Below are positions 1 to 64,000 of a stretch of DNA of 64,000 nt, piece after piece (positions within the stretch are counted from its first letter, which is position 1; each line of letters starts with the position of its first letter). The position numbers and the translations under genes are program-made. Under the pieces are notes generated by a model that saw only the letters and a list, made by a program, of their open reading frames with translations, was not told the DNA's origin and did not search any database. Source of the stretch: Gemmatimonadaceae bacterium (GTDB lineage: Bacteria > Gemmatimonadota > Gemmatimonadetes > Gemmatimonadales > Gemmatimonadaceae); contig JADZDM010000005.1 in NCBI GenBank assembly GCA_020851035.1, positions 62,001 through 126,000 of the forward strand, given 5' to 3'.

Positions 1-140
1 GCAGACGCGGACTTCTTCGCGGCAGGCGCCTTCTTGGCGGCGGCCTTCTTGGCCGGTGCCTTGGCGGCAGGGGCCTTCGCCGGAGCCTTGGCGGCAGCCT
101 TCTTGGCCGGGGCCTTGGCGGCCTTCTTGGCAGGGGGCAT
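1..140 (-). CDS. Histone H1-like Lys/Ala/Pro-rich protein (partial, N-terminal part)
   Basis: The reading frame starts at an ATG at 138-140 and runs off the window edge after 46 codons. The visible protein is almost only Lys, Ala and Pro, in KKAA, KAPA and KKAP units, as in the tails of eukaryotic H1 and bacterial HU/H1-like proteins. Such tails bind DNA non-specifically and condense the nucleoid. A purine-rich ribosome site (CGAGGA) lies 7 nt before the ATG. The upstream region at 166-182 holds a perfect hairpin, GGCGAGC-gac-GCTCGCC, which would fall in the 5' leader. No globular domain is visible in the part seen, so the rest of the protein cannot be judged. A low-complexity tail attached to another domain is possible. 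Confidence 0.75.
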   Translation of the reverse strand, partial: MPPAKKAAKAPAKKAAAKAPAKAPAAKAPAKKAAAKKAPAAKKSAS

Positions 141-299
141 CGCAGATCCTCGAGATTGAGGGAGAGGCGAGCGACGCTCGCCATGTCGTGGAGCGAGACT
201 CGCACGCTCATCCTGGCCCGCGCCGGCGACCGCCGGGCGCTGGGACCATGACGCGCGGGAAGGTACACATAGGGTCCCCGGGCGCAACAGGAGCCGTCA

Positions 300-317
300 C
301 CCCCTGCGCACAGGGGG
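300..317 (-). terminator. Hairpin directly after nfo
   Basis: CCCCCTG-cgca-CAGGGGG forms a perfect 7-bp stem 2 nt beyond the nfo stop codon. No T-run follows on the minus strand, so it may protect the mRNA end or be a weak terminator. Confidence 0.4.
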
Positions 318-319
318 AA

Positions 320-1216
320 TCACGCGTCGGTGTCGAAGGAGCGCAGGAGCGCCACCATCCGCAGATCGTACGGGTCGGCCGCCGCATCGTCCTCAGCCAT
401 CAGCTCGATCTCCTGCGGCGTCTCCAGCAGCAGCGGGATGCCACGCGTGCGCGGGTCCGCCAGCAGCCACCGGAACGCATCGAGTCCGATCTGCCCCTCG
501 CCCAGCAGCATGTGGCGGTCCTTGTTCGACGCCAGCTCGCCCTGGCTGTCGTTCAGGTGCAGGAACGTCGGCGGCTCGCCGCACGCCGCCTCGAACCGGT
601 CCAGGATCGCCGTGCAGGCCGACGGCGACGCACTGATATCGTAGCCTGACGCGAATAAATGGCAGGTGTCGAGGCCGTAGCCGGCGCGTGCACGCACGGA
701 CGCCGGCAACGCCGCCAGGATCCCCGCCACTTCCTCCACCGTGCGCCCGATCGTGTTGCCGGCACCGGCACTGTTCTCCACCAGCAGCTTCGTCGCACCG
801 TCCACCGTCTCGAGCGCGCGCGTCATCGCCGCCGCCACCCGCGCCACGCCGGCATCCCGGTCCTTGTCGGTTGCCGCACCGGGATGAAAGCACACCCCAC
901 GCACCTCCAGCGCCGTGCTGCGCTCCAGCTCCTTCGCCAGCGCGGCGGCCGCCCGCTCCCACTTCTCCGCCTCCGGCGTGGCGCAGTTCAACACGTAGCC
1001 GGCGTGCACGATCACCGCATCGCGCGCGATCCCCGCCTCGGCCAGCGCGGCATGAAACGCCTTCACCCGCTCGGGTTTCACGCCGTTCTTCTCGTTGTAG
1101 AACTTCGGCACCGCCGTGAAGACCTGCAGCGCGGTCATCCCGGCGTTGCCGGCACGGCGTGCGGCCATGGCGATCCCGCCGGCATCGATCGTGTGGGCTC
1201 CGATCAGTCTGGGCAT
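320..1216 (-). CDS. nfo: Endonuclease IV (AP endonuclease family 2)
   Basis: This 298-residue protein has the length and motifs of endonuclease IV, a cytoplasmic base-excision repair enzyme that cuts 5' of abasic sites using three metal ions in a TIM barrel. The metal-ligand motifs appear in order: LLVENSAGAGN near residue 145, YGLDTCHLFASGYD near 180, FLHLNDSQ near 218, a DRHMLLGEGQIG segment near 234, and LLLETP near 265. The ATG at 1216 is preceded by ACGGAGCAGAC, a good ribosome site. The gene lies 19 nt after the upstream lipoprotein gene on the same strand, so the two are probably co-transcribed. There is no functional link I can see between them. The family assignment is secure. Confidence 0.95.
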   Translation of the reverse strand: MPRLIGAHTIDAGGIAMAARRAGNAGMTALQVFTAVPKFYNEKNGVKPERVKAFHAALAEAGIARDAVIVHAGYVLNCATPEAEKWERAAAALAKELERSTALEVRGVCFHPGAATDKDRDAGVARVAAAMTRALETVDGATKLLVENSAGAGNTIGRTVEEVAGILAALPASVRARAGYGLDTCHLFASGYDISASPSACTAILDRFEAACGEPPTFLHLNDSQGELASNKDRHMLLGEGQIGLDAFRWLLADPRTRGIPLLLETPQEIELMAEDDAAADPYDLRMVALLRSFDTDA

Positions 1217-1235
1217 GTCTGCTCCGTCAAGAGGT

Positions 1236-2063
1236 TCAGCGCGATACGATCCGTGCCCGCCGCAGCAGAAAGGCGCTGCCCGATGCGGACGTCTCCGTCC
1301 ACCCGACCCACAGCTCCCCTCCCGACAGCCGCACCACCTGCGGTGCCGAGGCCGACTGCGAACTGGTGCTCACGGGAATCAGCCGCGCTGTCTGCTCGAA
1401 CAGGTGGCCCGACGTCAGCGACACGCTCATCGCGATCCGGCCATGTTCACTGTTGGGATCCTCGTAGGCGAGTGCAATCGTGTCACCGCGGCTCGCGAGT
1501 GCCACCCGCACCGGCCGATCGCCGTACACTACCGCCAGCGGGGGCTCGAACCGGCTCGCCCGCGGGTCCATCAGGTGCGCATAGAACAGCCCCGGCCCCT
1601 CCGGCGCCACCATGAAGTACGACACGTGCACGTAGCCGTTCGCGCTGTCGACGGTGATCGCCGGCGCCGGGCGCGCGCACCCGAGCAGTGCCCGGTCGAG
1701 CGAGTCGACGACCAGCGACCGCACCAGCCGCCCCGCCGAGTCGCGCTGGCCCGCGTGCAGCAGCGCGCTGCTGTCGGCCCGCACCTGCCACCAGCTCGAC
1801 CAGGTGGTGCCCCGGACCGGCGGCGCCACCACCACTGACGCGGCGCAGACCCCGCCGTCCAGCGACGCCGGCCGCGACGCCGCCGCCACCGGGACCGCCA
1901 CGACCTCGGGAACCCGGCCGGGCAGCCAGCGCGCCTCGTACAGCACCGTGCTGTCGGGCGCTGACGCCACGGGGGCAGGCGACTGCCACTCCACCGGGGG
2001 GGCATCCCACGAACAACCGGCCACCATGGCCAGCACCATCAGGGTCAACACGCGACACGGCAT
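1236..2063 (-). CDS. Predicted lipoprotein of unknown function
   Basis: The 275-residue product begins with a short basic n-region, a hydrophobic stretch (LTLMVLAMV) and a lipobox AGC at about residues 15-17, so it should be exported and lipidated. After the Cys the chain is rich in Ala, Val, Pro and Ser, and has recurring short segments such as WSSWWQVRADSS, GYVHVSYFMV and GRIAMSVSL. These look like beta-propeller or other beta-rich blades, but I do not recognise a family. It is probably the first gene of a two-gene unit with nfo. The start at 2063 was chosen because it gives a complete lipoprotein signal peptide. Confidence 0.7.
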   Translation of the reverse strand: MPCRVLTLMVLAMVAGCSWDAPPVEWQSPAPVASAPDSTVLYEARWLPGRVPEVVAVPVAAASRPASLDGGVCAASVVVAPPVRGTTWSSWWQVRADSSALLHAGQRDSAGRLVRSLVVDSLDRALLGCARPAPAITVDSANGYVHVSYFMVAPEGPGLFYAHLMDPRASRFEPPLAVVYGDRPVRVALASRGDTIALAYEDPNSEHGRIAMSVSLTSGHLFEQTARLIPVSTSSQSASAPQVVRLSGGELWVGWTETSASGSAFLLRRARIVSR

Positions 2064-2210
2064 GCGCGCAATCTACGCCCTCCGCGTCCCGGCCCCGACT
2101 CGTGCCGCACGGCACGCGCACGCCCCGTCCACCCGCGGTGGCCGGCGCTAGGTTTGGTGCACTGGCGGTGCCTGCCCCGCGTGGCCCAGGGTCCATTCAC
2201 TCCGAACATC

Positions 2211-3865
<1,655 letters not shown>

Positions 3866-3869
<4 letters not shown>

Positions 3870-4816
3870 GCGGCACCACCGGAAGTGGTGAACCGCTCTT
3901 CGTCCACTACTTCACGCTCGATGTCTTCACCGGCCAGCGGTTCGGCGGCAACCCGCTGGCGGTGATCCTCGACGCGCGTGGCCTGACCAGCGACGAGATG
4001 CTGCAGGTCACGCGTGAGTTCAACTACTCCGAGTCCACCTTCGTGCTGCCGGCAGAGACCGACGGCACCACGAAGCGCGTGCGGATCTTCACGCCCGGCG
4101 GCGAGGTGCCCTTCGCGGGCCATCCCACCGTCGGCACGGCGATCGCGCTGGTGTTCTCGGGCGACGCGCCGCTCCCGGCTGACGGTCGCGGGACGCTCCA
4201 GGTGGTGCTGGGCGAGAACGTGGGGCCGGTGCCGGTCACCGTGCGCGTCCCCGACGGCGTCCCGGACTGGGCACAGCTCTCAGTGGCGATGATGCCGCGG
4301 GAGCAGCCGCCGCTCGACCGCGCCCGCGTCGCGTCGGTGCTGCAGCTCGACGTCGACGACCTCCTGCCGGGCGACACGCACCAGCCGCGCGTGACGTCGT
4401 GCGGGCTGCCGTTCCTGATGGTGCCGCTGGTCTCGCGCGACGCGGTGTCACGCGCGCGCATCCACGCCGAGCGCTTCGCCGCACACTTCCACGGCACCGA
4501 CGCGAAGATGATCATGGTCTTCGCCGCGATCGACGACGTGCCTGGCACCGACCTCCACTGTCGCGTCTTCTGCCCCGACGACGGCGTCCCCGAGGACCCC
4601 GCCACCGGCAGCGCCACCGCCGCCCTCGGCGGCTTCCTCGCCGCCCGCACCCCGCGCACCGGCACCCTCCGCTGGACCACGCAACAGGGCGTCGAGATGG
4701 GCCGCCCGTCGCAGCTCGAGATCGAGGTCGACAAGTCCCCCGACGGCACCATCACCGCCGTCCGCGTCGCCGGCCGCGCCGTCCTCGTCTCCGAAGGCCG
4801 TCTGCGCGTCCGCTGA
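3866..4816 (+). CDS. PhzF-family isomerase/epimerase-like protein
   Basis: This 316-residue protein carries the PhzF signatures: an N-terminal DVFTGQRFGGNPLAV, then FNYSESTFVLP with the conserved catalytic-type Glu, TPGGEVPFAGHPTVG, and a C-terminal DPATGSATAALGGF. Family members have two diaminopimelate-epimerase-like domains and act as isomerases, but most are of unknown substrate. A phenazine role is unlikely because no other phz gene is present. The ATG at 3866 overlaps the pruA stop by 4 nt, so the enzyme may act on a proline-related or other amino-acid-derived compound, which is an inference from position only. The gene ends exactly where a long inverted repeat begins. Confidence 0.88.
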
Positions 4817-5121
4817 GTTCTACATGCCGTCGGGAACAGCATGACGCAAAGGCGCGAAGGAACGCGAAGGACGCAAAGAGCACTGCACCGAGGCGTGGTG
4901 GCGTGCGCTCGATGGGCACCAGAATTCTTTGGGAACCGCAACTGCAACTGCAGTGATGAGTTCAGCGCCCGCGCGCCGCGGCCGACCCATACCGCCGTTG
5001 CAGTTCCCCCAGGAATACGATGCCGCTCGAGCGCACGTTCCTCGGCGGTTATGTAGAACCCTTTGCGTCCTTCGCGCCCTTTGTGCCTTTGCGTCATGCT
5101 GTTCCCGACAGCATGTAGAAC
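4817..5121 (+). repeat. Long nested inverted repeat A between convergent genes
   Basis: The element fills the whole gap between two convergent genes. The outermost arms, 4817-4853 and 5085-5121, are complementary at 36 of 37 positions. Further perfect arms are 4863-4878 with 5061-5076 (CGCGAAGGACGCAAAG) and 4902-4912 with 5027-5037. The centre pairs GGGAACcGCAAC (4931-4942) with GTTGCAGTTCCC (4997-5008). The right outer arm holds its own small hairpin, ATGCTGT-cggga-ACAGCAT. It may act as a bidirectional terminator or mRNA-end structure. CGCAAAGG-rich palindromes of this kind are seen in many bacterial genomes. There is no protein-coding content: ORFs read through it are artefacts. Confidence 0.9.
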
Positions 5122-6002
5122 TATCGCAGGTTGCGCAGATATCGCTCAGGATCAGCAAGGAAGTCCCGCGTCAGCCGCACGTGATCGGTCTCGTCCCACC
5201 GCACTTCCGCGACGGGCGCCTCGTCGAACGAATAGATCCGCGCGCCGGGGAACGAGAGCAGCAGCGGCGAGTGGGTCGCGATGATGAACTGCGCGCCATC
5301 CTCGACCAGGTCGAACATCATCGCCAGCAGTGCCAGCTGCCGCTGTGGCGAGAGTGCGGCCTCGGGCTCGTCCATCAGGTACAGCCCGCGCGGCACGAGG
5401 CGGTTCTGGAAGAAGCTCAGGAACGCCTCGCCATGCGACTTCGCATCGGGATCAGCGCCGTAGCGCCGCTCCATGTCCTGCAGGCTCGCCTTCACCGGGC
5501 CCATCGCCAGCTGCTTCGCCTTCGCGCTGCTGTCGGCGTAGTCCTGCTCCATCCGCTCCAGCGTCTCAAGGAACTCCGCCCGTTCGCGCTTGAGCAGGTG
5601 CTGGAACCCGAAGAAGTCCTCGGCCCGCAGGAAGAAGCCGCGCATGCTGCGTGTGTGCCAGGTCAGCGTCAGCGCCTTCGCCAGGAACTGCTGCTCGTGC
5701 AGCGTCGGGTCGTCCATCGCGCGTCCTGCTGCGCCGGCCGACGGCAGCGCCGCGGCGATCGCGATCGCCTCCAGCAGCGTGGACTTGCCCGACCCGTTCT
5801 CGCCCACGAAGCAGGTCACCGGCGTGTCGAAGTCCAGCCTGTCGAGCGAGGCGATCGTGGGCACCGTGAACGGGAACCGCGGCTGGCGCGCCGCCCACTC
5901 CGGCATCCGGAATCGCATGCTGAGGAGCTGCGAGCGCGCAGCGTCGCGCGCCTCGGACACCGGCGTCGCGGTCGTCCGCCTCCGTGGTGCCCGCGGCGGC
6001 AT
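5121..6002 (-). CDS. Stand-alone AAA/ABC-type ATPase (predicted ATPase, AAA_21/AAA_23-like)
   Basis: The 293-residue protein is a soluble single-domain ATPase of the type related to SMC/RecF/OLD heads. It has Walker A GENGSGKST near residue 70, a short insertion with coiled-coil character (about 125-175), a signature-like region, Walker B GLYLMDEPEAAL near 215, and an H-loop ATHSPLLL near 245. No transmembrane segment or fused nuclease (TOPRIM) is visible, so it is not a typical OLD nuclease or transporter. The cellular role is unknown; relatives are often annotated only as AAA family ATPase. The gene is flanked by palindromic elements on both sides. A shorter start at MRFRMPEW, 27 codons in, is possible. 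Confidence 0.85.
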   Translation of the reverse strand: MPPRAPRRRTTATPVSEARDAARSQLLSMRFRMPEWAARQPRFPFTVPTIASLDRLDFDTPVTCFVGENGSGKSTLLEAIAIAAALPSAGAAGRAMDDPTLHEQQFLAKALTLTWHTRSMRGFFLRAEDFFGFQHLLKRERAEFLETLERMEQDYADSSAKAKQLAMGPVKASLQDMERRYGADPDAKSHGEAFLSFFQNRLVPRGLYLMDEPEAALSPQRQLALLAMMFDLVEDGAQFIIATHSPLLLSFPGARIYSFDEAPVAEVRWDETDHVRLTRDFLADPERYLRNLR

Positions 6003-6081
6003 CGACCTACTTCCGCCCGTTCACAGTCCCGCCTGATCGGTGTGTCATGCTGGCAAAATACACCGTGGAAGTCCGTCAACA

Positions 6082-6298
6082 GGGTTCACGCGGAGAGCGC
6101 GGAGGCGGCGGAGGGACGCGGAGAGGTATACCCCGGACGCAGCCTTCTACACGGTTCACGTGGAAAATGCTGAAGGAACTGCGCACGCGCTCTCGCAGTT
6201 CCTCCAGCATTTCTTCACCACCAACAGCGTGGATGGTTGCCGACGTGTGGTGCCCTCTCCGCGTCCCTCCGCTCCCTCCGCTCCCTCCGCGTGAACCC
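6082..6298 (+). repeat. Nested inverted repeat B (TTCACGCGGA type)
   Basis: The gap 6003-6334 is mostly this element. The outer ends GGGTTCACGCGGA and TCCGCGTGAACCC are exact complements, with GGAGGG-type repeats inside. The inner hairpin pairs 6165-6183 with 6194-6212 at 18 of 19 positions, and both arms contain GGAACTGCG. It lies between two minus-strand genes, downstream of the barrel gene and upstream of the ATPase gene. The outer arm differs in sequence from element A, while the inner core is related. Confidence 0.88.
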
Positions 6299-6334
6299 TC
6301 GATCTTCCAACGCAGAGAAGTCCCGGAGTAGCGG

Positions 6335-8986
6335 TCAGAACCGCGCCCCGAGCGAGATGTCCGTCCGCCACCCCTTCCGCGGATAGATGCCACGCGAGAA
6401 GTCCGTGCGGATCAAGCCGTCCACCCACGAGCTCCCGATGCCCACGCCGGACATCGGACGCCCCGGCTTCGAGAAGTCCCCGCGACGCCCCGCCCAGCCC
6501 AGGTCCAGGAACAGCGCCTGCTTCTGCGCACTGCTGCCATAGCCGATCTCCGTGCGCGACAGCCAGTACGTGTCGCCCACCCGCGTCCCGGCCACCTGGC
6601 CACGCACCGTGCGCAACCCGCCCATGTAGAACTGGCGCTGCACCGGCACACTGTCGGTGGCCATGCCGCCACTCATCGTCTGCCCGAACGACACCTTCCC
6701 GAACAGCGGACGCGTCACCGTGATCTCGCCAAGCCCGCGCGCGTACGAGAAGTCACCGCCGGCCGCCTCGGCGCGCAGGTCCGTCACCACCTGCCACGAC
6801 CGCGGGTCCAGCCCACGGCTCGACTGCCACTGCACCGCGCCGCCCCCCACCATGCCCTTCTGTGCCACGATGTTCGGCAGCATGGTCCGGTTCTTCGAGA
6901 AGGCGTTCGCGAGGTTGAAGTCCCACGCCTTGTCCGCCGGGTCGTGCCGCTCGCCGAACGCGCGCCACACCAGCGATCCCGTGGCGCGCGTGCGCGTCCA
7001 CGTCGCCTCGGCACCCAGCGCGCGATAGTAGAAGCCCTCGTCGCGACCGTAGAGCAGCGATGCCATCGACGAGCCGAGCGAGAGCGGGTTGCCGAAGTCA
7101 TTGGCGAAGTTCAGCCGACGGAACACGGCGCCCTGCAACGTCGTGCGGCCGTTGCTGCGCGCCAGGCGCACTTCGGCGTTCGGCTGCCAGTCGCCCAGGC
7201 CGAGGCGCGCCACACCAGACGCGGTGTACCCCGCGCCCAGCGGCCACGTGACCTCGGTGCCCAGCGACAGCCCCTCCACGCGATTGTACCGCTGCTGCCG
7301 CAGCGACCAGTCGAACTGCAGCGGCTGCGGCCCGAACGCCGGCTGCAGCCCCAGTCCCAGCGCGCTGGCCAGCGCCTCGGCATCGCGCTGCGAGAACGCC
7401 TCCTCGTTGGCGTCGTACGGCGACTCGGGCAGCTCCTTCGAGTTCGCCAGTACCGTGGAGTCGCACGGCACCTTCACGCCGTAGCGCAGCGCCCCCTCGT
7501 AGCGCGTCTCAGTGCGCGTGTAGTAGCCGCCACTGGCCGCGCACTCCGCATCCCGCACCTTCCGGCGCGCGGTGCGGTCCGCCACCCGGTACAACGAGTC
7601 GCCAAAGCGGCGCGTGCGGCGTGCGTCGCGGGTCGAGTCGGTCTCCAGCGGCACGGTCCGGCCGGCAGCACGGATCAGCGAGTCGCGCACCGCATACCGC
7701 TCGCGCTGCGCCGCCGTGCGCAGCTCCTCGCGCCAGGCGCGGTACAGCGAGTCGCCCACGAAGCGCGTGCGCACCGCCAGCGCGCTGGTGTCCGCCACCA
7801 GCGCCGGCTGCAGCCCAGCCACCTTCAACAGCGAGTCGGTGATCGCGCGCCGGCGCTGGCGCGGGATGCGCGTCGTGTCGACGAGCTCATCGTCGACATC
7901 CTCGCAGTCCGGCGCACAGACCCGCATCGTGGTGCTGGTGCGGCGCGAACTGGCCAGCGAGGGCATTGGTGGCAGCGGCGTGGTCACGTCCACGTCGTTG
8001 TAGGTGTAGCTCTCCTCCACGCGCAGCGGAATGCGCATGAACATCACGTCGGTGCCCCCTTCGGCGCGGTTCACGCGCGGCAGCCAGAACGTGTTGTCGT
8101 ACAGCGCATACTCCACCGTCACGAGGTTGATGTCGAAGCGCATCGGGTTCATGATGCCGCGCACCAGCGCCGGCGGCACGTCCTCCTTCGCCTCCTTCAC
8201 CCGCGCAGCGCCCCCCGGCGTCGTGTCGCGCTGCGCCTCCTCGAGATCCCGCTTCGCCTCTTCCATCGCGAGGTTCCAGATCTCCAGCGGTGCCGACAGC
8301 CGGTACGCTGCACGCACCAGCGAGCCGCTGCGCTGGTCGAACCAGAAGCTGCCCACGAACGCGCGCCACTCGGGCCGGCGCGAGATCACCTTCAACTCCC
8401 GCAGCGTGATCCCCTCGCCACTCGGCAGCCGGATGCGGATCGAGTCACCGATCTGGTAGCGGTAGTACGCCTCGCTGCCGGTCGCGAGCGGGTGGATGAA
8501 GCCCTCGGTCTCATCCACGTCGCTCCGCACCATCGCCTGGTCGGCCGCCGGCATCCAGAGCTGCTCGCGCCCCGGGAAGTACGGCACCGGGATCAGCGAC
8601 GACGCCACGCCGCTCACCTGCACGTTCTTCGCCATCGGCACGGTGGTGCGCGCGGCCAGTGGCTCGATCCACATGCCCTGCCCACGCCGCCACTTCACGT
8701 TCGCCACGTTCTCGGAGCGGAACAGCAGCCGGTTCCGGGTCAGCACCGACGTGCCCATGTTCACGGTGATCCGTGACTGGGTCCGGGCGTCGTACCCGCG
8801 CAGGGCCGAGTCCTGCGCCACACGGGCACGGCGGGCGAGCAGCAGCAGCGACCGGGTCGCGCTGTCGGGGAAGGCGCTGGCCAGCAAGGCAGCCGTGACC
8901 GGCCGGCGGCGCTGCGGCTCGGCATCGGCCGGCGTTGGGGCCGGAACCGGCTGCTGCAGGAGGAGAAGGAACGCAGGAACGAGCAT
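6335..8986 (-). CDS. DUF5686-like outer-membrane protein with BamA/Omp85-type barrel
   Basis: The 883-residue product begins with a hydrophobic leader (MLVPAFLLLLQQ), so it is exported. Residues about 80-340 resemble the DUF5686 region of Bacteroidota surface proteins: EGFIHPLATGSEAYYRYQ, then FWFDQRSGSLVRAAYRL, and FWLPRVNRAEGG. A charged Arg-rich repeat segment follows (about 350-500, repeated RRxGDSLYR units). The C-terminal third is a beta-barrel with the Omp85 hallmark GGLRTVRGQ near 770 and a terminal aromatic residue (LGARF). This suggests an outer-membrane insertion or secretion role, but the function is unproven. The start at 8986 is preferred over 9052 because it places the signal sequence at the N-terminus. 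Confidence 0.75.
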   Translation of the reverse strand: MLVPAFLLLLQQPVPAPTPADAEPQRRRPVTAALLASAFPDSATRSLLLLARRARVAQDSALRGYDARTQSRITVNMGTSVLTRNRLLFRSENVANVKWRRGQGMWIEPLAARTTVPMAKNVQVSGVASSLIPVPYFPGREQLWMPAADQAMVRSDVDETEGFIHPLATGSEAYYRYQIGDSIRIRLPSGEGITLRELKVISRRPEWRAFVGSFWFDQRSGSLVRAAYRLSAPLEIWNLAMEEAKRDLEEAQRDTTPGGAARVKEAKEDVPPALVRGIMNPMRFDINLVTVEYALYDNTFWLPRVNRAEGGTDVMFMRIPLRVEESYTYNDVDVTTPLPPMPSLASSRRTSTTMRVCAPDCEDVDDELVDTTRIPRQRRRAITDSLLKVAGLQPALVADTSALAVRTRFVGDSLYRAWREELRTAAQRERYAVRDSLIRAAGRTVPLETDSTRDARRTRRFGDSLYRVADRTARRKVRDAECAASGGYYTRTETRYEGALRYGVKVPCDSTVLANSKELPESPYDANEEAFSQRDAEALASALGLGLQPAFGPQPLQFDWSLRQQRYNRVEGLSLGTEVTWPLGAGYTASGVARLGLGDWQPNAEVRLARSNGRTTLQGAVFRRLNFANDFGNPLSLGSSMASLLYGRDEGFYYRALGAEATWTRTRATGSLVWRAFGERHDPADKAWDFNLANAFSKNRTMLPNIVAQKGMVGGGAVQWQSSRGLDPRSWQVVTDLRAEAAGGDFSYARGLGEITVTRPLFGKVSFGQTMSGGMATDSVPVQRQFYMGGLRTVRGQVAGTRVGDTYWLSRTEIGYGSSAQKQALFLDLGWAGRRGDFSKPGRPMSGVGIGSSWVDGLIRTDFSRGIYPRKGWRTDISLGARF

Positions 8987-9154
8987 GGGACCCCGGAGGT
9001 GTGCGGCGTGGCGACCACAGCCCGTACGACAGCCACCCGGGCCGGGTTCCATGCGTGGCCTGCAAACAGGCTGGTGCGTCCAGTGTGCGACAGGCTGCGC
9101 CGATACTCCGAGGCAGCCGAACGCTCAGTTCGCCGACCCTCGACCTGCCGCAGC

Positions 9155-10123
9155 ATGCATGAACATTCCCCTCCCGGTGCCGCTGACCGGCTCTCGCCCA
9201 ACGACCCCTCCGGGCTCCAGCGCCGCCTGACCTCCATCCTGCAGGCCTCACCGGCGCCGACCATCTGCGTCGCGCGGACGCGCGACGGGGCGGGGGACAT
9301 CATGATCGCCGGCGCCACACTGCTCGACCACCTGCGGCTCCGCGTCACGGCCTTGCAGCGGGCCGGCATGCGCCGCGGCGACATCCTCGCCACCGACTCC
9401 GTCGGCATCGGACGCGTGATCGACGCCCTCGGCGCCATCCTCGGCGGGTTCACCTATTGGCCCTGCAGCGACCATCGCCGCATCGCCGAGGGCCCGCTCG
9501 TGACCGATTCGGGTGCCGCCCTCGTCTGGCGACCGAACCCGCTGGTCGGCATCAACCTCTCCCCGGGTCTGCCCCACGAACCGCCGGCCGCCCTCCCCAT
9601 GCGGCTCTCCGTCCGGCTGCGCGACACGATGCTGCCGGCCGGCCCGCAGGTGCGGCTGCTCCTCAACGGTGCGCACGACGCCCCGCCGTTCGCCGTCAAC
9701 GCGCAGACGGTGGCGCGACTTGGCAGTACCCTGCGGAAGCGCATCGGCATCCGCCGGCAGAGCGTGCGCTACTGCGCCGCACCGGCTGAATCCGCTGCGG
9801 GCGTGCTGCTCGACCTCCTGCCGGGCATCGCGGCGCGCCAGGTCATGGTGCTGCCCGGCGAGCTCCATCCGTCGTCCACCACCATCGTGCGCGCCATCAC
9901 GCGCTACCACCCGGACTCGATGACGCTCACGCTCACCCAGGCCATTGCCCTGGCCGGCACCCCGATGGACGCCCCGACGCTCGCCGCGCTCAGCCGGACC
10001 AGCCTCCTGATCGCCGACACGCACCCGATCCCGATCGCGCTGCGCAGCCACCTCTCGTCCCTGGTGCGACGGATCGACGTGGGCTACATCCTGCCCGAGG
10101 CGGGCGACGCGTTCCTGCTCTGA
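9155..10123 (+). CDS. Degenerate ANL (AMP-dependent ligase)-like protein
   Basis: The 323-residue protein follows the layout of the large domain of acyl-CoA synthetases and adenylation domains. Residues about 45-95 (LLDHLRLRVTALQRAGMRRGD, GALGAILGGFTYWP) match the usual LARALRALGVRRGD and GVLRAGAAYVPL region. Residues about 180-235 resemble the segment after the P-loop, ending LLPGIAARQVMVLPG. RYHPDSMTLTLTQAIAL matches the next helix. The phosphate-binding loop (TSGTTGxPK), the YGPTE motif and the whole C-terminal lid are missing. It is therefore unlikely to adenylate a substrate. It may be a pseudo-enzyme or a decayed gene, though the frame is intact. It converges on the next gene with a 19-nt gap. 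Confidence 0.5.
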   Translation: MHEHSPPGAADRLSPNDPSGLQRRLTSILQASPAPTICVARTRDGAGDIMIAGATLLDHLRLRVTALQRAGMRRGDILATDSVGIGRVIDALGAILGGFTYWPCSDHRRIAEGPLVTDSGAALVWRPNPLVGINLSPGLPHEPPAALPMRLSVRLRDTMLPAGPQVRLLLNGAHDAPPFAVNAQTVARLGSTLRKRIGIRRQSVRYCAAPAESAAGVLLDLLPGIAARQVMVLPGELHPSSTTIVRAITRYHPDSMTLTLTQAIALAGTPMDAPTLAALSRTSLLIADTHPIPIALRSHLSSLVRRIDVGYILPEAGDAFLL

Positions 10124-10142
10124 GCCCGCGCCCGCCGCGCGC

Positions 10143-12485
10143 TCAGAACTCCCAGTTGATCCCGATGCTGGGCAGCACGCCGATGCTCTCGTTGGCCTTC
10201 GGGGCACGCAATCGCGCGTCCCACGCCACCTGCGACACGTTCTTCCGCGCGGTCGCGTTCTGGACGTCGATGTACGTCACGAGCTGCGAGCGCCGGAACG
10301 AGAACCGCCGGTCGATGCGCAGGTCCAGCGCGAAGAACACCGGCAGCCGCTCGCCGGCATTGTAGCGGGTGAAGTCCAGCGTGCCGCCGGCGGTGAACGG
10401 CGTCGTGGGCAGGCCGGCCGCACTGCGGATCCGGCCGCTGTACTCCCACCGCGGGTTCGGACGCCAGCCCAGCAGCGCATTGAACACCATCGGTGAATCG
10501 AAGGCACCGATTGACTCGATGCCATCGAGCCCGGTGAACCGCGTGCGGTTGTAGCTGGCACTCACGAGCCCGTACACCGGCACCTCGCTCAGGCGCTTCT
10601 GCAGCAACACCTCCACGCCGCGCACCTGCCCCGTGGCACCGGCCACCAGCGGCTCCAGCCCGTACGGGATGTCGTTCGTGACATCGTCGTAGCCACTCGG
10701 CTGCAGCACGGCGCGCGGCCGGAACACCCGCCCGGGGTAGTCGGCATACGACTTCACGTAGCCCTCCACCTGCACCTTCACGTCCGGACGCAGCAGCCGC
10801 TGCCAGCCGGCCACGACCTGGTCGGCGCGCAGCGGCTGCAGGCGGTCGACGTTCGCGGGATCACCCACCAGCCACGTGGGCTGCGGTGCCTGGTAGTACC
10901 GGCCACCAACGAGCGTCAGCGTGCTGCTGCCGCCCACGCTCCACGCGAGCGCCGCCCGCGGCGCGACGCGGGTCGCCGCGAGGAAGCCGTAGTGGTCCGC
11001 ACGCGCGCCAAGGGTGAGTCGGAGCCGGTCGTTGACCTCGACGCTGGCCTGGGCGTACGCGGCCTGTCGCCAGGCGGTGAACGACGTGTCCACACGCAGC
11101 GGGCGGGCCACGCCGGCGGCATCCCGGCGCAGTGCGCCGGGCAGCGTGATGTCGTAGTCCAGCGCACTCGCGTACTTCACGATCGCACCCGCCGTGAGCT
11201 CGGTGCGTGCGTTGAGCTGCAGCGTCAGGTCGCTGCGGAGCGAGCTCTCCCCCTCCGTGGACCGGGCGCCGAAGATGAGCTGCGGCGGGTCCGACGAGTC
11301 GCGCTGCGCGGCATCGAACCGGCTGTACGTGCGACCCAGCGTCGTGAGCAGCACGCCACGCGGCAGCAGGCGCTTCCACGTCAGCCCGGCCACGTACTGG
11401 TCCTGCGACGAGCCCAGCACGGTCGAGTTGTCGTAGCGATCGTCGGCCGTGGCGTTGCTGAAGCGGATGCGGTCGCGCGCGCCGATCACCAGCAGGCTCA
11501 CCTCGTCACGTGCCGAGGGGCGCTGCACCAGCTTCAGCGTGACGTCGGTGTACGACGGGATGAACGGGAAGCCGGCGGCGTTGAACACGAAGTCCAGGTA
11601 GCTGCGCCGCGCACTCACCAGCAGTGACCCGTCGTGCGGCAGCGGCCCCTCGGCGATGGCGCCAAGCCCGGTGGCGGAGAGGTTGAGGGTCGTCGCACGC
11701 CGCGCGCGGTTCCCCTCGCGCAGCGTGATGGTGGTGACGCTGGAGGTGCGGTCGCCGTACCGCACGCCGAACCCGCCGGCGCTCAGCGCCGCATCCTGCA
11801 CGAACTCGATCGGGATCAGCGACACCGGGCCGCCGGTGGACCCCTGGGTGCCGAAGTGGTTCACGTTCGGCACCTCCACGTTGTCCACCACGAACAGGTT
11901 CTCGAACGGCGCGCCGCCGCGCACCACCAGGTCGTTGCGTCCGGCGGTGGTCACCCCCACCCCGGGCAGCACCGACACCGCGCGCACCACGTCCTCCTGC
12001 ACCCCCGGGGTGCGGCGGACCTCCTCGGCGCTGAACCGCTGCGTGCTCACCGGCGTCGCGCGCGCCGGCTCGAAGTACGACGGCGCCACCTCGACCGTGG
12101 CCAGCTGCACGACCCGCGGCTGCAGCTCGATCACGAGCGTCGTGGGCTTGCCGGCGCTCACCACCACGTCGCTGCGCACGATCGGCGCGAAGCCGATCGC
12201 ACGGACCTCCAACCGGACCACGCCGGCCGGCGCCCGCAGCCGGAACCGGCCGTCCTCGCCCGTGGCCACGCTCAGCGTCGTGCCACCGACGGTGATCGTG
12301 GCACTCGCCACCGGCTGCTGCGTCTGTGCGGCTCGGACCCGTCCGTCGATCAACCCGGTCCGGCCCGCGTCCTGGGCCTGGAGCACCAGCAGCGGCGCGG
12401 CGGACGCCACCAGGCACGCGCGCGCGGCTCCCGCGATCAGACGGCCGATGGTCGAGGGAGGGACGGGCCGGGCTGCAGCAGGCAT
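10143..12485 (-). CDS. TonB-dependent receptor with N-terminal carboxypeptidase-like domain
   Basis: This 780-residue outer-membrane receptor has a signal peptide, then a CarboxypepD_reg-like beta-sandwich (about 45-125: GLIDGRVRAAQTQQPVASA). A plug domain follows (about 145-260, with EDVVRAVSVLPGVG and NDLVVRGGAPFENLFVVDNV), then a long beta-barrel ending in a C-terminal Phe (GINWEF). Receptors of this group use TonB-ExbBD energy to import a bulky ligand. The ligand cannot be told from sequence and no transport partner is adjacent. The start at 12485 gives a long basic n-region before the hydrophobic stretch LVASAAPLLVL. Confidence 0.88.
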   Translation of the reverse strand: MPAAARPVPPSTIGRLIAGAARACLVASAAPLLVLQAQDAGRTGLIDGRVRAAQTQQPVASATITVGGTTLSVATGEDGRFRLRAPAGVVRLEVRAIGFAPIVRSDVVVSAGKPTTLVIELQPRVVQLATVEVAPSYFEPARATPVSTQRFSAEEVRRTPGVQEDVVRAVSVLPGVGVTTAGRNDLVVRGGAPFENLFVVDNVEVPNVNHFGTQGSTGGPVSLIPIEFVQDAALSAGGFGVRYGDRTSSVTTITLREGNRARRATTLNLSATGLGAIAEGPLPHDGSLLVSARRSYLDFVFNAAGFPFIPSYTDVTLKLVQRPSARDEVSLLVIGARDRIRFSNATADDRYDNSTVLGSSQDQYVAGLTWKRLLPRGVLLTTLGRTYSRFDAAQRDSSDPPQLIFGARSTEGESSLRSDLTLQLNARTELTAGAIVKYASALDYDITLPGALRRDAAGVARPLRVDTSFTAWRQAAYAQASVEVNDRLRLTLGARADHYGFLAATRVAPRAALAWSVGGSSTLTLVGGRYYQAPQPTWLVGDPANVDRLQPLRADQVVAGWQRLLRPDVKVQVEGYVKSYADYPGRVFRPRAVLQPSGYDDVTNDIPYGLEPLVAGATGQVRGVEVLLQKRLSEVPVYGLVSASYNRTRFTGLDGIESIGAFDSPMVFNALLGWRPNPRWEYSGRIRSAAGLPTTPFTAGGTLDFTRYNAGERLPVFFALDLRIDRRFSFRRSQLVTYIDVQNATARKNVSQVAWDARLRAPKANESIGVLPSIGINWEF

Positions 12486-12522
12486 GACACTCCGGGTTCC
12501 GGGACGGGACGCCCGCGTCGCC

Positions 12523-13455
12523 TCAGGCGTCGCGGGGCACGACGATCACGGCGCACGCCGCCGTGCGGACCACCCGCGTCGTTGCGCTGCCCAGCACCAC
12601 GCGCTCCATCAGCGTGCGCGAGTGCCGCCCGACGGCGATCAGCCCAGCATGAAGACGCTCGGCGCAGGCGACGAGTTCCTTCCCGACGTTCCCCGAGAGC
12701 GGCAGCGTGTCCACGTCCATCGTCGCCGGCAGGTGCAGCGCCGCGATCATCCGGCCGAAGGCCTCATCCATGCGCGAGGCGATGGCCGGCGGCCAGTCCG
12801 CCAGCATCGCGGGCAGCGGGTCGGCGGATGGTGTCACATGCACCAGCGTGAGGTGGCCGTGCGGCCCCACCAGGCGCGCCGCCGCACGCGCCGCGGCCAG
12901 GCTGCTGGCATCGAAATCGGTGCCCACCACCGCATGGCGCGGCAGCGACGTCATCGTGCCCGGCACGGCCAGCGTCGCCACGTCGCTCTCGCGCACGGCA
13001 TGCAACGCTGTCTCCGTGCCGAAGAAGCGGTCGACCACGTTGTGGCGGCCCAGGCCCAGCACGATCAGGTCTGCCTTCCGCGCCGTCGCATGGAAGAGGA
13101 TGCCGCTCAGCGGCACGCTGCACTCCACGAAAATGTCGGTCGGCGCCGGCACGGTGTTCCGCGCGCACTGGTCCTCCACCGCCGCACGCCGCGCGGCGAT
13201 CGCCTCCTCCTCGGCCGTCGGCTGCAGCGACGGCGGCACCGCCAGGTCGTTCACCGGGGCTGGATACGTGGTGGGCTGCACCACGCTGATCACCGAAATG
13301 GCCGTGCCATCGCGCCGCTGCAACGCGGCCGCGAGCCGCAGGGCCCCGTCGGATGCGGCGGAGGCATCGCTCGCGACGAGGGCGCGCGCGAACGGTGCCG
13401 GGGAACCTTCGTGGCCCGCCGCTGTCGGCGGGGCGCTGGGCCCAGTGACGGACAT
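12523..13455 (-). CDS. Universal stress protein with two UspA domains
   Basis: The 310-residue protein contains two UspA domains in tandem: about residues 22-160 (FARALVASDASAASDGALRLA) and 165-310 (HAVVGTDFDASSLAAARAAARL). The second ends with an ATP-binding-type pattern, GRHSRTLMERVVLGSATTRVV followed by VIVVP, so it probably binds ATP. The first domain has GLGRHNVVDRFF in the same place. Tandem Usp proteins are cytoplasmic and respond to energy, redox or starvation stress. The start at 13455 (MSVTGPSAPP) was preferred to an upstream in-frame start whose extension is Arg-rich and non-homologous. Confidence 0.88.
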   Translation of the reverse strand: MSVTGPSAPPTAAGHEGSPAPFARALVASDASAASDGALRLAAALQRRDGTAISVISVVQPTTYPAPVNDLAVPPSLQPTAEEEAIAARRAAVEDQCARNTVPAPTDIFVECSVPLSGILFHATARKADLIVLGLGRHNVVDRFFGTETALHAVRESDVATLAVPGTMTSLPRHAVVGTDFDASSLAAARAAARLVGPHGHLTLVHVTPSADPLPAMLADWPPAIASRMDEAFGRMIAALHLPATMDVDTLPLSGNVGKELVACAERLHAGLIAVGRHSRTLMERVVLGSATTRVVRTAACAVIVVPRDA

Positions 13456-13685
13456 GTCCCATTCCCGCCGGTCGGCGACGCGCACGGTGTGGCGCCACGA
13501 ACCCAGGCTGCGTGGACGCCCGGAAACGCCGATGCGCGACGGGCAGCGTCCCCACCTGCCAATGTGGGGGGCGCGCAGGATGCGTCTGTCGGCGTTTCGC
13601 CTACGATGTCCGGCGCGCGCCACTGGCCACTGCCGGCAGCGGGCTCACGGCGGGGACGACTCGCTGCGGCACGGACGCAAAGAAG

Positions 13686-13724
13686 CCCGGCACCGCAGCC
13701 TGATGCAGGCGCGTGTGCCGGGCT
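13686..13724 (-). terminator. Intrinsic terminator of rpmG
   Basis: GCCCGGCAC (13686-13694) and GTGCCGGGC (13716-13724) form a perfect 9-bp stem. On the minus strand it is followed by TTCTTTG. It lies 18 nt after the rpmG stop codon. Confidence 0.8.
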
Positions 13725-13742
13725 CCGCGCGCGGCGGAACCG

Positions 13743-13904
13743 TTACTTGGTTTCCTTGAACAGGACGTGCTTCTTCGCGATCGGATCGTACTTCTTCATC
13801 TCGATCCGCTCCGGATGCAGCCGGGCGTTCTTGGTCTTGTGGTACGTGTACGGCGATTCCGTGCTGCGCAGCTTGATCTTGATGCGCTTGCCCTTTGCAG
13901 CCAT
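13743..13904 (-). CDS. rpmG: 50S ribosomal protein L33
   Basis: The short gene encodes 53 residues beginning [17 protein letters not shown] and ending HVLFKETK, with the L33 signature [23 protein letters not shown] read in overlapping parts ([20 protein letters not shown]). It belongs to the Cys-less, zinc-independent type, as no CxxC pairs are present. L33 sits near the E-site of the large subunit. The ribosome site GAGGAG lies 6 nt before the ATG. The gene stands alone with its own terminator and is not next to secE or a tRNA, as it is in some bacteria. Confidence 0.95.
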
Positions 13905-14034
13905 GATGCTCCTCGCGGGGTACTTGTCCGTGTAGCCTCGAAAGTTATCACGGTCCGGTTCAGGATGGCAGGGGGGTGCGCGTCACCGGATGCCCGGAAC
14001 CGCCAGCTCCCCCCACCCGCGCTACTCTTTCCGC

Positions 14035-15546
14035 ATGAGCAGCCCCGACCGCGACCCACTCGGCCCCCTGGCCACGCCAGCCACCGGCGACTTCAGCCTC
14101 GATACCCTCGAGGCCGGCATGGACCGCATCCTTGCGCTCTTCCGGAAGCTCCAGCACGACGGCACCCTCCCCCCGGTCCTGGCCCAGGTCACCCCCGGGG
14201 AGATCGCCAGCCACCTCGCCGCCATCGCCCCGGCCGCCCCGGAGTCGCTCGACGCCATCCTCGATGACGTCGAGCGTGTGATCGTCCCGGGCATCACGCA
14301 CTGGAACCACCCGGCCTTCTTCGCCTACTTCGCGAACTCGTCGAGCGTCCCCTCCCTGCTCGGTGAGGTGCTCACGTCGGGGCTGAACGCCAACGCCATG
14401 CTCTGGGCCACCAGCCCGGCGGCAACCGAGCTCGAGCAACGCGTGCTCCGATGGCTCTGGACCGCCATGGGCCTCGCCGACGAGGAGCGCTGGTTCGGCA
14501 TCATCACCGACACGGCGTCCATGTCCACGCTGCTGGGCATCGCCGCCGCGCGCGAGGCCACCGGCCTCGACATCCGCACCCGCGGCATGGCCGGCCGCGC
14601 CGACCTGCCCATCCTCCGCGTCTACTGCAGCCAACACACCCACTCCTCGGCCGCCAAGGCCTGCATCACCCTTGGCATCGGTTCCGACAACGTCGTGCCG
14701 ATTCCGGTGGATGCGGCGTTCCGGATGCGCCCCGACCTCCTCGCGGCGGCCATCACGAGCGACCGGGCGGCCGGCATGCGACCGATGGCCGTGGTCGCGA
14801 CCGTCGGCACCACCAGCACCTCCAGCATCGACCCCGTCTCCGCCATCGCCGACCTCTGCGCCCGGGAACAGGTCTGGCTTCATGTCGACGCCGCCTACGC
14901 CGGCGTGATGGGCATCGCCCCGGAGTTCCGCTGGGCGCTCGACGGCGTGGATCGCGCCGACAGCGTCGTCACCAATCCGCACAAGTGGCTCTTCACCACC
15001 ATGGATTGCAGCGCGTTCTTCACGCGCCACCCCGCGGTCCTCCGGCAGGCGTTCTCGCTGGTGGCGGAGTACCTGGTCACCGCCCGCGATTCGCAGGTCG
15101 TGAACTACATGGACTACGGCGTGCAGCTCGGGCGGCGGTTCCGCGCCCTCAAGCTCTGGATGGTCATGCGCGCCTTCGGCACCGACGGCCTGGCCGCGCG
15201 CCTGCGGGACCACTGCGCGCTGGCGCGCGAATTCGCGGCGCTCGTCACCGCCGACCCCGCCTGGACGCTCTGTGCGCCCGTGCCATTCTCACTCGTCTGC
15301 TTCCGCTGCGCGCCGGCCGGCTTGCCCGATGCCGAGGCCGACGCGCTGAACGCTCGGTTGCTCGCGGAGGTGAACGCCGCCGGCCGCGTGTATCTCTCGC
15401 ACACCCGGCTCCACGACCGGTATGTCCTCCGCCTCGCCATCGGCAACATCCGCACCGCCCGCACGCACGTGCACCTCGCCTGGTCCGAGCTCCAGCGCGC
15501 GCTGCGGCCGCGCCCCCTACTCGTCGCCGAGGATGCGGCCGAGTGA
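14035..15546 (+). CDS. PLP-dependent aromatic-L-amino-acid-type decarboxylase
   Basis: This 503-residue enzyme belongs to the group II PLP decarboxylases, which convert aromatic or related amino acids to amines. Visible marks are THWNHPAFFAYFANSSS near residue 87, HSSAAKACITLGIG near 205, HVDAAYAGVMG near 283 (Asp for the pyridine nitrogen), and NPHKWL with Schiff-base Lys317. The C-terminal RLHDRYVLRLAIGNIRT segment is typical of Dopa/tryptophan decarboxylases. The exact substrate (Dopa, Tyr, Trp or Phe) cannot be read from sequence. The start at 14035 is preferred over 13990. The last 30 bp overlap the 3' end of the convergent AIM24 gene. Confidence 0.9.
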   Translation: MSSPDRDPLGPLATPATGDFSLDTLEAGMDRILALFRKLQHDGTLPPVLAQVTPGEIASHLAAIAPAAPESLDAILDDVERVIVPGITHWNHPAFFAYFANSSSVPSLLGEVLTSGLNANAMLWATSPAATELEQRVLRWLWTAMGLADEERWFGIITDTASMSTLLGIAAAREATGLDIRTRGMAGRADLPILRVYCSQHTHSSAAKACITLGIGSDNVVPIPVDAAFRMRPDLLAAAITSDRAAGMRPMAVVATVGTTSTSSIDPVSAIADLCAREQVWLHVDAAYAGVMGIAPEFRWALDGVDRADSVVTNPHKWLFTTMDCSAFFTRHPAVLRQAFSLVAEYLVTARDSQVVNYMDYGVQLGRRFRALKLWMVMRAFGTDGLAARLRDHCALAREFAALVTADPAWTLCAPVPFSLVCFRCAPAGLPDAEADALNARLLAEVNAAGRVYLSHTRLHDRYVLRLAIGNIRTARTHVHLAWSELQRALRPRPLLVAEDAAE

Positions 15547-16305
15547 TCCGATGGTGCCGCTGGCACCGCCGCCGGTGCGACCGGCCGGCGCCGCCGCGAT
15601 GATGCGATCGGCGAGGCGTGAGAACGGCAGCGTCTGCAGCACCACCCGCCCGGGACCGCGCAGCCGCACGTAGAACAACCCCTCGCCACCGAAGAGCGCC
15701 GTCTTGATGCCCTTCACCATCTCGATGTCGTAGTTCACCGACGGCTGCATCGCCACGAAGCAGCCCGTGTCCACCCGCAGCACCTCGCCGGCCTGCAGGT
15801 CACGCTGCACCAGCGTGCCGCTGGCGTGCAGGAAGGCCAGCCCGTCGCCGCTGATGCGCTGCAGCACGAAGCCCTCACCGCCGAAGAAGCCGGCGCCGAT
15901 CTTCCGCTGCAGCGCCACGCTCACGTCCAGGCCACGCGCGCCGCACAGGAAGGCATCGCGCTGCGCGATGATCGTGCCGCCCCAGTCCAGCACGTTCACG
16001 GCCTGGATCTTCCCCGGGAACGGGCTTGCGAACGCCACGTCGCGACGCTGGTGTCCCTCGTTGATGAACACCGTCATCATGAACGAGTCGCCCGACAGCA
16101 CGCGCTTGGCGCCACCCATCAGCTTCCCCAGCAGGCCACCGCCCTCGTTGTTCGGGTCGAGGGTCGTGATCGGACGGATGCCGTCCTCCATGTACATCAT
16201 CGCCCCCGCCTCGGCCGTCACCGCCTCGCCCGGGTCGAGCGTCACGATCACGGCCTGCAGGTCATCGCCGATCAGGCGGTAGTCGATCTCGTCAGCCTTG
16301 CGCAT
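15517..16305 (-). CDS. AIM24/TIGR00266 family protein
   Basis: The 262-residue protein is built from repeated beta-helix-like segments with the family pattern: VTAEAGAMMYMEDG near residue 30, GLLGKLMGGAKRVLSGDSFMM near 58, FASPFPGKIQAVNV near 92, QRDAFLCGARGLDVSV near 115, and FGGEGFVLQRISG near 140. Members occur in many bacteria and in mitochondria (Aim24). They are cytoplasmic, and the function is not settled. The C-terminal 25 residues are Gly/Ala-rich. It follows the CPBP protease gene on the same strand by 45 nt and overlaps ddc tail-to-tail. Confidence 0.85.
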   Translation of the reverse strand: MRKADEIDYRLIGDDLQAVIVTLDPGEAVTAEAGAMMYMEDGIRPITTLDPNNEGGGLLGKLMGGAKRVLSGDSFMMTVFINEGHQRRDVAFASPFPGKIQAVNVLDWGGTIIAQRDAFLCGARGLDVSVALQRKIGAGFFGGEGFVLQRISGDGLAFLHASGTLVQRDLQAGEVLRVDTGCFVAMQPSVNYDIEMVKGIKTALFGGEGLFYVRLRGPGRVVLQTLPFSRLADRIIAAAPAGRTGGGASGTIGSLGRILGDE

Positions 16306-16350
16306 GGAAGCGTCCCGGAGGATGAGGGGTGGGGTGGGGGCCCGACCGCG

Positions 16351-17019
16351 TCAGGCCCAGTATTGCCATTGGTTGGCGAGCACCACGTACGCCGACAGGC
16401 AGCCGTTGGTGACGGCGTGGGTCCAGATCAGGTCGGCGATGGACCGCGTGCGCGCCATCCAGAGATTGTAGATCAGCCCGCAGAGCAGTCCCACGTCCCA
16501 GTAGGAGCCATGCTCGCTGGCGAAGAGCAGCGCCGTGGCCACGAACGACAGCGTCGTGAAGCTGCCGAGCGGCCGGGCGCGGAAGTCATCGAACGAATCC
16601 ACCGCCCGCGGCAGCCATCCGCGCCAGAACAGCTCCTCGAGAATCGGCACCAGCAGCACGGCCCGTGCCGCCCGAAGCCACAGCGTGAGCACGTCACCGC
16701 GTTCGGAGACCGACAGCCCCGCGGTGGGATGTCCCACCACCGAGTTGTCGAAGAGCCAGTGGCTGCGATACCCAGGCCAGAGCGCGTCCGGGGCGATCCA
16801 GAGCATGAAGACGCCGATCCCCACCGCCGTCGAGAGCAGGAAGTGCTTCGGCACCAGCGTGATCACGTCCCGGCTGAACACCAGCAGCGCCGCGACCAGC
16901 AGCACGATCCAGAGCGCCGCGTTCCACGGCTGCGGGATCGCCAGCGGCTTCAGCGCGGCCAGCAGCACCATGAACAGGGCGAACGGGACGACCCAGGGGA
17001 CAGCGGCGCGGACGGGCAT
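16351..17019 (-). CDS. CPBP-family intramembrane glutamic endopeptidase (CAAX protease-like)
   Basis: The 222-residue protein has about six hydrophobic segments and the three CPBP motifs: EELFWRGW near residue 128 (EExxxR), FVATALLFASEHGS near 160 (FxxxH type), and WTHAVTN near 206 (HxxxN). It should act in the cytoplasmic membrane on prenylated or other membrane-bound peptides. The arrangement resembles the CAAX-protease-related proteins linked in some genomes to exosortase, but no exosortase is seen here. The upstream leader region contains the hairpin at 17046-17081. It probably forms an operon with the AIM24 gene. Confidence 0.82.
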   Translation of the reverse strand: MPVRAAVPWVVPFALFMVLLAALKPLAIPQPWNAALWIVLLVAALLVFSRDVITLVPKHFLLSTAVGIGVFMLWIAPDALWPGYRSHWLFDNSVVGHPTAGLSVSERGDVLTLWLRAARAVLLVPILEELFWRGWLPRAVDSFDDFRARPLGSFTTLSFVATALLFASEHGSYWDVGLLCGLIYNLWMARTRSIADLIWTHAVTNGCLSAYVVLANQWQYWA

Positions 17020-17045
17020 CTGGAGCGGGTGCGGGTGACGGGCTG

Positions 17046-17081
17046 GTTCGAGGGGACGGGGTCTTGCCCCCCCTTCGAACC
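17046..17081 (-). repeat. Hairpin related to the GGGGACGGGG repeat
   Basis: GGTTCGA (17046-17052) pairs with TCGAACC (17075-17081), enclosing GGGGACGGGGTCTTG. It shares this core with the repeat cluster at 63.8 kb. It lies 27 nt upstream of the CPBP gene start on the minus strand, so it may be in that gene's leader. Confidence 0.6.
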
Positions 17082-17193
17082 GACCGCGAGAATCTAAGGA
17101 CGTCCCCGACCCGTCGGGGCAACGCCGGTCGCTGCCCTTCCGTCACGCCGCGCCATGCGAGACACTCCGACGGACCCTGCTGCCCGGAGACCC

Positions 17194-18756
17194 ATGCGCC
17201 ATCGCACATCACTGCTCGCCGCCGCCCTCGCCCTCGTGCCGGCATTGCCCGCGCAACGCGTGGTGTCGGCCCCCCCTGCCGACCTCGATACCTATGTCGA
17301 GCAGGTGATGCGCACGTTCGACGTGCCGGGCATGGCCGTCTCGATCGTCAAGGACGGCAAGGTGCTCGTGGGCCGCGGCTACGGCGTGCGCACCCTCGGC
17401 GACACGGCGCGCGTCACGCCAGGCACGCGCTTCGGCATCGCGTCGAACAGCAAGGCCTTCACCGCGACCGCGCTCGCGATGCTGGTGGACGAGGGCAAGG
17501 TCGAGTGGGATGTGCCGGTGGTGACGTACCTGCCGCAGTTCGCACTGTCTGATCCCTACGTCACCCGCCAGATCACGGTGCGCGACCTGCTCGTGCATCG
17601 CAGTGGCCTGGGGCTCGGCGCCGGCGACCTGCTCTGGTGGCCCGCATCCACGTACAACCGGAAGCAGATCATGCACCGGCTGCGCGACATCCCGTTGAGC
17701 ACCAGCTTCCGCAGCGCGTACGCGTATGACAACGTGCTCTACCTGGTCGCCGGCGAGGTGATCGAGGCGGTGAGCGGACAGGTGTGGGAGGATTTCATCG
17801 CCACCCGTCTGCTGGCGCCGCTCGGCATGACCGGGACGACCACCCGTCACTCCGATGCCGCACGAAGCGGCAACGTCGCGACGACCCATGCGATGGTGGA
17901 TGGTCGCCTGCAGCGGATCACGCCACTGACGAGTGACAACACCAATCCCGCCGGTGGCATCAACACCTCCGCCGCGGATATCGCGAAGTGGATGATTGCG
18001 CAGCTCGATTCCGGGCGGACCGGCAGCACGCGCCTCTGGTCCCAGCGTGCGCAGCGCAACCTCTGGACCGGTGTGACGCCCACCCCCATCCGGAGCGCGC
18101 CGCCCGGGCTGGCGGCGGTGGCACCGCAGTTCAGCCTCTACGCGCTCGGCTTCAACGTGCAGGACTATCGCGGACGGAAGATCGCGACCCACACCGGCGG
18201 CCTGCCCGGGTATGTGTCGCAGGTCACCTTCGTGCCGTCGCTCAAGCTCGGCGTGTCGGTGCTCACCAACCAGGAGAGCGCGGACGCGTTCCAGTCGATC
18301 ACCCAGCGCGTGCTCGATCACTTCATGGGCGCGGCGCCAGTGGATTGGCGCGCCGTGATGGACAGCATGGCGAAGGCGAACCGCGCCCGGAGCGCCGCAC
18401 AGGTGTCCGGAGCCGCCGCCGCACGCGATTCGCTCTCGAAGCCCTCGCTCCCCATCGAGCGCTACGCCGGGGAGTACGAGGATTCGTGGTACGGACGCGT
18501 CTCCATCACCACCACGGCCGGGCGCCTCGGCATCACCATGCGGCCCTCACCCGACCTCGTGGGCGAGCTGCAGCACTGGCAATACGACACCTTCGTCGTG
18601 CGCTGGAAGGATCGCGCACTCCGCGCCGACGCCTTCATCACCTTCCAGCTCGCCCCCGACGGCTCGGTCGAAAACGCTCGCATGGCTCCCTTCACCGACG
18701 ACGTGGACTTCTCCTTCGACTTCCAGGACCTGCGCCTGAAGCGATTGCCACCCTGA
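17194..18756 (+). CDS. Secreted beta-lactamase-fold serine hydrolase with C-terminal DUF3471 domain
   Basis: The 520-residue product has a signal peptide (MRHRTSLLAAALALVPALPAQ) and a class C beta-lactamase/esterase fold. The catalytic SxxK is Ser84-Asn-Ser-Lys87, YDNVLYL near residue 180 gives the YxN element, and HTGGLPGY near 338 replaces KTG. The last 100 residues (IERYAGEYEDSWYGRVSI onward) form a DUF3471-type lipocalin-like domain. Such proteins are periplasmic or extracellular peptidases or esterases rather than true beta-lactamases. Substrate is unknown. The start at 17194 has GGAG 6 nt upstream and is preferred to 17155. It is a single-gene unit ending in a shared terminator. Confidence 0.88.
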   Translation: MRHRTSLLAAALALVPALPAQRVVSAPPADLDTYVEQVMRTFDVPGMAVSIVKDGKVLVGRGYGVRTLGDTARVTPGTRFGIASNSKAFTATALAMLVDEGKVEWDVPVVTYLPQFALSDPYVTRQITVRDLLVHRSGLGLGAGDLLWWPASTYNRKQIMHRLRDIPLSTSFRSAYAYDNVLYLVAGEVIEAVSGQVWEDFIATRLLAPLGMTGTTTRHSDAARSGNVATTHAMVDGRLQRITPLTSDNTNPAGGINTSAADIAKWMIAQLDSGRTGSTRLWSQRAQRNLWTGVTPTPIRSAPPGLAAVAPQFSLYALGFNVQDYRGRKIATHTGGLPGYVSQVTFVPSLKLGVSVLTNQESADAFQSITQRVLDHFMGAAPVDWRAVMDSMAKANRARSAAQVSGAAAARDSLSKPSLPIERYAGEYEDSWYGRVSITTTAGRLGITMRPSPDLVGELQHWQYDTFVVRWKDRALRADAFITFQLAPDGSVENARMAPFTDDVDFSFDFQDLRLKRLPP

Positions 18757-18770
18757 ACCCCAGCCCGTTC

Positions 18771-18865
18771 ACCACGCAGTTCCTTTGTGTCCTCGCAGTG
18801 CCCCTTCGCGCTCCTTTGCGTTGGCGCAGTTTGCGACGGCCGCAACGCGCGCGAAGGACGCAGCG
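18771..18865 (+). repeat. Decayed inverted repeat C (CCTTTGCG/CGAAGGACG type)
   Basis: TTCACCACGCAG, CCCCTTCGCG and CTCCTTTGCG on the left and CGCGCGAAGGACGC on the right resemble the arms of element A, but the pairing is poor. It sits between convergent genes, like element A. It is probably an old, decayed copy. Confidence 0.55.
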
Positions 18866-18868
18866 ACA

Positions 18869-18902
18869 GAAGGGCGGACCAGTGCATGCTGGTCCGCCCT
18901 TC
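18869..18902 (+). terminator. Bidirectional terminator hairpin
   Basis: GAAGGGCGGACCAG and CTGGTCCGCCCTTC form a perfect 14-bp stem around a 6-nt loop. It lies between the convergent hydrolase and RND pump genes and could serve both. No long T-run is present on either side. Confidence 0.7.
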
Positions 18903-18928
18903 AGCACCGCGCCGGCACGAGGTGGAAC

Positions 18929-21900
18929 TCAGTCCCCCATCACCGGCTGCGGAGCCACGCCCTTCGGCACGGCATGTTCCGCCGTGTTCGGCGTGCTGAA
19001 CCCGAGGCGCTTCCCGAAGAACTCGCGCACCGCGTCCAGGATCTCGTAGAACGTCGGCACCACGATCAGCGTCAGGATCGTCGACGTGATCACGCCGCCG
19101 ATCACCGCGACACCGAGCGGCTTGCGGAAGTCCGCGCCCTCGCCGGTGCCGAGCGCAATCGGGAGCATGCCTGCCACCAGCGCGAAGGTCGTCATCAGGA
19201 TCGGCCGGAGCCGGATGGCACCCGCCTCGATCAGCGCATCCCGCAGCGTCAGGCCCCGGTCCTCGCGTGACCACTTCGCGAAGTCGATCAGCAGGATCGC
19301 GTTCTTCGCCACGATACCCGCCAGCAGGATCACGCCGATCAGCGACATCAGGTTGATCGTCATGCCGGTGATCGCGAGCGCCCCGAACACCCCCACCAGT
19401 GACAGCGGCAGGGAGATGAGGATGGCGATCGGGTCCAGGAAGCTGCCGAACTGCAGCACCAGGATCATGTACATCAGCACGATGGCGATGCCGAGGGCGG
19501 CGAAGATCGAGCTGAACACCTCCTGCTGGCCCTCCGCATCACCCCCCTGGCTGAGCGTGACGCCGGCGGGAAGCGGCTCGGCCGCGATGATCGCCGCGAT
19601 GTCGGCCACCACGTCGGAGTTGGCGCGGCCCGCCACGTTCGCCTGGATCGTGACCAGCTTGTCGCGATCGAGGTGGCTGATGATCGAGGGGCCGAGCCCC
19701 GGCTGCACCCGCGCCACCTGCCCCAGCGGGATGGTGGACGACGCCGCGCCGTTCCGGCCCGGGATCACGAGGGGGAGGCTGGTCAGGTCAGCCAGCCGCT
19801 CACGTGACTCGGGAGTGAAGCGCACGCGCACCTTGCGCGTCTCGCCCATCGGATCGACCCAGTCCCCCGCCTCGACGCCGGCGAAGGCCGGGCGCAGCGA
19901 CTGTGCCACGGAACCCACGCTCACGCCCAGCGAACTCGCCAGCCCGCGGTCCACCTGCACCGTCAGTTCCGGCTTCTGCCCGCGGGTGCTCAGGCCCACG
20001 TCCACCGCGCCCTGTACCGCCGCCACCTTCGGCAGCACCCGCTCGGCGTAGGCCTGCAGCGTGCGCGCGTCGTCACCGCGCAGCTGGAACTGGATCTGCT
20101 TCTGGTCGCCGTTGAAGTCGTTGGTGTAGACGCTGGCCGTGGCACCGCCGATGGTGGCCATGTCGCGGCGGAACTGCTCCGCCACCGCGTCCGCCGAGCG
20201 CATCCCCTTCGACTTCCGCTCGCTCTTCGGCGACAGCTTCACGTAGACGTTGCCCGCGTCCACCGCACCGCTCGCACCGCCGATGGTGGTGAAGGTGAAC
20301 AGCACCTCCGGGTATGTCTTCGCGATGCGCACCGCCTCCACGACCTTCAGGCGCATGTAGTCGAGGTTGGAGCCCGGCGGGGTCTCCACCTTCACGTTCA
20401 GCTCCGAGTTGTCCTCACCGGGGAAGAAGCTCACCCCCACGCGTCCGGTGTTCAGGAGCGCCTTGCCCCGCTCGGCCCCGAGCGCCTTCTCCACGATCGG
20501 CGGCAGCATCCCGATGCTCGCGACGCCGAGCACGAGGAACACCACGCCACCGGCGGCGCGTGCAGCCAGCGGCAGCGCCTTCCGCGTGTCCAGCCAGACC
20601 CCGACCAGGATCAGCCCCATCGCCAGCGAGAAGCCGACGATGCCGGACAGCGGCAGCGAGAAGGCCGCGAAGAACACGCCGATGGCGAGGATGATCATCG
20701 CCAGCCGGTGATCCAGTGCCCACGCGATCACGCCGCGGTACTTCTGCGTGGTCCGGTTGAACCAGTTGTTGAACTTGTCGAGCTGCTTCGTGATCCACCA
20801 CTTCTTGTCCTCGGGCAGGTGCGGGTCGGGCCAGTAGGCCGACAGCATCGGGTCGAGGGAGAAGCTGACGAAGAGCGACACCAGCACCGAGCACGCGATC
20901 GTGAGGGCCAGCGGCTTGAACCACTGTCCCGCCTCGGCCTTCAGGAACGCGATCGGCACGAACACTGCCACGATCGAGAAGGTCGTCGCCGCCACCGCGA
21001 GGCCGATCTCGGCGGTGCCCTCGCGGGCCGCCGTCATGTGGTCCTTCCCCATCTCCACGTGGCGCACGATGTTCTCGCGCACCACGATCGCGTCGTCGAT
21101 CAGGATGCCGATCGCCAGCGACAGGCCCAGCAGCGACATCGTGTTGAGGGTGAAGCCGAACGCGTACACCGCCAGGAAGCTGGCCACCACCGACACCGGC
21201 AGTGCCACGCCGGTGATCACCGTCGAGCGCCACGAGTTCAGGAACAGGAACACGACCAGCACCGTCAGCAGCGCGCCCTCGATCAGGGTGCCCTGCACGT
21301 TGCTGACGCTCGCCGCCACCCGCTTGCCGGAATCCTTGATGACCGTCATCTCGACGCCGGCCGGCAGCCGCTTCCGGATCCGGTCCACCGCATCCACCAC
21401 CTTGCCGGTCACCTCGGTCGTGCTGTAGCCCGTCGACTTGGTCACCTGCAGCCCCACCGACTCGGCCCCGTCGAGCAGCGCCAGCGTACGCTGCTCCTCC
21501 GTGCCGTCGCGGATGTCGGCCACGTCACTGAGGCGGATCAGCTGCGAGCCCCGCTGCGCCACCGCGATGTTGCCGAAGTCCTGCACATCCTCCAGGCGCC
21601 CGCTGAGCCGGATGGTGCGCTCGTCCAGCACCCCCGTCAGGCTCCCCACCGGCACCGCCAGGTTCTGCTGCTGCAGCGCCGCCACCACCTCGCCCACGCT
21701 GATGTTGCTCGCCTGCAGCGACTGCGGCCGCAGCTCCACCATCATCTCGCGCTTCACCCCGCCCACCACGTCCACCTTCGCCACGCCGCCGATCGAGCGC
21801 AGCTCGCGCGTCACGCCCGGATCGGCCAGCAGCGTGAGCTGCGGCGCCGTCAGCGTCTTCGACGAGATCGCGACCTGCACCACCGGCAGGTCGGTCGGGT

Positions 21901-22294
21901 TGAACTTCTGGAGGATCGGCTCCTTCATCTCCACCGGCAGGTCGTTGCGCTTCAGGTTGATCGCGTCCCGGATCTCCGTCGTCGCCTCCTGCATGTTCTT
22001 GCCGAAGACGAAGAACGTGATGATGGTCGCGAAGCCGTCACGTGCCTCGCCCTGCACCTTGTCCACGCCAGAGATGCCGGTGATGGCCTCCTCGATCGGG
22101 TCGAGCACCTCACGCTCCACCTGGTCCGGGCTCGCGCCGGGATACACGATCGTCGTGAGCACCACCGGCGGGGACACCTCCGGGAACTCGTCCGTCTGCA
22201 GCCGCGCGTACGCGAACAGGCCGCTGATGACGAGCACCAGCATCGCGACGATCGTGATCAGCGGCCGCTTGATGGCGAAATCTGAGATCCACAT
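18929..22294 (-). CDS. RND efflux pump inner-membrane transporter (AcrB/HAE1-like)
   Basis: The 1121-residue protein has the RND pattern: an N-terminal membrane helix (MWISDFAIKRPLITIVAML), a large periplasmic loop (about 30-330), a block of five to six helices, a second loop and a final helical block. The proton-relay pair is in GILIDDAIVVRENIVRH near residue 405, and the second-half GMLPIALGTGEGADFRKPLG is typical of this group. It uses the proton gradient to export drugs or other amphiphiles through a tripartite complex. It is the last gene of the tetR-tolC-MFP-RND unit, 5 nt after the adaptor gene. A roughly 70-residue segment near 540-620 between the two halves adds extra hydrophobic stretches, making it longer than E. 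coli AcrB (1049). Confidence 0.93.
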   Translation of the reverse strand: MWISDFAIKRPLITIVAMLVLVISGLFAYARLQTDEFPEVSPPVVLTTIVYPGASPDQVEREVLDPIEEAITGISGVDKVQGEARDGFATIITFFVFGKNMQEATTEIRDAINLKRNDLPVEMKEPILQKFNPTDLPVVQVAISSKTLTAPQLTLLADPGVTRELRSIGGVAKVDVVGGVKREMMVELRPQSLQASNISVGEVVAALQQQNLAVPVGSLTGVLDERTIRLSGRLEDVQDFGNIAVAQRGSQLIRLSDVADIRDGTEEQRTLALLDGAESVGLQVTKSTGYSTTEVTGKVVDAVDRIRKRLPAGVEMTVIKDSGKRVAASVSNVQGTLIEGALLTVLVVFLFLNSWRSTVITGVALPVSVVASFLAVYAFGFTLNTMSLLGLSLAIGILIDDAIVVRENIVRHVEMGKDHMTAAREGTAEIGLAVAATTFSIVAVFVPIAFLKAEAGQWFKPLALTIACSVLVSLFVSFSLDPMLSAYWPDPHLPEDKKWWITKQLDKFNNWFNRTTQKYRGVIAWALDHRLAMIILAIGVFFAAFSLPLSGIVGFSLAMGLILVGVWLDTRKALPLAARAAGGVVFLVLGVASIGMLPPIVEKALGAERGKALLNTGRVGVSFFPGEDNSELNVKVETPPGSNLDYMRLKVVEAVRIAKTYPEVLFTFTTIGGASGAVDAGNVYVKLSPKSERKSKGMRSADAVAEQFRRDMATIGGATASVYTNDFNGDQKQIQFQLRGDDARTLQAYAERVLPKVAAVQGAVDVGLSTRGQKPELTVQVDRGLASSLGVSVGSVAQSLRPAFAGVEAGDWVDPMGETRKVRVRFTPESRERLADLTSLPLVIPGRNGAASSTIPLGQVARVQPGLGPSIISHLDRDKLVTIQANVAGRANSDVVADIAAIIAAEPLPAGVTLSQGGDAEGQQEVFSSIFAALGIAIVLMYMILVLQFGSFLDPIAILISLPLSLVGVFGALAITGMTINLMSLIGVILLAGIVAKNAILLIDFAKWSREDRGLTLRDALIEAGAIRLRPILMTTFALVAGMLPIALGTGEGADFRKPLGVAVIGGVITSTILTLIVVPTFYEILDAVREFFGKRLGFSTPNTAEHAVPKGVAPQPVMGD

Positions 22295-22299
22295 GTCTG

Positions 22300-23505
22300 C
22301 TACCTCGTGCCCGTGGTGGCGGTGGGACCGGCCGCCTTGGCGGCCTGGTCGTTCACGCGCGAGATCCGCACCTGCTTGCCTTCCCCGATCGCCTGCGCCG
22401 CACCCAGCAGCACGGTGTCACCGCGCTGCACGCCCTTCGTGACCTCGAAGTTCTCCCGCTGCTCGTCGCGGATGCCAAGCGACACCGCCACCCGCTCCAC
22501 CCGGCCGCCGCGGACCCGCATCACCACCGGCGTCGCACCACGCTGGTCGATGGCGGTCGCCGGCAGGATCATCGCCGTGCGCGTCTCGGTGTTCACGCGA
22601 CCCTCGGCGACCAATCCGCCCACCAGCGTGCCGGCCCCGTTCGGGATCGACGCCAGGATCTGCACCTGCCGGGTGGTCGGGTCAGCCACCGGGCTCACCC
22701 GCGTCACCTTCCCCAGGAACTTGCGGTCGGCGTAGCCGCTCACGCTGAACGCCACCGGCATCCCCACCCGGATCGACGCGATCTGGTTCGCCGGCACCGC
22801 CGCCTCGAGCCGCATGCTCTTCGGGTCCACCACCGTGAACAGCGCGGTCCCGGGCGAGACCACGTCACCCGCGCTCACCACCGAGCCCGCCACTACACCA
22901 GCGAATGGCGCACGCACCGTCGCACTGCGCAGCTGCTTGCTGGCCTGCGCATACGCCGACTTCACGTTCGCCAGCTGTGCCATCGTCGTGGAGTACGACA
23001 GGCGCGCATTCTCGAGGTCACGGTCGGCGATCGCACCGGCCGCGTTCAGCCGCTCGGCGCGATCCAGCTCCTTCTTCGCCTGCGCCGCCTGTGCCTCGCT
23101 GGCCGTCACGCCCGTCCGCGCCGAGAGCTCGGCCGCGCTCGCCGTGGTGGCATCGATGCGCGCCAGCGGCGCACCGGCGGCAACACGCTGCCCGGGCTCC
23201 ACGTACACCTGGATCACGCTGCCGGAGACCTCGGCGCGCACCGAGGCACTCCGCTCGGCCGTGAGCTCGCCGGAGATCGACGGGCCGCTGGCGATCTGCG
23301 CCGTGTCCACCACGCTGATGTTGTCGGCCGTGATGAGGGTCGGCTGCTCCGGCGCCGCGGCGTCGGCCTCCGGCTTCTTGCCGCAGGCGGCCAGTCCGCT
23401 GGTGCCGAGGACGAGCAGCACGCCGAGGGCGAGCGGACGGGAGTTGCGCGGGGCGCGGATCGCGCCAGTCGGGATGTCAGTCATGGGAGTTGTCATGTGA
23501 TTCAC
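22300..23505 (-). CDS. RND efflux periplasmic adaptor (membrane fusion) lipoprotein
   Basis: The 401-residue product has a lipobox-like LAAC near residue 41 after a hydrophobic stretch (LALGVLLVLGTSG), so it is probably anchored in the inner membrane by lipid. It then shows the lipoyl half-motif (GSVIQVYVEPGQRVAAGAPLARI near 92), an alpha-helical hairpin (about 120-190), the second lipoyl half (APFAGVVAGSVVSAGDVVSPG near 198) and beta-barrel and proximal domains. The GTG start at 23505 overlaps the tolC stop (GTGA). An ATG three codons later is an alternative. It bridges the RND pump and TolC-like channel. Confidence 0.92.
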   Translation of the reverse strand: MNHMTTPMTDIPTGAIRAPRNSRPLALGVLLVLGTSGLAACGKKPEADAAAPEQPTLITADNISVVDTAQIASGPSISGELTAERSASVRAEVSGSVIQVYVEPGQRVAAGAPLARIDATTASAAELSARTGVTASEAQAAQAKKELDRAERLNAAGAIADRDLENARLSYSTTMAQLANVKSAYAQASKQLRSATVRAPFAGVVAGSVVSAGDVVSPGTALFTVVDPKSMRLEAAVPANQIASIRVGMPVAFSVSGYADRKFLGKVTRVSPVADPTTRQVQILASIPNGAGTLVGGLVAEGRVNTETRTAMILPATAIDQRGATPVVMRVRGGRVERVAVSLGIRDEQRENFEVTKGVQRGDTVLLGAAQAIGEGKQVRISRVNDQAAKAAGPTATTGTR

Positions 23506-25034
23506 GGCTGCTGTCCGGTGGCGCTGGCCGTGCCGCCGCCCGAGCCAAGGGGCAGGTCGCGCAGCAGGGTCATGCGAAGTCGTGCGAGTTGCAGGTCCCT
23601 CGCCGCCGTGAGGCGGTTCGCCTGCGACTGGATCAGCAGGTTGCGGATGTCACTCAGCTCGAGCTGGGTGGAAATGCCATTGGAATAGCGCACCTCTGCG
23701 ATGCGCAGTGCCTTGTCCGCCTGGTCCTCCGTGCCGATGCTGGCCAGCCAGTTCGCCTCCGCCTGCTCGAGGCTCTTGAGCGCGAGCTGCACATCCAGGG
23801 CCGCCGCACGCCGCCCCTGGCTCAGCCGTGCCTCGGCATCCGCCACGTTGGCGCGGGCCACCATCTGGTCACCCTTGATCCGACCGCTGGTCCAGATCGG
23901 CAGGGTGAAGCCGAGGCTCACGGTCCAGGCGGGATAGAAGTCGGCGAGGGTGCGCGGGATGATGTCGCTGTTCGACGGATAGGCCGCGCGGGAGTAGTTC
24001 GAGGCGAGGTTCAGGACCGGCACCCGGGCAAGCTGCGCATTCCGGAGCGCCCCCTTCTGCACCTCGAGCGCGGCCGCCGCCTGCTGCACGGCGCTGCGTG
24101 CCTCCGGCGCGGTGTCACGCGGCCCGAGCTTCGGCAGCACCTGCGCACCGGCGGCCGAGAGCCCCGTGCCGGCCGATGGCCGCACGTCGGTGTCGAGTTG
24201 CGACGTGGCCAGCACGCGGTCCATGTCCGCATCCTGGATCGGCGTCGTGAGGTCGAGACGCGTCGTCAGCGGCAGGTTCAGCAGCTGCTTCAGGTTCAGC
24301 GTCGCGATGTCACGGTTCTGCTGCGCGCGGATCAGCAGCGGGCGCTGCGCATCCACCGCCACGCGCGATCGCAGGAGGTCGTACTCGGCCACCGTGCCGA
24401 CCTGGCGCTGCAGCGTCGTCTGCTGGAGCGTGCGCTGGACCTGCACCAGCGAGCTCTCCGCGATCTGCACCAGCTTCTCGGTGATCACCGCATCGAAGTA
24501 GGCCGCCGCGATGTCGTACCGGAGCTTGGCGCGTGCCGTGCGCAGCCCGTAGCGCGACACGTCCTCGTTCGCCTTGGCCACCCGCGTTGCCACCTTGAAT
24601 CGCCCGTCGACGTACAGCGGCTGGGAGGCCTGGAGGCCGAAGGTGATCGTGTTCGGCGAGGCGAACAGCAGGCCGATCGGGTTGACGGCGGCGGTGGTCG
24701 TGTCGGGCGGCGCGGTCGGATCCGTTGGCTGCGCGAAGCGCTTGGTGATCGCCGCGAACTGGTTCTGGATCTGGTGCTGGTAGTTGGCCGTGGCACTGAG
24801 CTGCGGCAGCACCGTGGCGCGCGTCTGGAAGTACTGGCCCTTGGCGCGCGTCACGGCGTTCTGCGCCAGGCGCACGTCGTCACTCGCCGGCTCCGCGAGG
24901 CGGAAGGCGTCATCGAGGGTGAGCGGGCGGGTCGCCGGCACCGGCTGCTGCGCACGGGCGTGCTGTGGCAGGAGCGCGGGGAGCAGCAGGGCCAGCACGG
25001 CGCGACGGGCGATTCCCGTCCAGGCCGAATGCAT
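23502..25034 (-). CDS. TolC-family outer-membrane efflux channel
   Basis: The 510-residue protein has a signal peptide (IARRAVLALLLPALLPQHARAQ) and two outer-membrane efflux protein repeats rich in long amphipathic helices. Typical TolC-type phrases are LTLDDAFRLAEPASDDVRLAQNAV near residue 40 and ALDVQLALKSLEQAEANWLAS near 415. It forms the trimeric channel for the RND pump encoded downstream. The ATG at 25034 shares one base with the tetR stop (TGATG), so translation is coupled. An upstream extension to 25295 overlaps tetR and is rejected. Confidence 0.92.
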   Translation of the reverse strand: MHSAWTGIARRAVLALLLPALLPQHARAQQPVPATRPLTLDDAFRLAEPASDDVRLAQNAVTRAKGQYFQTRATVLPQLSATANYQHQIQNQFAAITKRFAQPTDPTAPPDTTTAAVNPIGLLFASPNTITFGLQASQPLYVDGRFKVATRVAKANEDVSRYGLRTARAKLRYDIAAAYFDAVITEKLVQIAESSLVQVQRTLQQTTLQRQVGTVAEYDLLRSRVAVDAQRPLLIRAQQNRDIATLNLKQLLNLPLTTRLDLTTPIQDADMDRVLATSQLDTDVRPSAGTGLSAAGAQVLPKLGPRDTAPEARSAVQQAAAALEVQKGALRNAQLARVPVLNLASNYSRAAYPSNSDIIPRTLADFYPAWTVSLGFTLPIWTSGRIKGDQMVARANVADAEARLSQGRRAAALDVQLALKSLEQAEANWLASIGTEDQADKALRIAEVRYSNGISTQLELSDIRNLLIQSQANRLTAARDLQLARLRMTLLRDLPLGSGGGTASATGQQP

Positions 25035-25708
25035 CACAGAAGATCCGAGGTAGGTGTGAGTGGTGCGCCGCCTGGGCCAGCCGGCGCGGACGCCGGTCGG
25101 CTGGTGACGCCGAGCGCACGCAGGAAGACCTGTACGTAGCGCTGCGCGGCGCGGGTTTCGGGGACCCAGAGCTTGGCCTCGTCGCGGAGTTCGCGGGCCA
25201 TGGCGTCGCCCCAGAGTCCGCCGATCAGCAGCGTCTGTGACGCGGTGAGCAGTTCCTCGAAGTCCGGATCGGCCAGCAACGTGCTGCTCACCCATCCGTC
25301 CCGCACCAGTGCCCGGACGTAATCGTGCAGGTCGCGGTCAGCGCAGCGGGCCGGCTCGAAGCTGTTGGCCATCTCGTGGAAGCGCCCTTCGGCCGCTCCC
25401 ATCGCCTTCCGCAGCAGCTCGCGCGACCCACGCACCTGGCGGAGGAACTGCCCGCACCAGTTGGTGAGTTCCACGGCAGGGTCCGCCGGCGTGGACGGCA
25501 GCGGCGGCTCGACGACCTTGATGGCCGCGACCCGCCGGAACAGCGCCTCGTCCATCAGCGCGGCCTTCGAGCCGAAGTTGCGGAAGATCGTGACTTCGTT
25601 CACGCCGGCGATTTCGGCCACCCGGCGCGTGGTCGCGCCCTGGAAGCCCGATTCGGCGTACGCCGACATCGCTGCGGAAATGATCTTGTCCCTGACATCG
25701 TTTGACAT
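25034..25708 (-). CDS. TetR/AcrR-family repressor of the efflux operon
   Basis: The 224-residue protein has an N-terminal TetR helix-turn-helix (about residues 5-55: KIISAAMSAYAESGFQGATT, EIAGVNEVTIFRNFGSKAAL) and a helical ligand-binding C-terminal domain. It is the first gene of the unit and is directly joined to tolC, so it probably represses its own operon. A promoter with TTGCTT, 17 nt, TATACT lies immediately upstream, and an inverted repeat overlaps its -35 box. The -10 box ends 7 nt before the ATG, so the transcript is likely leaderless. A start at 25729 is possible but would lie upstream of the predicted transcript start. Confidence 0.92.
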   Translation of the reverse strand: MSNDVRDKIISAAMSAYAESGFQGATTRRVAEIAGVNEVTIFRNFGSKAALMDEALFRRVAAIKVVEPPLPSTPADPAVELTNWCGQFLRQVRGSRELLRKAMGAAEGRFHEMANSFEPARCADRDLHDYVRALVRDGWVSSTLLADPDFEELLTASQTLLIGGLWGDAMARELRDEAKLWVPETRAAQRYVQVFLRALGVTSRPASAPAGPGGAPLTPTSDLL

Positions 25709-25715
25709 GGATGCC

Positions 25716-25744
25716 AGTATAGGAGGCACCGGTTATGTAAGCAA
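25716..25744 (-). promoter_or_regulatory. Promoter of tetR efflux operon, leaderless type
   Basis: On the minus strand the -35 box is TTGCTT (25744-25739), the spacer is 17 nt, and the -10 box is TATACT (25721-25716). Seven bases (GGCATCC) separate the -10 box from the tetR ATG, so transcription should start at or next to the A of the start codon. Confidence 0.8.
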
Positions 25745-25761
25745 GCAGGTACTTGCGTACA
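25736..25761. promoter_or_regulatory. Candidate TetR operator
   Basis: TGTAAGCAAG and CTTGCGTACA are inverted copies matching at 9 of 10 positions around a 6-nt centre. The palindrome covers the -35 box of the tetR promoter, a usual place for an autoregulatory TetR site. Confidence 0.65.
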
Positions 25762-25799
25762 CTCCAGTTTGCCTTACATCCGTTCCCTGACACCTCCAC

Positions 25800-26114
25800 T
25801 CTAAGGTGTTGTCGGAAAAGGAGTTACGCGCCAACGACTCAGAGTCCTTTACGCCTCTACGACTCAGAGTCCTTTACGCCTCAACGACTCAGAGTCCTTC
25901 ATGTCTAAGATATTGTCGCAAAAGGAGTTACACCCCAACGACTCAGAGTCGTCTACGCCCCAACGACTCAGAGTCGTTTACGCCCATACGCCTCTACGAC
26001 TCAGAGTCGTTTGCGCCTCTACGACTCAGAGTCCTTCAGATCTAAGATGTTGTCGGAAAAGGAGTTACGCCTGAAATACTCAGAGTCCTTCAGGTCCAAG
26101 CCTCAAAGTCGTCC
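25800..26114 (+). repeat. Array of GACTCAGAGTC repeats with three header units
   Basis: ACTCAGAGTC occurs eight times, starting at 25837, 25862, 25887, 25941, 25966, 25999, 26024 and 26078, with a decayed copy at 26103. The usual step is 25 bp (copy plus a TTTACGCCTCTACG-type linker). Larger steps of 54 bp hold a header unit, TCTAAG.T.TTGTCG.AAAAGG, found at 25800, 25904 and 26041. Each full copy is a 5-bp palindrome around one base. Base composition is much less GC-rich than the surroundings. The rest of the gap 25709-26268 holds the tetR promoter and the btuB terminator. No gene is supported here. Confidence 0.92.
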
Positions 26115-26222
26115 GGGACAACCCGACATGGCGCCGCAGCAGCTACCGCGGCCGTCCGTCCCCCACCGGCACCATCGCCCAAGCCCGGCTCACCCCTTCC
26201 CGCCCTGGCAGGGCGCAAGATC

Positions 26223-26250
26223 CCGGGGGCGCATCCTCCTGCGCCCCCGG
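26223..26250 (-). terminator. Hairpin after btuB
   Basis: CCGGGGGCGCA and TGCGCCCCCGG form a perfect 11-bp stem with a 6-nt loop, 18 nt after the btuB stop. Only a weak GATCTTG follows on the minus strand. Confidence 0.6.
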
Positions 26251-26268
26251 AACACCCAACCGCCGCGC

Positions 26269-28527
26269 TCAGAACGCCGTCGTCACCCGTACCAGCACCG
26301 CCCGCCCGGGCAGGCTGTAGCCGCGCTTCTCGTAGTAGTTCTCGTCGGTCACGTTCGAGAGCTGCAGGTCGGCACGGATCCGGGTCGTCAGCCGCAGGCC
26401 GGCCGTCAGGTCCAGCACCGCGAACGGCGGGTACTCGATGTCCGACACGTCCGAAAAGTCGCTGAAGTCGTCGTCCAGACGCCGGCCGACATACCGGCCC
26501 AATGCTCCGAGCCGAAGGCGCGACCGGCTGTCCCACTCCACACCGACATTCCAGTTCGCTGCCGCCACGTTCTTGATCCGCGACGTGGTGAGCGGCGCAC
26601 CGATCACCACCCCGCTGAAGATCGACGCGGGGGAGAAGTTCGTCGCCCCGGCGAACGGCGCCGCATCCACCGTCACCGTCGGCGTCGCCTGCGACGCCTC
26701 GAGGATCCGGGTCATGCTTGCAAAGGTGTTGAGTGACCAGCGCCGCTGCAGCGCCACGCCCACGTCGAAGCGCGCCGAGGCCTCGAACCCGCGGATCCGC
26801 GCCTCGCCGGCATTCACCGACGTCGTCACCCGCGACACCTGGTCACCGCTCGCCAGCACCGGGCGCGAACCCGCCGCGAAGGAAGCGCGTGCCTGCGCGA
26901 TGCGATCCGCCACGTCGGTGTGGAAGTACGTCGCATCGAACGCCAGCGCCCCATGCATCCGCGTGACCCCCAGCCCGAGGTCCGCCGTCACCGAGTGCTC
27001 AGCACGCAACGTCGGGTTGCCGAAGGTGATCGCCGCCACGCCCGACGTCACCGACTGCGTCAGCCCCGCGCGCCCGAAGGCATCCGGCGCCAGGAAGGCG
27101 CGCCCTACGCTCCCGTGCGCCCGCACGCCCCCGCCGAGCGTGTACGCCAGCCCGGCGCTCGGGTTGAAGACCGTGAAGTCGTCGTCACCTGCCACCACGT
27201 CGGACCGGAGCGGGGTACTGAGCAGCTTCAGCGTCACGCGGTCTGCGCGGGCCCCCATCGTCGCCACCAGCCGGCCGGCGAGCGCTGTCAGCCGCGCCTC
27301 GCCAAACAAAGCCAGCGAGCGGTTCTCGCTGTTCGGGCTGAACGTCCCCACCTCGGAGGTCGGCGCCGACCAGCGCTGCGAGGTCGCCCGCTGCGCCGTG
27401 CCGTCCACGCCGAACACCACCTGCTGGCCGCCCACCTGCAGCACGTCCTGCACCTGGAAGCCGCTCGTCCGCACGACCGACGCGAAGTTCACGAAGCGCG
27501 CGCTGTCGGGCCGGTTCAGGTAGTCGCTCGTCTCGTCGGTGGTGAAGAGGCGCGCCAGCAGCGCATGCCCGCGCACGGCACCACCCAGGTCCACCGCCCC
27601 GCCCGTCCGGCGGAGGTTCTTGCGACTGTTGCCGGGAAACGGCGTCGCCGCCGAGTAGAGATCGCCGGGCGAGGGCAGGTCCTGCGCGTCGAACGCATCG
27701 CCGCGCACATCCAGCCGCAGGTGGCGGCCGATGCTCCCACCCACGCGCATCGTTCCGCTGGTGGTGGCCATCGTCGTGAACACCCGCGTGACGCCGTCAC
27801 CGAGGGTGTCGGGTACCCACCGGCTTGGCGTCGTCGCCCCGGGGTAACTCTTCAGCGCCGTGTCGCTGCCGAACACGCCACGCAGCGCGTTGCCGCCCCC
27901 GATGCCGTAGTCGTTGCGCTGGTCGTAGCGGCGCAGGCTCACGTCGGCATCCAGCCCGCCGAACAGCGCCCCGCCACCCTGCACGCGGAACTCGCTGGCG
28001 CCGAAGCTCCCGCCGCCCACCGACACCAGCGCCGAGCGCGCCCCGGTGCGCTTCCGCGTCACCACGTTCACCACGCCCCCCATCGCCGCCGAACCATACA
28101 GGGCCGACGCTGGTCCCTTCAGCACCTCCACACGCTCGACGTCCTGCACGTCGAGCAGTGAGAGATTGGTGATCCCGCTCGGCCGGCCGTCCAGCAGGAT
28201 CAGCACCCGCTGCTGCAGCGAGCCGACCTGCGGACGGAAACCGCGAATGCCAACGCCGCCAAGCAGGCCGGGATACTGGACCACGTCGAGTGTGGCCCGC
28301 TTCTTCAGAAGGTCCACCATGTCGAGCGCGGCAGTGCCGTCGAGCTGCGCGCGCGAGATGACCTCGACGCGGCGCGGCAGGGAGTCGGCGGGCGCCGCAT
28401 AGCGCGACGCGGTGGTGGTGACCGTGGGCAGGCGCGGCACACGCACGGAGTCGCGCCCCGGCTGCTGGGCGCCGAGGGCGGTGGCGCCGATCGTCACGAG
28501 CACGAGGGCGCGGAATGATGTGGACAT
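26269..28527 (-). CDS. btuB: TonB-dependent receptor, predicted cobalamin (BtuB-like) importer
   Basis: The 752-residue receptor has a signal peptide (LVLVTIGATALGAQQ), a plug domain (about 40-150: ISRAQLDGTAALDMVDLLKK, GIRGFRPQVGSLQQRVLILLDG, VERVEVLKGPASALYGSAAMGGVVNVVT in parts) and a 22-strand-type barrel ending in Phe (VRVTTAF). The plug resembles BtuB and CirA. The assignment to cobalamin rests on context: a cobalamin riboswitch and a terminator lie in its leader on the same strand. No btuCDF or cobalamin synthesis genes are in the window. The start at 28527 gives a complete signal peptide. Confidence 0.88.
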   Translation of the reverse strand: MSTSFRALVLVTIGATALGAQQPGRDSVRVPRLPTVTTTASRYAAPADSLPRRVEVISRAQLDGTAALDMVDLLKKRATLDVVQYPGLLGGVGIRGFRPQVGSLQQRVLILLDGRPSGITNLSLLDVQDVERVEVLKGPASALYGSAAMGGVVNVVTRKRTGARSALVSVGGGSFGASEFRVQGGGALFGGLDADVSLRRYDQRNDYGIGGGNALRGVFGSDTALKSYPGATTPSRWVPDTLGDGVTRVFTTMATTSGTMRVGGSIGRHLRLDVRGDAFDAQDLPSPGDLYSAATPFPGNSRKNLRRTGGAVDLGGAVRGHALLARLFTTDETSDYLNRPDSARFVNFASVVRTSGFQVQDVLQVGGQQVVFGVDGTAQRATSQRWSAPTSEVGTFSPNSENRSLALFGEARLTALAGRLVATMGARADRVTLKLLSTPLRSDVVAGDDDFTVFNPSAGLAYTLGGGVRAHGSVGRAFLAPDAFGRAGLTQSVTSGVAAITFGNPTLRAEHSVTADLGLGVTRMHGALAFDATYFHTDVADRIAQARASFAAGSRPVLASGDQVSRVTTSVNAGEARIRGFEASARFDVGVALQRRWSLNTFASMTRILEASQATPTVTVDAAPFAGATNFSPASIFSGVVIGAPLTTSRIKNVAAANWNVGVEWDSRSRLRLGALGRYVGRRLDDDFSDFSDVSDIEYPPFAVLDLTAGLRLTTRIRADLQLSNVTDENYYEKRGYSLPGRAVLVRVTTAF

Positions 28528-28634
28528 CAGTCTCTCGACGCACGGCGTCCCTCGCAGCCGCGCGCTACCGGAATGCCCGCGGACAGCGCCACACGCTCAC
28601 GACCCGAGGTTCCCGCACCGGCCGCGAGCGCCGG

Positions 28635-28675
28635 AAACGAAAACCCCGTCCGTCCACGTGGTGGACTGAACGGGG
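28635..28675 (-). terminator. Intrinsic terminator, expression platform of the cobalamin riboswitch
   Basis: On the minus strand, CCCCGT...GTCCAC-cac-GTGGAC..ACGGGG (28675-28644) is followed by TTTTCGTTT. It lies between the aptamer and btuB, where it can stop transcription when the ligand is bound. Confidence 0.8.
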
Positions 28676-28760
28676 GGCAGCCGGAGACGACGGCATGCAC
28701 CTGCAGCACGCCTCGCAACCGATCACCCCGCCCCCTTCCCTCGAAGGGCCTGCTGCGGGC

Positions 28761-28923
28761 GTGATCAGGGCCGGTCTCCTGGCTCGGAACCACCGAGCTG
28801 CCTTCCCGCAGCGCTACTCGCTGCAGTGGCTTTGCACTCGATGTCTGCCGACTCGCGTCAGCCGTTCCTTACAGTGGCGGGGCCGCGCCGGTATTGCACC
28901 GGACTTCCGGATGGCCAGATCAC
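28761..28923 (-). promoter_or_regulatory. Cobalamin riboswitch aptamer
   Basis: Read on the minus strand, the conserved cobalamin-riboswitch blocks appear in order: CCGGTGCAATACCGG, GCCACTGTAAGG, a variable arm, GCGGGAAGGC and GAGCCAGGAGACC. The closing P1 helix is GTGATCtGGCC at the 5' side with GGCCctGATCAC at the 3' side. It lies 234 nt upstream of btuB and controls it by transcription termination, given the terminator at 28635-28675. The remaining gap up to 29211 holds the riboswitch promoter and no other feature I can identify. Confidence 0.95.
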
Positions 28924-28940
28924 GACAGAATTGTCCCTCA

Positions 28941-28969
28941 ACAGTACCGCCACCCTGCAGATCCGGCAA
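28941..28969 (-). promoter_or_regulatory. Candidate promoter of the btuB riboswitch
   Basis: TTGCCG (28969-28964), a 17-nt spacer and TACTGT (28946-28941) fit a sigma-70-type promoter. The predicted start near 28934 is 11 nt before the aptamer. Confidence 0.5.
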
Positions 28970-29211
28970 GCAATGGGTGCAACCTGCACGCGGCACAGGC
29001 TGCATGATGAAGCGGCACCGGCTCCCGCAACGTCACCGGCACCAGGCGCGTACCGCGCACGGAGATGCTGCACACGCCACTCACTCTGTCGTGCGCAGCA
29101 CCACCCCGCCCGTCCCGCCTGACGCGGTGGCGCCTGCGCTGCCGTGCGTGCACTGTTCGACTCCCGCGCCACGACGCCTTCCACCCGCACACTACTCCAA
29201 GGGGCCACCGC

Positions 29212-31635
29212 ATGCGACGGACTCTGCTTTCGATCGCGGCGCTGTTGCCGATGCTGCTGCCGGCGCAGGACGGATACCGTCAGCCCCCCGAGCCGATCCG
29301 CAGCATCCTCGACGCCACGCCGACGCCGCGCGTGGCCGTCAGCCCGGACAACCGGCAGTTGCTGCTGCTCGAGCGCCCGACCTTGCCGGGCATCGCCGAG
29401 GTGGCTGCGCCGTACATCCCGATGGCAGGACAACGGCTGAACCCGAACACGAACTTTCCCACCCGCGCCATCAGCAGCACGGGACTCAGCCTCCTCGCGA
29501 TCAGTGGGGGAGAACCGCGTCGCATCACCCTGCCGGCTGGCGTAAGGGTCGGCAACGTGCGCTGGTCACCTGACGGCGCCCGCGCGGCCTTCCCTTTGAT
29601 CCGCGATGACGGCGCCGGCATGGGTGTCCTCGACCTGGCCACCGGCTCGGTCACCACGATCGGCACGGTGAAGGTCAACGGCGCATTCGGTGACCCGTGC
29701 ACCTGGCTGCCCTCCAGTGACGCGCTGCTGTGCAAGACGATCCCCGCCTCGCGCGGCGCCGCACCGGTGGCTGCCGCCGTGCCCACCGGCCCGGTGGCGC
29801 AGGAATCGTTCGGCACGAAGTCGCCGGAACGCACCTACCAGGACCTGCTCGCCGATGCGCACGACGAGGCGCGCTTCACCCACTACGGCACCAGCCAGCT
29901 CGCGCGCGTGTCGCTGGCCGGTGCCGTGACGCCGCTCGGTGCCCCGGCGGTGTACACCACCGCCACCCCGTCTCCCGACGGCCGCTACATCCTGACCGCG
30001 GCGATCCATACGCCCTACAGCTACGTGGTGCCGATGGGCCGCTTCCCGCTGCGCACGGAGGTCTGGAACGCGGACGGCACGACGCTGAAGCCGGTGCATG
30101 ACCGCGCGCTGGCCGTCGAGCAATCCACCGCCTTCGACGCCGTGGATGGCGGTCCGCGCAACATCACCTGGCGGGCCGACGCGCCGGCGACCCTGGTGTG
30201 GGTGGAGGCGCTGGACGGCGGTGACCCCGCCCGCGCGATGGCGCAGCGCGAACGCCTCGTGTCGCTCGCGGCACCGTTCACCGGCCCGCTGGTGCAGCAC
30301 CTCGCCGTGGGCAGCCGCGTGCGGGGCGTGACCTGGGTGCGCAGCGATGTCGCGCTGGTCACCGAGTACTGGTGGAAGACGCGCATGACGAAGACCTGGC
30401 TCTTCAACCCGGCCACCCCTGGCGCCGCGCCACGACTGCTGTTCGACCGGTCCGCCGAGGATGCCTACAGCGATCCTGGCCAGCCCGTGATGACCATGAC
30501 GCCGCAGGGCACGATGGTGGCGAAGGTCTCCGCCGACCGCAGCGCATTCTTCATGACCGGCGAGGGTGAGAGCCCGGCCGGCGCACAGCCGTTCGTGGAT
30601 CGCGTGGACATCGCCACCGCCCGCACCACGCGTCTCTGGCGTTCCGCAGGGTCGCAATACGAGGAGCCGATCGCGATCCTCGATGATCGGGCCTCGCAGC
30701 TCCTCACCCGGCGCCAGTCCACCACTGAGCCGCCGAACTACTGGATGCGCGACCTGGTGCGCCGCATCGCCCCGCGCCAGCTCACCCGCTTCGCCGATCC
30801 GGCCCCGCAGTTCGCCGGCATCACGTCGAGGCTGATCACCTACACGCGTAACGATGGCGTGCAGCTCTCAGCCACGCTCTACCTGCCCGCAGGCTATGAC
30901 GCCGCGCGCGACGGCCGCCTGCCCTTCTTCTTCTGGGCCTATCCGCAGGAGTTCAAGAGTGCGAAGGCGGCGGCCCAGGTGCGCGGATCACCGTACCTGT
31001 TCGTCCGCCCGACCGGTGCCAGCCACCTGTTCATGCTGACGCAGGGCTACGGCGTGCTCGACGGCCCGACCATGCCGATCGTGGGCGAGGGCGACAAGGA
31101 GCCCAACGACACCTACGTCGAGCAGCTCACCGCGAGCGCGAAGGCGGCCGTGGACAAGGTGGTGGACCTCGGCGTCGCGGATCGCGACCGCATCGGCGTG
31201 GGTGGCCACAGCTACGGTGCGTTCATGACCGCCAACCTGCTGGCCCACAGCAACATCTTCCGCGCCGGCATTGCCCGCAGCGGCGCCTACAACCGCACGC
31301 TGACGCCCTTCGGGTTCCAGCAGGAGGAGCGCCCGTACTGGGAAGCCAGCGGCATCTACAACCGCATGAGCCCCTTCACCTACGCCGACAGCATCAAGAC
31401 CCCGATCCTGCTGATCCACGGCATGAACGACGACAACAGCGGCACCTTCCCGATCCAGTCCGAGCGGATGTACGCCGCCCTCAAGGGCAATGGCGCGATC
31501 GTGCGCTACGTCCAGCTTCCGGGCGAGGCACATGGCTACCTCGGCCGCGAGAGCGTGGGGCACACGCTGGCGGAGATGGTCTCGTGGCTCGATCAGTTCG
31601 TGAAGCCGGTCAAGCCACGGACCAAGGCGGACTAG
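29212..31635 (+). CDS. Secreted S9-family peptidase (prolyl oligopeptidase/glutamyl endopeptidase-like)
   Basis: The 807-residue protein has a signal peptide (RRTLLSIAALLPMLLPAQ), a beta-propeller region (about 60-560) and a C-terminal alpha/beta hydrolase. The catalytic Ser is Ser667 in GHSYGAFM, the Asp lies in HGMNDDNSG near 742, and the His in GEAHGYLGRES near 777. The layout and the LPFFFWAYPQEFKS region resemble glutamyl-type S9 peptidases. It should act on peptides in the periplasm or outside the cell. AAGGGG lies 7 nt before the ATG at 29212, which is preferred to the upstream in-frame start. A second S9 gene follows on the same strand. Confidence 0.92.
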   Translation: MRRTLLSIAALLPMLLPAQDGYRQPPEPIRSILDATPTPRVAVSPDNRQLLLLERPTLPGIAEVAAPYIPMAGQRLNPNTNFPTRAISSTGLSLLAISGGEPRRITLPAGVRVGNVRWSPDGARAAFPLIRDDGAGMGVLDLATGSVTTIGTVKVNGAFGDPCTWLPSSDALLCKTIPASRGAAPVAAAVPTGPVAQESFGTKSPERTYQDLLADAHDEARFTHYGTSQLARVSLAGAVTPLGAPAVYTTATPSPDGRYILTAAIHTPYSYVVPMGRFPLRTEVWNADGTTLKPVHDRALAVEQSTAFDAVDGGPRNITWRADAPATLVWVEALDGGDPARAMAQRERLVSLAAPFTGPLVQHLAVGSRVRGVTWVRSDVALVTEYWWKTRMTKTWLFNPATPGAAPRLLFDRSAEDAYSDPGQPVMTMTPQGTMVAKVSADRSAFFMTGEGESPAGAQPFVDRVDIATARTTRLWRSAGSQYEEPIAILDDRASQLLTRRQSTTEPPNYWMRDLVRRIAPRQLTRFADPAPQFAGITSRLITYTRNDGVQLSATLYLPAGYDAARDGRLPFFFWAYPQEFKSAKAAAQVRGSPYLFVRPTGASHLFMLTQGYGVLDGPTMPIVGEGDKEPNDTYVEQLTASAKAAVDKVVDLGVADRDRIGVGGHSYGAFMTANLLAHSNIFRAGIARSGAYNRTLTPFGFQQEERPYWEASGIYNRMSPFTYADSIKTPILLIHGMNDDNSGTFPIQSERMYAALKGNGAIVRYVQLPGEAHGYLGRESVGHTLAEMVSWLDQFVKPVKPRTKAD

Positions 31636-31670
31636 CAGGGCCAGGCGCAACCCGGGGCATCGCTGACAAG

Positions 31671-32022
31671 GTTCACGCGGAAGACGTGGAGAACGCGGAA
31701 AAATCCGGCGCGAGATACGACCGTCCGAGGCGCTGGTGGATTGGAAATGAAGTCGGGATGGCATGACGGGCGTCGTGGCGCCCAGCCGCCAACGCGGAAA
31801 CCGCAGCAACACCAGCGGTACTGCGAGGATTTCCAACGTCCGCGGGCGGGATGTCACGGCGAACGACGGCATCCCGAACTTCGTTTCCGGTCCACCTGGG
31901 GCATGGAATGCTGTAGGAACTGCGATTGCGACGCGCAGTTCCTGCAGCTTTCTTCGTTTCGAGTGCGTGGATACCGAGTCGGCCGCAGGACTTTTCCGCG
32001 TCTTCCGCGTTTTCCGCGTGAC
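31671..32022 (+). repeat. Composite nested inverted repeat D
   Basis: The gap 31636-32043 contains three nested parts. Outer arms of TTCACGCGGA type are 31671-31706 and 31988-32022. A middle hairpin pairs 31735-31760 with 31870-31896. An inner hairpin pairs GCTGTAGGAACTGCG (31910-31924) with CGCAGTTCCTGCAGC (31934-31948). The differences in the middle (three) and inner (one) stems all keep G-U pairing when read as plus-strand RNA. It lies between two S9 peptidase genes on the plus strand. Confidence 0.88.
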
Positions 32023-32043
32023 CCTTTCTCACGGACTTGGCCC

Positions 32044-34107
32044 ATGCACAGGAAGCTGCTCGGGATGACACTGCTGGTGCCGGCACTGCTGCAGGCGCAG
32101 CCGACGGTCAGGCAGATCGATGGCGCCCCGTTCGCCGCCACGATGGCGTCCGCGCGCGCCGCTGACGCGGTGGCGTTCGTGCTCAATGCGCGGGGCGTGC
32201 GGAACATCTGGGTCACCGACTCCACCCGCGCCGAGGCACGGATGGTGACGGCGTTCACGCAGGACGACGGGCAGGACATCACGTCGCTGGCGTTCACGGC
32301 CGACGGGCGCACGCTCTACTTCGTGCGTGGTGGCGGGCCCAATCGCGCCGGTGACATCCCCAATCCCACCAGCGATCCCGCCGGCGCGGAACAGGCCATC
32401 TGGCGGGTGACGCTCGATGGGTCGCCCGCCGTGCGCGTGACCGAGGGAGCGGCGCCGACACCGGCCCCCCGCGGCCGCGAGTTCGCCTTCACCCGCCGCG
32501 GCGCCATCTGGATGGCCTCCGTCGGCAGTGATTCGACCCGCATCGCCCCGCTCTTCCGCATGCGCGGCAGCGGCGGATCCCTGCGCTGGTCTCCCGACGG
32601 CTCCCAGCTCGCGTTCGTGTCCAACCGCGGCACGCACAGCTTCGTGGGTGTGTACGGCCCCGCGCGTAAGGTGCTGACGTGGATGGCGCCCAGCACCGAC
32701 GCGGACAACGCGCCAGCGTGGTCGCCGGACGGTAGGAAGCTGGCCTTCCTGCGCCAGCCGTACGAGGGTCAGGAACTCGGCTTCCGCGCCACGCGCACCG
32801 CACAGCCGTGGAGCATCATGGTCGCCGATGTCGCCACCGGATCCGCGCGCACGCTGTTCACCGCCGACACCGGCACCGGCAGTGCGTACTGGGCCATCGT
32901 CGCCGACAACCAGCTCACCTGGACCCGCGATGACCGCATCGTCTTCCCGTGGGAGAAGACCGGCTGGGTGCACCTGTGGAGCATTGCCGCAGGCGGCGGA
33001 GCACCGGTGGAGCTCACGCCCGGCAACGGTGAGGTGGAGTTCGTGGCCACCAGCCAGGACGGCCGGCGCCTCGTCTACAATGCGAACATCGGTGACATCG
33101 ATCGCCGGCACGTCTTCACGGTGGCAGCCGATGGCAGCACGCCGCCGCAGCCGGTGGTGACCGGGCCGCACATCGCGTGGAATGCCGTGCAATCCAGCCG
33201 CGGGACGCTGCACGCGCTGGTGAGCACTGCGCAGCTGCCGGCGCATGCGGCACGTGCCACGGCCACCGCGTGGCAGCCGCTGGCACCGCAGACGATGCCG
33301 GCTGACTTCCCTGGTGCATCGCTGGTGACGCCCGTGGCCGTGACGTTCACGGCGGCCGATGGCATCACGTCGTACGGCCAGGTCTTCATGCCACCCAACG
33401 CGAAGCGGGGCGAGAAGCACCCGGCGGTGATCTTCATGCACGGCGGCTCGCGCCGGCAGATGCTGCTCGGGTGGAACTACGGGTCGTACTACCACCATGC
33501 CTATGCATTGAACCAGGCGATGGCACTGCGCGGGTACATCGTGGTGTCGCTCAACTACCGCAGCGGCATCGGCTACGGCATGGCGTTCCGCGAGGCGCTG
33601 GCACAGGGCGCCACCGGCGGCGCGGAGTACGGCGACGTGGTGGCGGCGGCGCGCTGGCTCGGTGACCGGGCCGACGTCGATCGCAGCCGCATCGGGCTGT
33701 GGGGCGGCTCGTACGGCGGCTACCTCACCGCCATGGGCCTCACGCGCAACCCCGAACTGTTCAAGGCCGGCGTGGACATCCACGGGGTGCACGACTGGAA
33801 CGTCGGCATCCGCACCTTCGTGCCGGACTACGACGTGTACGAGGATCCGGCGCGCACGAGGCTGGCGTTCACGAGCTCACCGTTGGCCCAGGTGAAGAAC
33901 TGGCGTGCACCGGTGCTGCTGGTGCACGGCGACGACGACCGCAACGTGCGCTTCATCGAGACGCTGACCCTGATCCGGCACCTGCGGGAGCAGGGCGTGC
34001 CGGTGGAACAGCTCGTCCTCCCCGACGAGGTCCACGGCTTCCTGCGTCACGAGTCCTGGATCCGGGCATACGAACATGCACTGGACTTCTTCCGTCGGCG
34101 GCTGTGA
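32044..34107 (+). CDS. Secreted S9-family peptidase (DPP-IV/acylaminoacyl-peptidase-like)
   Basis: This 687-residue protein has a signal peptide (HRKLLGMTLLVPALLQAQ), a WD40/TolB-like beta-propeller (about 30-400, with repeated SLRWSPDGSQLAFVS and APAWSPDGRKLAFLR blades) and a hydrolase domain. The catalytic Ser is Ser556 in WGGSYGGY, the Asp in HGDDDRNVRF near 626, and the His in DEVHGFLRHES near 660. It probably removes di- or oligopeptides in the periplasm. It is not closely similar to the previous S9 gene, so this is not a recent duplication. The start at 32044 was chosen because upstream codons run through repeat D. Confidence 0.92.
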   Translation: MHRKLLGMTLLVPALLQAQPTVRQIDGAPFAATMASARAADAVAFVLNARGVRNIWVTDSTRAEARMVTAFTQDDGQDITSLAFTADGRTLYFVRGGGPNRAGDIPNPTSDPAGAEQAIWRVTLDGSPAVRVTEGAAPTPAPRGREFAFTRRGAIWMASVGSDSTRIAPLFRMRGSGGSLRWSPDGSQLAFVSNRGTHSFVGVYGPARKVLTWMAPSTDADNAPAWSPDGRKLAFLRQPYEGQELGFRATRTAQPWSIMVADVATGSARTLFTADTGTGSAYWAIVADNQLTWTRDDRIVFPWEKTGWVHLWSIAAGGGAPVELTPGNGEVEFVATSQDGRRLVYNANIGDIDRRHVFTVAADGSTPPQPVVTGPHIAWNAVQSSRGTLHALVSTAQLPAHAARATATAWQPLAPQTMPADFPGASLVTPVAVTFTAADGITSYGQVFMPPNAKRGEKHPAVIFMHGGSRRQMLLGWNYGSYYHHAYALNQAMALRGYIVVSLNYRSGIGYGMAFREALAQGATGGAEYGDVVAAARWLGDRADVDRSRIGLWGGSYGGYLTAMGLTRNPELFKAGVDIHGVHDWNVGIRTFVPDYDVYEDPARTRLAFTSSPLAQVKNWRAPVLLVHGDDDRNVRFIETLTLIRHLREQGVPVEQLVLPDEVHGFLRHESWIRAYEHALDFFRRRL

Positions 34108-34175
34108 CCGCCGCCGCTCCGCGCCCGTCACGTTCCGGGAAGCCGTCGGCGGCCCCGGCCGTTGAACGGGGGGAC

Positions 34176-34204
34176 TTGACAGCCTTCGACACTCTTGCGA
34201 CTCT
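34176..34204 (+). promoter_or_regulatory. Promoter of the aroQ attenuator
   Basis: A perfect TTGACA (34176-34181), a 17-nt spacer and GACTCT (34199-34204), with TG one base before it, form a sigma-70-type promoter. The -10 box ends 7 nt before the ATG of the leader peptide. Confidence 0.7.
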
Positions 34205-34211
34205 GCGTCCC

Positions 34212-34295
34212 ATGAGTCACACGGTCCGCGCCCTCTTTACCAGCTTTTATTACTTTGGCCGCTTCGCGGACCAAGGTGGTAAAGCGCGCGCGTAA
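34212..34295 (+). CDS. Phe/Tyr-rich leader peptide of an aroQ attenuator
   Basis: The 27-codon ORF contains LFTSFYYFGRF, with four Phe and two Tyr codons between codons 9 and 18. This composition is typical of attenuator leader peptides that sense charged tRNA-Phe or tRNA-Tyr. Three of these codons are TTT and one is TAT, which are unusual in this GC-rich genome. The ORF spans a stem, GGTCCGCG (34223-34230) with CGCGGACC (34265-34272). A competing stem is CTTTACC (34235-34241) with GGTAAAG (34278-34284). A terminator follows 23 nt after the stop, and chorismate mutase lies beyond. The start appears leaderless because the -10 box is 7 nt upstream and no ribosome site is possible. Confidence 0.8.
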   Translation: MSHTVRALFTSFYYFGRFADQGGKARA

Positions 34296-34318
34296 CACCG
34301 CACCGACTTTTCTACCGA

Positions 34319-34348
34319 GGCCCGCAGCGATGCGGGCCTTTCGCTTGT
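34319..34348 (+). terminator. Attenuator terminator before aroQ
   Basis: GGCCCGCA (34319-34326) and TGCGGGCC (34331-34338) form a perfect 8-bp stem with a GCGA loop, followed by TTTCGCTTGTCT. It lies between the leader peptide and aroQ. Confidence 0.82.
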
Positions 34349-34411
34349 CTGCGAGGCCCGATGCTGCGGACTCCTCTCCCACCCGACGCCTCACGGCACA
34401 GGAGCTCCGCC

Positions 34412-34759
34412 ATGCACAGCCACGTCAGCACCGCCGAACGCACCCCCGAACAGCAGCGCGCCGCCGAGCGGGTCGAGGCGCTGCGCGGCTCGATCGACCG
34501 CGTCGACGAGATGCTCCTGTCGCTGATCGGCGAGCGGCAGCGCCTGGCCCGCGCCGTCGGTGCCGCGAAGCGCGCCGCCGGCGTGCCGCCGGTGGATGGC
34601 TCCCGTGAAGCCGATGTGATCGACCGCATCATGGCGCATGCCAGTGACCAGGGCGTGAACGAGGTCGAGGCGCGCCTGCTCGCCGAGCAGCTGATCCGGC
34701 TCGCCCGCACCACCCAGGGGCTGCCGGTGGCCCGGCATCGCGAGGCCGCGGCGGCGTAG
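34412..34759 (+). CDS. aroQ: Chorismate mutase, AroQ class
   Basis: The 115-residue protein is a stand-alone AroQ domain that turns chorismate into prephenate, the first step toward Phe and Tyr. It shows the helical pattern LRGSIDRVDEMLLSLIGERQ near residue 24 and LARAVGAAKRAAG near 45. Likely active-site residues are Arg25, an Arg in ERQR, Lys53, and Arg65-Glu66. No dehydratase or dehydrogenase domain is fused. AGGAG lies 8 nt before the ATG at 34412, which is preferred over 34361 because that start overlaps the attenuator tail. Expression is probably set by the Phe/Tyr leader and terminator upstream. Confidence 0.92.
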   Translation: MHSHVSTAERTPEQQRAAERVEALRGSIDRVDEMLLSLIGERQRLARAVGAAKRAAGVPPVDGSREADVIDRIMAHASDQGVNEVEARLLAEQLIRLARTTQGLPVARHREAAAA

Positions 34760-34855
34760 CACGCCCGGCTGCGGTCACGGCGCCCCGCGAACTCCGGGCG
34801 CCGCGCGTAGACTGTCCGACAGTTTCGGACCGTCACCGCCCCCACCGCCGCCCGC

Positions 34856-36472
34856 ATGACCACCCGCCGCGACTTCGTCGCCACCTCTGCCCTCGCCGCT
34901 GGCGCCCTCGCCCTCGGCCGTCCGCGAGACGCTGCCGCCCACACCCGCCTGCTGCCCCACGTGCAGCAGCGCATGGATGCCCCCACCCGCGACCTGCTGC
35001 TGCTGGCTCTCGACACCGCGAAACGCGGCGGGGCCAGCTACGCCGACGCCCGCATCCAGCGCGTGCAGCGCAACGCCGTCTTCACCCGCGAGCGCCAGGT
35101 CCTCGACGTGGTGGACAGCGACACCATCGGCTGCGGCATCCGCGCCCTCGTGGATGGCTGCTGGGGCTTCGCCGCCACGCCCAGGCTCACCAGTGAGGGC
35201 ATCCAGCGCGCCGCCACCGAGGCTGTCGCCACGGCGAAAGCCAACCGCATCGCCCGCGACCAGGCCGTGCAACTGGCCCCCAACCCGAGCCACCCCGACG
35301 CCACCTGGTCCAGCGGCTTCACCATCGATCCCTTCAGCATCTCGATCGAGGAGAAGACCACCCTCGCCATCGCCGCCAACACGGCCGCGCTCTCGGTGCC
35401 CGGCGTGCGCTTCGTCAGCACGCAGCTCCAGTTCGTGAAGGAAGAGCGCAACTACGCCAACACCGACGGCTCGGTGATCGCACAGACCCTCGTGCGCACC
35501 TATACGCCGATGGCCATCACCGCCGTCAGCGCCGACCGCAGCGACTTCGCCATCCGCGACGCCGTGGTGCAGCCCACCGGCCGCGGCTGGGAGTCGGTGC
35601 TCGAGAACAACCTGCCGGTGAACGCGAAGAAGTGGGCCGAGGAGGCCGCGGAGAAGCTCACCGCGAAGTCGGTGGAGCCGGGGCGTTATGACCTGGTCCT
35701 GCACCCGTCCAACCTCGGCCTCACGCTGCACGAGTCGGTCGCCCACCCCACCGAGATCGACCGCGCCTACGGCTACGAGGCGAACTACGCCGGCACCAGC
35801 TTCGTCGCCCCGCCGGAGAGGGTGCTGGGTGCGCTCAAGTTCGGGTCGCCGCTGATGAACATCACCGGCGATCGCTCGGAGCCCGGCGGCTGCGCCAGCA
35901 TCGGCTACGATGACGACGGCGTGAAGCCCGAAGCGTTCGACATCATCAAGGACGGCATCGTGGTGGACTACCAGACCACGCGCGAACAGGCGATGTGGCT
36001 GGATTGGTGGTACAAGAAGCGAAACATGCCGACGCGCAGCCACGGCTGCAGCTACGCCGACTCGTGGAGCAGTGTGCAGTTCCAGCGGATGCCGAACGTG
36101 TCGATCACGCCGGGTGCGCGGGACATCGGCTTCAGCGACCTGATCGCCGCCACCGACCGCGGCATCGCGATCCAGGGTCGCGGCAGCTACTCCATCGACC
36201 AGCAGCGCTTCAACGGCCAGTTCGGCGGCGCGCTGTTCCACGAGATCCGCGGCGGCAAGATCGTCGGCCAGCTGCGCGACGTGGCCTACCAGTTCCGCAC
36301 CACCGATTTCTGGGGTGCCCTCGACATGCTCGGCGGCCGCAGGAGCTACGAGCTCTACGCCACCTTCTCCGACGGCAAGGGCCAGCCGGGCCAGGCCAAC
36401 GCCGTCACGCATGGCTGCGTCCCCACGCGCCACCGCCAGCAGAATGTCATCAACACGGGTCGCAAGGCATGA
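34856..36472 (+). CDS. tldD: TldD-family metalloprotease with Tat signal (copy 1)
   Basis: The 538-residue protein is the catalytic subunit of a TldD/TldE protease. The metal site HESVAH begins at His292 (HExxxH), and the family segments GYDDDGVKPEAF and SHGCSYADSWSSVQFQRMPNV are present. The N-terminus MTTRRDFVATSALAAGALAL is a twin-arginine signal (Arg4-Arg5), so the folded protein should be exported. E. coli TldD is cytosolic and has no such signal. The stop overlaps the tldE start (ATGA). The gap from aroQ (96 nt) has small hairpins, GGCGCCC/GGGCGCC and GTCCGA/TCGGAC. A close paralogue lies 2 kb downstream. Confidence 0.9.
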   Translation: MTTRRDFVATSALAAGALALGRPRDAAAHTRLLPHVQQRMDAPTRDLLLLALDTAKRGGASYADARIQRVQRNAVFTRERQVLDVVDSDTIGCGIRALVDGCWGFAATPRLTSEGIQRAATEAVATAKANRIARDQAVQLAPNPSHPDATWSSGFTIDPFSISIEEKTTLAIAANTAALSVPGVRFVSTQLQFVKEERNYANTDGSVIAQTLVRTYTPMAITAVSADRSDFAIRDAVVQPTGRGWESVLENNLPVNAKKWAEEAAEKLTAKSVEPGRYDLVLHPSNLGLTLHESVAHPTEIDRAYGYEANYAGTSFVAPPERVLGALKFGSPLMNITGDRSEPGGCASIGYDDDGVKPEAFDIIKDGIVVDYQTTREQAMWLDWWYKKRNMPTRSHGCSYADSWSSVQFQRMPNVSITPGARDIGFSDLIAATDRGIAIQGRGSYSIDQQRFNGQFGGALFHEIRGGKIVGQLRDVAYQFRTTDFWGALDMLGGRRSYELYATFSDGKGQPGQANAVTHGCVPTRHRQQNVINTGRKA

Positions 36473-37860
36473 GCCGCTTCATCGATTCCCGCGCCCCGCG
36501 CTCGCTCCTCCTCGCCGACGACCTCGTCATCTCGCGCACCGACGCGCAGCGGGTGATCGAGAGCGTGATCCGGCTCTCCCGTGCCGACTCGGTACAGGCC
36601 GTGATCCGCTCCTCCCGCACCCGCAACGTGCGCTTCGCCGCCAACCAGCTCTCCACCGCCGGCGTGGTCGAGGACACGACGCTGGTGGTGATGTCGTTCA
36701 TCGGGCGGAAGCACTCCGCCGTCACCACCAACGACCTCTCACCCGAGAGCATCGAGCGGACGGTGCGGAAGGCGGAGGCCATCGCGCGCCTCGCCCCGGA
36801 TGACCCGGACATGCTGCCCGTGCTGGGCCCGCAGGTCCTGCGCGACCTCGGCGGCGCCTGGGACGAGGCGACCGCCGGCCTCGCCGCAGATGAGGTCACA
36901 GCGGCCGCCAACACCGCCCTCGCCCCGGCGCGGAAGGCGGGGAGCGCCCTCACCGTCGCCGGCTTCCTCATCACCGGCGCCGACGCCATCGCCATCGGCA
37001 CCAGCGCCGGTCACTTCGCCTACCACCGCGGCACCAGCGCCAACTACACCCTCACCGTCCGCAGCAACGACGGCACCGGTTCCGGCTGGTCGGGCGAGGA
37101 CGCCCTGGCGTGGAGTGCGCTCAACTTCGGGGCGGTGAGCGCCCAGGCCATCGAGAAGGCGGAGCGTTCCCGGAACCCGGTGGCCATCGAACCCGGCCGC
37201 TACACGGTGATCCTCGAGCCGCAGGCGGTGGGCGACCTGGTGGGGCTGATGCCGCGCTACTTCAACGCCCGCAGCGCCGACGAGGGCCGGTCACCGTTCG
37301 CCAAGCCCGGCGGCGGGAATCGGCTCGGCGAACAGATCGTGAATGCCATGGTCAACCTCACCAGCGATCCCGCCGATTCGTTGGTACTGACGCAGCCGTT
37401 CGATGGCGATGGAATGCCACTGACGAAGCAGTCATGGATCACCAACGGGACACTCAGCACGATGCTGGTGCCACGGGCCTGGGCGGCGCGAAAGAACCTC
37501 GTGGCCACCGGCAACCCGAACAACCTCATCCTTGCCGGCGGCAGCACCTCTCGCGACCAGATGATCGCGGGCACCCAGCGCGGTGTGCTGGTCACGCGCC
37601 TGTGGTACCTGCGCGAAACCGACCCGCGCACCATGAGCTACACCGGTCTCACCCGCGACGGGACGTTCCTGATCGAGAACGGGAAGATCAGCAAGTCGAT
37701 CAAGAACATGCGCTTCAACGAGAGCCCGCTCTTCCTGCTCAACAACGTCGAGGCGCTCGGTCCCGTCCGTCGGACCGCCAGTGAGGGGCCGGGCACGCAG
37801 ATCATGCCCGTCCTCAAGGCGCGGGACTTCAACTTCACGTCGCTGTCGGACGCGGTGTGA
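36469..37860 (+). CDS. tldE: TldE/PmbA-family protein (copy 1)
   Basis: This 463-residue protein is the partner subunit of TldD. It has the PmbA fold segments VRFAANQLSTAGVVEDTTLVV near residue 46, YHRGTSANYTLTVRSNDGTGSGW in parts near 185, EPGRYTVILEPQAVGDLVGL near 243, and the C-terminal DFNFTSLSDAV. It lacks the HExxxH motif, as expected, and has no signal peptide of its own. The ATG overlaps the tldD stop by 4 nt. In E. coli the complex degrades CcdA and matures microcin B17. Here the substrate is unknown. If it works with the Tat-exported TldD it may be co-exported, which is an inference. Confidence 0.9.
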   Translation: MSRFIDSRAPRSLLLADDLVISRTDAQRVIESVIRLSRADSVQAVIRSSRTRNVRFAANQLSTAGVVEDTTLVVMSFIGRKHSAVTTNDLSPESIERTVRKAEAIARLAPDDPDMLPVLGPQVLRDLGGAWDEATAGLAADEVTAAANTALAPARKAGSALTVAGFLITGADAIAIGTSAGHFAYHRGTSANYTLTVRSNDGTGSGWSGEDALAWSALNFGAVSAQAIEKAERSRNPVAIEPGRYTVILEPQAVGDLVGLMPRYFNARSADEGRSPFAKPGGGNRLGEQIVNAMVNLTSDPADSLVLTQPFDGDGMPLTKQSWITNGTLSTMLVPRAWAARKNLVATGNPNNLILAGGSTSRDQMIAGTQRGVLVTRLWYLRETDPRTMSYTGLTRDGTFLIENGKISKSIKNMRFNESPLFLLNNVEALGPVRRTASEGPGTQIMPVLKARDFNFTSLSDAV

Positions 37861-37861
37861 C

Positions 37862-38356
37862 CTACCGCACGACCACACCGATCGCGCCGCTGCCGGTGGC
37901 GCGCTCGGTCGAGGTCCCGAACTTCAGCCGCCCGCTCGCCAGCGCGAGCAGTCCGAACCGGCGCTGCGCCCACCATGTGACACCCGCGGTGGCCTGGCCG
38001 GCAACCAGGCCGTACGGCGTGCCGTCGCCGTCACCACCCAGCAACAACCACGGTCCGACGAGCGCCTGCCATTCGACCCGCGCCGGGCGACTACGCACGC
38101 CGACATCGAGATCCAGGGCCACGGCATTCAGCCCGTAGAAGCCGGCGTCATGCACGAGCGACACCCGGCCGCCCACCACCCCTCGCCGCCCCGTCGGCTT
38201 GTGCAGCCCGACGGACGGCACGACCGGCGTGCCGGCCAGTCGGTCGATGCGCAACGGACCGACGGCAACGCTGTATCGCATGCCCTCCTGTGCGCCGGCC
38301 CGTGACGCCGCGCCAACCGCTGCCACGCCGAGGGCAAGGATGCACAGGACTCTCAT
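37862..38356 (-). CDS. Secreted protein of unknown function, possible small barrel
   Basis: The 164-residue product has a signal peptide (RVLCILALGVAAVGAASRAGAQ) followed by about 140 residues of alternating hydrophobic and polar residues, Gly-rich turns (GRRGVVGGRVSLVHDAGFYG) and a C-terminus ending VGVVVR. The pattern suggests a small beta-barrel or lipocalin-like protein in the envelope. I do not recognise a family. It converges on tldE, with one base between the two stop codons. Confidence 0.55.
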   Translation of the reverse strand: MRVLCILALGVAAVGAASRAGAQEGMRYSVAVGPLRIDRLAGTPVVPSVGLHKPTGRRGVVGGRVSLVHDAGFYGLNAVALDLDVGVRSRPARVEWQALVGPWLLLGGDGDGTPYGLVAGQATAGVTWWAQRRFGLLALASGRLKFGTSTERATGSGAIGVVVR

Positions 38357-38571
38357 GGACGGTATCCGGGCACGGAATGTGGACGCAGGTCGCGACGGTA
38401 TACTTCAGGTTGCCGCGATGGACTGAGCCTGAACCTGCCCCACCGCACCGGCGCGGGCAACCAAGTTGCCCGTTGCCGAATCCAATTGGTCCGGCCAGCG
38501 TATAGGCCTGAAACATCCGTCAGGCCGCGCGCACGCCTCGTCCACCAGCCCAGTCACCCGAGCCCCAGAGC

Positions 38572-40209
38572 ATGACAACACGCCGGGATTTCCTCGCGTC
38601 CAGCGCGCTTGCCGCCGGCGCCGTGGCCGTCGCATCGACGATACCGTCGGAGGCCGAAGCGGCCATCCGCCGGTTCGCGCCGCGCGCCATGCCGCATGTG
38701 CAGCCGCCCATGGATGCCCCCACGAAGGACCTGCTCATGGCCGCGCTGAACTCGGCGAAGATGGCCGGCGCGTCGTACGCCGACGCCCGCGTCGGACGCA
38801 CCCGGCGCAACTTCGTCATCACGCGCGAGCAACAGATCATCGAGATCGTGGACACCGACACCATGGGCTGCGGCGTGCGCGCCCTGGTCGACGGCTGCTG
38901 GGGCTTCGCCGCCACGCGCACCCTCACCGCCGACGGTGTCGCGGCGGCCGGACGTGAGGCCGCCGCCATCGCCCGGGCCAACCGCGTCGCACGTGACCGC
39001 GCCGTCGAACTCGCCCCCGCGCCATCACTCGGCGAGCGCACCTGGTCCAACGGCTTCACCGTCGACCCGTGGAGCATCCCGGTGGAGCAGAAGGCCGACC
39101 TCCTGCTGCGTGCGAACGCCGAGGCGATGAAGGTGGCGGGGGTGAAGTACGTGGCGAGCCAGATGTTCTTCGTGAAGGAGGAGAAGAACTACGCCAACAC
39201 CGAGGGCACCATCACCACCCAGACGGTGGTGCGGAGCTGGGCCCCGATGAGCATCACGGCGGTCTCACCCGACTTCAGCGACTTCCAGAGCCGCAGCAAC
39301 ACCGTGCAGCCGGCCGGCCGCGGGTACGAGCACATCACCGAGGCCGACATCGTCGGCAACGCGCAGAAGTGGGGCGAGGAGGCGGCGCAGAAGCTGAAGG
39401 CGAAGCCCGTCGAACCCGGCCGCTACGACCTCGTGCTGCACCCGTCGCACCTCTGGCTCACCATCCACGAGTCGGTCGGCCATCCCACCGAGCTCGATCG
39501 CGCCTACGGCTACGAGGCCAACTACGCCGGCACCAGCTTCGTCAGCCCGCCCGAGAAGATCCTGGGGGCGCTCAAGTACGGCCCGCCGATCCTGAACGTG
39601 CAGGGCGACCGCTCGCAGCCCGGCGGCTGTGCCACCATCGGCTACGATGACGAGGGCGTGGCACCGGACGACTTCCTGATCATCAGGAACGGGATGGTCA
39701 ACGACTACCAGACCACGCGCGAGCAGGCGAGCTGGCTCAAGTGGTGGTACGACAAGCAGGGCCGCCCCACCCGCAGCCACGGCTGCTCGTACGGCGACAA
39801 CTGGAGCAGCGTGCAGTTCCAGCGAATGCCAAACGTGTCGGTCCTGCCGGGCGAGAAGGAGCAGTCGTACGAGGACATCATCGCCGCCACCGACCGCGGC
39901 ATCGCGATCGTGGGCGACGGCAGCTTCTCCATCGACCAGCAGCGCTACAACGCGCAGTTCGGCGGCCAGCTCTTCTACGAGATCAAGGGTGGCAAGGTCA
40001 CCGGGATGCTCAAGGACGTGGCCTACCAGATGCGCACGCCGGAGTTCTGGAACGCGCTCGACATGCTCGGCGGCCGGAAGAGCTACATGCTCGGCGCCAG
40101 CTTCTTCGACGGCAAGGGGCAGCCCGGGCAGTCGAACGCCGTCAGTCACGGGTGCCCGCCAACGCGCCACCGGCAGATCAACGTCATCAACACGGGACGC
40201 AAGGCATGA
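38572..40209 (+). CDS. tldD: TldD-family metalloprotease with Tat signal (copy 2)
   Basis: The 545-residue protein is a close paralogue of the TldD at 34856, with the same segment order and near-identical motifs. Its metal site HESVGH begins at His299. A Tat signal is at the N-terminus (TRRDFLASSALAAGAVAV, Arg4-Arg5). Its stop overlaps the following tldE start (ATGA). The leader region 38357-38571 includes a hairpin GGGCAAC-caa-GTTGCCC near 38456. The two copies are diverged enough that the duplication is not recent. They may serve different substrates. Confidence 0.9.
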   Translation: MTTRRDFLASSALAAGAVAVASTIPSEAEAAIRRFAPRAMPHVQPPMDAPTKDLLMAALNSAKMAGASYADARVGRTRRNFVITREQQIIEIVDTDTMGCGVRALVDGCWGFAATRTLTADGVAAAGREAAAIARANRVARDRAVELAPAPSLGERTWSNGFTVDPWSIPVEQKADLLLRANAEAMKVAGVKYVASQMFFVKEEKNYANTEGTITTQTVVRSWAPMSITAVSPDFSDFQSRSNTVQPAGRGYEHITEADIVGNAQKWGEEAAQKLKAKPVEPGRYDLVLHPSHLWLTIHESVGHPTELDRAYGYEANYAGTSFVSPPEKILGALKYGPPILNVQGDRSQPGGCATIGYDDEGVAPDDFLIIRNGMVNDYQTTREQASWLKWWYDKQGRPTRSHGCSYGDNWSSVQFQRMPNVSVLPGEKEQSYEDIIAATDRGIAIVGDGSFSIDQQRYNAQFGGQLFYEIKGGKVTGMLKDVAYQMRTPEFWNALDMLGGRKSYMLGASFFDGKGQPGQSNAVSHGCPPTRHRQINVINTGRKA

Positions 40210-41597
40210 CATCGCGATTCGACCCCCGCGCGCCGAAGCGCCTGCTGGACGCCGCCGAGGAACTCGTCTCGCGCGACGAGGCGCAGCGCATCATCGAGAG
40301 CGCCATCAAGCTGTCGAAGGCCGAGGCCATCGAGGTGAACCTCGGCGGCGGGCGACAGCGCAACGTGCGCTTCGCCGCCAACCAGATGTCCACCGCCGGC
40401 ATGGTCACCGACCTGTCGATGGTGGTCTCGTCGAGCTTCGGGCCCAAGCACGCCATCACCACCACCAACGACCTCTCGCCCGAGGGCATCGAGCGCGCCG
40501 TCCGCCAGTCGGAGGCGATCGCACGGCTGGCGCCCGACGACCCGGAGGCGATGCCGCGCCTGGGGCCGCAGAGCATCACGCCGCTTCCGGGGGCCTGGGA
40601 CGAGGAGACCTTCGCCCTCGATGCCTCGGCTGGTGCCCGCGCGGCGCTCAGTGCGCTCGGCCCAGCTCGCGCCCGCGGCAACCTGCAGGCCGCCGGCTTC
40701 CTGCAGGTGGACGCGAACATCAACTCCCTCGGCAACAACGCCGGGATGTTCCAGTATCACCGCGGCACCAAGTCCAACTACACCCTCACGGTCCGCACCG
40801 CCGATGGCACCGGCTCCGGCTGGGCCGGCACCGAGGAGCCGAAGTTCAGCGCCATCGACTTCGGGAAGATCAGTGCACGCGCCATCGAGAAGGCGGAGAT
40901 GTCGCGCAATCCCGTGGCCGTGGAACCGGGCCGCTACACCGTGATCCTCGAGCCGCAGGCCGTCGGTGACCTGATCTCGCTGGTCGCCTTCTACGCCGAC
41001 GCGCGCGCGGCGGACGAGGGCCGCTCGCCGTTCGTGAAGCAGGGCGGCGGCAACAAGCTCGGGGAGAAGATCGCCGACGAGCGGGTGTCGCTGTACAGCG
41101 ATCCGTACGACCCGAAGATCCTCTGCGATCCCTTCGATGGTGAGGGCTTCCCGCTCACGCGCCGCAACTGGATCGACGCCGGCGTGCTGAAGGAGCTGCA
41201 GTACGGCCGCTTCTGGGCGAAGAAGCAGGGGAAGCAGCCCACCGGTGGCGCGAACAACATCGTGATGTCGGGTGGCACCACCACGCGCGAGCAGATGATC
41301 GCGGGCACGCAGCGCGGCATACTCGTCTCACGCCTCTGGTACCTGCGCGAGGTGGACCCGCGCACGCTGCTCTACACCGGGCTCACGCGCGACGGCACGT
41401 TCCTGATCGAGAACGGGAAGGTCACGCGACCGATCAAGAACATGCGCTTCAACGACAGCCCGCTGTTCCTGCTCAACAACATCGAGGCGCTCGGCCCGCA
41501 GGAGCGTGTGGCCGGCATCGAGGCCGGCGTGCCATGCGTGATGCCGCTGCTCAAGGCCCGCGACTTCAACTTCACATCGCTGTCGGACGCGGTCTGA
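40206..41597 (+). CDS. tldE: TldE/PmbA-family protein (copy 2)
   Basis: The 463-residue protein has exactly the same length as copy 1 and the same C-terminal DFNFTSLSDAV. Shared blocks include VRFAANQMSTAGMV near residue 58, YHRGTKSNYTLTVRTADGTG near 185, EPGRYTVILEPQAVGDLISL near 243 and MRFNDSPLFLLNNIEALGP near 417. It lacks HExxxH and a signal peptide. The ATG overlaps the tldD stop. A strong hairpin at 41661-41693 ends the unit. It should form the heteromeric protease with the second TldD. Confidence 0.9.
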   Translation: MTSRFDPRAPKRLLDAAEELVSRDEAQRIIESAIKLSKAEAIEVNLGGGRQRNVRFAANQMSTAGMVTDLSMVVSSSFGPKHAITTTNDLSPEGIERAVRQSEAIARLAPDDPEAMPRLGPQSITPLPGAWDEETFALDASAGARAALSALGPARARGNLQAAGFLQVDANINSLGNNAGMFQYHRGTKSNYTLTVRTADGTGSGWAGTEEPKFSAIDFGKISARAIEKAEMSRNPVAVEPGRYTVILEPQAVGDLISLVAFYADARAADEGRSPFVKQGGGNKLGEKIADERVSLYSDPYDPKILCDPFDGEGFPLTRRNWIDAGVLKELQYGRFWAKKQGKQPTGGANNIVMSGGTTTREQMIAGTQRGILVSRLWYLREVDPRTLLYTGLTRDGTFLIENGKVTRPIKNMRFNDSPLFLLNNIEALGPQERVAGIEAGVPCVMPLLKARDFNFTSLSDAV

Positions 41598-41660
41598 TCA
41601 CTCGGGCACCAGAGTCGCCCGGGGAAACGTCAACACCCGTCAGCGCTGCCAGCAGAGCAC

Positions 41661-41693
41661 GAACGGCCGCCCCGAGCACCGGGGCGGCCGTTC
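41661..41693. terminator. Bidirectional terminator hairpin
   Basis: AACGGCCGCCCC (41662-41673) and GGGGCGGCCGTT (41681-41692) form a 12-bp perfect stem. It lies between the tldE stop and the tRNA gene on the other strand and could serve both. No T-run is evident. Confidence 0.65.
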
Positions 41694-41706
41694 AGCGTTC
41701 AGCACA

Positions 41707-41778
41707 CTGGGGCGGCAGGACTCGAACCTGCAACTTTCCGGTTAACAGCCGGACGGTCTGCCATTGACCTACACCCCA
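41707..41778 (-). tRNA. tRNA-Asn (GUU)
   Basis: On the minus strand the 72-nt sequence folds into a full cloverleaf: acceptor TGGGGTG/CGCCCCA, D-arm GGTC/GACC with a short 7-nt loop, anticodon arm TCCGG-CTGTTAA-CCGGA, and T-arm GCAGG-TTCGAGT-CCTGC. The anticodon is GUU. The CCA end is not encoded. Confidence 0.95.
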
Positions 41779-41875
41779 TCACCCATCGAACAAACCGCAT
41801 TCGGCGAGTTCGCGCAACCTGCAGTGTCGGCCTCGCTGCTTCCAGACGTGAGTCCGCACCAGCCGGTGCCGGGAG

Positions 41876-42556
41876 TCACTTGGCCGTGACGCGGGCTGCG
41901 GTGCGGCGATTCTTGGCACGGCCCGCTTCCGTCGAGTTGTCAGCGAGCGGAACCGTGTCGCCGTACCCTTCGGCCTCGAGGCGGCCAGCGTCGATGCCTG
42001 CCGCGACGATGGCCGCCATCGCCGCCTTGGCCCGGTCGGACGACAACGTGAGGTTCTTCTTGCTGTCGCCGACATTGTCGGTGTAGCCGCCGATCTTCAG
42101 CTTCACCGAAGGGAAGGCCTTCATGATCGCGGCGATGTTCGAGAGCTGGGCCGAGGACGAGGGCTCGAGCACGGCCGACCCGGTCTGGAACAGCAGGCGG
42201 TCGAACTCGAACCAGGTCGTCTTGTCCACCGGCTTGGCGGCATCCGTGATGAAGCCCACGAGCTGCGTCTCGATGCCGGATGCCGACACCTGGATCGTCG
42301 CGCCGCCGGGCAGTGCCAGCCCGGTGAGGGCTGCGGCACCCGCGGCCGCCGGAGCACCGGTCGGCACTGCTGCCGCCGGCGCCTTGTCGGCACCGGCCGC
42401 GTTCAGGTAGCCCGGCGTGCTGCCGATCGAGCCGTTCGCACCGGCCCCGCCGTATGGCACCGCGGTGTCACCCTTGCCCGGGCTGTCGCCGGTCTTTTCG
42501 CAGGCCGAAAGCAGGACGGCGGCGGTCAACAGCGAGGCAAGGCGGATGGTGCGCAT
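41876..42556 (-). CDS. OmpA-family peptidoglycan-associated lipoprotein
   Basis: The 226-residue protein has a lipoprotein signal (RTIRLASLLTAAVLLSAC, lipobox LSAC), a Gly/Ala/Pro-rich linker, and a C-terminal OmpA domain (about residues 105-226). The peptidoglycan-binding pattern appears as LKIGGYTDNVGDSKKNLTLS, then DRAKAAMAAIVAAGID and NRRTAARV, with the conserved Asp and Arg. It probably links the outer membrane to the cell wall. The start at 42556 is preferred because the upstream extension would precede the signal peptide. Confidence 0.9.
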   Translation of the reverse strand: MRTIRLASLLTAAVLLSACEKTGDSPGKGDTAVPYGGAGANGSIGSTPGYLNAAGADKAPAAAVPTGAPAAAGAAALTGLALPGGATIQVSASGIETQLVGFITDAAKPVDKTTWFEFDRLLFQTGSAVLEPSSSAQLSNIAAIMKAFPSVKLKIGGYTDNVGDSKKNLTLSSDRAKAAMAAIVAAGIDAGRLEAEGYGDTVPLADNSTEAGRAKNRRTAARVTAK

Positions 42557-42636
42557 GCAGGCTCCAGGAATCGTGACGGTCATCGGTGATCGCGCAAACT
42601 TAGTCATCCTCCACAATCGCAGTCCAACCGGGGCCG

Positions 42637-44313
<1,677 letters not shown>

Positions 44314-44511
44314 GGGTCTCTTCGGAATGCGGGGAGGGCCTTGGGCGTCAGCGCCGTGGAGGCGCGCGGCCATGATCCCCTAAGTTAGCGCGGCCGACCA
44401 GCCACGAACCGTGCCCGCCGTCCCGGCCGGCCGGGAGCCATTCCGGCACACCGGCCATTGATTGCGGGGAGTCCTGCCCCCGATGCCCCCCTCCCAGCCC
44501 CGCGCCGGCGC

Positions 44512-45228
44512 GTGAACTTCTCCGATCTTCCTGCTCAACTGGGGTCCTCGCCGTGGACCGCCGTTCCCCTCGTGTTCGCGGCGGGCGTCCTCACGTCGCT
44601 GACGCCCTGCATCTACCCGATGATCCCGATCACCGCCGCGATCGTCGGCGGGGCCCAGGCCGGCCCGGGCGGCGCGACGCGGGGACGCACCCTGCGCCTG
44701 ACGCTGGCCTACGTCATCGGCCTCGCTCTGGTGTACTCCCTCCTCGGGCTGCTTGCCGGTCTCTCCGGCAGCATGTTCGGCGAGATCAGCACCAACCCGT
44801 GGCTCTATTTCGCCATGGCGAACGTGCTGCTGCTGGCGGCACTGAGCATGCTCGACGTGCTGCCGATCCGGCTGCCGGCGTGGCTGCTTGCCAGGGCGAC
44901 GAGTGCCGGCAGTTCCGGCGGCTCGGCGGGGGCGTTCGTGATGGGGGCGATGTCAGGACTCGTCGCCGCACCCTGTGGCGCGCCGGTCATGGCCAGCGTC
45001 CTGACCTGGGTGGCCACGACGAAGAGCGCGGTCCTGGGCTTCATCTACCTGTTCGTGTTCTCGCTCGGCATGTGCACGCTGCTGGTGGTCGTCGGCCTCA
45101 CCGCCGGCGCCACCTCCCGCCTCCCGCGCAGCGGCGCCTGGATGTTGTGGGTGAAGCGTGTCTTTGCAGTGCTCATGATCGGTGTGGCGGAGTACTATCT
45201 GGTCGAGATGGGCAAGCTCCTGTTCTAG
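44512..45228 (+). CDS. CcdA/DsbD-type thiol-disulfide transporter
   Basis: The 238-residue protein has six to seven hydrophobic segments. Two conserved Cys lie in SLTPCIYPM near residue 34 and AAPCGAPV near 158, as in the beta domain of DsbD and in CcdA. It should move electrons from cytoplasmic thioredoxin to periplasmic partners. A TlpA-like thioredoxin gene follows 322 nt later on the same strand and is the likely partner. The GTG at 44512 was chosen. A TTG start at 44458 would add 18 residues with a Pro/Arg-rich segment and is less likely. Confidence 0.85.
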   Translation: MNFSDLPAQLGSSPWTAVPLVFAAGVLTSLTPCIYPMIPITAAIVGGAQAGPGGATRGRTLRLTLAYVIGLALVYSLLGLLAGLSGSMFGEISTNPWLYFAMANVLLLAALSMLDVLPIRLPAWLLARATSAGSSGGSAGAFVMGAMSGLVAAPCGAPVMASVLTWVATTKSAVLGFIYLFVFSLGMCTLLVVVGLTAGATSRLPRSGAWMLWVKRVFAVLMIGVAEYYLVEMGKLLF

Positions 45229-45240
45229 TCTTGGAGATCC

Positions 45241-45509
45241 TGAACAGCTTTGAGGCGAAGGCGCGAAGGGGCACGGAAAGCGCGCAAGGTGGCACTGCGC
45301 GCGGAACGCTGGTGGGTGGCTGGTCGAGTGACGTTTCCTGGGGGAACACCAACTGCAACAACACGGTCAGCAGCGGTTGCAGTGTGTTGTTGCCGTTCCC
45401 CAACGAACGGTTGGTCGTGCGCGCACGAAGCGCCGCTCCATGCGCAGCGCGGCAGTTCCTTGCATCCTTCGCGCCCTGCTTTGCGTCTCCGCGTTCAAGC
45501 AGTTCGCAT
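45241..45509 (+). repeat. Nested inverted repeat E (CGCGAAGG type)
   Basis: The gap 45229-45550 is mostly this element. Left arm phrases (GGCGAAGGCGCGAAGG) and right arm phrases (CCTTCGCGCCCTGCTTTGCG) pair imperfectly. The inner part pairs GGGGGAAC and AACTGCAAC (45340-45359) with GTTGCAGT and GTTCCCC (45376-45400). It resembles element A but has diverged. It separates the CcdA-like gene from the TlpA-like gene. Confidence 0.75.
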
Positions 45510-45550
45510 GTGACGATCGAAGCATTCATCCTTGAACATGAGATGACGTG

Positions 45551-46048
45551 ATGTCCCTGAGAATGGTGAAGCGCGCCGCGATGGTGGCAGCAATGGTGGT
45601 GCCGGCGTGGGCGGGGGCGCAGGAGGCCGGCATTCCCGTCGGGAACGTCGCCCCGAACGCCATGCTGGAGACGCTCTCCGGCCGGCCGGCGCAGCTGTCG
45701 CAGTGGATCGGCAGGACGCCCGTGGTGCTGGAGTTCTGGGCCAGCTGGTGCGAGAACTGCAAGGCACTGGAGCCGACCATGATCAGTGCCGCACGCACCT
45801 TCGGGCGCCAGGTGAAGTTCGTGGGCGTCGCCGTGAGCGCCAACCAGACGCCTGAGCGAGTCCGCCGCTACATGCAGCGCCACTCCCTCGGGCTCGAGAT
45901 GCTGTATGACCGCCATGGCACCGCCGTGGACGCGTACGACGTGCCGGCCACGAGCTACGTGGTGGTGATCGATCGCAGCGGCAAGGTGGTGTACACCGGC
46001 AGTGGCGGCTCGCAGGACCTCACGACCGCCATTCGCAAGGCGCTGTAG
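45551..46048 (+). CDS. TlpA/ResA-like thioredoxin-fold protein
   Basis: The 165-residue protein has a signal sequence (MVKRAAMVAAMVVPAWAGAQ) and a thioredoxin fold. The active site is WASWCENCK (CxxC), and the cis-Pro region is VPATSYVVV near 136. It should be a periplasmic thiol-disulfide oxidoreductase, reduced by the upstream CcdA-like protein, for cytochrome c maturation or general disulfide reduction. The ATG at 45551 is preferred to the GTG one codon earlier. A strong hairpin follows at 46101. Confidence 0.88.
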   Translation: MSLRMVKRAAMVAAMVVPAWAGAQEAGIPVGNVAPNAMLETLSGRPAQLSQWIGRTPVVLEFWASWCENCKALEPTMISAARTFGRQVKFVGVAVSANQTPERVRRYMQRHSLGLEMLYDRHGTAVDAYDVPATSYVVVIDRSGKVVYTGSGGSQDLTTAIRKAL

Positions 46049-46100
46049 CAGCGCGTGTGACTGGCCCTGGCGGGCACGGCACGCACACCACGGTGAATGC

Positions 46101-46136
46101 AGAAGGCCCGGGCGCAGTATCGCGCCCGGGCCTTCT
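46101..46136. terminator. Bidirectional terminator hairpin
   Basis: AGAAGGCCCGGGCG (46101-46114) and CGCCCGGGCCTTCT (46123-46136) form a perfect 14-bp stem. It separates the plus-strand tlpA-like gene from the end of the minus-strand susD gene. Confidence 0.8.
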
Positions 46137-46190
46137 GTCATGCAGGACGGGCCGTGCGACGCCAGGCGTCGCGCGACCGTCCGGTCAGGC

Positions 46191-47681
46191 TCAGATCGTC
46201 ACGGCCGGGCAGCTCGGCGCCGCCAGTCCCGTGTACGGGGTATTCGCACTCGCGCCGATCCGGCGGATCACCAGCGTGCGCGCATCGCATTCCGCCGTCG
46301 GAACCGGGAACGCGTTGAGGTAGATGTGCGACGTCTGGTCCAGCGGCAGCGTGTTCATGCGGTTGTGACGCCGCACGTCCACCCAGCGGTGTCCCTCGAG
46401 CAACAGCGACAGGCGACGCTGGCGCAGGAGCTCGGTGAGGATCGCGTTGGAGCCGCTGGTGGCCGTCAGCGGCGAGGCCGCCAGACCGCCAGACGTGGCG
46501 CGAATGAGGTTGATGTCATCCAGCGCCGGCCCGAGGTTCCCGAGGCCAAGGTTCGCCTCGGCGCGGAGCAGGATCAGCTCCTCGTTGCGGATCATCGGCA
46601 CCGACGTGGTGTTCGTCGGATAGATCTTGTTCTGCAGCGTGGTCGCGATGCCCGCGGACTGCGGGGCAGTGCGGGCCGTGGCCAGCTTGTTCACCTTGGC
46701 CGAGTAGCGCAGGTCGGGTGACCCGTCCACACGCAGCTCGGTCGCGGCATCCGCCTCGAGCGACGGGTGCAGGAGCTGGTCGGCCGAGACGGTCGGGCTC
46801 AGGCCGTTCAGCGCATCGCCCGTGGCCGTGCTGTACACGTAGTACGCGCCCAGCGACATCGGTGCCGAAGTGTCGAGGAACGACTCCGTCAGCGCCGTGA
46901 GCGCGGCCGTGTAGTCCGCCGCACCTGCCGTGCCCTTCAGGCTTCCCGAGATCACCGAGACCCGCGCGAAGATGGCGCGGTTCAGCTTCAGGAAGGTCGA
47001 CGGCGTGTTGAGGCCGGCGAAGCCGCCGGTCAGCACGAACGGAAAGGCACCACCACCACCCTGGAGCTGCGTCTTCGCCTCGTTCAGCTTGCCGAGGATG
47101 AAGCGGTAGACCGAGTCGCGCGTCTGGAACGCCGCGGCCGAGTCACGGACGGCGATGATGTCCGTCGGTGCCCCGAGCGAGTCACGCGTCGCGATCACGT
47201 AGTACATGTCCAGCGCCCACAGCGTGTTGGCAAAACCCTTCACCGCCGAGCGCTCGGTCGGCGTGAGGGTGTTGCCCGCGGTGGCATCCACCAGCTCGGC
47301 CAGCTGCTTCAGGCCGAGCATGCTGGAATACCGGCCGGCCCACTGGCCACCCGCCACGAAGCTCGCGTTGGTGAGTGCCGCCGTGCGGAGGAACTCGGTG
47401 GTGTTGCGCGCCTCGGTCGGCGTGTAGTTGAACGACTCGCGACCCAGGATTCCTACGGCGCTGACGTAGGCCGCGATGTTGCCACGCTGCGCGGCCATGG
47501 CCCCGCTGGCGCGGATCTGCACTGCGGCGCGCACGTCGGCATCGACACCCGAGATCGTGGGCGCATTGGGGTTGAGGACCGTCTCGGCGCTGCAGGCGGC
47601 CAGGGCGGCCGCAGCGACGAGGGACGAGAGACGACGCATGGCCTTGGAGAGGCCCCGGAACCGTGTTGAGTTGGCGGTCAT
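46191..47681 (-). CDS. SusD/RagB-family surface lipoprotein
   Basis: The 496-residue protein has a lipoprotein signal (LSSLVAAAALAAC) and the TPR-rich SusD fold, with SAVKGFANTLWALDMYYV near residue 150, the mid-region LNRAIFARVSVISGS and the C-terminal MIRNEELILLRAEANLGLGN and LLLEGHRWVDVRRH. It should sit on the cell surface as a lid over the SusC channel and bind the ligand. The start at 47681 lies 4 nt after the SusC stop with AAGG overlapping the stop. A second ATG at 47639 would still give a lipobox. No glycosidase or other enzyme gene is attached, so the substrate is unknown. Confidence 0.9.
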   Translation of the reverse strand: MTANSTRFRGLSKAMRRLSSLVAAAALAACSAETVLNPNAPTISGVDADVRAAVQIRASGAMAAQRGNIAAYVSAVGILGRESFNYTPTEARNTTEFLRTAALTNASFVAGGQWAGRYSSMLGLKQLAELVDATAGNTLTPTERSAVKGFANTLWALDMYYVIATRDSLGAPTDIIAVRDSAAAFQTRDSVYRFILGKLNEAKTQLQGGGGAFPFVLTGGFAGLNTPSTFLKLNRAIFARVSVISGSLKGTAGAADYTAALTALTESFLDTSAPMSLGAYYVYSTATGDALNGLSPTVSADQLLHPSLEADAATELRVDGSPDLRYSAKVNKLATARTAPQSAGIATTLQNKIYPTNTTSVPMIRNEELILLRAEANLGLGNLGPALDDINLIRATSGGLAASPLTATSGSNAILTELLRQRRLSLLLEGHRWVDVRRHNRMNTLPLDQTSHIYLNAFPVPTAECDARTLVIRRIGASANTPYTGLAAPSCPAVTI

Positions 47682-47685
47682 CGCC

Positions 47686-50600
47686 TTAGAACCCCACATC
47701 GATGTTGAAGAAGAACGTGCGGCTCGGCGGGAACGGGGCCAGGTCGACGGCGAAGCGGACCGGCTGGTTGCCGAAGTTGTTCACCTCGGGATCAGCGCCC
47801 CAGTACGGCGTGGACGTGAACAGGTTGCGGCCCGTGAAGCTGAGGCGGACGTCGTTGGCGCGGCTGCCGAAGAGGCGGTGCGACATCGAGGCCGGCATCG
47901 AGTACGACAGCGTCACTTCGCGCAGCTTCACGAACGAGCCATCCTGCACGTACGCGTCGGCGATGCCGGCACCGAGGTAGGCGCCGCGATACTGTCCCAT
48001 CGTCGAGTTGGTGTCACCACCGGCAATCGCGCCACCGGGCAGCAGGCAGCGGGTGCTGGTGCCGACCGTCGGGTTGGTCGGGGCCACGAAGCCGCGGCAC
48101 GGCGACGGGGCATCGTGGTCACGCGCCGTCTGGGCGTCGTCGTAGTTCGCCTGCGTCAGGTTGGAGAGGAACCCGCCCTTGCGGTAGTCCACCTGGATGT
48201 TCAGGCCGAAGCGGCCGACGGTGAAGTTGTTGAAGAACGACATCTGGAACTTCGGCGTCGCGTTCGCGAGCAGCGTGTCCACTCGCTGCAGCGTCACGGA
48301 GTCGGCACCCGAGGCATTCGGGATGCGGGCACCCGTGCTGCTCAGCACCGGCTGGTAGACCATCTTGCGGCCCCACAGGTTGCTGGTCGGGAGGCCCACG
48401 CCAACGCGCGACCGGCCGAATGCGGCACCGAAACCGGAGTTGGGCAGGAAGAAGCGCGGCACCGGCAGCACCTCGACCCGTTCCTTCACGTTGAAGTAGG
48501 TCACGCGGCTGGTCCAGCCGAGATCCTTCTGCTGCAGCACGCTCACGTCGACCGCCACCTCGTTGCCGACGTTGCGCATCTGCACGCCGTTGCCCAGGTA
48601 CGAGCCGAAGCCGAGGGTCGGCGCCACGGCCAGCGGGAGGAGGGCGTCGCTGATCTTGCGGTTGAAGTGCGTGTACTCCAGGCCGAGGCGGCCGCCGAAC
48701 AGCTTGCCATCGAAGCCGAACTCGATCTCGCGCATGCGCTCCGGCTTGATGTCCGGGTTGCCCTGCGTCGTGGCCGGGCCGAAGCCGTTGATGCCGGCGA
48801 TCTGGCCGTTGCCGCCGAGCAGCTGGTCACGGTCGCCGAAGCTTGGCCGGTTGCCCGACTCGCCGATGGCACCACGCAGCTTCAGCTCGTCCACGCGCGG
48901 CAGCGCGTTCACGAGGCGGTACGAGGCCTGGTACTTCTGGTACGTCTGCCACGCCTTCGGGTCACCGAACGCACTCGAGCGGTCGGCACGGATGCCGGCC
49001 GAGAGGAACAGCCGCTCGTCGAACGCCAGCACGTCCTGCTGGAGGTAGAGCGCCTGGTCCTTGAACTGCTGGCGGGTCTGGTTGGTCGCGACCACACCAC
49101 CACCCACGGTCGTGACACCCGGCGTCAGGCCACGAGACTGCAGGCGGAAGACGTTCAACTGCTGGTTCTCACGGGTTGCCCCGACCACCGTCGTGGCCGA
49201 GAACGGCAGCGACGACGGGTTGATCGTGTACGACCCGCTGACCGTGGCATTCCACTGGCGGCTCAGCGCCTGCGACTGGACGGCCGTGCCGAGCAGGTTG
49301 TCGCGGGGCTCGTACTGCAGGAACCCGGGGGAGAGGATCTGGCCGTCGGTGTCGAAGCGGTCGATGCCGCCGACTGCGGAGAAGCGCAACTGCTGCAGGT
49401 CGGTCGCGAGGACCTGATAGTCCACGCGCGCATTCGACTGCATGCGATACGTGTTCTCGCTGTTCTTCAGGTGCTGGAACGTCTGGAACGGGTTGGAGCC
49501 ACCGGATCCGCCGCCGCCCGGGAACGGGTTCTCGGGGAACGTGCCGTCAGCCCGCATGCGCAGGTCCACCAGCGCCGGCGTGTAGGCCAGTGCATAGAGG
49601 GGGCTGGTGTTCGTGTTGTCGTTGCCGTCCAGGCCGCGATCGCTGGCAAAGCGCGACACACCGACGCCGACGTTGGCCGTGATGCGCGAGGTGATGTTCT
49701 GGTCCAGGTTCATGCGGACCGCCTGCCGACGCGCCCCGGTGTTGACGGCAATGCCGGGGTTGTTCGAGTTCGTGATGGCGGCGCGATAGCGCGTGTTGTC
49801 ATTGCCACCGTCGATCGACACCACTGTCTCGTAGGCCAGCGCCTGGCGGCCGTAGAGGTCCTTCTGGTAGTCGTAGAACGGTACCACGCCGCCGTTCGCG
49901 ATCGTGGCCGCACGCACGTCAGCCACCGAGGCGGGGTTGAGGTTCGCCGCGACAGCGAAAGCCGTGGCCGTGTCCGTGAACTGGCGCGTGCCGGTCTGGC
50001 GCAGCAGCGACGAGCCGCCGAAACGCTGCGTGATGTTGAAACGTGGGGCGCCGGAGCGGCCCTTCTTGGTGGTGATCAGCACCACGCCGTTGGTGGCACG
50101 GGAGCCGTAGAGCGCCGAGGCCGCCGCACCCTTCAGGACTTCGATGCTCTCGACGTCGTTCGGGTTGAGGTCGGCGAGGCGGTTCGACGGGGCGTCCTGC
50201 GACGACGTCACGACGGCGAGGCCGCCCGACGCCTGCGTGATCGCGTTACGACCGGTCGAGATGGCGTCGTTCGACATCAGCACCCCGTCGATCACGAACA
50301 GCGGCTGGCCGCTGCCGAACATCGATGTGTTGCCACGGATCTGGATCTGGGCGCCGCCACCCGGGATGCCCGAGTTCAGGTTGATGTTGGCACCCACGAC
50401 CTTGCCCTGCAGCGCCTGGTCGATCTGCTGCGCCGGCACGCGCGAGAGCTGCTCGGACGTCACCTGCGACACGGCGGTCGCGGCATTCTTCCGCTCCACC
50501 ACGGTCGTCTGGCTGGTGACCGTCACACCCTCGAGCTGCAGCACGTCCTTCTTGAGCGCTACGTCCACCGTGCTCTGCGATCCCTGCACCAGGACGGTCC

Positions 50601-50847
50601 TGAGCTGGTACCCGATGCGGCGGACCCGCAGCGAGATCGCGCCGTTCGGCACGGTCAGGGTGAATGCACCGGCATCATTGGTGTAGGTACCCACCGACGA
50701 GCCGGTCACAGTCACGCTGACGTTGCCGAGCGGCTGGCCCGCCCCTTCCTCTGTCACCTTGCCACTGATGCGCCGCTGCGCGTACAGCTCGCCCCCCGCC
50801 AGCGCCAATAGCGCCAGAACGGTGGCTCCCCGACGGATGAGACCCAC
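47686..50847 (-). CDS. SusC/RagA-family TonB-linked outer-membrane transporter
   Basis: The 1053-residue protein has a signal peptide, a CarboxypepD_reg-like domain (ISGKVTEEGAGQPLGNVSV near residue 27), a plug (about 105-235, with the SusC motif NPNDVESIEVLKGAAASALYGSRATNG in parts near 212) and a large barrel ending FFFNIDVGF. SusC proteins import oligosaccharides, peptides or other polymers together with SusD. The GTG start at 50847 is preceded by GGAGGAGGTTCC, a near-perfect ribosome site. It forms a two-gene operon with susD, driven by the promoter at 50938-50966. Confidence 0.93.
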   Translation of the reverse strand: MGLIRRGATVLALLALAGGELYAQRRISGKVTEEGAGQPLGNVSVTVTGSSVGTYTNDAGAFTLTVPNGAISLRVRRIGYQLRTVLVQGSQSTVDVALKKDVLQLEGVTVTSQTTVVERKNAATAVSQVTSEQLSRVPAQQIDQALQGKVVGANINLNSGIPGGGAQIQIRGNTSMFGSGQPLFVIDGVLMSNDAISTGRNAITQASGGLAVVTSSQDAPSNRLADLNPNDVESIEVLKGAAASALYGSRATNGVVLITTKKGRSGAPRFNITQRFGGSSLLRQTGTRQFTDTATAFAVAANLNPASVADVRAATIANGGVVPFYDYQKDLYGRQALAYETVVSIDGGNDNTRYRAAITNSNNPGIAVNTGARRQAVRMNLDQNITSRITANVGVGVSRFASDRGLDGNDNTNTSPLYALAYTPALVDLRMRADGTFPENPFPGGGGSGGSNPFQTFQHLKNSENTYRMQSNARVDYQVLATDLQQLRFSAVGGIDRFDTDGQILSPGFLQYEPRDNLLGTAVQSQALSRQWNATVSGSYTINPSSLPFSATTVVGATRENQQLNVFRLQSRGLTPGVTTVGGGVVATNQTRQQFKDQALYLQQDVLAFDERLFLSAGIRADRSSAFGDPKAWQTYQKYQASYRLVNALPRVDELKLRGAIGESGNRPSFGDRDQLLGGNGQIAGINGFGPATTQGNPDIKPERMREIEFGFDGKLFGGRLGLEYTHFNRKISDALLPLAVAPTLGFGSYLGNGVQMRNVGNEVAVDVSVLQQKDLGWTSRVTYFNVKERVEVLPVPRFFLPNSGFGAAFGRSRVGVGLPTSNLWGRKMVYQPVLSSTGARIPNASGADSVTLQRVDTLLANATPKFQMSFFNNFTVGRFGLNIQVDYRKGGFLSNLTQANYDDAQTARDHDAPSPCRGFVAPTNPTVGTSTRCLLPGGAIAGGDTNSTMGQYRGAYLGAGIADAYVQDGSFVKLREVTLSYSMPASMSHRLFGSRANDVRLSFTGRNLFTSTPYWGADPEVNNFGNQPVRFAVDLAPFPPSRTFFFNIDVGF

Positions 50848-50937
50848 GGAACCTCCTCCACAAATGGATTGAGCGGCCGGAAACTGAAGCGCCCTGAATC
50901 GTCAGTCGACGGTTCGGGGCGCCACGCGGCCATCATG

Positions 50938-50966
50938 AGAGTGGGCCGTGCTCGCGCGTCTGTCAA
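50938..50966 (-). promoter_or_regulatory. Promoter of susC-susD
   Basis: TTGACA (50966-50961), a 17-nt spacer and CACTCT (50943-50938) form a sigma-70-type promoter. The leader to the GTG at 50847 is about 84 nt and contains a stem, CGCCCCGAA with TTCAGGGCG, closing over CGTC-gact-GACG. Confidence 0.6.
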
Positions 50967-51090
50967 CGAAATGCCGACACGTGTGTGAGGTCGGGACACC
51001 GGCGTCCATTTGTTGATTCTGGAATACCACTACCAACGAGAGTGCGCAGTGTGCGTCAGCGCGCAGCGCCGCATCACACACGACCTGCGA

Positions 51091-51624
51091 TCACGCGGAT
51101 TGGCCGCGCAGGGTGATCTCACAAAGCAGCCGCGCCGGCTGCGGGTCGCGCGTCTCGTAGGCCTGGATGCGCTCGACCCAGATCGGAGCCCGCACGCGGA
51201 AGCGGCGCGCGCGCGCCCACGCCGCGTCGGTCATGGTGCGGAAGAAGTGCACGGTGCAGTGCGGCGTGAACGCAAACTTCGGGGCCGCGAAGGGCAGCCC
51301 GCAGGTGGCGATGGCGTCGTGCAGCCAGCGCACCGGGCCATGCACCGGCAGCGGCAGCATGATGATGTTCGTGGCGGGAAAGCGCTCCGGCGCCCCGAAG
51401 GTGAAATCCAGCGGCGCCACCGCTGCCCCGACACGCGACAACGCCACTTCGATCTCGGAAACCGGAGTGCCAGACGCGAGCACCCCGACCCCGCTCGATC
51501 CTGCCAGCGTGACGTGCGGCCGGAAGAGCGCCGCGAACTTGGGGTCGAGCTCGCGTTGGATGGCGGCTATCCGGTCTGCTTCGGGTCCGAACAGGTCGGC
51601 AATCACGAAGATACCGTCAGCCAT
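51091..51624 (-). CDS. 2H phosphoesterase-superfamily protein (2'-5' RNA ligase/ThpR-like)
   Basis: The 177-residue protein has the two HxT/S motifs of the 2H superfamily: RPHVTLAG near residue 36 and TPHCTVHFF near 120. Members include bacterial ThpR, which hydrolyses 2',3'-cyclic phosphate RNA ends, and related cyclic phosphodiesterases. The spacing of the motifs and length fit the family. It probably acts in the cytoplasm on RNA ends or cyclic nucleotides. It lies between the SusC leader region and a PAP2 gene with no clear operon. Confidence 0.85.
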   Translation of the reverse strand: MADGIFVIADLFGPEADRIAAIQRELDPKFAALFRPHVTLAGSSGVGVLASGTPVSEIEVALSRVGAAVAPLDFTFGAPERFPATNIIMLPLPVHGPVRWLHDAIATCGLPFAAPKFAFTPHCTVHFFRTMTDAAWARARRFRVRAPIWVERIQAYETRDPQPARLLCEITLRGQSA

Positions 51625-51641
51625 AAGCCATCATCCCGTCG

Positions 51642-52526
51642 TCAACGCGACAAAAGCGCACGATCCAGCCGATTGCCAGGGTGTGCGTCGTGCCAGCGCC
51701 GAACGGATATGGCGCCGAGCATTCCGATGGCGGAGCCTGAGACCACGTCGGAGAGCCAGTGCTTGCGGTCGCGGACGCGGCTGCCCGCGGTCATTGCGGC
51801 GAGCGCATAGACCAGTGGGGGACCGACGGTTTTCCACCCGGACCGTCCCTGCCGGCGCCATTCCACCGCCAGGGTGGCGGCGGCGGCGGCGGCGAGGGCC
51901 GAGTGGCCAGACGCGAAGCTCCGGGTACTGTCACTGTTGAGTCCGCCGAGGAAGTCCCAGTGGGCCGGGCTGTGATCCGGGCTCGCGTACGGGCGAGTGC
52001 GGCCGGCGAGGAGCTTGATGGCCGAAATGACGGCGCCACTCGCGGCGACCGCCTCGGTGGTGCGCAGGCCCATCACGGCGGTGCCTGAGTCCCCTCGCGC
52101 TCGTCCCAGGAGCCAGAGTGTCGGCCCGATACCCGTGGCGACCCAGGTTCCCGTCAGGTCACCTGCCCGGGAGAGTCTGCGGAGGGTGGCGTCGTCCTGC
52201 ACTCCCGGGCGGCGTGCCCAGGCGTCGCCGCGCCGGTCGGCCGTGGCGATGAGCAGGGCGCCCGCCGCCATGCCACCGAGCTTGAGCACGTCCCCGTGGC
52301 GCAGTCCGACCGAGAAGGCGCCCGGCGCCGCCTGCGCGGCTGACGAGGGCGGCGCAGACAGGAAGCGTCGGGCACCCACCGGGTGCGGCGGCGCGATGAA
52401 CACCTGCGAGTGTGGTGCTCGATCCTGCGCCGCCAGCGCATCGCTCACTCCCGGCATCGCGATGGCACATGCCAGGCTCAGCACCTGCGCCGTCGTGCGC
52501 GACGGAGACGCGGGCCGGGTGCTCAT
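51642..52526 (-). CDS. PAP2-superfamily phosphatase
   Basis: The 294-residue protein has a leader-like N-terminus and several hydrophobic helices. The three PAP2 motifs are KLLAGRTRPYA near residue 168, RSFASGHSAL near 200, and SRVRDRKHWLSD near 246. It is probably a membrane phosphatidic-acid or undecaprenyl-pyrophosphate phosphatase. The ATG at 52526 overlaps the stop of the SET-domain gene (ATGA), so they are co-translated. An upstream in-frame start runs through the SET gene and is rejected. Confidence 0.88.
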   Translation of the reverse strand: MSTRPASPSRTTAQVLSLACAIAMPGVSDALAAQDRAPHSQVFIAPPHPVGARRFLSAPPSSAAQAAPGAFSVGLRHGDVLKLGGMAAGALLIATADRRGDAWARRPGVQDDATLRRLSRAGDLTGTWVATGIGPTLWLLGRARGDSGTAVMGLRTTEAVAASGAVISAIKLLAGRTRPYASPDHSPAHWDFLGGLNSDSTRSFASGHSALAAAAAATLAVEWRRQGRSGWKTVGPPLVYALAAMTAGSRVRDRKHWLSDVVSGSAIGMLGAISVRRWHDAHPGNRLDRALLSR

Positions 52527-53203
52527 TCCGCGCGAGTCTTCCTTCCCTGCTCCGGCGTCGGCGTGTCGTGCCGTCTTGCGCGTTTCGACTTCTTCTCCGC
52601 CTGCTCCGCCTGCTTCTCCTGCTTCGACTTCTTCGACTTCTTCTCCTTCTTCCCGGCGCCCTTCTTCTTCTTCTTCTTCGGCTTCGGCGGCGCCATGATC
52701 GTGCCGCGACACTTCGCGGAGCCGCACCGGCAGACGTACAACTTCTCGTCCGCCTCGGTATGCTCCGCCGTGCGCTCGTATGCGTAGTCGTAGCTCAACT
52801 CGGCGCCCTTCGGGATGTTGCGCAGTGCCGAGATGAAGACGCGGCCGTCCTCCTCCTCGATCGCCTCGCAGTTCGGGTCGCACGAATGGTTGATGTACTT
52901 GGCGGGCCATTCGATCGGGCCGGCATCCAGCACCCGCGTGCCATCACCGATGGAGAACAGGAAGGTGTGATGGCGACCCATCTCGTCATCCGGGTAGCGG
53001 ATGTCGGATTCGGCTTCGTCGATGCACTCGCCGAGGTACTCGATGATGCGGTGCCCCTTCGGGATGCGCCGCGTGGCGAAGGCACCCTTGCCCTGGATCT
53101 TCGATGTACGGATGGCGAACGCGAGCTTTCTGGTACCGGCGAAATGAGCCACGGGTGGGGGGAAGCTGGTGGTGAGCCGTTGCGGAGACAGCAGAATAGT
53201 CAT
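52523..53203 (-). CDS. SET-domain protein with Lys-rich tail
   Basis: The 226-residue protein contains a SET lysine-methyltransferase domain (about 28-160). Visible motifs are KGAFATRRIPKG near residue 39, YINHSCDPNCEA near 103 (AdoMet and substrate site), ELSYDYAY near 133 (catalytic Tyr), and the post-SET CRCGSAKCRG near 155. The last 55 residues are Lys-rich (KKKKKKGAGKKEKKSKKSK). The domain order is as in eukaryotic histone methyltransferases, which are found in some bacteria. The start at 53203 was chosen over 53245. Substrate is unknown. The Lys-rich tail may bind nucleic acids or be methylated. Confidence 0.88.
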   Translation of the reverse strand: MTILLSPQRLTTSFPPPVAHFAGTRKLAFAIRTSKIQGKGAFATRRIPKGHRIIEYLGECIDEAESDIRYPDDEMGRHHTFLFSIGDGTRVLDAGPIEWPAKYINHSCDPNCEAIEEEDGRVFISALRNIPKGAELSYDYAYERTAEHTEADEKLYVCRCGSAKCRGTIMAPPKPKKKKKKGAGKKEKKSKKSKQEKQAEQAEKKSKRARRHDTPTPEQGRKTRAE

Positions 53204-53352
53204 CCCCGCGCGACGAACCCACGGCGCATGTGCGACGTCAGGCACGCGTCGGGCACAGGGGGCTGGTCCGTCCTGCTACGTTGAATGATGGTTCGACCCT
53301 TGCAAAGGTCGAGCTCGTCAGCGCGACGATGCGCCCTTGGAGTGTCCCCCGT

Positions 53353-54363
53353 ATGCGATTGCAGTCAGTCGATCCAGCCGCACCCGATCCGTCGATCATT
53401 GCCGATGCCGCCGCGCGGCTGCGGATAGGGGAACTGGTCGCCTTCCCGACGGAAACGGTGTACGGACTGGGCGCCAATGCCCTTGATGCCGAGGCCGTTG
53501 CAGGGATCTATCGGGCCAAGGGACGCCCCGGGTACAACCCACTGATCGTGCACGTGCCGCACACCGAGGCGGCGCAGCGAGTCGTGAGCGCCTGGCCCGA
53601 AAGCGCCGCGAAACTCGCCGCGGCCTTCTGGCCGGGACCGCTGACGATCGTGCTGCCGAAGGCGCCGACGATACCCGACAACGTGACGGCCGGACTGCCG
53701 CTGGTGGGGGTGCGGGTGCCGGCGCATCCGATCGCGCTGGCGCTGCTGCGGGCCGCGCGGGTTCCGGTCGCGGCGCCGAGCGCCAACAAGAGCAACCAGT
53801 TGTCACCCACCAGTGCGCTCCATGTGTTGCGCGGGCTGGCGGATGTGGACGGGATCGTGCTGGATGGCGGGCCCTGCGCGGTGGGGATCGAGAGCACGGT
53901 GATCGACCTGAGCGACGATCATCCCATGCTGTTGCGGCCGGGCGGGGTGTCGGTGGCCGCACTCGAGGCCGTGCTGGGCGTGCGGGTGCAGCGCGGGGTG
54001 GCGGTCGGTCCGGCCGACGCGCCACGTCGGTCCCCCGGCTCGCTCGACCGGCATTATGCCCCGCGCGCTCCGCTGCGGATGGTGGCGGCCGGCGACGCGG
54101 TGGCACTCGCGACCACGGTGGACTCCCTCCGTCGCGATGGTGCGCGGATTGGCGTCGTGACCTGGACCGACTTCGGCCTGCCGTTCCGGGAGGATGTCGA
54201 GGTGCGTGCCATGCCGGGACGGGCGGAGGCGTATGCCAGCGCGCTGTTCGCGGCGCTGCATGACCTGGATGCACTGGGGGTGGTTGCCATCGTGGTCGAG
54301 GCGGTGCCCGACACGCCGGTCTGGGATGCCGTCCGGGATCGCCTGCGCCGGGCGGCATCGTGA
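53353..54363 (+). CDS. tsaC: L-threonylcarbamoyladenylate synthase (Sua5/TsaC type)
   Basis: The 336-residue protein is of the long, Sua5 type, with a YrdC domain (about 12-200) followed by a Sua5 C-terminal domain. The YrdC marks are GELVAFPTETVYGLGANAL near residue 25, YRAKGRPGYNPLIVHV near 50, and VPVAAPSANKS near 140. The C-terminal SPGSLDRHYAPRAPLRM near 225 starts the Sua5 domain. It makes threonylcarbamoyl-AMP from Thr, bicarbonate and ATP for t6A modification of ANN-decoding tRNAs. The ATG at 53353 was selected. An upstream in-frame ATG at 53329 is possible. Confidence 0.93.
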   Translation: MRLQSVDPAAPDPSIIADAAARLRIGELVAFPTETVYGLGANALDAEAVAGIYRAKGRPGYNPLIVHVPHTEAAQRVVSAWPESAAKLAAAFWPGPLTIVLPKAPTIPDNVTAGLPLVGVRVPAHPIALALLRAARVPVAAPSANKSNQLSPTSALHVLRGLADVDGIVLDGGPCAVGIESTVIDLSDDHPMLLRPGGVSVAALEAVLGVRVQRGVAVGPADAPRRSPGSLDRHYAPRAPLRMVAAGDAVALATTVDSLRRDGARIGVVTWTDFGLPFREDVEVRAMPGRAEAYASALFAALHDLDALGVVAIVVEAVPDTPVWDAVRDRLRRAAS

Positions 54364-54437
54364 ATCCCGGCCTCGTGACGGACCACGAACGGGCGTCGAG
54401 GCTGCGAGGGACGCCGTCGCTCCCTTAGGTTCCGGGC

Positions 54438-55337
54438 ATGCTGCCCATCAACCTTTCAGGCAAGCGCGCGCTCGTGGCAGGCGTGGCTGACGACAACGGC
54501 TTCGGATTCGCGATCGCAAAGGCGATGGCCATGGCGGGCGCGACCGTGTGCGTCGCGACCTGGCCGCCGGCGCTGAACATCTTCCTCAACCTGATCGAAC
54601 GAGGAAAGCTCGACGATTCGCGCCGCATGCCAGACGGGTCACTGATGGAGTTCGAGCGCATCTATCCCCTCGACGCGATGTACGACACGCTCGAGGATGC
54701 GCCGGAGGACATCCGGGAGAGCAAGCGCTACAAGGAGCTGGGTGACTTCAGCATCCAGGGGTTGGTGAACCGGTGTGTCGCGGACTTCGGCGACAAGCCG
54801 CTGGACATCGTGATGCACTCGCTGGCCAACGGCCCCGAGGTGCGCAAGCCGCTGCTGGAGGTGTCGCGGCGGGGCTATCTCGACGCGATCAGCGCCAGCT
54901 CGTACTCCATGGTGAGCATGGTGCAGCGGTTCGGCCCGGTGATGCGCGAGGGGGGCTCGTTCAACTCGCTGACGTACATGGCGAGCGAGCGCGCGATTCC
55001 CGGCTACGGGGGCGGCATGTCCAGCGCGAAGGCCGGGCTCGAGTCCGACACCCGGCTGCTGGCTTTCGAGGCGGGCCGGAAGTGGGGCGTGCGCGTGAAC
55101 ACCATTTCGGCCGGTCCACTGGCGTCGCGGGCTGCGACGGCGATCGGCGTGATCGAGCGCTTCGTGGCGTACTGTGCCGTCAACACGCCGATTCCGGGGG
55201 AGTTGAGCGCGGAGGATGTCGGCTTCACCGCCGCCTTCCTGGCGAGCGACATGGCGACCGGGATCAATGCGACGACGGTGTATGTCGATCGCGGCTACCA
55301 CGCGATGGGGATGGCGGCGGAAATCCCGATGGTGTGA
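54438..55337 (+). CDS. fabI: Enoyl-[acyl-carrier-protein] reductase, plant/Chlamydia-type FabI
   Basis: This 299-residue NAD-dependent reductase completes each fatty-acid elongation cycle. The NAD motif is GKRALVAGVADDNGFGFAIAKAMA near residue 8. The long insertion (ERIYPLDAMYDTLEDAPEDI near 73) is typical of plant and Chlamydia-type FabI and absent in E. coli. The catalytic Tyr and Lys lie in YMASERAIPGYGGGMSSAKAGLES near 180. HSLANG near 127 is also conserved. It is a single gene, 74 nt after tsaC. The assignment is secure. Confidence 0.95.
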   Translation: MLPINLSGKRALVAGVADDNGFGFAIAKAMAMAGATVCVATWPPALNIFLNLIERGKLDDSRRMPDGSLMEFERIYPLDAMYDTLEDAPEDIRESKRYKELGDFSIQGLVNRCVADFGDKPLDIVMHSLANGPEVRKPLLEVSRRGYLDAISASSYSMVSMVQRFGPVMREGGSFNSLTYMASERAIPGYGGGMSSAKAGLESDTRLLAFEAGRKWGVRVNTISAGPLASRAATAIGVIERFVAYCAVNTPIPGELSAEDVGFTAAFLASDMATGINATTVYVDRGYHAMGMAAEIPMV

Positions 55338-55555
55338 GGCGCGCCTCGCCCGGTGCCGCGACGGGCGGCGTGCGGACGGGGTGGCGCATGTCAGGCCGGG
55401 AACGACGTCGGGGCATCGTGCGCTGGGAGCGGAAGACTCGCCCCGGCCGCCGCGTCAGCGGGATCGTGCACAGAAGTCCAGCACTCGTGCACGCTTCAGC
55501 GTAACGTTCGGCTGCGTCGTCCCGACGCGTTGCCCTCATCCGCAGCCCCTGTTTC

Positions 55556-58123
55556 ATGTCCCGTCTCATGTCGATCTCCGCCCGCGGCGTCACCGCCGCG
55601 GTGCTGGCGAGCCTTGCGGCCTGCGCCACGCAGAAGCCTGCTCCGGCCCCGGTGCCGGCACCCGTCACCCGCACCGGCGCCCCCGCTGCGGGGCAGCCCG
55701 GCCCCGGGACCCCGACGGCGGGGGGTGCCCCGAACGGCGCACCCGGTGGCGGCGCGCAGCCGCCAGTGGCAGGCGAGCCCAATCCGCGCCCCTACGGCAG
55801 CGTGATCACCCCGCAGGCACGCACCCGGAAGGGCCTCTTCAGCACGCACCTGCTGCGCAGCCGGCTCTTCTTCGAGATCCCCGCGAAGGAACTCGGCAAG
55901 GACATGATGCTGGTGTCCACGCTCAAGGGCACGCCGGCCGGCATCGGCATCCGCGGCACCATCGGCAGCAACGCGCTGCTGCGCTTCGAGCGGAAGGAGC
56001 ACCGGATCATCGTGCGCGCGGTGAACTACCGGAACGTGTCGACCGACAGCACGAACCGGATCAACCGTGCGATGCCGATCATCCAGTACTACCCGATCAT
56101 CGCGGCGTTCAACATCGAGGCGTATGGCGCCGACAGCGCCGCCGTGATCGACGTGACGCGCATGTTCACCGGAGGCGTGCAGGAGCTCACGGCCCTTGGC
56201 CAGCGCGTGGCGGTGGACCCGACGCGGTCGTTCATCGAGCGCGCGGTGTCGTTCACCGGCAACGTCGAGGTGGAGGCGTCGCAGACCTTCACGGTGCAGG
56301 CGGCACCGCAGGCACTCCCGCCCGGCTTCGGCGGCGGGCCCGCCGGTGCGACCACGGAGCTGTACCACTTCTCGATCGTGAAGCTGCCGGATGATCCGAT
56401 GCCGCCGCGCCTGTGGGACGAGCGGGTGATCTGGTTCCGGCAGACGGCGCAGGACTTCGGGTCGTCGCAGCAGCGGGTGCCGGATCGGGTGTACATCAAC
56501 CGCTGGCGCCTGGTGAAGAAGGACCCGTCGGCGGCGATCAGCGAGCCGGTGAAGCCGATCACGTATTACGTGGACCCGGCCACGCCGCTCTGGCTGCAGC
56601 CGTGGGTGAAGAAGGGCATCGAGGAGTGGCAGGTGGCGTTCGAGGCCGCCGGCTTCCGGAATGCGATCGTGGCGAAGGATGCGCCGGCCGACCCGGAGTT
56701 CAGCGGCGAGGATGCGAGCGTGTCGATGGTGCGCTGGCTGCCCACGCCGGTGCAGAACGCGGTGGGACCGAGCACGGTGGACCCGCGCACCGGCGAGATC
56801 CTCGACGCCGACGTGCAGATGTACCACAACATCATGTCGCTGCAGCGCACCTGGTACTTCTCGCAGGTGGGGCACCTGGACCCGCGCGCGCAGGCCGTGC
56901 AGTTCCCCGACTCGCTGATGGGGCGCCTTATCCAGTTCGTGGTCGCACATGAGGTGGGGCACACGCTCGGCTTCCCGCACAACATGAAGGCCAGCTCGAT
57001 GTACCCGCTCGACAGCATCCGCAGCGCGGCCTTCGTGAAGCGGATGGGCCACTCGCCCAGCATCATGGACTACGCGCGATTCAACTACGTGGCGCAGCCC
57101 GAGGACAACATCGCGCTGGCGGACCTCGTGCCGCGCGTGGGCACCTACGACACCTTCGCGGTGAAGTGGGGCTACTCGCCGATCCCCGGCGCGCGCACGG
57201 CCGATGCGGAGAAGCCGACGCTCGATGCATGGGCCCGGATGCAGGACTCGATCCCGTGGTTCCGGAGCGCCGATGACCGCGGCATCGGCGGTGCCGACCC
57301 GGGCGAGACGAACGAGGCGGTCGGTGATGCTGACGCGGTGCGTGCCACCGGGTACGGCATCCGCAACCTGAAGCGGCTGGCGCCGATGGTGGAGCGCATC
57401 GGCTCGTCGGTGCCGGGCGAGGACTACAGCGACGTGGCGGAGCTGTACAACGGCATCATCGGCCAGTGGCGCACGGAGCTCGGGCACGTCACGCGCATCA
57501 TCGGCGGCGTGAACCGGCAGGCGAAGGCCACGGGCCAGAAGGGTGACGTGTTCGAGCCCGTTCCCGGCATCCGTCAGCGTGCGGCGATGAAGTTCCTGCA
57601 GGAGAATGCCTTCGCGACGCCGACCTGGCTGCTGGATCCGTCGGTGCTCCGGAAGCTCGAGGCATCGGGCAGCATCGATCGCATCGGCAACGCCCAGGCC
57701 TCGGTGCTGGCGGGCGTGGTGAGCAACGACCGCATGGTCCGCATGATCGAACTGGATGCGTCGCCGGACATCGCGGACCGCTACACGCTGCCGTCGATGC
57801 TGTCGGACCTTCGTCGTGGCCTCTGGAGCGAGATCTACGCCGGCCGGCCGATCGACGCGTATCGCCGGCGGTTGCAGCGGACCTACCTCGAGGCGATGGC
57901 CGCGAAGATCAATCCGCCGCCCCCGAACCCGCTGCTGGCGGCCTTCGGTGCGGCGGGACCGTCGCTGCGGGCGCTGGCGGATTTCCGCGGCCTGCTGCGC
58001 GCGGAGATGATCGACCTGTCGCGTGAACTGGCGACGGCCGCGCCGCGGGCGGGTGATCGTGCCACGCGGGCGCACCTGGAGGATGCCCGCGACCAGATCC
58101 GGAAGATGCTGGATCCGAAGTGA
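55556..58123 (+). CDS. Zinc metzincin-type metalloprotease (DUF5117/DUF4953-like)
   Basis: The 855-residue product has a lipoprotein-like N-terminus (VTAAVLASLAACAT), a Pro/Ala/Gly-rich linker to about residue 80, a DUF5117-like beta-rich domain (RKGLFSTHLLRSRLFFEIP near 90), and a metzincin catalytic domain. The zinc site is HEVGHTLGFPHN from His465, and the Met-turn is SIMDYARFNYV near 502. The C-terminal part (about 550-855) resembles the DUF4953 region. It is probably anchored in the outer membrane and digests proteins outside the cell. The ATG four codons later is also possible as start. Confidence 0.88.
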   Translation: MSRLMSISARGVTAAVLASLAACATQKPAPAPVPAPVTRTGAPAAGQPGPGTPTAGGAPNGAPGGGAQPPVAGEPNPRPYGSVITPQARTRKGLFSTHLLRSRLFFEIPAKELGKDMMLVSTLKGTPAGIGIRGTIGSNALLRFERKEHRIIVRAVNYRNVSTDSTNRINRAMPIIQYYPIIAAFNIEAYGADSAAVIDVTRMFTGGVQELTALGQRVAVDPTRSFIERAVSFTGNVEVEASQTFTVQAAPQALPPGFGGGPAGATTELYHFSIVKLPDDPMPPRLWDERVIWFRQTAQDFGSSQQRVPDRVYINRWRLVKKDPSAAISEPVKPITYYVDPATPLWLQPWVKKGIEEWQVAFEAAGFRNAIVAKDAPADPEFSGEDASVSMVRWLPTPVQNAVGPSTVDPRTGEILDADVQMYHNIMSLQRTWYFSQVGHLDPRAQAVQFPDSLMGRLIQFVVAHEVGHTLGFPHNMKASSMYPLDSIRSAAFVKRMGHSPSIMDYARFNYVAQPEDNIALADLVPRVGTYDTFAVKWGYSPIPGARTADAEKPTLDAWARMQDSIPWFRSADDRGIGGADPGETNEAVGDADAVRATGYGIRNLKRLAPMVERIGSSVPGEDYSDVAELYNGIIGQWRTELGHVTRIIGGVNRQAKATGQKGDVFEPVPGIRQRAAMKFLQENAFATPTWLLDPSVLRKLEASGSIDRIGNAQASVLAGVVSNDRMVRMIELDASPDIADRYTLPSMLSDLRRGLWSEIYAGRPIDAYRRRLQRTYLEAMAAKINPPPPNPLLAAFGAAGPSLRALADFRGLLRAEMIDLSRELATAAPRAGDRATRAHLEDARDQIRKMLDPK

Positions 58124-58173
58124 GCGGTGCGGGGATCTCGGGCGGCTCGAGATCTCCGTCTCCGTGGCGCTGC

Positions 58174-58269
58174 GACTCTGTCCCCGCCGGCCACCCGTGA
58201 CTCTGAGTCCGAGACGGGCGTTGGCCCGCGCGTGACTCTGAGTCGGAGACGGGCGTTGGGGACAGAGTC
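58174..58269 (+). repeat. GACTCTGAGTC repeats in an inverted-repeat frame
   Basis: GACTCTGTCCCC (58174-58185) and GGGGACAGAGTC (58258-58269) are perfect 12-bp inverted repeats. Between them are two copies of GACTCTGAGTC (58199-58209 and 58234-58244), each followed by a GAGACGGGCGTTGG unit. This is the reverse complement of the repeat in the array at 25.8 kb. The gap is 280 bp between the metalloprotease and the next gene. Confidence 0.88.
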
Positions 58270-58403
58270 CACGCGCGACGCGACGCCCGTCCCCGGCCCG
58301 GGGGCGGGCGTCGTCCGTTCGGGACGTCGTCCTCGTCGGTATCGCCATTCCGGCTTACCTTCTTCGACTTCCCTCCCTGACCGTTGGCTTCGACCGTGCT
58401 GCA

Positions 58404-59447
58404 GTGACACCCAAGCGCTGGCTCCTCACGATCCTCTCGTTCGCTGCTGCGCTGGGAGCATCGGCATGGGTGGTATGGTCGAGCTGGCCAGCGGGACATG
58501 GGCGCCTGTCGCTGCCTTTGCTCGCACACCTGGTGGCGTTCTGCGGCGCCGCGGCCGAGGTCACGCTGCGGGCCTTCAAGCTCACCTGGAGCGCCCGGGC
58601 GCTGGACATCCCGCTCACGCTCGGGACGGCGTTCCGCACCTGCCTGGGGGGTGACTTCGGCGCCTCGGTCACCCCGTCACGGTCGGGTGCCGAACCGGCG
58701 CGGTTCCTGATCATGGCCGAGGCGAAGACGCCGCTGGCCGGAATCGTGATGGTGCTGTGGGCCGAGATCGTGCTCGAGGTGCTGTCGCTGCTGACGATCG
58801 CGCTGCTGATCGCGCTGCTGTTCCCGGGGACCGATCGAGCGGTCTCGAGCGTAGTGCTGGTGATCGCGAGTTATGCGATCACGGTGCTGGCGATCTCGAT
58901 GCTCGGGGTGGCACTGTCGCGCCGGAACGCCAACGGCCCACCACCGAAATGGGCGCCGAAGATCGGCTTGAACGCCGGTCGCTGGCGCGCGATCCAGAAA
59001 GCATTGCGACAGCTTCGAGGCAGTGTCGACGCAGTCCGCAACGCCAGGCGCGGCTGGATGTTCGGGTCGTTCGTCGCATCCGCCCTCCACGTCGCCGCAC
59101 GACTCTGCATCCTGCCCGGACTCGTGCTCTTCGTCGCACCGGCCACGCCCGTCGCACCGCTGGTCGCCTGGCCGCTGGCCATGCAGTACGGCGCCGCCGT
59201 CGTCCCCGCCCCCGGCGGCGGTGGCGCGGTCGAACTGGTCTTCAAGCAGACACTCGGCAACGTGATACCGGCCGAGATCTTCGGTGCCTCGCTCGTCTGG
59301 TGGCGCTTCTACACCATCTACCTCTACATCGTGGTCGGGGCGCTGGTGGCGGGCAGTACCGTGATGCGCTCGCTCCGGCCCAAGGCGACGGGCGCGTCAG
59401 CTGACCCCGACGCGCCGAGTCCGCCACCGATCTCGATCACCGACTGA
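58404..59447 (+). CDS. Lysylphosphatidylglycerol synthase transmembrane-domain (UPF0104) protein
   Basis: The 347-residue protein has about eight hydrophobic segments and the family signature PAPGGGGAVELVF near residue 272. The N-terminal half (LRAFKLTWSARALDIPLTLGTAF, TPSRSGAEPARFLIM) also fits LPG_synthase_TM. Such proteins are flippases or membrane parts of aminoacyl-lipid synthesis, but this one lacks the C-terminal synthase domain, so its role is open. The start is a GTG at 58404. The next gene is 4 nt downstream. Confidence 0.8.
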   Translation: MTPKRWLLTILSFAAALGASAWVVWSSWPAGHGRLSLPLLAHLVAFCGAAAEVTLRAFKLTWSARALDIPLTLGTAFRTCLGGDFGASVTPSRSGAEPARFLIMAEAKTPLAGIVMVLWAEIVLEVLSLLTIALLIALLFPGTDRAVSSVVLVIASYAITVLAISMLGVALSRRNANGPPPKWAPKIGLNAGRWRAIQKALRQLRGSVDAVRNARRGWMFGSFVASALHVAARLCILPGLVLFVAPATPVAPLVAWPLAMQYGAAVVPAPGGGGAVELVFKQTLGNVIPAEIFGASLVWWRFYTIYLYIVVGALVAGSTVMRSLRPKATGASADPDAPSPPPISITD

Positions 59448-59451
59448 CCGC

Positions 59452-59874
59452 ATGCCGATCCCGGCCTTTTCGCCCGCCTGGGCTGACGCGCTCCGTGACG
59501 CCGTGAACAGCGACGAGGCCTTCCGCGAGGCCGGCCGGAAATGGACCAATCCGGTCGCGCTCATCGTCACCGCCCACGCGGCGCGCCCGGACGGCGTCGC
59601 GGTCCAGGTGGATCTCGAAGCCGGCACCTGCACCGCCGCTGCCGCACTTCGCCCCGACGACGTCACGGCCCCCTTCGTCCTTTCCGCGAGCCTCGAGACC
59701 TGGCGCGAGATCATGGAGGGCGAGACCGATCCGATCGCCGCCGTGTCACGGGGTCGTGTCGCCGTCACGCGCGGGTCGCTCAGTCTGCTCATGCTGAGCG
59801 CCGGAACCGCGAGAGCCTTGCTGGCGAGCACGCGGAAGATCGATACGCTCTGGCCCGGGTCGCAGCCGGAATGA
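59452..59874 (+). CDS. SCP2 sterol-transfer-like domain protein
   Basis: The 140-residue protein has the single-domain SCP2 layout: an N-terminal helix (WADALRDAVNSDEAFREAG), a central beta-sheet (VALIVTAHAARPDGVAVQVDL) and the terminal APFVLSASLETWREIMEGETDPIAAVSRGRVAVTRGSL (in parts). SCP2 proteins bind lipids or acyl-CoA in a hydrophobic tunnel. It lies 4 nt after the membrane protein gene, so the two may act on the same lipid. The ligand is unknown. Confidence 0.78.
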   Translation: MPIPAFSPAWADALRDAVNSDEAFREAGRKWTNPVALIVTAHAARPDGVAVQVDLEAGTCTAAAALRPDDVTAPFVLSASLETWREIMEGETDPIAAVSRGRVAVTRGSLSLLMLSAGTARALLASTRKIDTLWPGSQPE

Positions 59875-59970
59875 ACCCGCCGCTCCGGGCCTCCATGCCA
59901 GCCGCGTCCACGGCGCGTGCCGCGGTGATGCCGGCCGGCACCACCGCTTTCCCAACGGACTCCGATCGCC

Positions 59971-60936
59971 ATGACCGCCGCACTCCCTGACCTCGCCGCC
60001 CTCGATGCCGCCGCCGAGCTCGTCGGGGCTGCATTTCAACCGACGCCGCAGTACCGGTGGCCGCTGCTCGAGGCGCGGCTCGGCACCCGGTGCTGGGTCA
60101 AGCACGAGAACCACACGCCCGTCGGGGCGTTCAAGGTGCGCGGTGGCCTCGTGTACTTCGACTGGCTCCGCCGGACGCAGCCCGGAACTCATGGGGTGGT
60201 CACCGCCACCCGCGGCAATCATGGACAGTCGATCGGCTATGCCGCCGCCCGCACCGGGGTTCAGGCCTGCGTGGTGGTGCCGCATGGCAACAGTGCGGAG
60301 AAGAACGCCGCGATGCGCGCGCAGGGGGTGGAGCTGATCGTCGGTGGTGACGACTTCCAGGAGAGCGTCGAGCTGGCCGATCGCCTTGCCGTCGAGCGGG
60401 GCTGGCACCGTGTGCCGAGCTTCCACTCGCACCTCGTGGCGGGCGTGGGGACCTACGCGATGGAGCTGTTCCGGGCAGCACCACAGGTGCGCACGGTGTA
60501 CGTGCCGATCGGCCTCGGTTCCGGGGCCTGCGGCGTGATCGCGGCGCGGGACGCACTCGGCCTTTCGTGTGAGGTGGTCGGCGTGACCTCCACGATGGCG
60601 CCGGCCTATGCCCGGTCGCTCGCCACAGGTGTGCTGCAGTCGGCGCCGGCCACTACGCGAATTGCCGACGGGATGGCGGTGCGGACGCCGTCCCCGGAGG
60701 CGTTCGCGGTGTTGTCGACCGGTCTGGCGCGTGTGGTGGAGGTCTCCGACGACGAGGTGGAGGCCGCCATGCGCCACCTGTTCTCCGACACGCACAACGT
60801 GGCGGAGGGTGCCGGTGCCGCCGCGCTGGCCGCGGCACTGCGCGAGACCGGGGCACTGGCGGCGGAGATCGCCGTGGTCCTCTGCGGCGGCAATGTCGAC
60901 CGTGACGTCTTCGCGAGGGTGCTGGCCGCCGGCTGA
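59971..60936 (+). CDS. PLP-dependent threonine/serine dehydratase-like enzyme
   Basis: The 321-residue enzyme is a fold-type II PLP protein. The Schiff-base Lys is Lys55 in GAFKVRGG, the phosphate loop is ATRGNHGQSIG near residue 74, and GLGSGACG near 187 is the second glycine loop. It lacks the regulatory ACT-like domain of biosynthetic IlvA, so it is catabolic-type or a serine racemase-like enzyme. The ENHTPVGAFKVRGGLVY form is common in enzymes labelled threonine dehydratase. The precise reaction is not certain. It is plus-strand, 96 nt from the SCP2 gene. Confidence 0.85.
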   Translation: MTAALPDLAALDAAAELVGAAFQPTPQYRWPLLEARLGTRCWVKHENHTPVGAFKVRGGLVYFDWLRRTQPGTHGVVTATRGNHGQSIGYAAARTGVQACVVVPHGNSAEKNAAMRAQGVELIVGGDDFQESVELADRLAVERGWHRVPSFHSHLVAGVGTYAMELFRAAPQVRTVYVPIGLGSGACGVIAARDALGLSCEVVGVTSTMAPAYARSLATGVLQSAPATTRIADGMAVRTPSPEAFAVLSTGLARVVEVSDDEVEAAMRHLFSDTHNVAEGAGAAALAAALRETGALAAEIAVVLCGGNVDRDVFARVLAAG

Positions 60937-61055
60937 CGACAGGAGCATGGTGGGGTTGCCCGTCTGCTGCCGACACTGCCACGGAACCAGCGGAGACGCG
61001 CCCGGCACCGCACGACAGGAAACGCGGCCGGACGCGCCCGCGCTTCGCGCGTCCC

Positions 61056-62612
61056 GTGGACTCACCCAGCCGACAGCCCCTTCGATGGATCGCCCTGACC
61101 GCCACACTGGCGATCGGGGGTGGGGCGGTGACGCTCGGTGCGCGGACGCTCGGAACGCACCTGGCCGGCGATCCGGGTGCATCGCGGGTGGCCTGGCTCA
61201 CGCTGGCCGGCGTGGCGGCGGCGGCGGGGTTCGCGGGACTCGCCACCGGCGCGGTGTTGGAAGCGCTCGCGGCACGCCGCGTGACACGGCTGCGGGACGC
61301 GGTGTCGCGACTGGGGGATCCCCTCGACGATCCCGGTGACCAGCCCGTCGCGATCAGTCCGCCCGACCACGTGCTCGTGCCGCTGGAACGTGCGGTGACG
61401 GCGGCACGCCAGCGCGTGCACCGGACGATCACGCAGCTCGCCGCCGAGTCGGCCCGCACGCGCGCGCTGATCGACACCGTGTTCGGGGCGGTGTTCGCAG
61501 TGGACGGCGGTGGACGCGTGATCAGTGCCAATGCGGCGGCGGCACGCATGTTCGGGCGGACGCACGAGGCGCTGGTCGGCAGCGTCCTGTCGGACATGCT
61601 CGCCCCAGAATCGCTGCACATGACGGTGGACACGTGGGGCACGGTCCGCGTGAGCGAGGCGGGACTGGCGCCGCGGTTCACCACCAGTGTCCGCCTGTTC
61701 GGTCGACCCGCCTTCCACGCCGAGGTGGCCATCGCGCCGCTGGCGCTCGAGGGGCAGCGCGCCTGGGCGGTGTACGTGCACGACCTGACGCACGAGCGCA
61801 TGGCTGCTGCCGCACTCGACGACGCGCGCCGCGCCGCCGACGTGGCCAACCGCGCCAAGGCCCTCTTCCTGAGCCGGATGGGCCACGAGCTGCGCTCTCC
61901 GCTGAACTCCATCGTGAGCCTCACACGCCTGGTGACACGCAGCCGGGCGTCGCAGCTCAGCGAGCGTGATCGCGGCCAGCTCGATCGCGTGGAAGGTGCC
62001 AGCGGACAGCTCCTGGCGCTCGTCACCGACATCCTCGACCTCACGCACATCGAGTCGGGGGGCCTCGAGCTCATGCTCGCCGACACGGATGTCGCACCGA
62101 TCGTGACCGACGTGCTGGCAGGGTTCGGGGACAGCGTGTCGGGCCGGCCGATGCTCCTGGAGTCCGAGCTGCCGGGCGTGCCGGCGATCGCCATGGTGGA
62201 TGCGGCGCGGTTGCGCCAGGTGCTCACGCACCTCATCGGCAACGCGGTGAAGTTCACCGCGCGCGGAAGCGTGCTGGTCTCGGTGCGCCTGAACCACGAG
62301 ACCGGCCGCGCGAGCGCGATCCTGGTGCGCGACACCGGCATCGGCATCGCCCTCGACCGGCAGTCGCGCATCTTCGAGAAGTTCGAGCAGGGCGACGAGG
62401 AGACGCACGCCCGCTACGGTGGCACGGGGCTCGGGCTGGCCCTGTCGCGCGGCATCGCGCAGCAGATGCGCTGCACCCTCAGCGTGGAGAGCGTGCAGGG
62501 GTCGGGCAGCACCTTCACGCTGACGTTCGCCACTGCCGGTGCCGTGCCCGGTGCCGCATTGGCACCCGTGGCACTCCGCGGTGGAACGCCAGTCGCAAGC
62601 GCCGCGACCTGA
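61056..62612 (+). CDS. Membrane-bound PAS sensor histidine kinase
   Basis: The 518-residue protein has two N-terminal membrane helices (about residues 10-30 and 45-70), a linker, a PAS domain (about 138-255, IDTVFGAVFAVDGGGRVISANA), a HisKA domain with LFLSRMGHELRSPLNSI (phosphoacceptor His277), and an HATPase domain. N, G1, F and G2 boxes are HLIGNAVKFT, VRDTGIGI, FEKFEQGDEE and GGTGLGLALS. No response regulator is adjacent, so it is an orphan kinase. The sensed signal is unknown. The start at 61056 gives a complete first membrane helix. Confidence 0.92.
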   Translation: MDSPSRQPLRWIALTATLAIGGGAVTLGARTLGTHLAGDPGASRVAWLTLAGVAAAAGFAGLATGAVLEALAARRVTRLRDAVSRLGDPLDDPGDQPVAISPPDHVLVPLERAVTAARQRVHRTITQLAAESARTRALIDTVFGAVFAVDGGGRVISANAAAARMFGRTHEALVGSVLSDMLAPESLHMTVDTWGTVRVSEAGLAPRFTTSVRLFGRPAFHAEVAIAPLALEGQRAWAVYVHDLTHERMAAAALDDARRAADVANRAKALFLSRMGHELRSPLNSIVSLTRLVTRSRASQLSERDRGQLDRVEGASGQLLALVTDILDLTHIESGGLELMLADTDVAPIVTDVLAGFGDSVSGRPMLLESELPGVPAIAMVDAARLRQVLTHLIGNAVKFTARGSVLVSVRLNHETGRASAILVRDTGIGIALDRQSRIFEKFEQGDEETHARYGGTGLGLALSRGIAQQMRCTLSVESVQGSGSTFTLTFATAGAVPGAALAPVALRGGTPVASAAT

Positions 62613-62826
62613 TCCTGCTGGCGTGAGATGGGTACGCCGCCGTAATGTGGGGAACGATGGCGTCCGGCCCCCATGCCACCGCGACGTCGCACGCACGCGG
62701 CGTCACGTGCCGCAGCAGGTCGCGCCTGACACGCATGCGACGGTCGCGCACGGGCGGCGTCACCCTGCAGGAGACGATCATGGCAATGTCGGGGATGAGG
62801 GCGAGCCGGGTGCCGGAGCGGCGATC

Positions 62827-63795
62827 GTGACGACCCACGGACAGCGGCCTGCGGCCTACCTCACGCGGCGCCACACCGACGCGGTGGAGACGGCCTTCGC
62901 GGAACACTTCGACGTCAGCCTGAACCTCGGTGACGTGCCACGGACTCCCGCCGAGTTGATTCGTGCACTGGGCGCCTGCGACGTCCTGGTGCCGATCGTG
63001 GGTGACCCGCTGGACGACACCGTCTTCCAGCATGCCCCCTTTCGCGCGACCCTGATCGCGAACGTGGGCGTCGGCGTGAACCACATCGACCTTGGCGCCG
63101 CCGCCCGCGCCGGCATCGCGGTCACCAACACGCCCGATGTGCTGACTGACGACACCGCCGACCTCGCGATCGCGCTGATGCTGATGGCAGCGCGCCGGCT
63201 GGGCGAGGGCGAGCGGCTGGTGCGCGCGAGCCGCTGGCATGGCCTGGCCCCCACGCACCACCTCGGTCACACGCTGCGCGGCCGGACGCTTGGCATCATC
63301 GGCTACGGCCGCATCGGCCGGGCCGTGGCGGACCGGGCCCGGGTGTTCGGGATGCGGGTCCAATGGATCGGCCGGAGTGGCGGAAGCGCCTCCGGCGATC
63401 CCGGTCGCGCCGAATCGCTGGACTCGTTGCTGGGCACGAGCGACATCGTGTCACTCCACGCACCGGCCACGTCCGACACGCACCACCTCATCGATGCGGC
63501 TCGGCTGGCCCGCATGCGCCCCGGCAGCATCCTCGTGAACACGGCCCGCGGATCGCTGGTGGACGAACGGGCCCTGGCCGAGGCGCTGCGGAGCGGACAG
63601 CTGTTTGCAGCCGGACTGGACGTGCACGAGTTCGAGCCACGGATCAACCAGGCCCTGCTGGGTCTCGAGAACGTCGTCCTGCTGCCGCACCTGGGCAGCG
63701 CGACCATCGAGACGCGGACGGCGATGGGGATGCGGGCGCTGGACAACGCACTGCAGTGGCTGTCGGGCCGGCCGCCGCAGGACCGGGTGGCGTAG
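62827..63795 (+). CDS. D-isomer-specific 2-hydroxyacid dehydrogenase
   Basis: The 322-residue enzyme has the NAD(P)-binding signature GYGRIGRAVAD near residue 158, VNTARGSLVDERAL near 235 with catalytic Arg, DVHEFEPRINQALL near 263 with catalytic Glu, and LPHLGSAT near 284 with catalytic His. Glyoxylate or hydroxypyruvate reductases and D-lactate dehydrogenases share this fold; the IANVGVGVNHIDL phrase fits the glyoxylate-reductase side. The GTG at 62827 is preceded by CGGAGCGGCGATC. Longer in-frame extensions upstream are rejected for lack of similarity. Confidence 0.9.
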   Translation: MTTHGQRPAAYLTRRHTDAVETAFAEHFDVSLNLGDVPRTPAELIRALGACDVLVPIVGDPLDDTVFQHAPFRATLIANVGVGVNHIDLGAAARAGIAVTNTPDVLTDDTADLAIALMLMAARRLGEGERLVRASRWHGLAPTHHLGHTLRGRTLGIIGYGRIGRAVADRARVFGMRVQWIGRSGGSASGDPGRAESLDSLLGTSDIVSLHAPATSDTHHLIDAARLARMRPGSILVNTARGSLVDERALAEALRSGQLFAAGLDVHEFEPRINQALLGLENVVLLPHLGSATIETRTAMGMRALDNALQWLSGRPPQDRVA

Positions 63796-63800
63796 GGCTC

Positions 63801-63913
63801 GCCGTTCAAGGGGACGGGGATCTTGAACGGGGGGTGCGTCAGGGCCGTTCACGGGGACGGGGATCTTGAACGCGCGTGCGCCAGGGCCGTTCAAGATCCC
63901 CGTCCCCTTGAAC
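63801..63913 (+). repeat. GGGGACGGGGATCTTGAAC repeats, two direct and one inverted
   Basis: Unit 1 is 63801-63829, unit 2 is 63844-63872 with one change, and unit 3 is inverted at 63886-63913. Each unit has terminal GTTCAAG/CTTGAAC inverted ends. Units 2 and 3 can form a stem of over 20 bp. It begins 5 nt after the dehydrogenase stop, so it could act as a terminator. 63914-64000 shows nothing I can identify. Confidence 0.9.
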
Positions 63914-64000
63914 TCGTGAACTCGTCCGTTCGAAGCACCGCGCCGCGCCCGGGTTGCGATCCGGGCGTAGTTTTCGGGTCTGTGCGGCGCGCCTGACGCC

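Follow-up and report, generated by a model that had tools for sequence, protein, structure and literature searches.

A tag-less palindrome array as a probable local expansion of a REP-like repeat family linked to a Y1 transposase

The palindrome array between a TetR-family regulator gene and a TonB-dependent-receptor-like gene in the 64,000-nucleotide stretch analyzed here (the window, to which all plain positions refer) is probably, at roughly 80%, a cluster, tag-less and expanded in place, of a REP-like repeat that is intergenic and species-specific, with the RAYT/TIRYT-type C21 Y1 (HUH) transposase of the same genome as its cognate enzyme. Since the motif of the family also occurs on both sides of the C21 gene, we take the array to be, most probably, a passive repeat that this enzyme has spread, and not a site of methylation or of regulator binding. 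It is best read as a product of repeat spread, nothing supporting a function in TetR control. Mobilization of the repeat by the C21 transposase is our best inference from the sequence comparisons.

Layout of the array and its surroundings

The initial annotation had described eight exact palindromes that step by 25 bp and are interrupted by three headers (Table 1). All eight copies of ACTCAGAGTC were recovered in place within 25837-26087 (starts 25837, 25862, 25887, 25941, 25966, 25999, 26024, and 26078), as were the headers (starts 25800, 25904, and 26041). The regular step held within the blocks only: successive starts are 25, 25, 54, 25, 33, 25, and 54 nucleotides apart, i.e., 25 in four of the seven steps, both 54 steps crossing a header and the 33 step being a separate irregularity. 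Seven of the eight palindromes are of the GACTCAGAGTC form, containing both GACTC and GAGTC as had been pointed out. The remarks on composition and placement were equally accurate, with 15 GANTC sites in the 315-bp array versus 145 in 64 kb, a GC content of 50.5% versus 69.4% for the window, and a location upstream of the minus-strand tetR gene.

Table 1. Coordinates of the array, its neighbors, and related features
Feature	Position	Strand	Description
TetR-family regulator gene	25034..25729	-	Promoter side toward array; named from ORF reading and the initial annotation
Palindrome array	25800..26095	none	Three blocks, each starting with a header
Array blocks	25800-25903, 25904-26040, 26041 onward		3, 4, and 1 palindromes, respectively
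Header 1	25800..25829	+	TCTAAG...TTGTCG.AAAAGGAGTTAC
Headers 2 and 3	starts 25904, 26041		TCTAAG...TTGTCG.AAAAGGAGTTAC
Sites 1-3	25836..25896		GACTCAGAGTC at 25836, 25861, 25886; centers 25 nt apart, 14-nt loops
Sites 4-7	25940..26033		GACTCAGAGTC at 25940, 25965, 25998, 26023
Site 8	26078..26087		ACTCAGAGTC; outer G lost, reads TACTCAGAGTC
TonB-dependent-receptor-like gene	26269..28527	-	3' end toward array; named from ORF reading
Second family cluster in window	58174..58269		GACTCTGTCCCC at 58174, GACTCTGAGTC at 58199, GACTCTGAGTC at 58234, GGGGACAGAGTC at 58258-58269
RAYT-type Y1/HUH transposase gene	G000:C21:174683-175498		271 aa; bracketed by inverted family motif, tagged and untagged

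Compared with itself over 50 nt, the array reached identities of up to 94% at offset 137 and up to 90% at offset 104, indicating that the header-led blocks are segmental duplications. No GGGG tag occurs in 25800-26095, which is why we call the array a tag-less variant of the family described below; the header may possibly be a decayed tagged end, judging from the resemblance of AAAAGG-AGT to AAAAGGGGTCTGAGT. A DNA search of the genome with an 85-nt composite of the array returned 13 matches, of which the 7 outside the window array hit the palindrome-and-spacer part only, and the header was thus not found elsewhere as a second dispersed repeat. Nor was any similarity of the array to phage DNA found.

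An empty-site comparison of the array locus was made against genomes G001 and G002, in neither of which an empty site was readable; at the G002 locus (L121), the alignment with the tetR region ends at window position 25753, short of the array, and another gene lies upstream there. Immediately upstream of tetR, at 25737-25760, the window has an imperfect palindrome, GTAAGCAAGCAGGTACTTGCGTAC, and a stretch resembling it precedes the tetR homologue of G002. It is possibly a TetR operator, putative from sequence and unrelated to the array.

The dispersed family and its transposase

The search for other arrays proposed in the initial annotation turned up further copies, contrary to one of the refuting conditions named there. 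The ACTCAGAGTC 10-mer occurs 69 times, grouped in 33 clusters, in the 4,969,989-base genome, while the mirrored pattern does not occur; in 60 relatives there are 0 to 5 copies each, about background, and in two same-genus genomes 0 and 2. In keeping with the extragenic location of REP-like elements, 64 of the 69 copies lie outside predicted genes, although 86% of the sequence is coding (genes predicted with a home-made codon-usage gene caller, which called 86% of loci coding). The 28 clusters without any copy in a predicted gene are situated between tandem (15), divergent (8), or convergent (4) genes, with 1 undetermined. The suggestion of a non-autonomous repeat is supported by a dispersed intergenic family whose motif also flanks a Y1 transposase gene. 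A canonical REP hairpin foot, GT[AG]G, was not seen, by eye, as a common element of the printed sites and their flanks, and searches of the literature for the motif strings brought up no apparent bacterial repeat among the titles listed.

Altogether 104 sites were read, 74 of them palindromic (GACTC-N-GAGTC, with any center base) and 30 carrying a G-run tag (GGGWCWGAGTC), such as GACTCTGTCCCCTTT and GACTCAGACCCCTTTT. The 12-base core of GACTCTGTCCCCTTT, GACTCTGTCCCC, is found 19 times in the genome versus 0 for its control, and the degenerate motif GACTCWGWSYCSTTT, which covers both tagged and palindromic forms, gave 81 matches versus 2 for the control (at most one mismatch). In the second cluster of the window (Table 1), the tagged sites face each other and the centers are spaced 25/35/25. 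At another locus (L066, G000:C21:248072-248310), GACTCGGAGTCCTTT, a G-centered variant of the palindrome, occurs three times at a period of 112 bp.

Three Y1_Tnp genes, C21, C25, and C2, were found in the genome. The C21 gene is located on a different contig from the window. Its left flank carries AAAAGGGGTCTGAGTCACGGAGGGGTGCGTGACTCTGAGTCA (AAAAGGGGTCTGAGTCA...TGACTCTGAGTCA) and the right flank four GACTCTGTCCCCTTT (GACTCTGTCCCCTTTCTGTGCCCG) followed by TGACTCAGAGTCA. One of the flanking tags, GGGGACAG, fits the GGGGWSAS consensus; that on the other side, GGGGTCTG, differs from it at one position, and the tag of the C21 homologues, mostly GGGGTCAG, fits. The C21 protein matches PF01797 with 39.9 bits (cut-off 23), and the residues H97, H99, Y157, N161, and P162 of the HUH and Y---NP motifs are invariant in five aligned homologues. 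With the NCBIfam RAYT model REP_Tyr_transpos it (P0001) scores 70.1 bits, below the cut-off of 80 that one of the five proteins tested reached. No Pfam match to a C-terminal HTH-like domain (Bac_DnaA_C, HTH_23, or HTH_28) was obtained for five proteins up to E = 10, and a PDB sequence search with the C21 transposase gave no match up to E = 0.01.

Flanking the C25 gene on both sides is GTTCAAGGGGACGGAGATCTTGAAC, which forms a second dispersed family (95 matches versus 1 for the control, at most one mismatch); the window itself contains, at 63804-63913, a cluster of GTTCAAGGGGACGGGGATCTTGAAC repeats belonging to this second REP-like family. The C2 gene (L120, G000:C2:173105-173773) is bracketed by inverted repeats around GTGACAGTGCAC, which suggests, from sequence, a third repeat family. 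Thus C21, C25, and C2 are each flanked by a different repeat.

Among 395 genomes of the phylum, 22 encode a homologue of the C21 protein (E <= 1e-5), and nine have at least three TCWGWCCCCTTT sites (G372, 68; G345, 59; G357, 56; G369, 37; G000, 20; G339, 8; G097, 4; G035, 3; and G012, 3). A homologue is present in 8 of these nine versus 14 of the 386 others (Fisher p = 2e-10, an optimistic value given that the genomes are related to one another); 14 of the 22 carriers, accordingly, have fewer than three sites. In G339, with 8 tagged sites, no Y1_Tnp was found, which implies that a repeat family can outlive or lack its enzyme. Two loci of the same genome (L141 and L142) carry a perfect palindrome of 32 bp, AAAGGGGTCAGAACAATTGTTCTGACCCCTTT.

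In the related genomes, the homologues of the C21 gene are likewise flanked by inverted GGGGTCAGA-type repeats. The pairing was also apparent in a motif-free test on 300-bp flanks, in which the longest inverted match exceeded all 60 shuffles at 17 of the 27 testable loci (28 were entered; L115 has no downstream flank, and L119, the second piece of the L112 gene, was omitted). By identity, this was the case for 15 of 18 loci at 40% or above (the C21 gene included) and 2 of 9 below 40%. In the upper group, the test failed at L093, which is at a contig end, and at L098 and L116, where 2 and 7 of the 60 shuffles, respectively, gave a match of the same length or longer. Of four named homologues, three (in Rhodospirillum rubrum, Pseudoalteromonas sp. 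THAF3, and P. phenolica) are flanked on either side by related inverted repeats, and for the fourth, in Skermanella rosea, the tag is confined to the upstream side. Dispersed copies in G345, G357, G372, G369, G339, and G097 (15 stretches, picked from the places listed) are mostly hairpins tagged at both ends, e.g., AAAGGGGTCAGAGTCGTTGACATGTCAACGACTCTGACCCCTTTT. In the flanks of two other homologues, L105 and L107, AGCTCTGACCCC is repeated in tandem as units of 12 nt, the shortest tagged repeat form seen.

Fixed spacing, folding, and competing readings

Two features look unusual for such a family: most copies are tag-less and self-complementary, and in most clusters the centers are exactly 25 nt apart despite unconserved intervening sequence. 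Counting neighbors within 120 bases, palindromic and tagged sites pooled, the center-to-center distance is exactly 25 in 42 of 71 pairs and 24 in another 5, and 23 of the 33 clusters contain a pair of this kind. With one first neighbor per locus, 18 of 26 distances are 24 or 25 (p ~1e-25 versus 2 in 109 equally likely spacings). Compared across loci, the 14-nt loops of paired sites are 33% alike, and compared within one locus, 61%; in an alignment of 20 doublets, one per locus (the window being represented by the 58174 doublet, not by the array), the signal comes mostly from the sites themselves, with a weaker TTT directly after site 2. Outward-tagged pairs in relatives are anywhere from 13 to 51 apart (25 included, in two rows), and the exact pitch hence seems particular to this genome. 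Compensation at the center base of paired sites was considered and rejected, the palindrome pairs at 25 nt having mixed centers and those of the window array being A/A in 4 of 4.

In single-stranded form, a doublet can adopt a fold consisting of a GACTC.GAGTC stem, a 14-nt loop, and a second GACTC.GAGTC. Compared with shuffles, two array doublets fold modestly better (z -1.85 and -2.54) and the left repeat of the C21 transposase gene far better (z -5.45); a lone palindrome (z -0.39) and the first 105-nt block (z -0.09) fold no better. In the preferred reading, the basic unit is a pair of GACTC-N-GAGTC (or tagged GGGGWC-W-GAGTC) sites 25 nt apart, able to form in single strands a stem with one mismatch interruption and a loop of about 14 nt. 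The transposase would recognize this single-stranded unit, probably at the replication fork, and copy it or move it in trans to places between genes; at the array locus, the unit would subsequently have been expanded by segmental duplication, at the 137- and 104-bp offsets.

The rigid spacing itself hints at a duplex constraint, as a folded single strand should tolerate changes in loop length. Together with the dissimilar loops, in which there is little position-specific signal, and the 11-bp palindrome with its odd center, it would suit duplex binding sites for a dimeric protein (a regulator or chromosome-organizing factor) phased at 25 bp and possibly derived secondarily from the repeat. We nevertheless consider such sites unlikely: the location of 15 of the 28 noncoding clusters between tandem genes and of 4 between convergent genes reveals no shared promoters, the transposase gene is bracketed by the same motif, and the two same-genus genomes have next to no copies. 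The neighboring TetR protein is not a candidate binder, the motif being present at some 30 unrelated loci. A part in RNA, as a terminator or 3'-end stabilizer of the TonB-type gene or as a tetR leader, along lines proposed for classical REPs, appears very improbable even though the array, as minus-strand RNA, has a good fold (z -4.6, with 0 of 100 shuffles as good), since tandem palindromes fold by construction. Moreover, 8 of the 28 noncoding clusters, at other loci, are between divergent genes, and the array matched no Rfam family up to E = 1.

The density of GANTC sites had led the initial annotation to raise a methylation cluster, which would imply CcrM-like cell-cycle control. This found no support and is, in our estimation, barely credible: what is conserved is the whole 11-mer plus its spacing, the tagged sites hold one GANTC each, and the sole PF01555 methyltransferase found in the genome, encoded beside an ATPase-like ORF, has 595 aa, CcrM being much shorter.

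Returning to repeat spread by the C21 transposase as the preferred reading, a change in the enzyme's specificity can be envisaged. In its presumed guide-recognition loop, the C21 protein reads WERRYSS and the other aligned homologues WEGR[YF][RK][SA] or close to it. Among 18 aligned homologues (an alignment that omits L096, with its in-frame stop, L108-L113, L115, and L117-L119), the position following WE (or the equivalent pair) is occupied by G in 16, by S in 1, and by R in the C21 protein alone; three positions further along, 16 have R or K, 1 has G, and the C21 protein alone has S. Quentin et al. (2018; PMC6006769) place recognition of the guide sequence by Escherichia coli TnpAREP in the W94-R104 region, to which, from the shared W, we infer that the changed loop corresponds. 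In this one case, the changed loop and the changed repeat fit a specificity switch. The fuller scenario, in which the enzyme switched, the repeat mostly lost its tag and became self-complementary, and the doublet turned into an open-ended chain with a 25-nt pitch and new sites added at a set distance, is speculative and on balance doubtful; a fixed-pitch, open-ended chain would follow because a palindromic site can pair with either neighbor. If true, this would represent a new way for REPs to grow and account for the exact spacing with unrelated loops.

Relation to known systems

The closest relatives by description are the genes termed TIRYT by Di Nocera et al. (2013; PMC3733652), whose flanking inverted repeats share GGGGWSAS, are gene-specific, and form moderately abundant dispersed families (TIRtrons) of single, dimeric, or grouped copies. 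Quentin et al. (2018; PMC6006769) equate their TnpAREP subclass 2.1 with TIRYT and the GGGG[AT][CG]A[CG] consensus, ascribe HTH-like C-terminal domains to it, and report no REP-like sequences beside its genes.

The C21 protein shares with subclass 2.1 the HUH and Y---NP core and likely belongs to it, membership being short of proven because no C-terminal HTH is detectable (no Pfam match up to E = 10, unlike the subclass as described) and the NCBIfam RAYT score is under the cut-off. A further difference from the subclass as surveyed is the presence, at most homologues, of inverted, partly self-complementary repeats. This pairing of gene and repeat, which holds across the bacterial family and in three of the four named relatives versus none in the 2018 survey, implies that enzymes of the subclass may spread repeats just as the classical RAYTs do. 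Comparison of sister systems, tagged versus tag-less, offers a direct route to whether the enzyme reads the tag, the palindrome, or the spacing.

With TIRYT/TIRtron elements, the system described here has in common a RAYT-like Y1 gene, inverted flanking repeats, and dispersed copies of the same repeat; it differs in that 74 of the 104 sites are tag-less (the window array wholly so) and in the exact 25-nt spacing with unconserved loops. A further parallel is the GTAG-tagged REP/REPIN with its RAYT, which Bertels and Rainey are said to have described in 2011. Unlike these elements, the repeat has no GTAG/GTGG tag, the tag of the relatives lies inside the stem, and the transposase resembles another subclass; like them, it consists of short palindromic units that lie between genes and are associated with a Y1 transposase of low copy number.
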